This document shows positions 1-64,000 of a stretch of 64,000 bases of DNA, piece after piece. Numbering within the stretch: the stretch's first letter is position 1; every line of letters begins with the position of its first letter. The stretch covers positions 67,280,871-67,344,870 of the forward strand of contig NC_083579.1 in NCBI RefSeq assembly GCF_027579695.1, in the 5' to 3' direction. Under the pieces are notes generated by a model, which saw only the letters and a list, made by a program, of their open reading frames with translations, was not told the origin of the DNA and searched no databases. This DNA comes from Neoarius graeffei (taxonomy: Eukaryota; Chordata; Actinopteri; Siluriformes; Ariidae). The position numbers and the translations under genes were made by a program.

Positions 1-295
1 AGCTAGCGCACTCGGGCAGGCTGGGAGCTAGTGCGCTCGCTCCCAGCCTGCCCGAGCTAGCGCGCTCGCTCCCAGCCTGCCTGAGCGCTCTAGCTCAGTA
101 AACTAGTAAATACAGTAAAGGAAAAACTTGAGACTGAAAGGTTTTAACAGTCATCCAAATGACTGAACGTAAACATTGCTACAGTAACATGCCAGCTACT
201 ATGTTGTTGACATTAACTAGCTTGACCTTCAAAATGGCGGACACCGGGGCGTCACGTGACCTGTGACGTCACGTCGAAATCCTCTATAAGCCCTC
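1..295. mobile_element. Palindromic MITE, ISL2EU-like, cut by the window edge
   Basis: The first 90 bases are a self-complementary core rich in AGCTAGCGC and CCCAGCCTG. Positions about 94-214 match 27626-27745 of the element at 27276-28403 almost base for base. The right end (about 220-295) is the reverse complement of that element's left terminus, including the stretch AAAATGGCGGACACCGGGGC, and stops at a degraded copy of the terminal GTGAAAAACCTCA. This copy is therefore a foldback derivative without coding sequence. Its left arm lies outside the window. The superfamily call rests on the better copy. Confidence 0.6.
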
Positions 296-572
296 AGCTG
301 TCACTGCAAGACACACACCATTAATATGACCGTGTGATCACTTTGCCATTCACCATTCGCCTTGCCCTCCATTCAGAAACTGGCGCTCAACCACACCCCC
401 GCTGTCACAGTTTGTTTGGGGTGTTTTACATTAATAAGGCAAAAAAAAAAAACCTACAGCTTGCCATTACTTAGAAACCAGATGGCACAAACTCCTCTGT
501 CCTAAAAACTGGATTCGTTCATATTAGTAGTGGACAAACGTGTACTACTTATCTAATCTTGCACTACATATA
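296..572. other. Unassigned intergenic DNA
   Basis: I see no open reading frame, terminal repeat or RNA-like structure here. An A-rich run lies at about 440-451. Confidence 0.5.
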
Positions 573-2193
573 CAGTGGCATGCAAAAGTTTGGGCACCTG
601 TACTGAAAATGTCTGTTACTGTGAATAGTTAAGTGAGCAGAAATGAACTGATCACCAAAAGGCATAAAGGTAAAGACGATACATTTCTTTTCAGTGTTTT
701 CTGCAAGATTTGTGTATTATTTTTGTTTTGTACAATTGGAGAGTGAAAAAAAGAAAAGGAACACCATGCGAAAGTTTGGGCACCCCAATACATTTGAGTT
801 TTCAGGTAACTTTTTTACCAAGGTTCCAGACCTTAATTAGTTTATTGAGCTGTGGCGTGTTCAAATTCTTCATTAGGAAAGGTCAGATGATGCAGATTTC
901 AAAGCTGTATAAATTCTCTGACTCCTCAAACTTGTCCCTAAAATCAACAGCCATGGGCTCCTCTAAGCAACTCCCTCGCATTCTGAATAATAAAATAATT
1001 GATGCTCACAAAGCAGGAGAAGGCTACAAGAACGTAGCAAAGTGTTTTCAGGTAGCTGTTTCCTCAGATTGTAATGTTATTAAGAAATGGCAGTTAACAG
1101 AAACAGTGGAGATCAAGGTGAGGTCTGGAAGATGAAGAAAACTTTCTGAAAGAACTGCTCGTTGGATTGCTAGAAAGGCAAATAAAACCCCCTGTTTGAC
1201 TGCAAAAGACCTTCAGAAAGATTTAGCAGACCCTGGAGTGGTGGTGCACTGCTCTACTATGCAGCGACACCTGAACAAATATGACCTTCATGGTGAGTCA
1301 TCAGAAGAAAACCTTTCCTGCATCCTAGCCACAAAATTCAACGTCTGAAGTTTGCAAATGAACATCTAAATAAGCCTGATGCGTTTTGGAAACAAGTCCT
1401 GTGGACTGATGAAATCAAAATAGAACTTTTTGGCCACAATGTGCAAAGGTATGTTTGGAGAAAAAAGGGTGCCAAATTCCAGGAAAATAACACTTGTCCA
1501 ACTCTGAAGCATGGGTGTGGATCGATCATGCTTTGGGGTTGTGTTGCAGCCAGTGGCACAGGGCGCATTTCATTGGTCGAGGGAAGCATGGATTCGAATA
1601 AATACCAGCAAATTCTGGAAGCAAACATCACACCATCTGTAAAAAAGTTGAAGTTAAAAAGAGGATTGGTCCTACAATAAGACGATGATCCAAAACACAC
1701 CTCAAAATCTACAATGGAATACCTCAAGAGGCCCAAGCTGAAGGTTTTGCCCTGGCCCTCACAGTCCCTGACCTAAACATCATTTGAAAATCTGTGGATA
1801 GACCTCAAAAGAGCAGTGCATGTAAGACAGCCCAAGAAACTTGAAGAACTGGAAGCCTTTTGCAAGGACGAATGTATGAAAATCCCCCAGGGAAGAACTG
1901 AAAGATTATTAGCTGGCTACAAAGTGTTTACAAGCTGTGCTATTTGTCAAAGGGGGTGTTACTAGGTACTAACCATGCAGGGTGCCCAAACTTTTGCTTT
2001 GGGCCCTTTTCCTTTTTTGTAATTTTGAAAATGTAAAAGATGAAAATAAAAAAATTGTTTTTGCTTAAAATATAAAGGGAATGAGTCATCTTTAACTTTA
2101 TGCCTTTTGGAGATCATTTCATCTTCAACTTGCTTAATTGTTCACAGTAACAGCAATTTTGACCAGGGGTGCCCAAACTTTTGCATTTCACTG
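573..2193 (+). mobile_element. Tc1-like transposon, copy A
   Basis: The left end begins after TA (571-572) with CAGTGGCATGCAAAAGTTTG and the right end closes with the inverted form GGGTGCCCAAACTTTTGCAT near 2166-2193. The spacing of about 1.6 kb is normal for a Tc1 element. The transposase is broken by stop codons. The right-hand TA is not preserved. The same family occurs at 50754-52745 in the opposite orientation. Confidence 0.88.
953..1965 (+). pseudogene. Tc1 transposase pseudogene (copy A)
   Basis: Translated pieces cover nearly a whole Tc1 transposase: the N-terminal helix-turn-helix part (from MGSSKQLPRIL), the catalytic core with LWTDEIKIELFG (first Asp) and DDDPKHTS (second Asp), and the C-terminal part ([12 protein letters not shown]). 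A TGA follows the residues VRSGR near 1132, a frameshift lies near 1291-1340, and a TAA at 1678-1680 sits immediately before the second catalytic Asp. The third acidic residue region reads FENLW. The copy cannot make an active enzyme. The TAA is shared with the copy at 50754-52745. Confidence 0.85.
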
Positions 2194-3187
2194 GAAATAT
2201 CAGAATCTATATTGTTCAAGAGAGGGAGATTCACACCCCTACTTCTAGTTTTCTGCATATTAATATCTGCAAACACAAATCACACACATTTTGAAGGTTT
2301 GTTTTTAAATGTAACTGTACTGTTTTGGTGGCTGTTCATTCGCAAGATATTTATTATATTTGATACGATGTGCCACAGAAATGTATGCAAACGGTGTGAT
2401 TTTGATTTTGTAATGTCATGGTGTGCTGATTTGTCTGCATAGTGTTGGAAGCAAGTGCTTGTTGAAAGAGCTCACTTTTTAAATACTATTCCAGCCGGAT
2501 TTTTTTTTTTAAATATACATATTTAACAGTGCTTAAATTAAAATCAATCAGTGACTTAGTTTAAGCTTGTGGAACCTTTTGTAATACAGTTTTACCCACC
2601 ACCAGCATTAGTCTTGGCTGATTTTCATAACCAAATAGTTATGTCTTGCTACAGACCAGTGATCTAAGACTGGAAAGACCAGCGATCTAAGATCCAAACA
2701 TGACTTCCTTTAAAACATGCTCAGAGTGGAACAGGATCTTTCTAATTCCTTGCTTCTCCCCTGAATTCCCCTTATTGGGATTTAAACTCCACTGTAGTGT
2801 TTTTTCTCTTAAACAGTTAAGTATCTTGTTTTGATAAGCAAATCGGAGGCATTTTAATTCAGCATAGTTTCACCTTCAAGTCACGTAATCATGTATTAAA
2901 GCAGTGGTTCAGACATTCCAGGGGTGCAGATAGACAAAGCATCACCACAGGAGCAGCACAACAGTATTTACTGGGGTCTTCAGAGGTTTGTCCATGGAAA
3001 AGAAATGTCCGTGCTCATGTGGAGCCACATGCCAAAGTTCACCCTCAAGAACCAGCAAAGCATTCCAAGATATACAGATATAAATTGCATCTTGGATTAA
3101 AAAAAAAAAAAAAAAAAACCAAAAAAGTACAAGGCTGAACGGAGACCATGTCATTTCAGTTGAAATATCTCAAGATATACAATAAGT
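2194..3187. other. Unassigned DNA upstream of btbd7
   Basis: No gene or clear repeat was found. A poly-A run lies at about 3099-3117. Any non-coding first exon and promoter of btbd7 could lie here or left of the window, but nothing in the sequence identifies them. Confidence 0.4.
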
Positions 3188-3578
3188 CCAAAAGTATGTG
3201 GATATCTGACTATCAGACCATTATGTACCCATTCCAAAACCATGGGCATCGCTGATCTAATGGTGTCTTCAAGGAAGGCTTTCCACTAGATTTTGGAGTA
3301 TGGCGGTGGGGATTTGCCCATTCAAGCACAAGAGAATTAGTCAGGTTAGGCACTGATGTCAAGTGAAATGACCTGGTGTGAAGTCGGCATTCCGGTTCAT
3401 CCCAGAGGTATTCAGTGAGGTTGAGGTCAAGGTTCAGGATACCCAAGGTCTTCCATAGCAACCTTGGCAAACCATGGCTTTATGAACCTTAATTTGGTCA
3501 TGCTGGAACTTGAGTTTCATGAAGAGAAATTTTAATATTGTGATGGTCAGGTGTCCACATACATTTGGGCAATAGTAT
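3188..3578 (-). mobile_element. Degenerate Tc1-like transposon 3' fragment
   Basis: On the minus strand the segment reads WKTLGILNLDLNLTEYLWDEPECRL, which resembles the C-terminal end of a Tc1/mariner transposase around the third catalytic Glu. It is bounded by the inverted motifs AAGTCCAAAAGTATGTGGAT and GTCCACATACATTTGGGCAA. Most of the element is deleted. Confidence 0.6.
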
Positions 3579-4395
3579 AGTTTACACCATAGTGTTCATG
3601 GTATTGCATTGTGGTTTTCATTTATATATAGTCAGTATTTTAATGGAAAACCTTACAAAACATTTTAATATATTTTTGCATGTACAGTTATATAATATGC
3701 ACACTGTGTGACATCAGTGGGTCACATTCCCCATATATTGAGAACCCTAAATGGACATGTTGACATTACTGCCATCCTATGCCTTGAACACACTGTAGTA
3801 CATATTTATAATTCAGGGATTATTGGAACCTCTGAAATGTATGCCAGGAACATACTGCATGTGTAACATAGTTGATGCCTACAAACTTTGCAGAGTGGAT
3901 GTATAAATCCTTTGTCAGGAAATGTTTCCACACATTTGTCGTTGTTTCCTGTTAATGCACTGAGTCAGGCACTCGTGTTGTCTGGAAACTATTGAAGGGA
4001 TACGGATGGAGAAATGAGTCAAATTTTACTGGTGAACTCCTATGCTAGTGCTGTGTGATGAAAAAGATAGCATGTGCACGCTTAAATTTAATTTGAAAAC
4101 TAAATGAAGAGGAAATTGGAAATACAACTCCATTTGTAAACCAAGTGACCCAGTGTTTAGTCATGACCTCTAGTTTGGGAACTCTTGATATAAGGTGGTG
4201 TCTTTTCTCTGTATTGAGTGAAGTCAGGTTATTAAGCCAGTTAATTAAATCACATCCAATTAATTCTGGCTCACTGATACCAGGCTGGGTACTCTGAAAT
4301 CAGAAACCTTGGGTTATCTTGATTAGTTTAAGACTGTAGTCAATGATTAGTTTACCAGTGACTCAGTTGTCCCCTTTGTCACCTTTTATCTACAG
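3579..4395. other. Unassigned DNA before the first btbd7 coding exon
   Basis: No repeat or reading frame is recognisable. A pyrimidine-rich tract ending in TACAG at 4391-4395 is a plausible splice acceptor for the exon that carries the btbd7 start codon. Confidence 0.4.
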
Positions 4396-4543
4396 CAGAC
4401 ATGGCTATTTTGTCCTTGACTTCAAGTGTGACTCCAGTCCAGGCACTAATTTCCAGAGAAGGCAGCTGAGGAAGCAAGCTCCTTGCTGGGCCGTAATGAC
4501 GAGGAGGCAAGTGAAGAAGTGACTAGGAAGAGGGAGAAAGAAG
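4396..4543 (+). other. btbd7: btbd7 probable 5' UTR part of the first coding exon
   Basis: A candidate acceptor (pyrimidine tract then TACAG) ends at 4395 and the start codon is at 4544. The sequence between has no in-frame upstream ATG continuing into the gene. The acceptor is inferred from consensus only; the exon could instead begin at a transcription start. Confidence 0.4.
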
Positions 4544-7500
4544 ATGGGAGCCAATGTTTCCAACTACCCACACTCATGCTCTCCACGCTTTGGTGGAACC
4601 GCACAAGCTCAGCAGACCTTCATTGGTGGGTATTGTAAATAATCATTCAAGTTAGGAAACTGTGTGGAACTGCATGTATAATCCACTTTTGTTGAAGTAC
4701 TCATCAGCGAAATGTCAGATTGCACCAAATTATATATTCCTCTTGACAGTCCAGAGACGTTTTCTAAACAGTTAAGACTTTCATAGAACCTCACTCACTG
4801 ATGAAACTGTAAATTGAGTGTTTCAGGGCAGCTTTGATTACCAGTGAATAAACACTGGATGTAGAAAAAAGAAATGAAATATATTTGGTTCAGTGCATTG
4901 CCTGGTTATGGAGAATGCAAGAAGGATAGCAAAGCTCACAGATTTTTCTTGATGATTAACTTTGGCATATGAAATTTGGTGACATTTCTGTAATGATTTA
5001 AATTCCCCACTGTGGAAAGTGCAGTTCAATTACCAGTGAAATGGAGCTGGAGACTGTGATTAACAGAGTGTCACCAAAACCATTAAGAGAAGAAACTGCT
5101 AATGTGCTGTGGAAGCCTGCTCAACTGCTTGCTTTTTTTGGGAGTAGCTCATGATCAGGTCAGACAAGTTCAAGGAAAATGTGTTCACGCAGCCGAAATG
5201 GCTGGTAATTCCGTGTTTTAAAGACACAGGAGGCTGTAAATGAATGGCAGAGGACAAGCATTGTATGTTAGAGGTCATTGTTTATTTCAGTAAATTGAAT
5301 TTAAAGGCTTGATTTTTATTGAGACTACGGTCACAGTACAATACAAACCACTGCAATCCTCACTGATGGACACATTTATTTCCTTTTATTTTTCTGTGTC
5401 TGTCCCAATTCATTTGTATGAAACAAAATACTAAGACAAATATTGGGGGGGGTGGTCGGCTTGGAGAGCACGCTAATCATGCCATTCCTTCCAGAAGGCA
5501 AGAATCATCTACTGTAAGGTTTAAGTTTCATGGGAATCTATGACTTTTTATAAGTTGCAGCTGTTTAAGCCAACCAAGCTCAGTTCCAAAGGATTCATTT
5601 TCTTCTTGCAACCATAGTATTTTTGAATGAAAAATTTACTTTAGATAATTATTGCAGTTCAGACTGTTGCACATGTTTTAGCATCAATTCAAGTTGGAGA
5701 CTCGTTCACAAAATAGAATGTGTACTGTTCAACTTCCTTCCTACCAAATTTGATTTCTAGGTTGTAAAGTCTCTGTAAAAAGTTAGGGGTCGCTGCTTGG
5801 ACCCCTAATATTGGCCCCTTTCTCATAATGCTGCGTACAAAAAAATTTTTTTTTTTTAAACAATCATGCACACAGGCATCATTCTTTTCGCTCAGAAAAG
5901 AATGCAGGTGTGGTATCTAAATTAATTAGTGCATTGGATGGGACACATGATAAAATGTAAACTATGCATAGTAAACTTGCATGTATGACGTTTTAAGGCT
6001 AATGAGGGGTACAGAATTATTACAGCATTGTTTGTCTGATCCTGTCAGGAACGTCATTGTACTCGCAGCAGAGTTACACGTGGGAGCCAAAGATCTACAG
6101 CCTGGAGCATGGTGGCCATGACCGTGTTCCTGAAAGGAAGAAGAAGAGCTCTGGCCTGGCCACGCTGAAGCGCCGCTTCATCCGCCGCCGCAGGGCGAGC
6201 CGCTCAGCCGACCATGCACGGCACATGCGTGAATTGCTCTCAGGTTGGCATGTTTGTGATGCCAATGCCCTAGTGGAGGAGTACGAGGGCACAGCTGCCC
6301 TCAAAGAGCTGAATCTGGCCACGAGTCTGGCTCGGCCTGAAGCTGCCACCCTGCGATCCTGCATGGCCACCCTCTTCCAGCACAAACACTGTGCTGATGT
6401 GGACCTGCTCTTTCAGGATGCCTGCTTCCCTGCCCACCGTGCCATCCTGGCTGCCCGCTGCCCTTTCTTCAAGAGCTTGCTGTCATCGACAGGATCAGCC
6501 AATTCAAGCTACAATGGACCAGAGGTGCTACTTGATATGGGCACAGCAGGAATGGACGTCATGATGTTCTCTGCCCTGCTACATTTCTTGTACACGGGTG
6601 AACTGGGAGGTACCAACAGGGAGGCGGAAACACGGCTGAGGAACGTGGATGTCCTCAGGCAACTGAGTGAGGAGTTTGGCATGCCTAACCCTCTGGAGGA
6701 AGATATGAGGGTGCTGTTTCACTCCATGTACTACTATGACTCTGTACTCAGCTTCTGCTCTGAGCCTGAGAGTGTCGACGCTTATGATGCTGTAGGAGGG
6801 ATTAGCGGTGGAGGGATTGCTGGAGTTGGCATTGTAAAAAGTGATCAGTCAGCATCCCCAGAGGAGGACCTGAAAGCCCATAAGGCCGTGCTCTCGGCAC
6901 GCTCTCCTTTCTTCCGGAACCTTCTGCAGCGCCGTGTCCGAACCGGTGAAGAGCTAACGGAGAGAACACTACAAACACCTACACTCATTGTCCTGGACGA
7001 GTCAATCATCCCACGGAAGTACGCCAGGGTCATCTTGCACTGCATGTACACTGATGTTGTAGACCTAGCACTAGTGATGCGTGGCAGTCCTTCAATGGGC
7101 AGTCTGAGTGAAACGCAGTCCCTGGGGACGAGTAACACTGCTGGCAAGGGTGCTGTCCCTATACGCACAGAGGAAGCCATGGAGCTCTACCACATTGCCT
7201 TGTTTCTGGAGTTCAGTATGCTGGCACAAGGTAAGTGCTGTTTCACATGCACTAGGGCTGTAACAGCAATGACGTGCTATCTGTGTCTGTATCTGCTTGG
7301 TGCACGAGCAAACCTTAAGTGGGTGTGGCCTGTTTTTAATTAGATTAAATATGAACCCCACTATTATGCCTTAAGAAATGGTGGAAATGGTCTGTGAATT
7401 CTATAGCTCTGACTGTTTCATACCCACATGAAAGAAAAAAAGAACTCTTTTTGTTTTCCCTGAGATCCCAGTGCAAAAACACACATCTAGTCTCAACCAT

Positions 7501-8078
7501 TTTTAACAAGCATTCTTTAAAAAAAAAAAAAAAGTGTCTTCTATTTATATTGGTTTAGAACACCCCCCTTTCATACTGCATCATGCATTCATATTCGGTT
7601 CCATCTCTAAGTGTATCCCTAAAGATTTGTACACTCGGATTATGCCAATCAAGAGACGTTAGATGGAAGCATAACGATACGGGATCAGTTTTCCGTTTTT
7701 AAAGCTATATGGAGCACGTTGAGTGAGTTTAAGGAATGTCCTTGTCTTCTGTTGGTGAAATTTGTATTGTATGAAGTCCATCTGATGTAATTGTTTCTCT
7801 TTCTACAACTCATTGCCTACCCAAACATTTAGCAAATAATGGATTTCCCAAAAAAAGTGACTCTTACTGCTTAGTCATCAAGAGATTTGTTTTTCCTCTG
7901 ACACCAAGTAGGGAATAGATTTCAGGGATTGACATCAGATTTTTACGAATTAGGAGCCTGTGGATATCTCTGGGGGCTTAATGCTGAAACAAAAGCTCTT
8001 TTATGGCTGTCTCGAACACTCTTTTAGCCCACTCAGCATTTCCATATGGCCTTATTCTTTTGGTATCACCCCCCCCCC

Positions 8079-8149
<71 letters not shown>

Positions 8150-11100
8150 TAGACTACATTTCCAAACCTAAAGCTACGCTCATTGCCTCCCTACCATTTT
8201 CTCTTTCGCTTTTCTGCTCAGTAATTTCCCAGTTCTGGTTTCTCTTGGATTGTTTATTCAAGCTTGACCTGTAGCAGTAGGTCAGCACACAGGCCTGGGA
8301 GGAGTCTTTTCTATGTGAAAAGTCTCCCTCCCTTCGCTCCTTCTCGTGTGTGTAATTGTTTTAAGATTTAATCCGCTTTTGTTCCATTCATGAACTTGCA
8401 GTGAGGGTTTTCTTTGTTGTAGATCCCAGCTTATTGCCCATGTTCTTTGTGTGCCAGAAAAATGAATACGACTCGTAGTAGCCCTCCATCTGTAAACAAT
8501 GAAAACAACTAATACACTTTTTTTCATAAGCCTGTGTTTAGCTCACTGTTGAATAAATAGATGAGCAATATGGGAAGGTTTGAATATGTCTTCAGAACTG
8601 TGGGTTTTGTTTTTTTTTTTTTTTTGGACAGCTTGTCTTGCTGTGAAATTTAGCCTTTTTTTTTTCCAAGTTAATGCTTCTTTGGTCAATATTTTCATGC
8701 TTTTGAAGATGAGAAGTAAATTTACTTTCATTGGATTTGAGTGATAAGCTGATATTCATGATGCCTTCAAAGGCACCGTCACTGACAGGAAATGCATTAC
8801 TTTTGTGGATAAGGAGAAGTAACAGACTGTGTTCCCCAGTGGGGATTTTTTTTTTTTTGCATTTATTAAAGTGCACAAAATTTGATGATGCACATGTTCG
8901 AGTAGTATCCAATAAAGATACAATGTCGCACTGACAGGCAATAGACAAACCGGTAAAATGGCAGAATTTTGCTTTGCTTAAACCCTCCTGTGTTTAGCTG
9001 GGACAGGTAATTCATCTCTCTTGATTTGATTTAGAGCAATACAGTTGCAAGTGTGATTTGATGTGGGTTTTTTTCTTTTACATATCTAAAATATCCTAGC
9101 TCGGTTGGTGTAGGCAGATGTAAGGGTGTAATGAAGTTTATGGAGTGTGCCTGTGACTATAATTTGCAATTCCCATTTTTATTTTTGAGTCACAATAGTG
9201 AAAGAATCATCTTTTGCTATATAAGTGTCATCCCTAAAAATGGTTTTGTTTCATATTTAGAATCAGGGGTGGAGCCAAGGGGTGGCCAGTGGTGGCCAAG
9301 GCCACCCTAAATTAATGTCTGGCTGCCTCTCCGGCCACCCCAACATTGCTTTGTCGGCAACTTTTTTGCGGAACTGTCTCTGTAGGCAATTGTTCCCATA
9401 CGAACGCAATTCAACCACGCACTCTCAAACCAGTAGTTTTCCACCCAAACAGTAGGTGGTGGTAATACACTCAACTTGAATATCAACCAACACAATTACA
9501 GAAGAACAAGTAGCTGTCTATAGATGACTTGCAACCACATGATCAAAATGTGCTACGTCATGAGCGTCCACCATGATGGTGGATATACAAAGCAACTATA
9601 AGATGGTAGCTGCTGAAAGCGTGTCTGTAAACAGTGCTGAATTTTCAGTATTACCACGATTTCAACGATTGAGCGAAGATGGATATGTGTGGTTTTGACC
9701 CATATTTTAAAAAGTCAGACTTTTCTGAAGATAAGATGCTTCTACCGACCAAGTACGAATACAGGTGATTTCGTCCAAAGCCTTTTTCATACGCACGATC
9801 AGTTATTTTATATTTCAGGTATTTGTTCGAAAAAAGGAGGAATTCTCAATGGGATTTGACTGAAGCAAAACGTTTCTTAACGCAAATGAGTGCCATAGTA
9901 TAGATCATGTTAAATCTTTAGGCGCCAAGCAGCACTCTTGCGGGGGCTTCGTTCACGAATCCCGGGCCGAGGCGCAGTCCTACTGACCCGAGACCATGCT
10001 TTTTCGGGGGAGCTTAGAGGGAGGTGCCTGTAAAATTTGGCTTCACTATGAGCTCCGTTGGCAGAGTTATTAATTTTTAAAGCCAGCCGGATCATGTTAA
10101 ATATTTAGGTGCGGAGCAGTGCTCTCGTGGGGGCTTCGTTCACGAACACCGGCATACCTGAAATATAAAATAATTGATAGTGCGTATGAAAAAGGCTTTG
10201 GATGAAATGTCTTAACTATTGGATGAAGCGTCCTGATCCCCTTGTCTCCTCACCATACTAAGCCTCATAGTTTCCTCTGATGGACAGAATTCTAAAAAAA
10301 AATCGGAATGTGCCACTGTCAGAAGTATAAGTACCCTTTTTTTTTTTTAAATAATATTTAATTGTTGTGCGAGCTTTATCACCAATTAAAAAGGCACAAT
10401 TTTCACAACTGCTTAAGGGTTTTTTTTGTTGTTGATGTTTTTTAAATTGGCTTAGTAATATATTAAGCTTATTATGCAAGTCTTCATGATGTAATTCTAC
10501 ATGGCAGTCACTGCCTGCCCAAATTAATGAATGAGTGACCAAGAAACACCACAAGACCTACAGTGACTTGGCACACAGAAAAATGAGAACAAGAAGATAT
10601 CAGTTTATGTGCCACCCCTGTGTGAACAATGGTCTGTCTGGCCACCCCTAGAAAAATTGCCTGGCTCTGCCACTGTTTAGAATGCTGATATGTGAACTGC
10701 GCAGCAAAGGGTGAAATAAAGATCTGTGCAAAACTATGACTTTCATTCAGGGCATGTTGGGCAGCCAATGACTAATCTGAGTTTCAGTTGGATTGAAAGG
10801 TGGGTTTTAAACACCCCCAGGTGTTGTCTAGTACAACCTCAAATCAGGAACAGTCGGGACGGTATGGAAAATGTGAATAAAATAAAACTATGATTTCTAA
10901 ATTTACACTGACTTGTATTTCAGTGCAGACAGAATGAACACACTGTTGTCTGGTCAACTTCATTTCATTTGTTAATATACATCTATTCCTGTGTTTCAGG
11001 CCTGCAACACATTCCAAACAAAGTTAGGATGGGGTCAATTTAGGGCAAGTAATGAGGTAAAACTAAGTAATGTGATTTGAAACAGGTGATCGTAATCATT

Positions 11101-14100
11101 ATTTGGTACAAAATCAGAATCCAGGAAAGTCTGAGTCTTTAAGAAGCAAAGATGGGCCAAGGAGCTCCAGTTTGTCGTCAAATGTGTGTGAGAATTTATA
11201 AAAGAAAAATAGGAAGCGATGGTTCACTCTCTATGGTGCATAATATCATTAAACGATTCAAGGATGCTGGAGGAATTTTGGTGTGTAAAGGGCAAGGGCA
11301 CAAGCCGAAGCTGAACACCTGGGATCTCTGATCATTCAGACGGCACTGCATCAAGAACGGTCATTTATCTCCAGCTGATATAACCACACGGGCTCAGGAT
11401 TACTTTGGCAAACCTTTGTAAAACCTTAACATATGGAGTTGCATCCATAAATACCAGTTAAAACTTCACTGTGTAAAAAATGAAGCCTTATGTTAATTAT
11501 TCTGAAGCACCATTTACTTCTCTGGACTCCGAGGTATCTAGAATGGACAATCATACAGTGGAAAAATGTATTGTGGTCGGATGAAGTATTCTTAAAGGAG
11601 ATGCGCAGAACCTTTTATTTTTAAGTAAATTTCTGAGTGGATAGAATCTCAATCCTTGACTCTTGTATGCTGCATAAATAGGAATTAAAAAATATATATT
11701 TTTGAGAGTTAAAATTGACCACAAAGTTGGCATTCGAGCTGCCCCGCTGAGCCAGCCAGCAGAATGTGTGACGTCACAGCGGTAACCGGTTTTAAGGCCG
11801 AGGCCTTTTACAGCTACAGACCAAAGTCATATAAATAAAAAAAAATTCATGGTAAAAGTAAGAAATACTGTTACTGACTTGCTCAACTAAGACTGATTTG
11901 ACTTCATTGACTGTGGGTTGAGACTTATTAAAACAGGATAGGTGTTATAACTTATGCAATGTCCATGCATGCATTTTCACTGATGAAACGTAAAAGGCTA
12001 ATTAAATAATCAGATGAACTGAGACGATCACATTCTGAAGCAAATTAAATAATCTTATATCGGTAACTTCAATACAAGTTACATGTATTAATCTAAATGC
12101 AGGTAAACAACAAGTGTTTTTGTTTTGTATCCAAATGAGTCGCTTCTTACCCATCTGTGTTCTTGCTTCTTGAAGGCCGATCTTGTGGCCGATTTTGTTT
12201 TGAAACAATCTGACTTTTTTTAGAAGAAGAAGAAACCTTTATTTGTCACATGCACACTTCAAGCACAGTGAAATTCATCCTTTGCATTTAACCCATCTGA
12301 AGCAGTGAACACATGTGCACACACACCCAGAGCAGTGGGCAGCCACACTACAGTGCCCGGGGAGCAGTCAGGGGTTAAGTACAGTACCTTGCTCAAGGGC
12401 ACCTCAGCCCAAAGCCGCCCCACATCAACCTGACTTTCAGTTGTTCGTTCAGTTCTCCGTTCATTCGCTGCTTCCACGCAAGGGCGAGGTATTGCTGCTG
12501 AGGCAAGCATATCCAGCGGAGAAATCAGACGGCTGGTCCACTCATTTTCCATTTTCTCCATACTGAGTACAGGTAGTCGTCGACTTACGACCTATGCGAC
12601 TTACGACCGATCAACTTTACGACTGTCTGGTTATGACTGGCAAGTGTTTCCCAGCTGAGCTAGCTGAGCGTACGACAGTTTCCGCCCCAGCTCCCGGCAG
12701 CGCCCAGCATCCAGCTAGTGTTGCCAGATACTGCTGATGGTTTCCAGCCCAAAATATGTTCAAAATGCACTTAAAACCGCCCAGTCTGGCAACACTGCAT
12801 CCAGCCTCTTCTCTTATGTGTGCAGTGTTTCGCTGGACAAACAACGAGCGAGCTACAGCGCGCGTACGGCTTAACCAGATCTTGTGCTATAACGTGCGCA
12901 GCTGGTAATCAAAGTAACTTTTCTGTTCTGTTACACTGTTCTGTGTCCATTGTCCAAAATGAAAAGTTAGTTTTCAACTGTTCAGCTAAAAAAAAAAAAA
13001 GTAATTAAAACGATTGTTGTTGAAATGATGTTTGCAATTTATTTATAATCAAAAACTGATGCAGGTGGATGAAAGAGTAATAGTGTGATAAAGTACTATA
13101 CTAGTACTACTGAGTGATGAAGTCCTAGTGAATGCTTGATAAGTAGACAATAATAAATAATTAGGTGTATTTTTTGGCACGCAGTGTACGCGCGTACTTT
13201 GGCTCAAAATAATAGTACCGGCAAGAAACAAAAGTTACTTTCACCCCTGAGTATGCAGTGTTTGACTTAAACCAAATAATGAGCCAAGGTAATGAAATAA
13301 GAAAATGTTGATAAAATAAGACTTTAAGATTATTACAATATCACTACACATCACAATATACTTGCGTTCATCTAACATAGGCCGACTTACGACCAGATCG
13401 GTTTACGACCGGTCAGTTGTAACCAAACGCAGTCGTAAGTCAATGACTACCTGTACTCCGCCATTACTGCTCGGCTCAGGCAATTACTAAAACCTGGGAC
13501 GGGACGTCACCGGTTTTAGCAACAACCGCAGGGAGGTCCCTGCCCGAGCGATATGTCCCGTTCCGTCCCAGGTTTTAGCAACAACCCTCGGCTCATGCTC
13601 CAGGAGAACTGGTGCAACTGTGAACTTGCTTTCCTTTTTTTATAGTTTTATTTTCCTTTAATTGTTGGTACTGCACCCTCTTTCAATACGGGCTTATAGC
13701 CAATGCTCAACAGATCAGAGGTCTCGTACGAGTCTTCAGTAAAATGTGCAGAGCAGAGGAGAGACCACTTCATAGGTGCCCAGTGTGCCCGTGAACTGCT
13801 TGCAAAACGTGTCCAAATCTTTGCAGTTTGAACATTCCTGGGCCATGAATACAACGTAAATTCACCTTTTGTCATGTTGCTGGACCCGCCAGCAACACAT
13901 CTATATGGCATGGTGATAAATTGGCTCAAAATGGAGGCTCAGGGTTGCAGTCAGCTCTGTTTTAGTATAGCGGAAATGGCGATGAGACCGATAGATTTCC
14001 TGCTGTGACGTCATGGATGTCAAGGTCATTCACTCAGACCGCTACCTATATGAATCACTTTAATCGTAAAAATTCATCTCATCTCATTATCTCAAGCCGC

Positions 14101-17100
14101 TTTATCCTTCTACAGGGTCGCAGGCAAGCTGGAGCCTATCCCAGCTGACTACGGGCGAAAGGCGGGGTACACCCTGGACAAGTCGCCAGGTCATCACAGG
14201 GCTGACACATAGACACAGACAACCATTCACATTCACACCTACGGTCAATTTAGAGTCACCAGTTAACCTAACCTGCATGTCTTTGGACTGTGGGGGAAAC
14301 CGGAGCACCCGGAGGAAACCCACGCGGACACGGGGAGAACATGCAAACTCCACACAGAAAGGCCCTCGCCGGCCCCGGGGCTTGAACCCAGGACCTTCTT
14401 GCTGTGAGGCGACAGCGCTAACCACTACACCACCGTGCCGCATCGTAAAAATTGCTGTATTAAATTTATTGTTAATACTTAACCATTCTTGAGGTCTCAA
14501 GGCATTTATAAACAAAGTGAGGCCATGGTTCTGTGTATATGCTTTAAGTATTCCAAATCTTTTTTGTAAGAAATGGATGTGCTCTGCCATGTGCTCTGGA
14601 CCAGATGAAAAGGACCATTCAGACTGTTACCAGCAATAAGTCCAAAAGTCAGGGTCTGTCACGGTATGGGGTTGTTGGTGCCCTTGGCAAAGGTAACTTG
14701 CACTTCTACATTAAGAGGTTTAGAAGAAGCTTTTAAATTGTCACTTGTATACAAGAGCACAGCAAAATTTCCTTTGCATTTAACCCATCTGAAGCATTGA
14801 ACACACATGCAAGTGAGCAATGAGTGCACATGTATACTCTGAGGAAGACGACAGTCGTACGTCGAAACATGTCAGGTAAACAAACCTAAAAACTAGATGT
14901 CTGATTGATTAAAAAAGAAAAAAAAACTAACTAGTGAGCAGGTATGCTACAGTACCCAGGCAGCAGTTGGGTGCCTTGCTCAAGGGCACTTCAACCATGG
15001 ATGCAGAGGGAGCGGAAAGTGCTGTTTGTTCACTCTCTCTCCCCCCATTTTTCCTACCAGTCCAGGGAATCAAACCGACGACCCTTTGGGCCCAAGGCTG
15101 CTTCTCTAACCATAGCTGCCCCCATTTTGGTGTAACATTTGCTGCCTTTCAGGTGACCTCTTTACCAGGGATATTCAACAAGACAGTGCAAAACCACACT
15201 CTGTACACGTTACAAAGGCATGGCTGTGGAAGGAGAGGGCGCCTGTCCCCTCTGTCCCCAATAGAGAATGTGTGGCAAATTTTGAAACGAAAAATATGAC
15301 CAGGTACCTTTTTATACCTTTTCGCAGGAAAAATGGGACAAAAATGACATCTGCAATACTTCAGCACTTGGAGTCTACAGTCCTTAAACATCTTAATGTT
15401 ATCAAAAGGAAAGCAACATTTTATAAAGTGGTAAATGCTTTATTGTCGCAGCTTTTTTTTTTTTTTTTATAAATATGTTGCAAGAATCTCATCTCATCTC
15501 TAGCCGCTTTATCCTGTTCTACAGGGTCGCAGGCAAGCTGGAGCCTATCCCAGCTGACTACGGGCGAAAGGCGGGGTACACCCTGGACAAGTCGCCAGGT
15601 CATCATAGGGTTGACACATAGACACAGACAATCATTCACACTCACATTCACACCTACGGTCAATTTAGAGTCACCAGTTAACCTAACCTGCATGTCTTTG
15701 GACTGTGGGGGAAACCGGAGCACCCGGAGGAAACCCACGCGGACACGGGGAGAACATGCAAACTCCACACAGAAAGGCCCTCGTCGGCCACGGGGCTCGA
15801 ACCCGGACCTTCTTGCTGTGAGGCGACAGCGCTAACCGCTACACCACCGTGCCGCCCTGTTGCAAGAATCAAAATTGAAATGTTTATTTGGGGGAAAAAT
15901 AATTCATGAGGTAAAACATCAGATGATGTACTGTTTTGAATGGAATATTACAGGTCAAAGATTATTTACAAATCATTTTCAGTTTTAATTTCAACATGCT
16001 ATCCCATTCAACAGACTGCAGCAATGCATTTGTTCAGGAGCAAGCAGGAACTGTAATATTCCCCCATGTCTTCCATTTTTGGTGTTTGAAAGCACAGTGT
16101 ACCAAATCCACAGACGGTAGAATATCCTGGCACAAATACCACATGCACAGTGTATCTGTGTTGCTATCACCTTTCCATATATGTCAGTATAACTTCATGA
16201 AAACACAAAGCCACACACGTTGTCTGCCGCATTCACGGTTCTCTCTCTCTCTCTCTCTCTCTCTCGTGCTTGCTTGCTCCGGCCCCCCCACGCGTTCAGA
16301 GTGGTGGTGTGTTAAACAGTGACTGTTTTTTCTAGTTTTTGGATTCAATTTAGTTCACTGTTTGCTTAAAGCTTAGCTTTTTGTCTGTTGCGCTCAAGTT
16401 TAAAACGGATCTGCGGCTTAGGATGACTCCTAGCCATGCTTAGGGTTATTTTTTTTGTTTATCCAGTCGTAAAGTGTAGATGCTACAAGATCATACTCAA
16501 GTAAAATGCCAAGTATTTACTCCATAACTATTAAAGTTCCCCTTAATTTTCATTCACCAAGGAGGGATTTTAGAAAGAAAATGACTTTGGAGGGAGAGCA
16601 AGCAAGAGTGTGGATACAGGAAAGCAATTTATTAAACTTTTTATTCTTTAGATGTCTGGAAATTACATGGACAGATCATTTCTAACGAACATGCATGGCA
16701 ACATGGAGATCAAAGCAGTGCATTTTCCCCCCCTCTTTTTCTTTAAACCGTTTTTTTTTTTTTTTTTTTTTAGCCAAAATGTCTTTTTTTGGGGGGGGGG
16801 GTTGATTTTGGCGCAAATATTTTCCTTATTTTCAAATCCACTTGCTTAAAGTTTGAAGCTTGAGCTCCAGATTGAGGATGTTAATGTTAAGACCAGTCAG
16901 ATAGGTGTATATTGTGTATGCGGTACTTTTTAAAGGGGGGGGGGGTAATATAGTCTTGTGAATCTCAGTGAGCTAATGGGGAACAGAGGCAGCTTTCATC
17001 ATAGCATGACCTCCAAAGCAAAAGCAAGGTTTTACCCTTCAAAGGCGTGTGCACAAGAACTGTTGTGGGAGATGGAGTTGGGGAATGTGTTAAAAGCAGA

Positions 17101-20100
17101 TAATGGATGGATTATTGGCGGAGAGGTGGGAGACAGGATGCAATAAATGTAAAGGCAAGTGGGAGGTGGGTGGATGGATTGAGGAAGAAGGAAAGGGAGA
17201 GAATCCATGTCTTTCGCTTCAGCCTGTTACTAATGATGAAGGCAAAACCCTGATTTTTACCTTCATCAATTTAAACAGCCCCTTAAGGAGTGAAGACTTC
17301 CTCTGCATCTCCTCTACACCACTTTAATACAGAAAGTCAGACTTTAGATGCAACGTGATTGCTCATTTTGCAAATGTATGCATGAAATGTAAATCTGTAT
17401 TTATGATTAAAGCAGTGAATTTCCACTCATGTCAGGCGGCGTGTATATTGGGTTCATTATTCCCCGTGTTGAAAACTATATCGCAAACGTGAACTGCATT
17501 CCTAATCCAGTTTTATCAGTTATGCCATGTCCTCATTTCAGTGTTTCTAGCCTTTGAAGATGAAACCCTTTCATCTAGTTACTGAAAAACTCTCCAGAGT
17601 TGACCGACTAAAGCGGATCCTCACCTCTGTCCAGCAAAAACATCAGCTATTAAAATGGAATCAGAAAAATGAGGTATGATTATTGAACAGGAGAATGCTG
17701 GGGTGGTGCTAAATTCCCTTGAATTCAGGGGATTGCATTGTATGAAATATCCAGCACTAGCCCAGGGAGGTGACCTTTTTAAAAACTCTGCTCTACTATT
17801 GCCAGCAGCTGACAGACAGGGAGGGGTCTGTCTGACATCACCTTTCCAATACTTCGAATTAACCTATTTTGGCTTGTGTGCCCATAAACAATATACAGGT
17901 TTTAAAATGATTTACCACTTTGGCTGCTTTCTTCATATGTCTTTCTGCATGAGCTGACTGCTTATGTAGCCTCACACCCCTTATCAGGAGTTAATCCAAA
18001 TATATTAAGTCAGTAGTGTACACTTCTCTGTGGCAGCACTGTATTTGGAGAATGTGGTACAGGAATGAGGATGTTGATGGGAGGTGTGAAGAAGTCAATG
18101 GCATTGCTATGGTTTCGTAGTTAGTGGAGTCAAAGAGGGTTTTTTGCTTTTTTTGGGGGGGGGTTGTACCCTGCCTGTAGTAGCGTTTAGGGTGTGGCAT
18201 CAGACAAGTTGGAGGACTTTTATTTCCCAGTCTGTTAAGTCTTGGTGGATGCCAGCTGTCCTTTTATTGATTAATTTGTATTGTTTTTATATTAACTATT
18301 TTTTTTTTCCTCATCTCATTATCTCTAGCCGCTTTATCCTGTCCTACAGGGTCGCAGGCAAGCTGGAGCCTATCCCAGCTGACTCCGGGCGAAAGGTGGG
18401 GTACACCCTGGACAAGTCGCCAGGTCATCACAGGGCTGACACATAGACACAGACAACCATTCACATTCACAACTACGGTCAATTTAGAGTCACCAGTTAA
18501 CCTAACCTGCATGTCTTTGGACTGTGGGGGAAACCGGAGCACCCGGAGGAAACCCACACGGACACGGGGAGAACATGCAAACTCCGCACAGAAAGGCCCT
18601 CGCCGGCCACGGGGCTCGAACCCGGACCTTCTTGCTGTGAGGCGACAGCGCTAACCACTACACCACCGTGCCGCCCGTTTTCTTCTTCTGAGTAATGATT
18701 TGATTCAATTAAATTCTGATTCAAGGTACCACCTTGGGATTATTATCCCCCCCACCATTGTGATTCGATTTTTATTTATTCATTTTAAATACCTAAAACC
18801 TGTTATTAATCTAAAGGCATTTTCACTTCATCACTTGCGTGATTTGAACCTTCATTTACACATTGCAGTTTTATCCTGCCCTGGCCTTGTGTTTGTGCAC
18901 ACACAGCTGTTGGGTGGATGAGACTCTGCCCTGCTGGTGATAACATCAGCAGTGGCCTGTGGTGCAGAAAGCATTAGCCTTTGCAAAGCTCTGGATTATT
19001 ACTGGGTTGGTGGTGTTACCACTACATGCAGCGATCCCCAGGTGTCAAGCTATGCGTGTGCTGGGCTGGGGCTCTGTAGACAGCTCAGGCTGATTCTTAT
19101 CTCTCCCTTCCAAACCCATCTGTCCTTGAGATGTTAATGTGTGAAGGATGCATGTTAGAAGATTTATAATGGAAAAATTCAACTATCTGAAGGCAGTGGA
19201 ATAGTATGCAGGCTGAGATTATACCTTTTTACCTTTTGTGGAGAACTTTTTTGGGAAAAAAATTTCACTCTTATTCTTTCTGTCCAGGTTGTGAGGATAT
19301 CGTTGTGGAGAGCATCTCTCTGGAGTCGCTGATCTCCATTCTGAAGTGGAGTTCTCAGCCATACGGCTCAAAATGGGTCCACAGACAAGCCGTGCATTTC
19401 CTTTGTGAGGAGTTCAGCCAGGTCATGACCTCAGATGTGCTCTATGAGCTCACCAAGGATCAACTGCTTACAGTTATTCAGTCAGACTACCTGCAGGTAC
19501 GGCTGTATGGCTTTCCCCTCTCTGATGACCATGGCATATAAAAGCTCACCTTGTAGGCTGAGATAAAGTTGAAACATTTAAACCTTAGTTTTAAATTGGG
19601 TGGCTGGTTTGATTTATATATGTTGACCTAAAGTCTCACATTTCCATTTCAAATACACACTCTACATTGTATTGTCACACTTAAGCTTAGTGAGTGATGT
19701 CAGTAAATAACCTCCATTTCAGTGGACCAATCACTTTTTTGACATTGAAAGGAGGATGTTGTGGGACATGGAAACTTTTACCTACCAAACCTGTCCAAAG
19801 TTCACTAATCCTAGTGTTATGAACCATGAGGAACATGGCAGTATAAAACTGTTCAAGATGCACAAGTCCTTTCTGTTTACCTGGTGATTAACTGTTAAAA
19901 CTACCTTGAATTTAGTAGCCTGCTAGCTATGTTGGTTAATATTCGTGTTATTAGGCTATACTTTGTGGCAAGGACATGAGTTTTTCCAAATTGTCTCTCT
20001 CTAGCCGCTTTATCCTGTTCTACAGGGTCGCAGGCAAGCTGGAGCCTATCCCAGCTGACTATGGGTGAAAGGCGGGGTACACCCTGGACAAGTCGCCAGG

Positions 20101-23100
20101 TCATCACAGGGCTGATACATAGACACAGACAACCATTCACACTCACATTCACACCTACGCTCAATTTAGAGTCACCAGTTAACCTAACCTGTATGTCTTT
20201 GGACTGTGGGGGAAACCGGAGCACCCGGAGGAAACCCACGCTGACACAGGGAGAACATGCAAACTCCGCACAGAAAGGCCCTCGCCGGCCACGGGGCTCG
20301 AACCCGGACCTTCTTGCTGTGAGGCGACAGTGTTAACCACTACACCACCATGCTGCTCCAAGTGAGCATTTATTTAAAAAAAAAAAAAATCCATGAAGAC
20401 TAACCAGTTGCTTAATGTTTCTGTTGATAGAAATTTTAATAACGGCAGTGTTTTTAATCACATGCTCTAATTTGCAGTTTGTGGTATAGTGTTTTCCAAA
20501 CATCTGAAAGCATTTAAATGTGTCTGTTTTTACATTCGTTTCTAATTATGTGCATTTCATTACAAATCATGATACAATACCAGTCAAAAGTTTGGACACA
20601 GCTTCTAATTCAATGTTTTTACTTTATTTTTATTAAGACACTTCATGTCTTAAAGTAATGATGGATGCCGTTTCTCTTTACTTCGTTGAACAGTTCTTGG
20701 CGTAAGATGGATTACTGCAGTTGTGGAATAGGGTTATTTACTGCATTTTAAAAAAAAAATATTTACTATTTACTGTTTTTGATCTCAAACTCATTTCAGA
20801 AGGCAAGAAATTGTACTAATTAACTTTTGATGAGGCACTTGTTAATTGAAAAGCTTTCCAGGTAACTACCTCATGAAGCTGGCTAAGATAACGCCAATAG
20901 TGTGCAAAGTGTCCTCAAGGTAAACGGTGGAGACTTTTTGAAGAATCTAAAATATCAAACATATTTTGTTTAACACTTTTTGGTTTACCACATAATTCCA
21001 TACATGTTCCATGTGTTTATTTCACAGTTTTGATGTTTTCAGTATTGTTCTATGATGTAGAAAATGGTCAAAATACAGAAAAACTTATTGAGTAGGGGTG
21101 TACAAACTTTTGACTGGAGCTGTATGTACATGAATTTCAGCGTTTGTTACTCTCTTCTCCCCACCCACCCCCCTTTTTGGTTTAATGACAGAATGCTGCT
21201 GTGGACTTCACAAGTTTGTGTAAAAGCTGATGATCCATGTTGGAGCAAATCCATGTTGTCTGAGGCCAAGTTTACATTAGACCGTATCTGTCTCGTTTTC
21301 TTCGCGGATGCACTGTCTGTTTACATTAAAACGCCAGGAAACGGGAATCCGCCAGGGTCCACGTATTCAATCCAGATCGTGTCTGGTCCGGTGCTGTGTA
21401 AATATTGAGGATACGCTGTGCTGAGCGTCGTCATTGGACAACGTCACTGTGACATCCACCTTCCTGATTCGCTGGCGTTGGTCATGTGACGCGACTGCTG
21501 AAAAACGGCGCGGACTTCCGCCTTGTATCACCTTTCATTAAAGAGTATAAAAGTATGAAAATACTGCAAATACTGATGCAAATACTGCCCACTGTGTAAT
21601 GATGATTGTCTTTAGGCTTGCCATCCTTCCACTTGCAAGTGGTAAGTGACGCGCATACCCGATATGCACTGAGAGCACACACACAGCGGCTCAGTCCCGA
21701 ATTACTGCTCGTGCACTTCACTCGCACGCTCTGTGAGGTGCGCACTCCGGCCCTGCGCAGCCTCCAGAGGGCACTCGCTGTTCAGGGCGGAGTGATTTGG
21801 AGCGCAGGATGCCTGCGGAGCCGAGCGTATCCGTGTATTGGCGTTGCTGTGTGCACGCGAATCGTGTATTGGCGTTGCTGTGTGCACACTAATCGTTTTA
21901 AAAACGTTAATCTGATGATCCGCTGATACGGTCTAATGTAAACCCCACCTGAATATGTACGTCAATGGAAGGGATTAGACTCGAGGAAAATCTGACCTTT
22001 TGTACAAAGTTGACATGATCAGTGTCCTTGATTGATTGCCTACATTTAAATAGTAACTTAGAAATAAATATTCTACAACTATTTCCTGCATCCCCTTTCA
22101 TTTTAAATATTTTCAGAATTTTAAGACTTTCTTTTTATTTCCAGTTTTAAATTAGTTTTTTTTTTTGGGGGGGGGGGAGAAACACCTTCCCCTCCCCACA
22201 CCCAGAATCTCCAGTGTTGTGGTATTTCCCACATTACAATGGGTGCAGTATAATGGTGAGCTGATGACCCATTTTCCTATTTTAATTACTGTGCATCTCC
22301 AAGAGACAATCTGTCTGTACTACATGGATACTAATGCAAAAAAAAAAAAAACCCTCTCATTTTGTAGTGGACTCATTTCAACCACTTTGAGTTAGGGCTT
22401 AAATACAGATTTGAAACCCCTTTTAAATTTCTCATGTAAACGGGCTAGTAAATTACAAGGTCTATTCATGCAAAGATGTCTGCTGTTTTCAAGTATTCAA
22501 GGTAGGTCACAGGGCCAGACATTCAGTACATGGAGGAGCCACTGTGCGAGTTTAAGTGGTGTCTCTGCTTCAGTCTGTCATTAAAGTCTCAAATCTTTCA
22601 GGGCACCTTTTGTGAAATGAGTGTGGTGGTAATCCTGTGCTGTGCTGTGCTTCGCGGTCTCCACCGCCCTCTCTTTCACAGGCGAGCGAGCAGGACATTT
22701 TGAAGTATGTGATTAAGTGGGGCGAGCACCAGCTCATTAGGAGGATGGCTGACCGAGGTGAGATTGCTGTTCCCATTGACCCTCATGCACTGCATATTTT
22801 CACCTCTCACACATGCCCTCTTAGAGTCATAAAGCACACCAATGACCGATGTCGTTATGGTCATAGGGATGTGTTCCGATTAAGGCATGTACTATACGGT
22901 ACACAGACGTCGGATAGCGTTTGTGTAATGGCATTTTCTGTGTGTGCGTCAGAGCCCAATCTACTGAGCGGTACAGCTCACAGTGTGAATAAGCGTGGAG
23001 TGAAAAGAAGAGATCTGGATATCGAAGAACTGAAAGAGATTTTGTCTCCTCTGCTGCCTTACATCCGCATGGAGCACATTCTCCCAGCCAATAGTGACAT

Positions 23101-26100
23101 CCTCGCTGACGCAGTGAGTGTTCGTTCGTCATGTAATGAGTTTAGATCTCATGTGTGAAAGTGTAAACTGATGGAGCACAATCAGGAACCCATGTGACCT
23201 TTTTAATCTCCCTCCTGCTGCTCGTTATTGACTGCTGAATGAAGGTTTTTGTGGAGACCCTGTAGGCAGCAGAGCTTGGTTTGCTGAGATGGCTGTGCTT
23301 TTTTTTTTTTTTTAAACAGATGAAGCGTGGCTTGATCAGCACTCCTCCATCAGACATGTTGCCCACAGCAGAGGGAGGCAAAGTAAACGCCTGGCTTAGG
23401 CAGAAAAACACAGGCATTTACGTGCGTCCGCGTCTCTTCTCTCCCTACGTGGAGGAGGCAAAGGTAGGCCTGTTTTCTAACTTAACTTGTCTCACATGTC
23501 TTGCTCAATATCAAAATCATGATTATAAATTACTTAATTCAACAATTAAGTTTATTGTACTTTGATGTTGATTTGGAACTTGTATAATGGTCACAGTAAG
23601 AAAAGTGGCTTTTCACTCATTGTACGTTATTCTAGCCACATTCACTGGATATGAGCAATCATGTGCTCCGATTGGCTACTCTACTACTAGGATATCAGCT
23701 CCTATACCGTGAGTAGAGGAAAAACAAAATGGCAGAGCGTGTTGCTGAATCAACTGAGGAAGAAATGAAAACTCTACTTGAAAACGAAACCTCAAAAAAT
23801 ACAAAAAAGCAACAAAATATGGAATAAAAGTATTTGATGGTAAGAACGTATCTTCCCCCCTAATAATAATTATTATTATCATTATTATTATAGCATTTTT
23901 CACAAATTGCTACTGTCATTTCGCCAGTTTGTTTACGTTCTAAGTGGAAATTTTGTCAGACGTTTTGTATAAAGTTTTTATTTATCAAATTTGCAAAAAA
24001 TAAAAATGCTCTTTCTCAAAATCCAGTGAATGTGGACAGAATAAAAGTTATTCCACTCGGTCTCGTCATATATGGCTTATACCAGATAGGTCATTTATGA
24101 CTCGATTTCGTGGAATAACTGGTAAAGTAGTATTTCTTCTTTATAAATCCCTGAATCAGACGCACCCCCCCTTCTTTCTTTTTTTTTTTTTAAAAACTTT
24201 ATTTATTTATTTTTTAAAAAGGATCCAGGCCTGTTTGCACCAAAAGTTAGGAACATTTAGGCTACGTTCACACTGCAGGCTGAAGTGACTCAAATCCGAT
24301 CTTTTCGCCCATATGTGACCTGTATCCGATCTTTTATTGACAATATGAAAGACACCGATCCGATTTTTTTCAAATCCGACCCAGGCCGTTTGGATATGTG
24401 GTCCTAATTCCGATTCCTATCCGCTCTTTTCATATGCGACTTCAGTCTGAACCGCCAGGTCGCATTCATCCGACTTGCACGTCATCAACAAGCCACAAAC
24501 GTCACTATTCTGCGCTGAAGTAGGCGGCGGGTCTCTCAAAAAAAGTTACAACAACATGGCGCATAATCACGGGCGCAGATAGAGGGTGGGACTCGTCCCA
24601 CCCAGATTTAAATTCACCTCGTTCGGTCCCCCCCACTTATAGGGAGGAAAAAACGTCTATGCTGTCTTTCTTTGCATAAGGCAAACCTCACGGAAAAATC
24701 AAAAGACTAATTACCATTCGGTTTATTGAGGTGCACAGCAGTGTATACATAGTTGCAACAACTCACATAAAACAAAACAAAGACTGATATTCGGTTGGTT
24801 GAGCTGCGCAGACTGCACAGGTTGCGAGCTCAAGCTTGGTTGCTATGGTTACTAACAACAAGTTTGACAGGCATATCGGGGTTGGGCTTGGTTTGCTGGC
24901 AGCTTTGTCCCCCCCAGTTCAAAAAACGTATCTGCGCCCCTGCGCATGACATCAATGCGAGGGACGCTTCGGGCTGTGAAGGTTCTGAATCTTCTCAGTG
25001 GAAGGACGCAGAGGTTAGGGAGCTGATTTCCATTTGGGGGGATGCAGCTATTCAAGCTAGATTGGATGGGTCATACCGCAACCGGGCGGTTTTACTTCCG
25101 TAAACACTGGCCATGCTCACTGCGTGTGACGTCGTCGTATCCTGCAATGCGCATGCGGAACACTTTTAGGTCGCTTTTCGTTCATACTGAGGATCACATA
25201 CAAGTCGCATATATTTGTTAATGTGAACGACCTCACAAAAAAATCGGATTTCACAAAAAAATCGGAATTGAGCATTAAGCCTTGCAGTGTGAACGTAGCG
25301 TTAGTTGTATGACGACTAGGAACCCAGGAACCAATCTCTGGTCCACTTAATGTTGATGGTTCAGGGTTTGCTTCAAGTGAACTCTGCGGTGAACTGTACC
25401 ATGTGTGAAAGCCTCCACTAACCAGTTCTTATAAGCAAGAAGGTTTAATCTGAATGGCTGATCAGCATTCAGCCAAAGTAAAGAAAGCTGAATTGAGTAC
25501 AAATATTAATTAAACGAACATTTAATAAAGGTATATTGTCATTTATTTGATGAGGGTTTTGCCCACAGCAGAATTGACTGAACAATTTGCAGTTAGGATT
25601 CTAAAAGCCCAGAATCAACCCTGATTATAGGTCTGATCGTTTAGTTCAAGGGTGAAAACACCTAACTAGTGCTAAATTTAAACAAATAAATAAGGATATC
25701 GTAGCATAAACCAGTCAATAAAACACTGACCGATTTTAGCAATGCTCACCAATATTAGTCTTGTTTTTAAATTTTCAGGCAGTCAAAAATTGTGATCATG
25801 ATTAAAAGTACTATTTGTGTCTGTGTCTTTAGTCAGTCCTTGAGGAGATGATGGTGGAACAGACGGATCTGGTACGACTGAGAATGGTGCGCATGTCTAA
25901 TGTGCCCGACACACTGTACATGGTCAATAACGCTGTGCCCCAGTGCTGTCACATCATAAACCACCAGCAAATCCCTGGCAACCAAACCACTGCCCCATCT
26001 GTCGTGGCCAATGAGATACCAGGTGAGTGACAGTCCCACGTCATGCTCCTAAGTAAAGCATTTCAGAGTAGTGTAGCGGTTTAGAGGATGTGACTTTGAA

Positions 26101-29100
26101 AGTGATATTTTCTGTCAAGTTCCCTTATTAGAAGAGACATAAAGGAACTGAGAGTCATTCAGTGGAAAATGAGAAAATGTGATGTCAAACACATGATTGT
26201 GAAAACTATCAGAAAGTCATATGCATTATTCCATTGAGAGAGATTGAGGGAATCTTTTAAGTGTGATCATTGATGTAACCTTTGAAGTCCTTCTTCCTAT
26301 TTGTATTTTTACATGCGTGTGTAACAGTGCCCAGCTTGGCAGTGGTTCGAGAGATGATTTCCAGGCTACAGGAGCTCAGGCACACCGATCAAGTCCAGAG
26401 AGCCTATGCGCTGAACTGTGGGGAGGGAGCAACAGTGAGCTATGAGCTTCAACTCCGTGTTCTCCGAGAGTTTGGCCTGCCGGATGGAGCCGCAGAGTTG
26501 CTGCAGGTGAGTCCGTTAGAGCACCCACAAATTGTTAAAACTGGGGAATTGAAATGACCGTGATGTAATAACACCATTCTTTTGACCTTTGTTGGCAGAA
26601 CCCACACAAGTTCTTTCCAGAGGAGCGTTTTGGAGATGAGAGTCCTTTACTTGGTCTGAGAGCAGTCAGCCATTGCAGAGTGAACAGCTCCCCTGCTATA
26701 GAGACTATGTTTACAGAATTAGAGAGCCTTGGGAGTCTTAACCCCCCTCTCCCTCCTCCACCTCCTCCATATCATGCCATGTCAGCTCAGGCCCAGCACA
26801 GAGTAGCCTGGGGCTCCAGGGTGGCAGTGCCAGCCCCATCTCGCTCCTTCTCATACCCCTGTAACCACACACTACTCCAACAGAGAGGCTCCTCCATGCC
26901 CAAATCCGGCAACCCACCACACCAAGCTCCTGACTACGGCATGGCACAGAGCATGGGGAAAACACTTAATGCAGAGTCATGTGAGGTGAGTGTCACACAG
27001 TAGCTTTGTAAAGAGTTAAATAGTTTTATCAACTGAACAGCATTGATGTGCCCCAAAAAAGGACTTCTGTGTGGTTCTTTGGACAGCAAAGTTTCATCTG
27101 TAGGTATGGAAAGTCTGCAAAAATATGGAACTTAATTTTAAGGCCAAGGATATGTATGGGAATTCATCTTATCTTACCATGAGAGAACAGTTTGTGTCAA
27201 TCGGAGACTTTAGATCCCCTAAATCACCCCTCCTTTATGGTGTCCCTCAGAGCTCTGTCCTGGGACCCTTACTATTGAGGTTTTTCACCTGACGTCACAG
27301 GGTCGCGTGACGCCCCGGTGTCCGCCATTTTGAAGGTCAAGCTAGCTAATGTCAACAACAGTAGCTAGTATGTTACTGTAGCAATGTTTACGTTCAGTCA
27401 TTTGGATGACTGTTAAAACCTTTCAGTCTCAAGTTTTTCCTTTACTGTATTTACTAGTTTACTGTAATTATGATCCGGCAGCTATTTACACCGGATCCAG
27501 TGTAAATAGCTGCCGGAGCCGATGTCCCAGCCTGCCCGAGCGCACTAGCTCCGGCAAGCTCAGACGTTGGCTCCGGCAGCTATTTACACTGGATCCGGTG
27601 TAAATAGCTGCCGGATCATAATTACAGTAAACTAGTAAATACAGTAAAGGAAAAACTTGAGACTGAAAGGTTTTAACAGTCATCCAAATGACTGAACGTA
27701 AACATTGCTACAGTAACATACTAGCTACTGTTGTTGACATTAGCTAGTGCTAACAGCTAGCTGCTAGTACACTGCTACAACACAGACACCGACCCTAATA
27801 ATACAGTTCTTGGTCATTGCCTGGTAACAGCAAATTTATAACGGGCCATGTCTCAACAGACTAAGAAGTTATTTCAATGACATTTAATAACATTTTGTTT
27901 ATCTTGAGGACTGAAAGTAAATGAAAATGTGAACAAACCTTAGCTGTAATAAGATGGCGACCACCGGCTCCAGGGACGACCCGCTGATGTAGGCATGTTA
28001 CCCAGCCTGACACAAAATATTTGTAGGCATCCAAACTCTTGTACGCTTTCAGATCAATACCTGTGTATGGCGATGGGTTTTTAACGACATAGGTACACAG
28101 ATCATGTGGGCCGAAGTCAGGTAAAGACGAGGGCTTCGTGTACTTCCGTACGTCAGTGAACAATCCTGGTGGAAGGAGGTAAACATCGTTCTCTAAGCCT
28201 GCTAACCTCAATTTTTGCAAATACCTCTCCCTCTGCTCGCCCTGTAAATGCCATACGTCGCTGGATAGTGAAGGTGTTTTCTGCATCTCGCTCCTTTTTC
28301 TTTTGTTTTTCGTTTGTCACCTTCCTCGCATTCAAACTGATTCGAGCCGTGACGTCCAAAATGGCAGCATCACATGACTTGGTCACGTGGGTGAAAAACC
28401 TCAATTTGTAATATACATCCTCCCTCTTGGCCACATAATGCAGCATTATGGGCTCAACTTTCACGGTTATGCAGATGACACCCAAATTTACATTCAAACC
28501 AAACCCTCTCACCCACTCCCTCTGTCCAATCTTGTCAACTGTCTAAATGCAGTTAACAATTGGATGGTGCAGAACTTTCTTAAACTAAATCAAGATAAAA
28601 CCGAAGCCATCCTTATTTCCACCCCTTCTATCTTGAAAAAACTGGAGCACTCACAGCTATCTATTCCTGGTTATTTCACCTTCACTACTGTTGAAGTAAG
28701 AAATCTGGGTGTTATTCTGGACTCTACTCTCTCTTTTGACTCGCACATTAAAAATATTACTAAAACAGCTTTCTTTCACCTGAAAAGTCTCTCCAAACTC
28801 CGTCCCTCTTTAACTTCATCTGCAGCTGAAACGCTTATACATGCTTTTATCACCTCAAGACTGGACTGCTGTAATGCCCTACTCGATGGCATCCCAGCCA
28901 AGCGACTAAATAGGCTGCAATATGTCCAAAACTCAGCTGCTAGGGTACTCACACACACCAGGCCCTGGGATCATATTACTCCTATTCTCTACAACCTGCA
29001 TTGGCTCCCAGTCAAATACCGCATCCAGTACAAAATTATACTGCTTGTCTACAAATCCCTACATAACCTGGCCCCTCCCTGTTTATCAAATCTCCTAACT

Positions 29101-32100
29101 CCATATCAACTACCTCTAAATCTTCGTTCCACAGATGTCCACCTATTAGTAGTCCCTTACTCTCGGCTCTGCTCTATGGGTGACAGGGCTTTGTGTTAAT
29201 GGTCCCAAGCTGTGGAATGCCCTGCCACTAGCATTGCGCCAATGCTCAACACTGTCCAGTTTCAAAAAAAGCGAAAAACTCATCTTTTTAGCTTGGCCTT
29301 TTTTCTCTGATTTTTTTAATAACGTTATTATTGATTTCTCATTATTGTTCTTATCTTATTGTTTTGCTTTTTATAGTTTTTTTTTTTTTTTTTTTTTTTA
29401 AACTGTTCAGTGTCCTTGGGTACCTTGAAAGGTGCTTATAAATAAAAATTTATTATTATTAAGGGGTGGCACGGTGGTGTAGTGGTTAGCGCTGTCACCT
29501 CACAGCAAGAAGGTCCGGGTTCGAGCCCCGTGGCCGGCGAGGGCCTTTCTGTGTGGAGTTTGCATGTTCTCCCCGTGTCCGCGTGGGTTTCCTCCGGGTG
29601 CTCCGTTTTCCCCCACAGTCCAAAGACATGCAGGTTAGGTTAACTGGTGACTCTAAATTGACCGTAGGTGTGAATGTGAGTGTGACTGGTTGTCTGTGTC
29701 AGCCCTGTGATGACCTGGCGACTTGAACAGGGTGTACCCCGCCTTTTGCCCGTAGTCAGCTAGGATAGGCTCCAGCTTGCCTGCGACCCTGTAGAACAGG
29801 ATAAAGCGGCTAGAGATGATATGAGATTATTATTATTATTATTATTATTATTCTAAGATGTGGAGAAACTACTAGAGCGGCGGCTACAATTATCAACACC
29901 TTAACGATCTTTTAGCCATTGCAAAAGTAGAAAAGACTTTCAATATGTAAATTGTGCATGAATAATTACTCAAACTTCCACTGGAAAAAAAAAAAAAGTT
30001 GATTCCCGATTACTTGGCGTATCGGATCAAGTGACCCTGTTCCACAGTTATCGACATTTGTTCTATAATTATCCAGATTATTTATTTTAAAAAAATTGGT
30101 ATGTGTAATTGGTAAGTTTAAACAGTTTTTAGTTGAAATTTGTTTGACGTAGATTTATATTTAGTACAGAATATCTTTTTATATAAATATATTGATGTCG
30201 GTACTTACATAAATGAAGTAATTCTAATGTTTGGAAACAAATGAACTGATAATGTTTAACCTGTGTCAAATCTTTTTGTTCCACTTTCTAAGTATTTTTG
30301 TAGATCACATTTTGTTAATCATTCGTTGTTTTGTATTAATTTCTAGTTTTGTAGTTTTCCAATAAATGTCAACAAACCACATGAAAATCCAGGTCAAAGG
30401 TCATGTCATTCCTCGAACCAAAACTTTTTTTTTTTTTTTATATTTTTACATCTAAAAATTATAAAATGTCTACTGATATTGTAATATGTGGTAGATATTT
30501 AAAAGAAACTGCAAAAAAAAATATTCTGAATGGAATAGAAAAATCTGAATATTTCACGCATCTAATTTTTTATATGCTCGGAATTTAATTCTGGTCTAAT
30601 TCTATTTACTGCAACAGGATTCCAAATACTCTATAAACTTTCTTTTCTGTTATGAATCAGAAAAAAAATTATTATAAATCACAGCACTTTTATTTTAACC
30701 TCCTAAGACCCAAGCTGTTTTTTTTTACATGCATTTTTTATTTCTTTTTGCTATATGGGCTTATTAGAACCTGATTTGAATAAAAACTAAGCATCATCTT
30801 TGATAAGATGTACTTTTTGAGAAAAAGTATGTCCACATATGTGGATTCTTGTTCTGAATTTCTAAAAAGTGCTGTCCACGTATGTGACCGCTAGGCCCTA
30901 GGCGGTTAAAGTACTTCATCTACTTCAACAGTGTTGCACAAAGATCGATCCATAACAGTTGTAAATGTCACTTAATTCCACAGGGTGTCGATAATGGTGG
31001 ACACCGGTGAAAGTGGTCACAATTATCGACGCTTCACGTGACATTTCAAACGTGCGTTTAGATACAAAATGGCGACTGTCAAATGAAGGCGTAAGAAACA
31101 AAGTAGGTTCCGACAAGGAGATCATGAAATATCAGTGAAATTTGAGAAGTAAAAACATGTCCATGATCTTTCCACCATGCTTACCTGTGGTGATGACGTC
31201 CAGGTTTTCCTCAAATTGCTGATCGTGATTAAAAAAAAAAAATTCCATATCAGGTAATGAGGCATGTCATCAGACGACAAGATCAAAGGGTGAGGCGGGG
31301 TCTTCCGGTTAATTTAATTAACCAGTAATAACTGTTGTAACTGAAACTCACCTTTTGTAAAATTGTTTTTTATTGGCAAATCTGAAGGTGTCTAATTATG
31401 GACTGTCAAGATAATTGTAGCCACTGCTCTTTTTTTTTTTTTTTCTAAAACTAATACACTCGTGGTTCTGAATCCATTGTCTTTTGTTTGCCTCCCTAAA
31501 ACAGATCCCCTTTCACTTTTTTTTTTTAATGATGTACTTGACATTTATGAAAAAAGTCTGGAAAGTTAATCTTTCCAAGAGGGTGTGACTCTGTATGGTC
31601 TTCCTCAGATGGCGTCGCATCAAAATGCTGCAATTTTGTTCAAACATACAACAAAGTGCACCCACTACCCATTACTACCAACCATTTACTCCCCTGTCCC
31701 CTATATTTGATGTGGAGCCAGTAAATGATGAACCTCCTACTGTTCTGAAGAACCATTAACATTCCATGATTTTCAGAAGTCCATTTTGGATGGTTCAGGA
31801 GCACTTTTGACGAAACATAAGCCAGGCTTTATTACAGCAATCTGATATTGTTTTCTTTTATGAAGGACATATGAGATCTATGAATTTTTTCAAAGCGCTG
31901 TTTGGTGAGGGGAAAAAAAATTATGTATTCATGAAGTTTAAAATATCCCTGTAAAAAAAATATTATACTTGATACTAACTGAATCTTTGTTTGTTTTATA
32001 TGTAAGCGTCTGGAACCTCTGATTAGTGATTATATGCCGGACATTGCTCTCGGGGTGTCCTCTATGACTCTGTCGGAGCATGGCAAAGCTCAGGACACCA

Positions 32101-32735
32101 CTCTTCATTCTCTTCCCAACATGGTCTCTACTATCCCCCACTACCCACCTGGACCATGCCCCAGTGGACGATATTCTCTCACTCAACTGTCCCACACAAG
32201 ACATGTCCCCAAACAAAAAGCAGAGCCTCCATCTGATTATCCAGACGTTTCTGACTTGGCGAATCAAGACACTCTTGTATCTAGCCTTTCTACTCAGGCC
32301 ACCTACACAGGTCCAGACTTGTACGGACAGCGCAGAGGGCCATGTAATAACATAACCCTTTCATGTCTCCCTGACACGTTGTCAGTTCCCACGCACACGA
32401 GGCTTGGACAGCCATCGGACTCCCTTCATTTGGACGTCTTGGGTCAAAGGTTGGATTTGGACCATACTTCCTCTGGAGTATCCTCACTAGGGGGAGCATT
32501 TGTGCCCAGTGGGTGCTCAAAAAATGACTCGGACCTGACATGTGGCCTTGGACCTTCAAAAGGAGGTGCTGAGTCATACGACGAGCACAGCTCCGTTCCA
32601 GATATGAAAGGGGATGTAAAGGAGGCCTCTGGAGGAGCTGGACACCACAGGAACGGGAGTGAAGAAACGGGAATAAGCCGGGATCACAGGTCACCCAATC
32701 AGCCAGAGTACCAGTATAGGAAATCTGCACTTTAA
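4544..32735 (+). CDS. btbd7: BTB/POZ domain-containing protein 7
   Basis: Ten coding exons join in frame: 4544-4625, 6049-7230, 19288-19496, 22682-22757, 22953-23113, 23320-23463, 25833-26022, 26328-26506, 26599-26985 and 32007-32735. All introns are GT-AG and the product is 1112 residues; human BTBD7 is about 1130. The protein starts MGANVSNYPHS, a good N-myristoylation signal, followed by a basic stretch (residues about 57-79, KRRFIRRRRASRS). A first BTB domain covers roughly residues 138-240 (DVDLLFQDACFPAHRAILAA), a second about 255-372 (KAHKAVLSARSPFFRNLLQ), then a BACK-like region. The C-terminal third is proline-rich (PPLPPPPPPYH) and low in complexity, ending KSAL. Known role of the family: epithelial branching and cell-adhesion remodelling downstream of fibronectin. 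Intron 2 is 12 kb and full of repeats. Recognition is from close residue-by-residue likeness to human BTBD7 across all exons. Confidence 0.97.
4626..6048 (+). other. btbd7 intron 1
   Basis: The intron runs from GTGGGT at 4626 to CCTGTCAG ending at 6048. I see no transposon in it. A G-run lies at about 5444-5451 and a T-run near 5845-5856. Confidence 0.7.
7231..9255 (+). other. btbd7 intron 2, left part
   Basis: The donor GTAAGT is at 7231. Apart from homopolymer runs (A at about 7518-7532, T at about 8611-8625 and 8847-8858) and the microsatellite at 8069-8145, nothing is recognisable. Confidence 0.6.
8069..8145. repeat. Compound microsatellite C-run, (CA)n, (TA)n
   Basis: A C-run at 8069-8078 is followed by about eight CA units and about 24 TA units. 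The repeat is simple sequence within intron 2 of btbd7 and should be length-polymorphic. Confidence 0.95.
9264..10675. mobile_element. hAT-type DNA transposon, non-autonomous
   Basis: The element is flanked by a perfect 8-bp duplication TTTAGAAT (9256-9263 and 10676-10683), the size expected for hAT. Ends are inverted: CAGGGGTGGAGCCAAGG on the left and CCTGGCTCTGCCACTG on the right, with the motif GGCCACCCC just inside each. No transposase frame remains in the 1412 bp. Inside are a 60-bp inverted repeat (about 9765-9822 against 10154-10212) and a direct repeat (9903-9965 and 10091-10153). Confidence 0.85.
12226..12432 (-). mobile_element. SINE tail fragment, second tail type
   Basis: The segment starts AAACCTTTATTTGTCACATG and contains CACAGTGAAATTCATCC, AGCAGTGGGCAGCC and CTTGCTCAAGGGCACCTC. 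The same string in 49368-49555 is joined to a tRNA-type SINE head, which shows that it is a SINE 3' region read in antisense. The head is missing here. Confidence 0.7.
12570..13453. mobile_element. TA-flanked TIR transposon, pogo/Tigger-like, 884 bp
   Basis: TA is found directly outside both ends (12568-12569 and 13454-13455). The ends are CAGGTAGTCGTCGACTTACG and, inverted, CGTAAGTCAATGACTACCTG. TA targets and CAGG starts are typical of pogo-group mariner elements. No transposase frame is seen, so it is non-autonomous. It lies inside the THAP element. Confidence 0.75.
13648..13929 (-). pseudogene. THAP zinc-finger domain remnant of a transposase
   Basis: The 93-residue frame contains most of a THAP domain: RCVAGGSSN, TLYSWPRNVQTAKIWTRFAS, KWSLLCSAHFTEDSY and YKPVLKEGAVPTI. 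The C-x2-H pair (CSAH) and the AVPTI-type end of the domain are present. The second zinc-binding Cys expected four residues after the first is Ser (CVAGGS), so the C2CH site is broken. No downstream transposase catalytic domain follows. It is a fossil of the surrounding transposon rather than a host THAP gene. Confidence 0.75.
14075..14441 (-). mobile_element. V-SINE-type tRNA SINE (DANA/Mermaid-like)
   Basis: In minus orientation it has a tRNA-like head with box-A-like GGTTAGCGCTG and box-B-like GGGTTCAAGCCCC, the conserved core GGGTTTCCTCCGGGTGCTCC, and the tail ending near ATAATGAGATGAG. ATCGTAAAAATT flanks both sides (14063-14074, 14442-14453) as target-site duplication. It sits inside the THAP element. 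Confidence 0.93.
14716..15131 (-). mobile_element. Second tRNA-headed SINE family, with internal insertion
   Basis: On the minus strand it begins GGGGGCAGCTATGGTTAGAG with box-B-like GTCGTCGGTTTGATTCCC, then a body ending in TTAAATGCAAAGGAAATTTT. About 100 bp near 14830-14935 (with GAAGACGACAGTCGTACGTC) appears to be a separate insertion. The head differs from the abundant SINE of this window. Confidence 0.6.
15489..15857 (-). mobile_element. V-SINE-type tRNA SINE
   Basis: Full-length copy flanked by TGTTGCAAGAATC on both sides (15476-15488 and 15858-15870). The flanks belong to the 3' part of the Tc1 relic, so the insertion is younger than that element. Confidence 0.94.
16020..18310 (+). 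other. btbd7 intron 2, central unassigned part
   Basis: No gene or terminal-repeat element is evident. There are homopolymer runs (T at about 16750-16771, G at 16790-16800 and 16935-16945) and the (CT)n tract listed separately. Confidence 0.5.
16240..16265. repeat. (CT)n microsatellite
   Basis: About 13 uninterrupted CT units. Confidence 0.95.
18311..18676 (-). mobile_element. V-SINE-type tRNA SINE
   Basis: Full-length minus-strand copy in btbd7 intron 2: head, core with ACCGGAGCACCCGGAGGAAA (antisense) and the GAGATGAG-type tail are all present. No clear target duplication, the left flank being a T-run. Confidence 0.92.
18677..19287 (+). other. btbd7 intron 2, right end
   Basis: No feature seen up to the acceptor TCTGTCCAG ending at 19287. 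Confidence 0.6.
19994..20357 (-). mobile_element. V-SINE-type tRNA SINE
   Basis: Full-length minus-strand copy in btbd7 intron 3. The terminal head sequence is slightly decayed (ACCATGCTGCTCC). A short TCCAA repeat on both sides may be the remains of the target duplication. Confidence 0.9.
20580..21122. mobile_element. Deleted Tc1-like element, about 540 bp
   Basis: The left end CCAGTCAAAAGTTTGGACAC and the right end GTACAAACTTTTGACTGGAG are inverted copies, each next to TA (20578-20579, 21123-21124). No coding sequence remains. The element lies in btbd7 intron 3. Confidence 0.8.
21264..21949. mobile_element. TIR element (MITE) of unknown superfamily, about 690 bp
   Basis: GGCCAAGTTTACATTAGACC at the left end is inverted at the right end as GGTCTAATGTAAACCCCACC. 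The interior is GC-rich and non-coding, with a 31-bp tandem repeat around GTGTATTGGCGTTGCTGTGT (about 21832-21893). TGA occurs on both sides and may be a 3-bp duplication. Confidence 0.65.
23628..24043. mobile_element. Probable MITE with 23-bp inverted ends
   Basis: TATTCTAGCCACATTCACTG at 23628 is matched in inverted form by CAGTGAATGTGGACAGAATA ending at 24043. The 416-bp interior is AT-rich with an (AAT)n tract at about 23861-23892 and no frame. It lies in btbd7 intron 6. Target duplication not clear. Confidence 0.55.
24260..25300 (+). mobile_element. PIF/Harbinger-type non-autonomous element, copy 1
   Basis: TTA lies on both sides (24257-24259 and 25301-25303), matching the 3-bp TWA duplication of PIF/Harbinger. 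Ends are GGCTACGTTCACACTGCAGG and, inverted, CTTGCAGTGTGAACGTAGCG. Near 25000-25070 the plus strand encodes SQWKDAEVRELISIWGDAAI, which looks like the start of a Myb/SANT-like domain of the sort found in Harbinger accessory proteins. A hAT-like element is nested inside. Copy 2 is at 37092-38131. Confidence 0.75.
24568..24942. mobile_element. hAT-like MITE nested in Harbinger copy 1
   Basis: CACGGGCGCAGATA on the left and TATCTGCGCCCCTG on the right are inverted ends. CGCATAAT and CGCATGAC flank it, agreeing at 6 of 8 positions, which suggests a decayed 8-bp duplication. The same insertion at the same place is present in copy 2. Confidence 0.6.
25304..25832 (+). other. btbd7 intron 6, right part
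   Basis: No recognisable feature before the acceptor TGTCTTTAG ending at 25832. Confidence 0.6.
27276..28403 (-). mobile_element. ISL2EU-like DNA transposon with partial accessory gene
   Basis: Ends are TGAGGTTTTTCACC and GGTGAAAAACCTCA. AT at 27274-27275 and 28404-28405 is consistent with a 2-bp duplication, and removing the element plus one AT restores the L2 frame (GPLL then FVIYILPLG). The left 500 bp is palindromic around 27470-27620 and is related to 1-295. The right part encodes an exon of a SWIM/YqaJ-type protein on the minus strand. ISL2EU elements are known to carry a YqaJ-type nuclease gene, which guided the call. Confidence 0.65.
27939..28286 (-). pseudogene. First exon of a SWIM/YqaJ-type accessory protein of the transposon
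   Basis: The 116-codon frame starts MQKTPSLSSDVWHLQGEQRE and contains LPDFGPHDLCTYVVKNPSPY and LKAYKSLDAYKYFVSGWVTC, then ends LITAK at a good donor (AAG then GTTTGT). This arrangement resembles the N-terminal region of the large SWIM zinc-finger and YqaJ nuclease proteins that are repeated in fish and cnidarian genomes. The following exons with SWIM and nuclease domains are absent, so no functional protein can be made. The family call is from memory of those proteins, not from a search. Confidence 0.55.
29463..29826 (+). mobile_element. V-SINE-type tRNA SINE in the L2 tail
   Basis: A full-length plus-strand copy inserted exactly into the ATT-repeat tail of the L2 element; ATT repeats stand on both sides (29448-29459 and 29827-29852). 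Confidence 0.92.
29874..31430. mobile_element. DNA transposon remnant with inverted ends, about 1.56 kb
   Basis: AGAGCGGCGGCTACAATTAT at the left end is matched by inverted ATAATTGTAGCCACTGCTCT at the right end. Internal copies of the motif family occur (CAGTTATCGACA near 30047 and CAATTATCGACG near 31020). No transposase is readable. Superfamily unknown. Confidence 0.6.
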
Positions 32736-33067
32736 ATCAGATCATGAAAAGACATTGACTTGGACAAAGACTGTTTTTAAAACCTCAAGTCTATTAAACA
32801 AGTGCTGAGTTTCAGTGTAATCTTGCAGGTAGCTACAGTACATCTCCCTTCCATTACAGCTTATTCGAAAGGGATCAGTCCTTTCAGAAAGTTGGGAAAT
32901 GTTTCAAAGAGGTTGCTTAAGAATGAGTGGATTTTCATAAGGGTTCGTATTTGTGGAGTAAGTCGTAATGCAGAGGGTTTGGGCCTTTTTTATTTTAATG
33001 GATCCTTCTTGATACCAAAATTCATTAATCTGAGTCTGTGACTGATATATTAACTGATGGTAACATC

Positions 33068-33073
33068 AATAAA
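33068..33073 (+). terminator. Candidate proximal btbd7 poly(A) signal
   Basis: AATAAA 333 bases after the stop codon, in unique sequence just before the Tc1 relic. Confidence 0.4.
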
Positions 33074-33136
33074 ATATGCCTCCCATTAAAAATGGGAATC
33101 AAATAAGCTCCTAGATGAATGCCAGAAAAAGAACAC

Positions 33137-33606
33137 TGCAAGTCAAAAATTTGGACGCCAGCGTATAGGTTTTTCTCCATTTTGTTTGTGCGATTTTAGA
33201 ATAATAAGACATCAACACTATAATATATCAAACTAAATTATACAGTAACCAAGCAAAGTGTTAAATCAAATCTAGTTTGTATTTTAAATTCTTAAGTCTT
33301 CCTCATTAAGGATTGCACATTCTTGCCAATTTCTCAACTAGCTTCAGGCAGGCGATTCCTAAATAAGCTGAGTACTCCTTCTTGAAGGCTGATTCTCTTG
33401 TTTGGGGTAACAACATATATAATTTTAATTAAAAACAACTTGTTTAGGGGTTTAAAAAAAACATTTGGTTCAGAAATGCATCTATAAATGGGTATTAACG
33501 TCACTCTTTTTACATTAGTCTTTGAAACAAATATCAGCAAGTTTTCGAAATTTCTCTTCGCCATTGGAAAATATACGATCAATCATTGTGTCCAAACTTT
33601 TTGACG
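33137..33606. mobile_element. Degraded Tc1-like element without coding sequence
   Basis: The left end CAAGTCAAAAATTTGGACGC and the right end GTGTCCAAACTTTTTGACGA are diverged inverted copies of the terminus at 20580. The interior is AT-rich and has no frame. Repeat-like sequence continues to about 33930 (GTTGGGCCACCACGAACCAC) but I cannot name it. Confidence 0.55.
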
Positions 33607-33987
33607 AAGAACTCTATTTCCTTTAGGCCTGTAACCAGTACACTGAGAAGAGATCAGTTGTAGGTCCTGGAGACAGGAAGAGGACACGTTTTTTTCACTT
33701 TTTCTTATAATGGGCTGGATAAATGCGAATGACTGACAGCATAAAATGTGCTGGCAATATAATGTGTTCGTCAGGAGTTGGGCCACCACGAACCACTAGA
33801 ACAGCTTCAGTGCACATTGACATGGCTCCTTCAAGTCTCTGGGACTGTACTGGAGGGATGAACTACTCCCCACCCCTGCTCAAAAGATGCATATTCCCTC
33901 ATTTGATGTTCTGATGGTGGTCAAGAGTGCTTTGTAATGACCCTTCCATCCTGACCCTTGTTTTGGATGCAAAACATAACACAGCAA

Positions 33988-34021
<34 letters not shown>

Positions 34022-34885
34022 CACCTGTACATGCACCCATCTGCACATTCTCTACATGTTTTGCATGTATGAACGAGGCACTTTTTTTTTTTTTTTTTTT
34101 TTTAATTGCCAGCTCTTTGTGTATCATGAGAACTTGCATAAAATGCAGTTCCAGTGTCGATGTAAAATTCCACACCATTCCAGAGTTACTCTTTTGTATT
34201 TAGAAAATATCAAACCAAATGCTACTGGTTTTTACTGGTCAAACATTTATATTATAAGCATAACATCCCTCGCAAAATCCAAAACTTAATTGTGCCACAG
34301 GCTAAAAGTCTTTGAATACTGGCAAGTGTTAACAAAAACTTTTTTTTTTTTAAATCAAGCATCCCATGAAAGGTCAAAACATCAGATGTTGTTCCAGTTA
34401 GTATAGTATAAAAGATAAGCATGTTTATAAATGCACCAAGTGACACCAGTCACTGCACAGGAGAAATGGATTGATTTTGAAATTCGTAGTTTTGGCTCTG
34501 ACAGTTTTAACAGTATAATGCACCTTTTCTGGTAATATAAGAAATTTAGGGATGTTTTTAACAGTTCACACCCTTCTTAAGTACATATTGTATCTGCAAT
34601 CAATCACGACTGTTCAAATATTTACATTAGCACCAGCCCTGAGAATGATTAATCCATGTACTGTAGAAAACATGATGAACATGCGTAGGTTCACCTCGTC
34701 CTCCTCCTCTTCACATCCAGTGGCCTTAGCTGTGGATTTTGAGCTCAGAAACCAAGAAATGTGTAAGCCATTATATATTTTTTTCCATGGAATTAAGTTG
34801 TGGAGTCTTTTGGTCCAGCATTACAGAGCTCATGGATCGTGAATAGTGTACATTTGTGGAGGCAAGTTTTTGCACTGCCCTCTTC

Positions 34886-35802
34886 TATGGAATCAATTTT
34901 GTGCCAAAATGTTCATACAATACTTTCGAAATGTCAAGCAAAAACGACAAATCAAAATACAAAGTGTCAATTTTTTTAGACTGGCAAACAAATTATTCGT
35001 GTAATCGTGCAAAATATCAGTCTATTACTCTTCAGAAACCTTTTATTTTTGTTCCGCGTCTTTCTCAGTTTTGTTTGACGTAATTTATTTCGGTTGCGAT
35101 TCCAGCTTTCTCGTTTGCGCTCCCTGACTTTTTGCTTGCAGTTTTGGCACAAACTTCGCGTGTGGGTGGGCTGTCCAGGAATGCATTTGTAACTTGTGTT
35201 TGACTGACAGTTACGCTCAGCGATTCCCCCGGAGGCTGTTGCGGCCATTTCCTACTCGGATTTTGGCGGACTGTTTGACGAGTGACCGATCCATTGACGG
35301 TAAACAAGGATCGAGTGGACATACAAGACATTTGTCCCGTACTTACACTTTGTTGAATTAATTCAATATCATAGTCGCCACTGAAGTCCACTCGATCCTT
35401 GTTTACCGTCAATGGATCGGTCACTCGTCAAACAGTCCGCCAAAATCCGAGTAGGGAATGGCTGAGCGTAGCTGTCAGTCAAACACAAGTTAGCCAATGG
35501 GAATGCGTTCCTGGACAGCCCACCCACACGTGAAGTTTGTGCCAAAACTGCAAGCAAAAAGTCAGGGAGCACAAACGAGAGCTGGAATCGCAACCAAAAT
35601 AAATTACGTCAAACAAAACTGAGAAAGACGCGGAACGAAAATAAAAGGTTTCTGAAGTGTAATAGACTGATATTTTGCACGATTACACAAATAATTTGTT
35701 TGCCAGTCTAAAAAAATGGACTCTTTTGTATTTTGATTTGTCGTTTTTGTTTGATATTTCAAAAGTATTGTATGAACATTTTGGCACAAAATTGATTCCA
35801 TA
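34886..35802. mobile_element. Foldback element: 0.9-kb near-perfect palindrome
   Basis: Two arms of about 435 and 415 bp are reverse complements with few mismatches, starting TATGGAATCAATTTTGTGCC and ending GGCACAAAATTGATTCCATA. The arms meet at GATCGAGTGGA / TCCACTCGATC around a loop of about 65 bp (35322-35387). The left arm has about 22 extra bases near 35222-35248 and there are scattered substitutions. CTCTTC lies directly outside both ends and may be the target duplication. Non-coding; a MITE of unknown superfamily. Confidence 0.85.
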
Positions 35803-36768
35803 CTCTTCCTCCCTCACTCCATTTTGTACTTATTACAGTGCCACCTAGTGGTACAGAAGCATGCCAGAAATTTTTGTAGTAGTGCCTGCACTTTTTTGGG
35901 GGGGGGCTTGAAAGGTCTTCTCACAAAAGAACTTCTCTCCTTCGCCTAAAATCTAAATAGTAAATGATTCACCAGTACAGCATTTAATACATGACGTTCG
36001 TTAGACTGCATGTTGATTACTGATGATACATGTACGCAATGTAGCAATAGAGGATTTTGTAGCTAGATTTTTCAATGCTTGATCCAAAGTGACACGTCAT
36101 GATCCACATTTTATACACAGTCTTTTCTTGGATTTATAAATGACCATAATCCTTATTTGGCTGCATAACTGTCAAGAACAGATTTAAGTGCGACACTGAA
36201 GTCATGACTATTTTTATCTGTATTGTGGAAAAACCCTTTAACACAGTAAAATGCTGCTAATGCACGCTAATGTTCCGTTTTGCTGCTCGTCATTGGTGTA
36301 CTTTAGTAGCAGAATAAGAGTTTGCATTTGTATCCATTTGTTAGAAAAAAATAATTTCCCCGCCAAGTTGTCCGAATTGAAATCAGAGGGCTTCGGCATT
36401 CGTTACTGCATCTATTTAACACTGCAGATGACCCAAGTGTGTGCCTTGCGTGTTCAGAGGCCAAGTGTTTTATTAAATTGGTGATTTTGGCCTATGCAAG
36501 CCTTAGGAGCCATGTATCCATCTACCAGTTTTTAAATGGCCTGTACTGCCTCATGTGCATCTTTTTTGGAAAATATTTTTAAACTCTTGGGTACCTTTTA
36601 CTTGTATTCGTGTTGTGGTTTGATACGATTGTTTCTGATAAATGTTGATTGTACTTAAACTTTAATATAATTGCATTTCTTGTAATGAATTTACCAGTTA
36701 TATTTTTCTACTGTTACCTCAGAGAGGGTAAATAAGTTACCAGCTTTGCAGCTAGAAAGCATCCTTAG

Positions 36769-36774
36769 AATAAA
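36769..36774 (+). terminator. Candidate distal btbd7 poly(A) signal
   Basis: AATAAA followed 20-45 bases later by GT-rich sequence, in otherwise unique DNA. It is the last good signal before the Harbinger element and the convergent ubr7 gene. Confidence 0.45.
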
Positions 36775-37091
36775 CATGCTTCAAAATATTGATGCATCTT
36801 CATTGTGTTGATTTGGTGACTGATTTACGTATCTAAACCCAAGTCTTGATCGTGCATCTGAAAGCTTTGATTACAATGATGACATGAAGCAACATGCATT
36901 CCGGAGTTGTATTTAATCATCCAGTTTGAGGAAAGCATAATAATCAACAAATTGAACGTTCAGGTTGTTGCCATTAAAATGTCTGCAGCTTTTGGATCCC
37001 ATCCAGCTCATCATGATCAGTCCAGGCTTTTTGACCACCTTATACATGAGTTAATGTGGACATAAACTGATACCCACTCCACCTACCTTTA

Positions 37092-38131
37092 GGCTACGTT
37101 CACACTGCAGGCTGAAGTGACTCAAATCCGATCTTTTCGCCCATATGTGACCTGTATCCGATCTTTTATTGACAATATGAACGACACAGATCCGATTTTT
37201 TCAAATCCGACCCAGGCCGTTTGGATATGTGGTCCTAATTCCGATTCCTATCCGCTCTTTTCATATGCGACTTCAGTCTGAACCGCCAGGTCGCATTCAT
37301 CCGACTTGCACGTCATCAACAAGCCACAAACGTCACTATTCTGCGCTGAAGTAGGCGGCGGGTCTCTCAAAAAAAGTTACAACAACATGGCGCATAATCA
37401 CGGGCGCAGATAGAGGGTGGGACTCGTCCCACCCAGATTTAAATTCACTTCGCTCGGTCCCCCCCCACTTATAGGGAGGAAAAAACGTCGATGCTGTCTT
37501 TCTTTGCATAAGGCAAACCTCATGGAAAAATCAAAAGACTAATTACCATTCGGTTTATTGAGGTGCACAGCAGTGTATACATAGTTGCAACAACTCGCAT
37601 AAAACAAAACAAAGACTGATATTCGGTTGGTTGAGCTGCGCAGACTGCACAGGTTGCGAGCTCGAGCTTGGTTGCTATGGTAACCCACAACAAGTTTGAC
37701 AGGCATATCGGGGTTGGGGTTGGTTTGCTGGCAGCTTTGTCCCCCCCAGTTCAAAAAACGTATCTGCGCCCCTGCGCATGACATCAATGCGAGGGACGCT
37801 TCGGGCTGTGAAGGTTCTGAATCTTCTCAATGGAAGGACGCAGAGGTTAGGGAGCTGATTTCCATTTGGGGGGGGATACAGCTATTCAAGCTAGATTGGA
37901 TGGGTCATACTGCAACCGGGCGGTTTTACTTCCGTAAACACTGCCCATGCTCACTGCGTGTGACGTCATATCCTGCAATGCGCATGCGGAACACTTTTAG
38001 GTCGCTTTTTGTTCATACTGAGGATCACATACAAGTCGCATATATTTGTTAATGTGAACGACCTCACAAAAAAATCGGATTTCACAAAAAAATCGGAATT
38101 GAGCATTAAGCCTTGCAGTGTGAACGTAGCG
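37092..38131 (+). mobile_element. PIF/Harbinger-type non-autonomous element, copy 2
   Basis: Nearly identical over its 1040 bp to 24260-25300, with the same ends and with TTA at 37089-37091 and 38132-38134. The flanks are unlike those of copy 1, so it arrived by transposition, not by segmental duplication. The Myb/SANT-like remnant (SQWKDAEVRELISIWG) is shared. It fills the space between the 3' ends of btbd7 and ubr7. Confidence 0.78.
37399..37774. mobile_element. hAT-like MITE nested in Harbinger copy 2
   Basis: Same inverted ends and same position in the host element as at 24568-24942. Confidence 0.6.
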
Positions 38132-38285
38132 TTAGACATTAGGCGTGCGCCGTGCACACTAGCAGCTTAAAATTAAACACTTGCAATTGCGTCTCCTCCT
38201 TAAAGCCAGTCTTTTTGAATTCACATTCTACGTATGCTTAGAAAGGAAGAAACAGGAAGGCAAGGATGGCCATCCATAAACCACA

Positions 38286-41200
38286 TCAGCTGCAGTAATA
38301 TGGCCCAGCACTGGCCCGTCTCCTTTTCTTCAACTGAAGCTCTTCAAAAAACATGTGGATAGCCTCAGGGGTCACATCCTATAGCCACAATGAAGAATTT
38401 TTATTACTTTTTTTTTTTTTTTGCACTGCATGTGTTAATTTCAAATGTGTACTTTAAGTTAGAAGCCAAAAAGCCTATGTGTCCTTACCTTTCCCTGGTC
38501 AGCAAACTGCTGCAGGAACTCGCGTAGCTCTGCTTTAATATCATTGTACTCTGAAAACAAAATCACCAGAATATTTTAACCAACAGGTCATCCTACCATA
38601 ATATTAAACCATGAGCAATGCTCCAAATTCATTATCAAATGCTCTTTTATTGAGTAGGACGAACATCTTCCCATAGACCTCCATGAAAAAAATACATTTA
38701 AGAAGTTTTTATTAAATATTACCCAGAGGCCTGAGGAGTGTATTACTTATGCTTTATACCCTTTTTTTTTTTTTTATAATATAAAAAAAAAAAAAAGTTT
38801 AAACTGCTCCATTAAATGTTGTGGGCAGTAATGCATTTCTGCACCTCCTTGCTTTCCCTACAGAATGAAAACATGTGGAGCCGGTAAGAAAGTCATTGTC
38901 CTGTCCCAACTTGCCAAAGGGATATTCTGAAATGGGTTCTGAAAGGGTTTTTTTTTTTTTTTCCTTCCCCCAAATCTCTAGAGATGTTGTCTTGCGGCTA
39001 GTGATATTACAGAGATACACACTACCTTATACGCATTGGACATTTTTGCTGGAGTTCTTCCAAACCAAGCAGCCTTGAGAACTGTTAGAGAAAAATATTT
39101 TATTTAAGAACTAATATCCTGCTGATGTAAAACTACCTTGGCTTTGAGAAAGGTGCTGCTATAATTATCATCAATAATAAACGTTTTAAGACCAATCCCA
39201 TCCAGAAACCAGACGCCACCGTTTGTTGAAATGTAAGCTACTACAAAACTGCTTTTTGGTTGGTTGTCCCTCCTTTAATTCCAACACGTCAAAACACTAA
39301 CAATGATGACCCATGCTTGGCAGCAAATTTCAGTATTAAATGTCAAAATGCATTCATTGGCATTTTCCACCTCGTCCCTGCTGTTCCTCTCCGGGAACTC
39401 CAATACTGAAAACGTTTTGCTCTTTGTACAATTTAGCGTCTGTCTTTGCACAACAATATATAGTCAGTTCAAATAAACCTTGATTTAATCTCCCATGTTA
39501 TTGTTGGACGTGATTGTTTACATGTAACAGCAAGTGCAATGGAAATTGCAGGTGTGACATGAAAACGATAATCAAGGATAAAATCAACTCCCAGCAAAGT
39601 AAGACAAATACCTGGAGCATATTAAGCGTTTACAAAATTAATTTTCTAAACCAACAGAAGATAATCAAATTTGTTCAATTTACTTAAAGCTATTTAAAAT
39701 AATGAATACTTGAGTACAGTGAGTTATAGGCAAAGGTCGTCTTTTAAAAACAGCTGTTTATGCTCCGTTACTTACGGTAAATGATCTCCAGTTGCTGGAC
39801 ATGGTCCAGGGAACTGAGGCAGGACATGAGCAGGTCTTCCTCCAGCAATGCCTCGCCCCTATTCTCGTATGCAAGCACTGTGTCTGACTCATCCATCAGG
39901 AACTGAACGCCAGCCTCCACATACGATCTCTAAGGGAATTTAGAAAACAAAAACACCAGACGATGGGTGAGCTTATTTTATCTTAAGTTCAACTACAAAT
40001 TAACATTGTTTGGCATTTGCAAAAACATGCCAAATGAAAATAAGGAAGACTACTTTAATACCATAGGTTTTGGGCAGTATACGTTAGAGGGCCCCCACCC
40101 TTCCCCAAGAGGTTTTGCCAGGCTGCCACTTTAAATAAGAACTCGTTCTTCGTGACTTGCCTGTTTTAAATAAAACTTAAATAAAAAGGGTCAGGACTGG
40201 GATCCTGTAGGAATCAACAAGTTACAGGAGTTGGCAGTTTATAGTCTCAAGAGGGAGGTCAGAGATGAAGCTTGCAGGAGGGAAAAAAAAAAAAATGGCC
40301 AGGTTGAATTACATGTAGGCTTGTCACTGGAGCAGTACCTCTCAGGTACTTATTTATACCCTTTATATGCTGCTTGGGAACATGTATATCTTTTTGGCCC
40401 TAAACCGGTACATATGGTTAGCTTGAGGGCCAATAATTAAAAAAAAAAAAACAAAAGGACTCCTACTATACCCGTGTGTGACAGTACTGAGCATTGTGTA
40501 AATGGTTCTTTACTCCATTCAGGTCAGGGTCCCTGTGGTTTATATTATGTTTATAACAAGTTTATTAGGAAGCATCTTAGATGGGTAGAATTTAAGGAAA
40601 TAAAAAAACAAAACCACACTACATCCAGCACAAGCATCGAGCATTCTAAAGAGATAATAAACTGTGTTTTTACTGAAACAGGACAAATTTTTAATAACCT
40701 ACCTTGCAGCTTGTGCAAGTACAAAGCTTGGACCGCCAGTCGTATGGCCAGAACGCTGCCCCCACCCTTGGCCTCACCAAGCCTTTGGCCTTTAACTCCT
40801 TCAGTTTACATGGTGCAGTTTCAGACTGGCACTTAGCAGGACGCCTCTCCATCTCCTCACGCGTCCGCTTGTAGTTTACAGCTTTAATTCCATTACTAGT
40901 GAGCTGTTAAAGTGAATGAAATGCGCCATTTAATTTAATGATGTATAAACTAAGTTCAAATGGAAATTAAAATGTCCTTGTAAATCTTGTCTTGTAACGT
41001 GTGAATTAGAACCAAGTCCAGTTTAAACATTTTGCACACTCTGCTGGTGGAAAAGTGAAAAAGCAAGCATTTTTCTTTACTGAAGGTTCGTGAAATGATG
41101 GTACATTTCTCCAGTTGTTAATTACATCTACACAGTAACCAGTGCCCAGTGGCAGACAATGTGGTGAGGGAGTGATTGATTTTATTTTATTTTTTTAAAG

Positions 41201-44200
41201 CCATGTCAGTACCTAAGGCTATTTCAAGGTGAGAGCATTTCTAAAAAGATACTATAATTTCTTCATAAATAAATTTTAAAAAGTTACATAACTAAAAATG
41301 AGATGCTTAATATACATACAACTTAAGTCTAAAACTTTCTGTAGTGGCACCTTGTTAAAAACCTCATCCAAAGTACTTTGAGAATAAAATCACTCCTTTG
41401 TGGCATCTAGACCTGGACACGACAGTAAAATATGCTTGATTGTCAGAGATATCCTACAGAAATGGCATGATAGTGGTTCACCCTTTTTTTTTTTTTTTAA
41501 TTAAAGATGAACCTTGAACGACCAATACGACACCTCATATACACCATTGGATTATGTCTGGTTTGAAATGAGAATAGGAGAGTCTTTTTGATCATAGGGT
41601 TGATTTCATACAATTTGTTTCCAGGGCACTCAGTCGGTGTAGACAATGCGGTAACTTCATCTTTTGTATTGATACGTTTCTCACCTTTGCTTCCTTTTGA
41701 CAGTCTTTACTTGTGGAGGGTCCATCATGGCCATTAGTGCATGAAGGCAACATTGAATCCTTCACTTCTTTGTTTTCTGCCACAGTATCATTATCATCTT
41801 TACAAAGACTCACTTTGGTTACTGGGGGACCTTTAAGAAATAAAAAGACATACACATTACCTCATCATACCTTTTAAAGAACTGTTGTGAAGTACAACCC
41901 CAATTCCAAAAAAGTTGGGACAAAGTACAAATTGTAAATAAAAACGGAATGCAATAATTTACAAATCTCAAAAACTGATACTGTATTCACAGTAGAACAT
42001 AGACAGCACATCAAAATGTCGAAAGTGAGACATTTTGAAATTTCATGACAGCAACACATCTCAAAAAAGTTGGGACAGGGGCAATAAGAGGCTGGAAAAG
42101 TTAAAGGTACAAAAAAGGAACAGCTGGAGGACCAAATTGCAACTCAATAGGTCAATTGGCAATAGGTCATTAACATGACTGGGTATAAAAAGAGCATCTT
42201 GGAGTGGTGGCAGCTCTCAGAAGTAAAGATGAGAAGAGCATCACCAATCCCCCTAATTCTGTGCCCACAAATAGTGGAGCAATATCAGAAAGGAGTTCGA
42301 CAGTGTAAAATTGCAAAGAGTTTGAACATATCATCATCTACAGTGCATAATATCATCAAAAGATTCAGAGAATCTGGAAGAATCTCTGTGCGTAAGGGTC
42401 AAGGCCAGAAAACCATACTGGGCGCCTGTGATCTTCGGGCCCTTAGACGGCACTGCATCACATACAGGCATGCTTCTGTATTGGAAATCACAAAATGGGC
42501 TCAGGAATATTTCCAGAGAACATTATCTGTGAACACAATTCACCGTGCCATCCGCCGTTGCCAGCTAAAACTATAGTTCAAAGAAGAAGCCGTATCTAAA
42601 CATGATCCAGAAGCGCAGACGTCTTCTCTGGGCCAAGGCTCATTTAAAATGGACTGTGGCAAAGTGGAAAACTGTTCTGTGGTCAGACGAATCAAAATTT
42701 GAAGTTCTTTATGGAAATCAGGGACGCCGTGTCATTCGGACTAAAGAGGAGAAGGACGACCCAAGTTGTTATCAGCGCTCAGTTCAGAAGCCTGCATCTC
42801 TGATGGTATGGGGTTGCATTAGTGCGTGTGGCATGGGCAGCTTACACATCTGGAAAGACACCATCAATGCTGAAAGGTATATCCAGGTTCTAGAGCAACA
42901 TATGCTCCCATCCAGACGACGTCTCTTTCAGAGAAGACCTTGTATTTTCCAACATGACAATGCCAAACCACATACTGCATCAATTACAGCATCATGGCTG
43001 CGTAGAAGAAGGGTCCGGGTACTGAACTGGCCAGCCTGCAGTCCAGATCTTTCACCCATAGAAAACATTTGGCACATCATAAAACGGAAGATACGACAAA
43101 AAAGACCTAAGACAGTTGAGCAACTAGAATCCTACATTAGACAAGAATGGGTTAACATGCCTATCCCTAAACTTGAGCAACTTGTCTCCTCAGTCCCCAG
43201 ACGTTTACAGACTGTTGTAAAGAGAAAAGGGGATGTCTCACAGTGGTAAACATGGCCTTGTCCCAACTTTTTTGAGATGTGGTGTTGTCATGAAATTTAA
43301 AATCACCTAATTTTTCTCTTTAAATGATACATTTTCTCAGTTTAAACATTTGATATGTCATCTATGTTCTATTCTGAATAAAATATGGAATTTTGAAACT
43401 TCCACATCATTGCATTCCGTTTTTATTTACAATTTGTACTTTGTCCCAACTTTTTTGGAATCGGGGTTGTAATAATCTGAATGAAAGAGATGTGCGATCA
43501 CATGTAACTCACATGCAAAGTAGGCGGCGTAGGTCCACAGGAAGGGAGCTCTGTTCATACAACCCTCACACACCATCTCCAGCAAGTCCTCAGAGTCCAC
43601 AACTGCACAACCCAGATGCTATAAGAAGACAGGCGGTAAAATCTGAGGCATACTTTTAGAGATGGTAAATTGTTCTGCATGAAGGACTTTGATACAATAA
43701 AGAAAAAAATATCCTCGCTGGACAGCAGCTTACCTTTGAGTGGTACCAGTCTTCACAGAGAATACACTGAATCATTGCTTCACCAACCTTCCACCACAGT
43801 GAGAAATAAGACCAGTGTTTGATAAAGGGAAACAGCACCTGTCTCATTTAGAAGTGCTAAAATTGAATGAATTTTGACTCCAATATTGACTAAAAGCGCA
43901 CCAATATTTCACAAAGCAAGAAATGAGTGGAGTATTTGCACTACATACCTTATCATCCTCATCAGGGTAAGGTCTGTCACAGGAGCAGTAACGACCAAAG
44001 AAATTGTGATTATACACATTCTTGATGTTTTGTCCCTCTTTGTCCTGTAAACAATCAATACGCGGGCAAAACAAATGAGACGAATGCAGGACTCGGGCAT
44101 AATCAACAACTAGTATTATTCAGAGCAAGAGTTTCAAGTGACGCATGGTATAACTTATCAGACAGGTAAGACTGCATAACCATGAAGAAGGACATGTGAC

Positions 44201-47200
44201 ATTTGTGAACAAAGCGCTGGAAACGCATAATATTTATCAATTCCTGGCAAAAGCAATGTTTTTTAAATGAAAGGTGTGTAAACTAGCAAATCGCTTTACA
44301 AATCGACAGAAAAAGGGTCAGTTCTGCATTTCGGGAAGTGTAGTGGGAACAGCGGTTGAGCTTTTTAATGGCTGGTAATGAAATGACTTTAGAAAGGAAG
44401 AAATGTTCGGAACGCATCCAGCATACACGTACAGGGATCAGCTTGCACTTAAACGAGCCAAATTTGCGGTTCCCACAATCACAGCGAAAGTTCCTGTGAA
44501 AAGAAAATCAAATAGACAGAAAGACAAGTCATGGTGTTGTGTACTAAATTAGTAAAATGTTAACAGTGCAAACTGGCAGAAGTCATTTTAAAGCGAGGTG
44601 TACCTTTTCGTGTACAGTTCGTAGATGTGGTGGCCATCGTGGCAGGTGTTAGCACAGGCAAGGCAGACGCCAGCTGGATCCATGCCCTCACCTGTGCAAG
44701 TGCTGCAAGCAAACACAGCCTGTCTTTTCACATATCCCTGTAACATATAACCAAAAATCAAGCTAGAGACATATACAGACTGTGTCCAGTGGTGCTTGAA
44801 AGTTTGTGAACCTTTTAGAAATTTCTATATTTCTGCATAAATATGACCTAAAACATCAGATTTTCACACAAGTCCTAAAAGTAGATAAAGAGAACCCAGT
44901 TAAACAAATGAGACAAAAATATCATACTCGGTCATTTATTTATTGAGGAAAATGATCCAATATTACACATCTGTGAGTGACAAATCTGGGCGGCACGGTG
45001 ATGTAGTGGTTAGTGGTGTCGCCTCACAGCAAGAAGGTCCGGGTTCGAGCCCCGTGGCCAGCGAGGGCCTTTCTGTGCAGAGTTTGCATGTTCTCCCCGT
45101 GTCCGCATGGGTTTCCTCTGGGTGCTCCGGTTTCCCCCACGGTCCAAAGACGTGCAGGTTAGGTTAATTGATGACTCTAAATTGACCGTGGGTGTGAATG
45201 TGAATGGTTGTTTGTGTCTATGTGTCAGCCCTGTGATGACCTGGCGACTTGTCCAGGGTGTACCCCGCCTTTCGCCCGTAGTCAGCTGGGATAGGCTCCA
45301 GCTTGCCTGCGACCCTGTAGAACAGGATAAAGCGGCTACAGATAATGAGATGAGATGACCCCAGGTACTAGGTGTTTGTTTAACTACAGGGCTCGACATT
45401 AATGCTTGTCCGCTTGTCCGGGACAAGTGATCCTTTATGTCGGACAAGTTCATCATCTCAGTTACTTGTCCGATCGGACAAGTGCCAAAATACGCCGATA
45501 TTCGGGTTACATCTCAAATTTATCAGTTTATTCACATGATTTCCGAAGCATCTCACTCGACATACTGTTTTGATGAACCACCGGATGTTTCTCTTCGGAA
45601 AGAGCGATGTGCGCATGCACAATATTCCGCTTGCGAAACCGGCCAATACCGCTTCGTGTATTTGAGCTGAAAAGTAAACGGTCGTTTAGCAGACCCTCCA
45701 GGATTTCACGATGTTGCGATTTGCAACTTCAACGCAAATTCAACCAATCCCCGCGAATTCAGGGCGGTGTTACAATTATATCCAATCACCGCAACTTTCC
45801 CGCAAATTTGACCAATCGTTGGCGTCGACAAACTACCTTTCACCTTACTTCCGTGTATACGTTCAAGAGAAGCAGCATGTGCGAGTCAGTGTTTATATAG
45901 GCTTAAATTCTGTTACTGAAAGTGTGTTGTGTTTACAGTGAAGGACTGTGTGCACTTTACATTATTTTTTACTTAATACAAGAAATTAATGGATGCCAAC
46001 ATTTTTGCCAAAATGGTATTTTATTTTCCATTGTTTAGGCAGCTTCAGCATCATACTGTGAGATTCTGTTCAAATTGTTTTTTTTCTTCTTTGAAGCCTG
46101 AGCCATTTATTTTATTAGTTTATAATTATTGTTTAATTTAGTCTTCAGGAGAGACTGCCTGCACACAGTACTAGTATTAATAGTTTTTTTTTCTTGCATG
46201 AAAGCTGAGGCATTTATATTATATTTTAAGGTAACTTCATGTTGTGCTGTGAGGTTCTATGCACTTTAACTTTTGAACCAACAGGAGCATTTGGATAAGT
46301 AAAGCCTATTTTTCTGCATTTTTGTAGTCCTGGTAATCTTTTATATTGGTAAAGTTGTTTATAGGACCATTTCTCAGTGTCTGTTTATTTTAATCAATAG
46401 TTTTTCAATAATAACTTAATATTTAACATATCACTCAATTGTTCAGTTTTGGGATGAAGTACATTCTGTTATTGTTTCGGTCTTGGGTTATCAAATACCC
46501 AAGACTTCCACAGTATTATATCTTGGTAACTTGGGAGGAAACATTGTGGTTAAGCCAGACAGATATATATTCAAAATCTTGATTGCAGCCAGCAAAAAGG
46601 CCATAACGAAAAAATGGTATAAGCCAGAACCACCAGACAGGGATGACTGGTTGAAACTTGTGAAAGAGATGTACATAATGGAGGACTTGACACATAGGAT
46701 AAGACTGCAAGTTGACACATGCGTAGAAAAATGGATGAAATGGAATGTATACATATCAATGACAGAATGACTGAAATTATACTATATTGAATACTTCAGA
46801 AACATGCCCATCCAGATTGTACCGTATATATTTTTTAATTTTTTAATTTTTTTATTTTTATTTTTTTGTTGGTTTGTTCATTTTGTTTTGATGTGTTTTT
46901 GTAATGGTAACTGATGGCAATTATTGTTTTTTCTTTACCTAAGTGTACCACTAAAAAATATAAAAATAAAGTGTTAAAAAAAAAAAAGATCACTCCAAGA
47001 GCAAGGTGTGTAATAGTCATCGAGGTTACAAAAGACCCCAGGGTAACTTGTAAGCAACTGAAGGCCTCTCTCACATTGGCTAATGTTAAGGTTCATGAGT
47101 CCACCATCAGGAGTACACTGAACAACAATGGTGTGCATGGCAGGGTTGCAAGGAGAAAGCCACTGCTCTCCAAAAAGAACATTGCTGCTCATCTGCAGTT

Positions 47201-48310
47201 TGCAAAAGATCACGTGGACAAGCCAGAAGGTTATTGGAAAAATGTTTTGTGGACGGATGAGACCAAAATAGAACTTTTTGGTTTAAATGAGAAGCGTTAT
47301 GCCTGGAGAAAGGAAAACACTGCATTCCAGCATCAGAACCTTATCCCATCTGTGAAACATGGTGGTGGTAGTATCATAGTTTGGGCCTGTTTTACTGCAT
47401 CTAGGCCAGGACGGCTTGCCATCATTGATGCAACAATGAATTCTGAATTATACCAGCGAATTCTAAAGGAAAATGTCATGACATCTGTCCATGAAGTGAA
47501 TCTCAAGAGAAGGTGGATCATGCAGCAAGACAGCAACCCTAAGCACACAAGTCGTTCTACCAAAGAATGGTTAAAGAGGGATAAAGTTAATGTTCTGGAA
47601 TGGCCAAGTCAAAGTCCTGACCTTAATCCAGTCAAAATGTTGTGGAAGAACCTGAAGCGAGCAGTTCATGTGAGGAAACCCACCAATATCCCAGAGTTGA
47701 AGCTGTTCTGTACGGAGGAACGGGCTAAAATTCCTCCAAGCCGGTGTGCAGGACTGATCAACAGTTACTGCAAACGTTTAGTTGCAGTTATTGCTGCACA
47801 AGGGGGTCACACCAGATACTGAAAGCAAAGGTTCACATACTTTTGCCACTCACAGATGTGTAATATTGGATCATTTTCCTTAATAAATAAATAAATGACC
47901 AAGTATAATATTTTTGTCTCATTTGTTTAACTGGGTTCTCTTTATCTACTTTTAGGACTTGTGTGAAAATCTGATGATGTTTTAGGTCATATTTATGCAG
48001 AAATATAGAAAATTGTATGTAGTGCACTATATGTTCAATAAGGACAGGTTTGGGATTCAGCCACAGAGTGACAATCAAAAAGCAGAAACACTAGGCAGCA
48101 CTTTTATTAAAGTTGTTTGCAATACGAAAAAATAAGAGACCAATTTCGAGACTTAATCACTAAGAGAATTACTGAGATGTTGTGTCTTACCCGAGGATAT
48201 GAACACTTATCCGGATCACTACCAGCCAAAACAGCTAGAGCTTCACACAGCTCCTCATCCTCCAGCTCATCCATGGCCCCACTGTCCTCCTGTGCTTTAT
48301 TTACATCCAT
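38286..48310 (-). CDS. ubr7: Putative E3 ubiquitin-protein ligase UBR7
   Basis: Eleven coding exons in transcript order: 48310-48191, 44737-44604, 44493-44433, 44044-43949, 43787-43734, 43618-43513, 41830-41685, 40903-40703, 39929-39776, 38550-38489, 38378-38286. All introns are GT-AG; the product is 408 residues (human UBR7 is 425). An acidic start ([12 protein letters not shown]) leads into the UBR box with its cysteines ([35 protein letters not shown]), about residues 35-105. A PHD-type finger follows ([36 protein letters not shown]), about residues 123-180. The C-terminal part has [28 protein letters not shown] and ends [12 protein letters not shown]. The family binds N-degrons or histones and is linked to H2B ubiquitination. 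The start at 48310 was chosen because it gives the family N-terminus; an in-frame ATG at 48427 would add a hydrophobic stretch that the family lacks. Confidence 0.96.
38379..39775 (-). other. ubr7 introns 9 and 10 and neighbouring unassigned DNA
   Basis: Outside the exon at 38489-38550 I see only T- and A-runs (38408-38422, 38761-38797, 38947-38962) and no named repeat. Confidence 0.5.
40300..40440. repeat. Interspersed repeat with GGTACC-type motifs, copy 1
   Basis: GGCTTGTCACTGGAGCAGTA, then AGGTACTTATTTATACC, GGGAACATGTATATC and GGTACATATGGTTAGCTTGA match 60789-60905 in order and spacing. Lies in ubr7 intron 8. It looks like a copy of a common dispersed element of unknown class. Confidence 0.6.
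41895..43469 (+). mobile_element. Tc1-like transposon, nearly complete
   Basis: TA at 41893-41894 and 43470-43471 flanks inverted ends CAACCCCAATTCCAAAAAAG and CTTTTTTGGAATCGGGGTTG. The inverted repeats extend about 70 bp (to CGGAATGCAATAATTT). The element is 1575 bp and lies in ubr7 intron 6, opposite in direction to the gene, 43 bp from the donor side of exon 43513-43618. Confidence 0.92.
42175..43249 (+). pseudogene. Tc1-like transposase with one frameshift
   Basis: A first frame (42175-42576) covers the DNA-binding half with [20 protein letters not shown] and [15 protein letters not shown] second (42602-43249) covers the catalytic half: [27 protein letters not shown] and [19 protein letters not shown]. 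The three acidic residues are intact, with 34 residues between the second Asp and the Glu (DD34E). The only lesion I see is a stop plus frame change at about 42574-42590. Start codon probably 42175 or 42229. Confidence 0.85.
44988..45358 (+). mobile_element. V-SINE-type tRNA SINE
   Basis: Full-length plus-strand copy inside the left terminal repeat of the Tc1 element. No target duplication is visible because the right flank is not Tc1 sequence, which points to a later rearrangement or deletion. Confidence 0.92.
45359..46439. other. Unassigned DNA inside the interrupted Tc1, with inverted CTTGTCC motifs
   Basis: At 45405-45484 CTTGTCC and GGACAAG alternate, three of each. The rest is AT-rich with no frame worth naming. 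It may belong to the L1-like element to its right or to another repeat. Confidence 0.4.
46440..46988 (+). mobile_element. 5'-truncated L1-like LINE, ORF2 C-terminus
   Basis: The frame 46483-46770 contains [20 protein letters not shown], then [20 protein letters not shown] and [20 protein letters not shown], the pattern of the C-terminal end of L1/Tx1-type ORF2 proteins. A short AT-rich 3' end and a poly-A run (46977-46988) follow and abut Tc1 coding sequence. A strongly truncated insertion; the left limit is approximate. Confidence 0.65.
46977..47822 (+). pseudogene. Tc1-like transposase lacking its N-terminus
   Basis: A frame of about 280 residues without internal stop starts within the DNA-binding region ([20 protein letters not shown]) and includes the catalytic core [23 protein letters not shown] and [19 protein letters not shown], ending GGHTRY. 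In related elements the last motif has Glu (PIEM); here it is Lys (PVKM), so the third catalytic residue is lost. The first 60 or so residues are replaced by the L1-like poly-A tail. Confidence 0.85.
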
Positions 48311-48402
48311 ATTCCTTACACTACACACACGATACTGTTCTAACAACACAGAACCAGCAATCAACAGTAGAACAATAACAAAGCAAAAACATGCAGCACA
48401 CA

Positions 48403-48436
48403 ACTTCCGGTTTGAAGCCGGTGACAAATTTGGCGC
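48403..48436 (-). promoter_or_regulatory. ubr7 promoter: ETS-type and E2F-type sites
   Basis: Read on the gene strand, TCGCGCCAAA (ending near 48429) is E2F-like and ACCGGAAGT (48411-48403) is a consensus ETS/GABP site, about 95-125 bp upstream of the ATG at 48310. No TATA box. The arrangement suits a housekeeping promoter. Motif calls only. Confidence 0.5.
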
Positions 48437-49044
48437 GAGACAATGCTATATTCACGTGCTCCTCAGTTTCTCCTGATTACGTATGTTTTCAAAATAAAAC
48501 AAACAAACAAGACAAAAACTAATAAAATAAAATTAAAATAAAAAACCCACCACTGTCGACCAACGAAACTTAAAAGCGTGAAGATTAATAACAAGTTGTA
48601 AATCTGAACCTCAAAATTACAGAGATGTGCGCCATGTGCTTTGAAACTCATATTTATCCAAATTTGGAGAGCACGTGAAGGCAGCATGAATGATGAATCT
48701 GCTTTGTTTTATTCTGAGCAGTTCAGCCCAGAGCAGCTTTTCCTCATGAATAATACACTGTTATTACATACCTGTATGTCTTCTGGTCTTTGACTGTATA
48801 ATTTAACAATTTAAAAAAAAAAAACTTTTAAACAAAAGTCCTTCCGTGTTTAGTGAGAAGCAGCAAGTCAGATCCATTCATTCAGTTCATTGTGTCTCCA
48901 AAACAACACAGAAGGTTCTCCTGCGCCTGAAACATGGAACAAACCAGACATTGTGTCTTTATAACTTCACACACAGTTAAACAGTAGTATTTGATGTGTG
49001 TTATTTAATCCATAGGCATTTAACGTAGTGTCCTGATTTCTACA
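48437..49044. other. Unassigned spacer upstream of ubr7
   Basis: AT-rich DNA with no recognisable repeat or gene. Confidence 0.5.
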
Positions 49045-49268
49045 GTATAGGAATCCCATATGAAAATGAATGGTCTGTTCACACAGCATCAGCATGGGTT
49101 TCTTCCAAGGAGGTCTACAGTGACACAAATGCTTGACTGGAAAGAGTGGTTAGACCAGGTTTTGCCAGTCGATGCTATATATTTGGACTTTTGTAAAGCC
49201 TTTGACTTGGTACCAAAGATCGAAAGCTCCGGCATCGAGGGCAATTTGCTACACTGGATCAATTCCTT

Positions 49269-50009
49269 GGCAGCACGGTGGTGTAGTGGTTAGCACTGTC
49301 ACCTCACAGCAAGAAGGTTCTGGGTTCGAGCCCAGCAGCCGGCGAGGGCCTTTCTGTGTGGAGTTTGGAGAAGAAGCCTTTATTTGTCACATGAACACTC
49401 AAGCACACAGTGAAATTCATCCATCTGAAGCAGTGAACATGCACACGCATACCCAGAGCAGTGGGCAGCCATACTACAGCGCCCGGGGAGCAGATAGGGG
49501 TTAGGTACCTTGCTCAAGGGCACTTCAGCCCAAGGCCACCCCATGTTAACCTAACTGGAGGAAACCCACGCAGACACAGGGAGAACATGCAAACTCCACA
49601 CAGAAAGGCCCCCGTTGGCTGCTGGGCTCAAACCCAGAACCTTCTTGCTGTGAGGCAACAGTGCTAAGCACTACACCACCATGTTCTCCCCGTGTCTGTG
49701 TGGGTTTCCTCTGGGTGCTCCGGTTTCCCCCACATGTTCTCCCCATGTCTGTGTGGGTTTCCTCCGGGTGCTCCGGTTCCCCCCACAATCCAAAGACATG
49801 CAGGTTAGGTTAACTGGTGGCTCTAAATTGACCAGAGGTGTGAATGAGTGTGAGAATGGTTGTTTGTGTCTATGTGTCAGCCCTGTGATAACCTGGCGAC
49901 TTGTCCAGGGTGTACCCCGCCTCTCGCCCATAGTCCGGTGGGATAGGCTCCAGCTTGCCTGCGACCCTGTAGAACAGGATAAGCGGCTACAGATAATGGA
50001 TGGATGGAT
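49269..50009 (+). mobile_element. V-SINE-type SINE with another SINE inside it
   Basis: GGATCAATTCCTT flanks it (49256-49268, 50010-50022), so it inserted cleanly into the LINE reverse transcriptase. The plus-strand SINE is interrupted after GTGGAGTTTG at 49367 and resumes at 49681. After resumption a 53-54 bp unit of the core (from ATGTTCTCCCCGTGTCTGTG) is present twice in tandem (49681-49788). Confidence 0.85.
49368..49680 (-). mobile_element. SINE with second tail type, nested in the SINE at 49269
   Basis: Read on the minus strand it has the tRNA-like head (GGGTTTGAGCCCAGCAGC box-B region), part of the conserved core and then the tail type of 12226-12432 (GAGGTGCC-like to CACATGTGACAAATAAAGG). 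It shows that two SINE subfamilies share a head and core but differ in tail. Confidence 0.7.
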
Positions 50010-51019
50010 GGATCAATTCCTTTCTTAGTGAGCATAAGCAAAGAGTCTGTGTTAATGGAACCAAATCAGGATGGGCTGAGGTAAGCAGTGGAGTGCCACA
50101 AGGCAGTGTGTTGGGACCAGTACTATTCACTGTCTTTGTTAATGACATGCCAGAGGTAGTATCAAGCCACCTAAAATTATTTGCGGATGACACAAAGATG
50201 TTTCGCCTAGTCTGTCATGAGTGAACTGCTACAACAAGACCTTTCTAGCTTACAAGGATGGGCAGGAAAGTGGCAGTTGTGCTTCCACCCTGACAAAGGT
50301 ACAGTGATCTGAATTGGTTCAGGGCATCCCGACTACACGTATACCATGACTGATAAAACAAGAATGGTGCTGTTAGCCTTCACGCTACAGGAAAAAGATC
50401 TGGGGATTCTGGTGGACAACGAGCTCAATTTTGAGAACCATATAGCAGCTATAGTCTCAAAAGCCAACCAGATTGCAGGACTTATGTGGAGATCATTTGA
50501 ATACGTGGATAAAGATGTCTTCTCTCTACTGTACAAGTCACTGATATACCCACATCTTGAGTACGGTGCTCCACTATGGTCACCCTACACGTGGAAATTT
50601 GCAGAACAGATTGAGAGTGTTCAGAGATGTGCCACAAAACGAGTACCTGGACTGAGGGATCTTCCATATGAGGACAGACTGAAAGCTCTTAAGCTACCTA
50701 CATTAGTGTACCACAGACTACGAGTCAATATGATAAACACCTACAAATATGTACAGTGGCATGCAAAAGTTTGGGCACCCTTGCTGAAAATGTCTGTTAC
50801 TGTGAATAGGTTAAGTGAGCAGAAGATGAACTGATCACCAAAAGGCATAAGGGTAAAGATGAGACATTTCTTTAATATTTTCCACAAGATTACATTTTTA
50901 TTTCCATCATTTACAGGTGTAAAATACCAAAAAATGAAAAGGACCTGAAGCAAAAGTTTGGGCACCTGACATGGTCAGTACTTAGTAACACCCCCTTTGG
51001 CAAGTATCACAGCTTGTAA

Positions 51020-52360
51020 ACACCTTTTGTAGCCAGCTAATAATCTTTCAGTTCTTACCTGGGGATTTTCACACATTTGTCCTTGCAAAAGGCTTCCAGT
51101 TCTATAAGTTTCTTGGGCTGTCTTGCATGCACTGCTCTTTTGAGATCTATCCACAGATTTTCAATGATGTTTAGGTCAGGGGACTGTGAGGGCCAGGGCA
51201 AAACCTTCAGCTTGTGCCTCTTCAGGTATTCCATTGTAGATTTTGAGGTGTGTTTTGGATCATTGTCTTATTGTAGGATCCATCCTCTTTTTAACTTCAA
51301 CTTTTTTACAGATGGTGTGACGTTTGCTTCCAGAGTTTGCTGGTATTTATTCGAATCCATGCTTCCCTCGACCAATGAAATGTGCCCTGTGCCACTGGTT
51401 GCAACACAACCCCAAAGCATGATCGATCCACACCCATGCTTCAGAGTTGGAGAGGTGTTCTTTTCCTGGAATTTGGTACCCTTTTTTCTCCAAACATACC
51501 TTTGCACATCGTGGCCAAAAAGTTCTATTTTGATTTCATCAGTCCACAGGACTTGTTTCCAAAATGCATCAGGCTTGCTTAGATGTTCATTTGCAAACTT
51601 CAGACACTGAATTTTGTGGCTAGGACACAGGAAAGGTTTTCTTCTGATGACTCTGCCATGAAGGTCATATTTGTTCAGGTGTCGCTGCATAGTAGAACAG
51701 TGCACCACCCCTCAAGGGTCTGCTAAATCTTTCTGAAGGTCTTTTGCAGTCAAACAGGGGTTTTTATTTGCCTTTCTAGCAATCCAATGAGCAGTTCTTT
51801 CAGAAAGTTTTCTTCATCTTCCAGACCTTACCTTGATCTCCACTGTTTCTGTTAACTGCCATTTCTTAACATTACAATCTGAGGAAACAGCTACCTGAAA
51901 ACACTTTGCAATGTTCTTGTAGCCTTCTCCTGCTTTGTGAGCATCAATTATTTTACTATTCAGAATGCTATGGAGGGCGGCATGGTGGTGTAGTGGTTAG
52001 CGCTGTCGCCTCACAGCAAGAAGGTCCTGGGTTCGAGCCCCGGGGCCGGCGAGGGCCTTTCTGTGTGGAGTTTGCATGTTCTCCCTGTGTCCGCGTGGGT
52101 GTGCTCCGGTTTCCCCCACAGTCCAAAGACATGCAGGTTAGGTTAACTGTTGACTCTAAATTGACCGTAGGTGTGAATGTGAGTGTGAATGGTTGTCTGT
52201 GTCTATGTGTCAGCCCTGTGATGACCTGGCGACTTGTCCAGGGTGTACCCCGCCTTTCGCCCATAGTCAGCTGGGATAGGCTCCAGCTTGCCTGCGACCC
52301 TGTAGAAGGATAAAGCGGCGAGATGAGATGAGATGAGAATGCTATGGAGTTGCTTAGAGG
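51020..52360 (-). pseudogene. Tc1 transposase pseudogene (copy B)
   Basis: Transcript order on the minus strand: start region KQLHSIL split by the SINE, then RKPFLCPSHKIQCLKFANEH, LWTDEIKIELFGHDVQRYVW, a TAA at 51270-51268, [11 protein letters not shown], and [20 protein letters not shown]. All three catalytic acidic residues are present. The TAA stands at the codon just before the second Asp, exactly as in copy A at 1678-1680. Confidence 0.8.
51976..52336 (+). mobile_element. V-SINE-type SINE 1 of the duplicated block
   Basis: Flanked by GAATGCTATGGAG (51963-51975, 52337-52349), a proper target duplication in Tc1 coding DNA. Diagnostic variants: GTGGGTGTGCTCC (an internal deletion of the core) and ACTGTTGACTC. 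Confidence 0.93.
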
Positions 52361-53964
52361 AGCCCATGGCTGTTGATTTTAGGGACAAGTTTGAGGAGTC
52401 ATAGAATTTATACAGCTTTGAAATCTGCATCATCTGACCTTTCCTAATGAAGAATTTGAACAAGCCACAACTCAATAAGCTAATTAATGTCTTGAACCTT
52501 GGTGAAAGTTACCTGAGAACTCAAATGTATTGGGGTGCCCAAACTTTCGCATGGCGTTCGTTTTCTTTTTTCACTCTCCAATTGTACAAAACAAAAATAA
52601 TACACAAATCCTGCATAAAACACTGAAAAGAAATGTCTTGTCTTTACCTTTATGCCTTTTGGTGATCAGTTCATCTTCTGCTCACATAACTATTCACAGT
52701 AACAGACATTTTCAGCAAGGGTGCCCAAACTTTTGCATGCCACTGTACATGAAAAATACGATACAAGGCATGCATAAGGCGGGCGGCACGGTGGTGTAGT
52801 GGTTAGCGCTGTCGCCTCACAGCAAGAAGGTCCGGGTTCGAGCCCCGTGGCCGGCGAGGGCCTTTCTGTGCGGAGTTTGCATGTTCTCCCCGTGTCCGCG
52901 TGGGTTTCCTCCGGGTGCTCCGGTTTCCCCCACAGTCCAAAGACATGCAGGTTAGGTTAACTGTTGACTCTAAATTGACCGTAGGTGTGAATGTGAGTGT
53001 GAATGGTTGTCTGTGTCTATGTGTCAGCCCTGTGATGACCTGGCGACTTGTCCAGGGTGTACCCCGCCTTTCGCCCATAGTCAGCTGGGATAGGCTCCAG
53101 CTTGCCTGCGACCCTGTAGAAGGATAAAGCGGCGAGATGAGATGAGATGAGAATGCTATGGAGTTGCTTAGAGGAGCCCATGGCTGTTGATTTTAGGGAC
53201 AAGTTTGAGGAGTCATAGAATTTATACAGCTTTGAAATCTGCATCATCTGACCTTTCCTAATGAAGAATTTGAACAAGCCACAACTCAATAAGCTAATTA
53301 ATGTCTTGAACCTTGGTGAAAGTTACCTGAGAACTCAAATGTATTGGGGTGCCCAAACTTTCGCATGGCGTTCGTTTTCTTTTTTCACTCTCCAATTGTA
53401 CAAAACAAAAATAATACACAAATCCTGCATAAAACACTGAAAAGAAATGTCTTGTCTTTACCTTTATGCCTTTTGGTGATCAGTTCATCTTCTGCTCACA
53501 TAACTATTCACAGTAACAGACATTTTCAGCAAGGGTGCCCAAACTTTTGCATGCCACTGTACATGAAAAATACGATACAAGGCATGCATAAGGCGGGCGG
53601 CACGGTGGTGTAGTGGTTAGCGCTGTCGCCTCACAGCAAGAAGGTCCGGGTTCGAGCCCCGTGGCCGGCGAGGGCCTTTCTGTGCGGAGTTTGCATGTTC
53701 TCCCCGTGTCCGCGTGGGTTTCCTCCGGGTGCTCCGGTTTCCCCCACAGTCCAAAGACATGCAGGTTAGGTTAACTGGTGACTCTAAATTGACCGTAGGT
53801 GTGAATGTGAGTGTGAATGGTTGTCTGTGTCTATGTCTCAGCCCTGTGATGACCTGGTGACTTGTCCAGGGTGTACCCCGCCTTTCACCCATAGTCAGCT
53901 GGGATAGGCTCCAGCTTGCCTGTGACCCTGTAGAAGGATAAAGCGGCTAGAGATAATGAGATGA
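52337..53964 (+). repeat. Tandem duplication, unit 814 bp
   Basis: The run starting GAATGCTATGGAGTTGC at 52337 begins again at 53151, and the two frames at 52530-52799 and 53344-53613 translate identically. Each unit contains the end of Tc1 copy B, 32 bp of LINE flank and SINE sequence. Identity continues into the flanking SINEs, so the true crossover points lie inside SINE 1 and SINE 3. Confidence 0.95.
52778..53150 (+). mobile_element. V-SINE-type SINE 2, recombinant
   Basis: The left flank is AAGGCATGCATAA, the target duplication of SINE 3, while the right flank is GAATGCTATGGAG, that of SINE 1. The 5' half has SINE 3 variants (TCCGGGTTCGAGCCCCGTGG, TTTCCTCCGGGTGCTCC), the 3' half has SINE 1 variants (ACTGTTGACTC, AAAGCGGCGAGATG). 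Confidence 0.95.
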
Positions 53965-53975
53965 GATGAGAGATG
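53592..53975 (+). mobile_element. V-SINE-type SINE 3 of the duplicated block
   Basis: Flanked on both sides by AAGGCATGCATAA (53579-53591, 53976-53988), the original target duplication in the LINE. Diagnostic variants: ACTGGTGACTC and CCTTTCACCCATAG. Confidence 0.93.
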
Positions 53976-54330
53976 AAGGCATGCATAACAGGAATGAAGA
54001 CAAACACCAAGACAAGAGGGCATAGTCTACAACTAAAAAAGAACACTGTCAAGAGCAACAAAAAACTGTATTTCTTCAACAACCGAGTGGTCTGTTGGTG
54101 GAACAACCTGCCTGAGACAGTTGTTACAGCGCCAAATGTTAACATATTCAAAGCACGGTTGGACAAAACATATGGATGACCATCCCATGGTTTACAACCA
54201 CAGGGCATTAGACAACCCACAGAGACCTGAAATGGCAGTCAGCTGAAAATAGGAGTGGCTCAACTTGGAATACTACAATTCATACCCAGCTGAAAGACTC
54301 TACTCTACTCTACTCTACTCTACAGTGTAT

Positions 54331-54694
54331 CCATCCATCCATTATCTGTAGCCGCTTATCCTGTCCTACAGGGTCGCAGGCAAGCTGGAGCCTATCCCAG
54401 CTGACTATGGGCAAGAGGCGGGGTACACCCTGGACAAGTCGCCAGGTCATCGCAGGGCTGACACATAGAGACAAACAACCATTCACACCTACGGTCAATT
54501 CAGAGCCACCAATTAGCCTAACCTGCATTCCTTTGGACTGTGGGGGAAACCGGAGCACCCGGAGGAAACCCACCCAGACATGGGGAGAACATGCAAACTC
54601 CACACAGAAAGGCCCTCGCCGGTTGCTGGGCTTGAACCCAGCACCTTCATGCTGTGAGGCGACAGTCCTAACCACTACACCACCATGCCACCCC
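54331..54694 (-). mobile_element. V-SINE-type SINE
   Basis: Minus-strand copy next to the (TCTAC)n tail of the LINE, with some divergence in the core (GCATTCCTTTGGACTGTGGG). Confidence 0.9.
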
Positions 54695-54720
54695 GCTGTT
54701 ATCTATCTATTTGACTCAAT

Positions 54721-55102
54721 ATCTCATCTCATCTCATTATCTCTAGCCGCTTTATCCTGTTCTACAGGGTCGCAGGCAAGCTGGAGCCTATCCCAGCTGA
54801 CTACGGGCGAAAGGCGGGGTACACCCTGGACAAGTCGCCAGGTCATCGCAGGGCTGACACATAGACACAGACAACCATTCACGCTCACATTCACACCTAC
54901 GGTCAATTTAGAGTCACCAGTTAACCTAACCTGCATGTCTTTGGACTGTGGGGGAAACCGGAGCACCCGGAGGAAACCCACGCGGACATGCGGAGAACAT
55001 GCAAACTCCACACAGCAAGGCCCTCGCTGGCCGCTGGGCTCGAACCCAGAACCTTCTTGCTGTGAGGCGACAGGGTGAACCACTACACCACCGCGCCGTC
55101 CC
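54721..55102 (-). mobile_element. V-SINE-type SINE
   Basis: Minus-strand copy with a long flanking repeat starting CTGTTATCTATCTATTTGAC on both sides (54696-54720 and 55104-55128; one mismatch), about 25 bp, longer than the 12-14 bp seen for other copies. Confidence 0.92.
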
Positions 55103-55349
55103 ACTGTTATCTATCTATTTGACTAAATATAAACGTCTCAACTCCACCTAGTGGACGAAAATAAAATTAATTCACGACATAAGTTCAAAATTAATCGATC
55201 TATTCAGGGTAAAACCAAAACCTTGTGTATGTTATTTTGAACACCGGTCACTGATAAACATGCCATCAAAAGTCCGTACCAGTAGGTGGCGGTAATGCAC
55301 CAAAACGTTGTTTGCTAACCGCCATAAAACACCAAGAAGAAGACAGACA

Positions 55350-55360
55350 TGCGCATGCGT
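55350..55360 (+). promoter_or_regulatory. Candidate NRF1 site in the ttc8 promoter
   Basis: TGCGCATGCGT fits the palindromic NRF1 consensus closely and lies 144 bp upstream of the start codon, next to the X-box. Confidence 0.5.
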
Positions 55361-55375
55361 CAAAGGCTGACTTGT

Positions 55376-55389
55376 GTTGCTGGGGTAAC
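55376..55389 (+). promoter_or_regulatory. Candidate RFX X-box of ttc8
   Basis: GTTGCTGGGGTAAC has both half-sites of the RFX consensus (GTHNYY, 2-bp spacer, RRNAAC) and lies 115-128 bp upstream of the ttc8 ATG. Ciliary genes, among them bbs-8 of nematodes, are known targets of RFX/DAF-19 through X-boxes close to the start. Binding here is inferred. Confidence 0.65.
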
Positions 55390-55503
55390 GGGACGCTTGA
55401 GGTTTAGCTCAAGCGGCTTTAGCTAATTAACTCAGCTAAGCTAAGCTCAGAGCAAGCGATTTATGAGCGCAAATATCTAACCAAAATTCGCTTTAGGATA
55501 AAA

Positions 55504-58500
55504 ATGGAAGTGAAGTTATCTATGGATCCTCTTTTCCTTGCATGGAGCTGTTTTAGGAGACGGAAGTTCCAGAAATGTTCGGATCTTTGCACAAAGGTGT
55601 TGGAGGACAATCCGTACGACCAGGTGAGTGTGATTATGGATCTAACATGGCTAACAGAGCTGCTAATGCTAGCTCGCTCAACGACCTACAAGTAACTGCA
55701 GTTAAAATAACAATAAAATGCAGGTAGCTTACAAACAGTAGTGGTCCTAGGTTGTAGCTGTTATTCGTGTCCCTTTTCTGTTACAGCACCTCATTTTGCT
55801 TGTTAGATAGATAGCCAAGTTAATAGTACATGGTTTAATTTACATTGTCTGGTGGTCATTTATGCCAGCTTGTCTGGACAGTATGGAAACAACCCTGGTG
55901 AAAAATCCAGCTTGGTCTGACCAGCTATAGTAGATACCAAAACACAGGCTGATGTGGTCAAGCTGGTAGACCATGGACCACTACATTGATCAATCAGATT
56001 GCCTTACTTTTGTGTTAATTTCTTTAAAACGTGCCTACAGTGTAGCAAAACTTTCATTTTTACCAGCACTTACCAGTTTGGCCAGTGTTTATGCAGCTGG
56101 TTGGTCAGACTGTAGTGGGTGGATGGATGGATGTATTTATTTATTTATTTATAGCAGAGCAGGTACAGTTAGGTCCATAAATATTTGGACAGAGACAACA
56201 TTTTTCTAATTTTGGTTCTGTACATTACCACAATGAATTTTGAACAAAACAATTCAGATGCAGTTGAAGTTCAGACTTTCAGCTTTAATTCAGTGGGTTG
56301 AACAAAATGATTGCGTAAAAATGTGAGGAACTAAAGCATTTTTTAAACACAATCCCTTCATTTCAGGGGCTCAAAAGTAATTGGACAAATTAAATAATTG
56401 TAAATAAAATGTTCATTTCTAATACTTGGTTGAAAACCCTTTGTTGGCAATGACTGCCTGAAGTCTTGAACTCATGGACATCACCAGACGCTGTGTTTCC
56501 TCCTTTTTAATGCTCTGCCAGGCCTTTACTGCAGCGGTTTTCAGTTGCTGTTTGTTTGTGGGCCTTTCTGTCTGAAGTTTAGTCTTTAACAAGTGAAATG
56601 CATGCTCAATTGGGTTGAGATCAGGTGACTGACTTGGCCATTCAAGAATATTCCACTTCTTTGCTTTAATAAACTCCTGGGTTGCTTTGGCTTTATGTTT
56701 TGGGTCATTGTCCATCTGTATTATGAAACGCCGACCAATCAGTTTGGCTGGATTTGAGCACACAGTACGTCTCTGAATACCTCAGAATTCATCCGGCTGC
56801 TTCTGTCCTGTGTCACATCATCAATAAACACTAGTGACCCAGTGCCACTGTCAGCCATGCATGCCCAAGCCATCACACTGCCTCCGCTGTGTTTTACAGA
56901 TGATGTGGTATGCTTTGGATCATGAGCTGTACCACGCCTTCGCCATACTTTTTTCCTTCCATCATTCTGGTAGAGGTTGATCTTGGTTTCATCTGTCCAA
57001 AGAATGTTCCTCCAGAACTGTACTGTTTTTTTTAGATGTTTTTTAGCAAAGTCCAATCTAGCCTTTTTATTCTTGAGGCTTATGAGTGGCTTGCACTGTG
57101 CAGTGAACCCTCTGTATTTACTTTCATGCAGTCTTCTCTTTATGGTAGATTTGGATATTGATACGCCTACCTCCTGGAGAGTGTTGTTCACTTGGTTGGC
57201 TGTTGTGAAGGGGTTTCTCTTCACCATGGAAATTATTCTGCGATCATCCACCACTGTTGTCTTCTGTGGGCATCCAGGTCTTTTTGCATTGATGAGTTCA
57301 CCAGTGCTTTCTTTCTTTCTCAGGATGTACCAAACTGTAGATTGTGCCACTCCTAATATTGTAGCAATTTCTCGGATGGTTTTTTTCTGTTTTCGCAGCT
57401 TAAGGATGGCTTGTTTCACCTGCATGGAGAGCTCCTTTGACCACATGTTTTCTTCACAGCAAAATCTTCCAAATCCAAGCACCATACCTCAGATCAACTC
57501 CAGGCCTTTTATCTGCTTAATTGAGAATGATATAACGAAGGAATTGCCCACACCTGCCCATGAAATAGCCTTTGAGTCAATTGTCCAATTACTTTTGGTC
57601 CCTTTAAAAACAGGGCACATGTTAAGGAGCTGAAACTCCTAAACCCTTCATCCAATTTTAATGTGGATACCCTCAAATGAAAGCTGAAAGTCTGGACTTT
57701 GTCCATGTCCATTATATAACTATAACTTGAATATGTTTCAGTAAACAGGTAAAAAAACTAAATTTGTGTCACTGTCCAAATGTATACGGACCTAACTGTG
57801 TATAGGAGAATTTCGCATGTCCATTTGTTTTGTAAAAAAAAAAAAACACTTTTCCAGCATTATAAGGTATTTGCTTCTAATTAAAGCATCTAACTTTGAT
57901 TTGATGTATCACTCCTCTCCGCCTCACCTTTTTGCCAAGGAACCTCATACGTCACTCCACATTTCTGAGGTAACAGCTCATGTCCCTGATGTCCCTCAGA
58001 TCCCTGATGCCCAATGTTCCTGTCAGTGAGATTTAGTAGAAGTAGGCTCCGAACTAGAACCCTAAGCACACCCACTTCACCCTTTGGTTTACTCCATAGT
58101 GTTACTTAATGTACAGCGCCCTCCACAATTATTGGCACCCCTGGTTAAGATGTGTTCTTAGGCTTCTAATAATTTTTTTTTAAATAATATAGGACAGCAG
58201 TGCAAAAGAGAAAAATCCGACCTTTAATTCAAGTGCATTTATTCAGTGGGGAAAAAAATCCCACATTAAGAAATAATTCTTTTACATGAACTTGTGTGCC
58301 ACAATTATTGGCACCCCGATGTTAATACTTTGTACAACCCCCTTTTGCCAACAAGACAGCGCTTAATATTCTCCTATAACATTTCACAAGATGGGAGAAT
58401 ACAGAGAGAGGGATCTTCGACCATTCCTCTTTGCACAATCTCTCTAAATCGTCCTGGGTCCTCTTCTATGCACTCTCCTCTTCAGCTCACCCCACAGCTT

Positions 58501-61500
58501 TTCAATTGAGTTGAGGTCTGGGGACTGAGATGGCCATGGAGGAGCTTGATTTTGTGTCTGGTGAAACATTTTTGTGTAGATTTGGCCACATGTTTAGGGT
58601 CATTATCTTGCTGAAAGACCCAGTGACAACCCATCTTCAGCTTTCGGGCAGAGGCCACCAGATTTTGATTTAAAATGTCCTGGTATTTCAAAGAGTTCAT
58701 GATGCCATGCACCCTAACAAGGTTCCTGGGGTCTTTGGAAGAGAAACAGGCCCACAGCATCACCGATCCTCCCCCATACTTCACAGTGGGCATGAGGTGC
58801 TTTTCCGCATACTCATCTTTTGTGTTACGCCAGACCCACTTAGAGTGTTCGTTGCCAAAAAGCTCTATCTTGGTCTCATCTGCCCAAAGCACACGGTCCC
58901 AGTTGAAGTCCCAGTGCCGCTTAGCGAACTCTAGACGTTTAAGTTTATGCTTGTAAGTGAGAAAAGGCTTTTTCCGTGCATGCCTCCCAAACAGCTTGTT
59001 GGCATGTAGATAGTGCCTGATGGTTGTTATGGAGACTTTGTGACCCCAAGATGCTACTCTTTGATGCAATTCTGTAACAGTGAGCTTTGGAGAACTTTTT
59101 ACTTCTCTTACCATCCTCCTCACTGCGCGTGGTGGCAAGATGAACTTGCATCCTCGTCCAGGCTTGTTTGCCACTGTTCCAGTTGTTTTAAACTTCTTGA
59201 TGATTCTTCTGACTGTAAATATGGGCCGGTGTAGGCGAGCGGCTATTTTCTTGTAGCTGTTGCCTGACTTATGAAGGTTGACACATGTCTGCCTTACTTG
59301 AATGGTGTGTTCTCTTGTCTTTCCCATGTTGAAGAGTGGATAAGAGAAATAGGCCTCTGTGTCACATCATATTTATACCCCAGGGAAACAGGATGTGATG
59401 AATTACTAATTAAAGGTTTGTAGATACTCTGATCAACTTTATAAACTACAGTAGAAATGACAGAAATGCTTGAATTACATTTATTTTCTAGGAATTATGG
59501 GTGCCAATAATTGGGGAACAGGTGATTTTCTCCTCTCATTATCTGTAGCCGCTTTATCTTGTTCTACAGGGTCGCAGGCAAGCTGGAGCCTATCCCAGCT
59601 GACTACGGGCGAAAGGCGGGGTACACCCTGGACAAGTCGCCAGGTCATCACAGGGCTGACACATAGACACAGACAACCATTCACACTCACATTCACACCT
59701 ACGCTCAATTTAGAGTCACCAGTTAACCTAACCTGCATGTCTTTGGACTGTGGGGGAAACCGGAGCACCCGGAGGAAACCCACGCGGACACGGGGAGAAC
59801 ATGCAAACTCCGCACAGAAAGGCCCTCGCCGGCCATGGGGCTCGAACCCGGACCTTCTTGCTGTGAGGCGACAGCGCTAACCACTACACCACCGTGCCGC
59901 CCACAGGTGATTTTTATGAAAAATAATTATTTCTTAGTCAGGGATTTTTTTTTTTTTTAATTCACTTGAGTTGAAGGTTACATTTTTCTACAATTTTCAG
60001 TGTGGAGATTATGCTTCTGCAATAAAAATTGAATTTATTTCAAGGCTTTTAACACATCTTCACCAGGGGTGCCAATAATTGTGGAGGGTGCTGTATATCT
60101 TCCCTAATCTGATCCTATTCAACACTTCTGTATCCATAGGCTGAATCTCTGTCAGTGGTCCTAAGCTTATTAATTCAGCACAGTTCTGTGATTTTACTGC
60201 TTTAACACATCTACTAAACGTTTCATTGCTTAATGAGTAAAATTAAACAGGGAAATGTGACTGTGTGAAGGAATGCAGTGCACCCTTCCTCATCTCATCT
60301 CATCTCATCTCATTATCTCTAGCCGCTTTATCCTTCTACAGGGTCGCAGGCAAGCTGGAGCCTATCCCAGCTGACTACGGGCGAAAGGCGGGGTACACCC
60401 TGGACAAGTCGCCAGGTCATCACAGGGCTGACACATAGACACAGACAACCATTCACACTCACATTCACACCTACGGTCAATTTAGAGTCACCAGTTAACC
60501 TAACCTGCATGTCTTTGGACTGTGGGGGAAACCGGAGCACCCGGAGGAAACCCACGCGGACACGGGGAGAACATGCAAACTCCACACAGAAAGGCCCTCG
60601 CCGGCCACGGGGCTCGAACCCAGGACCTTCTTGCTGTGAGGCGACAGCGCTAACCACTACACCACCGGTGCACCCTTCCTCTTTTTTGAAATTACATCAG
60701 CATACAGGCTTCGTACAGCACCTTTTCAGTCTCCCAGCTGTATACTCTCAGAAAATAAAGTACATTATTGTACCTTTAGGGGTACAACGGCTTGTCACTG
60801 GGGCAGTACCCTATAAGGTACTTATTTGTACCATTTTATATACTGATTGGGAACATGTATGTACCTTTTTGACCCTAAAAAGGTACATATAGTTACCTTG
60901 AAGTCCAATAATGAGCCCAAAGAGATACATTAGTGTATATTGTACCTTGGAGTATGGAAATGGACTCCTACTGTACCCCTATTTCTCAAACTGTAGGCTT
61001 TATTTTATTAGAAGAACTTTTATACAAAAGAAAGGGAACCATTTTGTTGAAAGACACTTTGCTAAAGTTTGTTTAAATAGTTCTTCTGGTTCCATGAAGG
61101 CAGCCTGGAGCCTGAAGACAAGGGCTCTGACTGAGATGGTGTACATCGATGAAGTGGAGGTTGACCAGGAGGGCATTGCAGAAATAATGTTGGATGAAAG
61201 TGCCATTGCACAAGTGGCACGTGAGTACATCCATATTGCCATCTTTTTTTATTTATTTATAAATGACGTCAACTCCAGCATGCCCCATTTATGAGACTGC
61301 TGCACTGTAAAATGAACCAAACTATTTGTATTTTTGGCAGGTCCTGGAACGTCACTGAGACTCCCTGGGACAAGTCAGGGTGGAGGACCTACTCCGTCTG
61401 TCAGGTTCATAACTACTAATGGATTAATTTTATTGATAGGTTTTGAGCATACCTAACCAAATATTCATTATGAATAAAGGTGTATAATGAATGCAAGTCT

Positions 61501-62687
61501 AAGACAGGGGCTCTTAATCTTCTTGCAGCCAGGGACCCCATTAACTATATTTAAAAAAAAATTAAATTCCAAGACCCCCTCAGTTATCAATCCATCGGTT
61601 TGTATTAAATCTATGCAACCAGTTAAATAGACTAATAACTATAAGAATTCAATAATAAACACAATTTTTATAATGGTGGGTTGTGATTTCCACCATTGTA
61701 TTTAAAAAAAAAAAAAAAAAAGGATAACAATAAATAGATAAATCATGGTTCTCATCACTTTGAGCTCAAATTATCAAAAAAATCAAATCAGGCTCACTGG
61801 AAGTAATACACACAATTTGTATTTTTAATGTGACCTTTCTCTGATGGTTTTTTTTTTTTTTTTTTTAGACCAGTGACCCAGTCAGGACGCCCCATTACAG
61901 GATTTGTAAGGCCCAGCACTCAGTCTGGTAGACCAGGGACAATGGAACAAGCCATCAGGACACCTCGAACTGCAAACACTGCCCGCCCAGTCACCAGTGC
62001 TTCTGGGAGATTTGTCCGATTGGGCACGGTACGCTGTTCCACAGTGTAATATTTGGATATTCTGATGTTCACATTTATATTCTGTTTAAAGAATAACATT
62101 AGACCTCATAACAGCAATTCTACGTATACGTTGTTTCAAAGTTGTAACCGGTTGTTTTATCAATATTTCAGGCTTCTATGTTAACACATCCGGATGGACC
62201 GTTTATAAACTTGTCCAGGTTAAATTTGGCCAAGTATGCACAGAAACCAAATTTATCCAAGGTATTTCAACTGCAAATCACCCGTCTGTAATGGATTTGG
62301 GAGTCAAAGGATAATTTCTTAACTCCGGTCTCAGATGTCTGCTGTGATTGCAAATCTCTTTCTCTCTTACTCTTCTGGCAGACCTTGTTTGAATACATCT
62401 TTCACCATGAGAACGATGTCAAAAATGTAAGTACTTGGCACCACTTTTAGCTTATAATTAACAGGTACAATATCTGGCTTTGGGTGCTGGACGAAGTATG
62501 TTTTCAGTAGGTATTTAGCCTTTACTGTCTCAGATTGATTGATAGATTTTGTGTGATAGGTGAGACTCGTTTAGTGGGTGGAAATTGGCGATAACTCCGT
62601 GTGTATGGTGGGTTGTAATGGTGGGTTGTGATTTCCACCATTTGTATTAAAAAAAAAAACGATAAATGGATAAATCATGGTTCTCAT

Positions 62688-62728
<41 letters not shown>

Positions 62729-63938
62729 AAAGGAGAACTGAAGGCAATTTTTTTATCAAAATTCTATTTATCTCATCTTATTAAATATAGGAATGCATTT
62801 TTGATCGCTATTTTGTTACTGCTATAGCAAGTTATGAGTGTTTGAAATATGCTCTGTAATATATCAGTCCAGGGCGGCACGGTGGTGTAGTGGTTAGCGC
62901 TGTCGCCTCACAGCAAGAAGGTCCTGGGTTCGAGCCCCGGGGCCGGCGAGGGCCTTTCTGTGTGGAGTTTGCATGTTCTCCCCGTGTCCGCATGGGTTTC
63001 CTCTGGGTGCTCCGTTTTCCCCCACAGTCCAAAGACATGCAGGTTAGGTTAACTGGTGACTCTAAATTGACCGTAGGTGTGAATGTGAGTGTGAATGGTT
63101 GTCTGTGTCTATGTGTCAGCCCTGTGATGACCTGGCGACTTGTCCAGGGTGTACCCCGCCTTTCGCCCGTAGTCAGCTGGTATAGGCTCCAGCTTGCCTG
63201 CGACCCTGTAGAAGGATAAAGCGGCTAGAGATAATGAGATGAGATATATCAGTCCATATGTCAAAGCAATGGCCATAAGCGAGATTCGTTGAGACCTGTG
63301 CGAGACATCGTAGGACAGAAGTAAAACGTACAGCAGAAATCAAAGTGACCAACATCTGCCAACGTTGTCAAAAGACGTGCGCGCCCTCTTTCAAATGCTG
63401 ACGTAAACAAGTTTTGTTTGTTTTGATGGCGATCAGGAAAGTTTGAAAAAAGTAGGCGGTAATCGTCATTTAAACTCGTTTTTGTGCAATATTTCATTTG
63501 GAAAACAGTTTTCAAAATGGCGGCACTGACACCTGGCTGACACTTCATGTTTCGAAGTCTCGCACAAGTCTCGTGAAGATCGCACGGATAAGCGACGCCT
63601 GCCGTGGACCAAACGAACTAAATTCAACATGGCTAAAAACCGAATAGGCCGATAAGTATAATATTTAATTGCAATTAGTTGCCAATACGAGTCATGATAT
63701 AAGGTTACTAAAACCGAAAACGTAATTGAATAACACGTTAATTAAGATATAAAGCAAGTTTAAAAATGACTTCAGTTCTCTTTTAAAATAAGCAAGACAG
63801 CGTATATTTGTTTGCAGTCCATGTATTAAGTCCCCATTGTGGAACATTTCAGGCTTTGGACCTAGCTGCACTCGCTACGGAGCATGCACAGTTCAAGGAC
63901 TGGTGGTGGAAAGTCCAGCTTGGGAAATGTTATTACAG
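55504..63938 (+). CDS. ttc8: Tetratricopeptide repeat protein 8 (BBS8), 5' part
   Basis: Coding exons: 55504-55623, the candidate cassette 57940-57969, 61100-61220, 61341-61404, 61869-62028, 62172-62261, 62382-62426 and 63853-63938; the gene continues beyond the window. All junctions are GT-AG and in phase. The product starts [20 protein letters not shown], then [20 protein letters not shown] (first TPR-like helix pair), [20 protein letters not shown], the Arg/Pro/Thr-rich linker ([20 protein letters not shown] and [20 protein letters not shown]), [33 protein letters not shown] and [13 protein letters not shown], where the main TPR array begins. TTC8 is a core subunit of the BBSome, which moves membrane proteins in and out of cilia. 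About 45 per cent of the protein is within the window. The start could also be Met7, which aligns with the MEPLLLAW of mammals. Confidence 0.95.
55624..56165 (+). other. ttc8 intron 1, left part
   Basis: No recognisable element before the Tc1 copy; short ATTT repeats at about 56134-56152. Confidence 0.55.
56166..57798 (-). mobile_element. Tc1-like transposon with near-intact transposase
   Basis: Ends CAGTTAGGTCCATAAATATT and, inverted, CATTTGG...GACCTAACTG (57775-57798). TA precedes the left end (56164-56165); the right flank reads TG. 1633 bp, in ttc8 intron 1, opposite to the gene. Confidence 0.9.
56419..57485 (-). pseudogene. Tc1-like transposase with a single frameshift
   Basis: The first frame (57485-56739) includes [20 protein letters not shown] and [18 protein letters not shown] (helix-turn-helix), then [20 protein letters not shown] and [20 protein letters not shown]. 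The second (56763-56419) continues with [20 protein letters not shown] and [20 protein letters not shown], ending GFSTKY. The frames overlap by 25 bp around 56739-56763, where a 1- or 2-base indel must lie. The DD34E residues are all present. Confidence 0.88.
57940..57969 (+). CDS. ttc8: ttc8 candidate cassette exon equivalent to exon 2A
   Basis: A pyrimidine-rich tract and CCAAG end at 57939; GAG at 57967-57969 is followed by the donor GTAACA. The 30 nt encode [10 protein letters not shown] and both edges are phase 0, so inclusion or skipping keeps the frame. In mammals TTC8 has a 30-nt exon at this same point, encoding a peptide starting EPDPELPVHQ, used mainly in photoreceptors. Only the first two residues agree, so position, size and phase carry the argument. 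Confidence 0.6.
58360..59327 (-). pseudogene. Tc1-like transposase, frameshifted before the last catalytic residue
   Basis: The frame 59327-58482 runs without interruption from [20 protein letters not shown] through [40 protein letters not shown] and [20 protein letters not shown]. It then leaves the family frame ([11 protein letters not shown] instead of [11 protein letters not shown]), near 58543-58555. In the other frame the sequence continues [20 protein letters not shown]. So one indel separates it from an intact reading frame, with further lesions near 58450. Confidence 0.85.
59530..59902 (-). mobile_element. V-SINE-type SINE
   Basis: Flanked by ACAGGTGATTTT on both sides (59518-59529, 59903-59914), inside the terminal repeat of the Tc1 element. 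Confidence 0.94.
60292..60667 (-). mobile_element. V-SINE-type SINE
   Basis: Flanked by GTGCACCCTTCCTC on both sides (60278-60291, 60668-60681). Full length with four CATCT units in the tail. Confidence 0.94.
60762..60950. repeat. Interspersed repeat with GGTACC-type motifs, copy 2
   Basis: Related in order to 40300-40440: GGCTTGTCACTGGGGCAGTA, AAGGTACTTATTTGTACC, GGGAACATGTATGTACC, AAGTCCAATAATGAGCCC. This copy is the better preserved. Contains many self-complementary GTACC/GGTAC words. Confidence 0.6.
61405..61868 (+). other. ttc8 intron between exons 61341-61404 and 61869-62028
   Basis: Contains an A-run (61703-61720) and, at about 61671-61764, a 75-95 bp segment (GGTGGGTTGTGATTTCCACC, then AAATCATGGTTCTCAT) that recurs at 62617-62690. 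Confidence 0.6.
62617..62690 (+). repeat. Second copy of a short dispersed segment in ttc8 introns
   Basis: TGGTGGGTTGTGATTTCCAC to AAATCATGGTTCTCATGG matches about 61673-61760 apart from a shorter A-run. Confidence 0.7.
62691..62726. repeat. (GT)n microsatellite
   Basis: About 18 GT units directly beside the TTAA-flanked element. Confidence 0.95.
62731..63782. mobile_element. TTAA-flanked TIR element, Kolobok- or piggyBac-type target
   Basis: TTAA at 62727-62730 and 63783-63786 flanks AGGAGAACTGAAG and, inverted, CTTCAGTTCTCTT (12 of 13 match). No transposase is readable in its 1052 bp (about 680 bp without the nested SINE). The AGGAGAA-type start is like fish Kolobok elements, but the superfamily is not proven. 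Confidence 0.65.
62872..63243 (+). mobile_element. V-SINE-type SINE
   Basis: Flanked by ATATATCAGTCCA (62859-62871, 63244-63256), nested in the TTAA-flanked element. Confidence 0.94.
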
Positions 63939-64000
63939 GTGACAAAACACCATTATAACGACCTGTTGCTAGAGTTGAGACATTTATTTGAAACATGTCC

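Follow-up and report, generated by a model that had tools for sequence, protein, structure and literature searches.

A candidate fish orthologue of the photoreceptor-type TTC8 exon 2A lies between two Tc1-type elements in Neoarius graeffei

An open segment of 30 nt in the ttc8 (BBS8) gene of the fish Neoarius graeffei is, judged by its sequence, very probably the orthologue of exon 2A of mammalian TTC8. It occupies positions 57940-57969 on the forward strand of the window, a term used here for the whole 64,000-nt stretch of genomic DNA that was analysed, and it sits inside a ttc8 intron, between the exon that ends ..PYDQ and the one that starts AAW... Its position in the gene, its length and phase, its splice sites and the likeness of its peptide to an assumed human one together lend good support to the exon 2A identity put forward in the original prediction. 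We also consider it likely, if with less assurance, that this segment is the fish orthologue of the TTC8/BBS8 photoreceptor exon with the photoreceptor mechanism outlined below included. That the exon is older than the split between fish and mammals, as had been suggested, is already in print and is not new here: Matalkah et al. (2022) trace conservation of the Ttc8 microexon to fish (PMC9509328).

The window covers the 5′ part of ttc8, and two coding exons on the forward strand frame the candidate. The coding part of the first coding exon (55504-55623) closes in phase 0 at the donor CAG/GTGAGT, and the following coding exon (61100-61220) is entered in phase 0; the intron between them is 5476 nt long. 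When both exons are joined with the ten residues of the candidate, the resulting peptide of 90 aa matches two distinct solved chains: TTC8 isoform 2 (6xt9_H) aligns with query residues 6-89 at E 2.7e-29, and BBS8 (6vbu_8) with residues 7-89 at E 9.4e-26. The matches confirm that the segment had been placed correctly between ttc8 exons. The sole gap in both alignments is the ten residues of the candidate exon; both matched sequences are without exon 2A and so supply no mammalian exon letters. Searches for a second ttc8 returned 64 pattern matches in prokaryote contigs (genome_contigs) and 18 in viral contigs (viral_contigs), none of which was confirmed in either set. Upstream of ttc8 and on the same strand lie two frames, 6006-7343 and 22616-23158, that resemble exons of BTBD7.

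The 5476-nt intron is made up largely of two Tc1-type elements and a dispersed repeat. The first element (56164-57802, minus strand) has transposase-like frames, terminal repeats and TA at its ends, and the second (58112-60095, minus strand) has a transposase-like frame and a dispersed repeat inside it; the ends of both were set by eye and are approximate, and the assignment of these elements to the Tc1 family is putative. Between them the candidate exon occupies a host island of about 310 nt, with 137 nt of host sequence upstream, 142 nt downstream and a TA at each of the element ends that face it, in good agreement with the distance of about 140 bp to each element given in the original prediction. 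Long transposase-like frames, presumably of Tc1/mariner type, occur at 56419-57488, 58482-59366, 42166-43249 and 46911-47822, and two of them run for about 300 codons without a stop. The dispersed repeat, which contains GGGTCGCAGGCAAGCTGGAGCCTATCCCAGCTGACTACGGG and measures a few hundred nt, is found at 60293-60670, 59545-59905, 62875-63245 and other places; it is present in both orientations, with one copy, by eye, within a Tc1 element.

The candidate itself reads without a stop for ten residues in phase 0-0 and is bounded by the acceptor AG/GAACC and the donor GAG/GTAACA (57970-57975), the latter of moderate strength. Its acceptor AG closes a pyrimidine-rich tract (57913-57939) with 84% C/T over 25 nt, a figure equalled by 0.52% of the 3864 AGs on the forward strand, and is preceded by a zone of 51 nt that is free of AG; tract and zone are both reached by 0.16% of those AGs. 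A CTAAC at 57890-57894, with its A 47 nt before the exon, is a candidate branch point by consensus match. According to approximate splice matrices, the acceptor scores 7.5 versus 6.75 for that of the next coding exon, and the donor scores 5.85 versus 13.04 and 8.7 for those of the flanking exons. An open 30-nt segment with a polypyrimidine tract, an AG acceptor and a GT donor is thus present at 57940-57969 exactly as claimed.

We take the peptide of human exon 2A to be EPDPELPVHQ. Measured against these assumed letters the candidate peptide has a BLOSUM62 score of 16, with three of ten residues identical. The two strands of the window together contain 278 stop-free AG-30-GT stretches, and the next best of them scores 7; permuted versions of the candidate peptide score 16 against the same assumed letters in 1.2% of 100000 cases. 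Among the matches listed, literature searches for this peptide and for variants affecting its codons gave no confirmation of the human letters; if these are wrong, the peptide comparison falls. The original prediction also held that length, phase and the initial EP are shared with the mammalian exon. The EP agreement is one with the assumed human letters, and agreement in phase holds if, as we presume, the acceptor altered by the human variant c.115-2A>G is the acceptor of exon 2A. That variant puts the start of its exon at codon 39 (PMC13205176), which gives phase 0. Agreement in length has firmer ground in published work, in which dog TTC8 isoforms with and without the retinal exon differ by ten residues (PMC4574394) and the human retinal isoform is likewise ten residues longer (PMC7018512).

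In the mouse, exon 2A owes its activation to Musashi, which works through clusters of UAG in the intron that follows the exon (PMC4991804). In N. graeffei, four UAG that are candidate Musashi sites lie within 24 nt on the forward strand (58034-58057, with starts at 58034, 58037, 58043 and 58055) and a fifth is found at 58097, so that there are five in the 141 nt downstream of the candidate versus one in the 137 nt upstream. Local dinucleotide shuffles give P 0.13-0.14 for the downstream count, and an equal count is found in 4-5% of intron windows of the same size and in about 2% across the whole window. The part of the intron that adjoins the first coding exon (55624-56164) contains 15 UAG in 541 nt, and the tightest set of four UAG in the window, which starts at 55804, spans 20 nt from first to last start versus 21 by the candidate. 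The downstream UAG sites are weak evidence for Musashi control. Given these weak statistics, such control is deduced from orthology rather than from the present sequence, and the statistics being mutually inconsistent, we rejected the view that it is demonstrated.

It is important to stress that splice signals by themselves prove little, and that it is the exact length that counts. By summed splice score the candidate (13.36) ranks second among the 250 stop-free candidate exons of 9-99 nt in the 5476-nt intron, behind 59492-59521 (13.57), which is also 30 nt long. Candidates of any length that are equally good arise in shuffled sequence at a mean of 1.43 per whole intron and in 5.7% of shuffles of the island, and the window itself has 35 of them on the forward and 40 on the reverse strand; since they are not rare, the case for the segment is built on its position in the gene, its phase, its peptide and a length of exactly 30 nt. 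One could therefore argue that 57940-57969 is a pseudo-exon that arose by chance and is never spliced in, the true exon 2A having been lost in N. graeffei, and two further observations point the same way: the 30-nt candidate internal to a Tc1 element shows that the length, too, can arise by chance, and several species are without the Ttc8 microexon (PMC9509328), so its presence cannot be assumed. We nevertheless regard such a pseudo-exon as very unlikely. A 30-nt candidate as good as this one turned up in 4% of cases when the whole intron was shuffled (400 times) and in 0.275% when the 308-nt host island was (4000 times), and when the candidate's own acceptor and donor scores are used as cut-offs for the 278 AG-30-GT stretches, 57940-57969 alone reaches both; its peptide, moreover, is by a wide margin the best match to the assumed human letters. 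Its summed score is reached by two of the 278, namely itself and the Tc1-internal 59492-59521. The latter, a stop-free AG..GT stretch in the second Tc1 element, is a decoy of transposon origin within this intron; we rejected it as a true exon because it is internal to the element and its peptide is outside the six best listed matches.

A more serious alternative, though still an unlikely one, accepts the segment as a real orthologue of exon 2A but has it constitutive or broadly neural in N. graeffei. The acceptor at least equals that of the next coding exon, the UAG evidence is weak, and a single sequence cannot reveal tissue specificity, all of which would fit broad use. Each flanking exon, however, has a stronger donor than the candidate, and the record from other species argues for restricted use: the mouse exon is photoreceptor-specific (PMC4991804), the dog and human exon is described as retina-specific (PMC4574394, PMC7018512), and RT-PCR shows a high inclusion rate of the Ttc8 microexon in zebrafish eye (PMC9509328). 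In the rat, exon 2A is used in the pineal gland too (PMC5042479).

By analogy with mammals and zebrafish, then, we infer that 57940-57969 is used as a photoreceptor exon. Musashi-type splicing activators in photoreceptors, those of the retina and probably of the pineal, would bind the UAG sites of the downstream intron and so raise recognition of the exon, and its short length together with its moderate donor would let it be skipped in other tissues. Srrm3 perhaps also acts on inclusion, as a UGC stands just before the acceptor. More tentatively, and as a suggestion that could well prove wrong, the Tc1 insertions may have left in the island of about 310 nt everything that photoreceptor-specific splicing requires, a natural minimal regulatory unit from which any distal downstream UAG sites would have been displaced by about 2 kb.

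What the exon does for the BBSome is a separate matter. In the structure of the human BBSome core, the insert falls between helices 2 and 3 of BBS8, next to density that was left unmodelled and is attributed by the authors to a long loop (PMC7018512). Mutation of a splice site at the human exon is reported to lead to retinal disease alone (PMC5042479, PMC7565673, PMC4574394), and the papers disagree on how a human splice variant acts, with a frameshift in the transcripts that contain exon 2a reported in one (PMC5042479) and in-frame skipping of exon 2a in the other (PMC7565673). These reports of disease confined to the retina stand against the mouse, in which deletion of the microexon, alone or together with two other microexons of cilium genes, left the function and morphology of the retina without detectable change (PMC9509328). 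With no phenotype detected after that deletion, the ten-residue insert probably has a subtle effect on the BBSome, and "tissue-specific BBSome composition", the phrase of the original prediction, goes beyond the data, which concern ten residues on one subunit. Overall, N. graeffei adds a further fish to those whose genomic DNA directly reveals the photoreceptor exon of a Bardet-Biedl gene, and, as transposons have trimmed the surroundings of the exon, this fish can serve in a modest way to test what the exon requires and whether selection acts on it.

The closest known counterpart is exon 2A of mammalian TTC8/BBS8, which the candidate resembles in gene, intron, length of 30 nt, phase 0 and the presence of downstream UAG sites, as well as, against the assumed human letters, in its EP start and the three identical residues. 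It is unlike the mammalian exon in that the rest of its peptide has diverged and its host flanks are cut by two Tc1 elements. The mouse minigene holds 15 sites downstream, compared with the five UAG available here before the Tc1 element begins, and the island of about 310 nt is close in size to the mouse exon plus its two control segments of 100 nt, which lie next to exon 2A (PMC4991804). The ttc8 microexon of zebrafish presumably corresponds to this exon, a likeness drawn from published text (PMC9509328) rather than from letters. Beyond this gene, the candidate may be compared with the RetMICs, the Srrm3-dependent microexons of the retina: at 30 nt it exceeds the 3-27 nt of their definition, but like them it is a short exon that keeps the reading frame and belongs to a cilium gene (PMC10987577), and a UGC lies directly before its acceptor (TTTTTGCCAAG).
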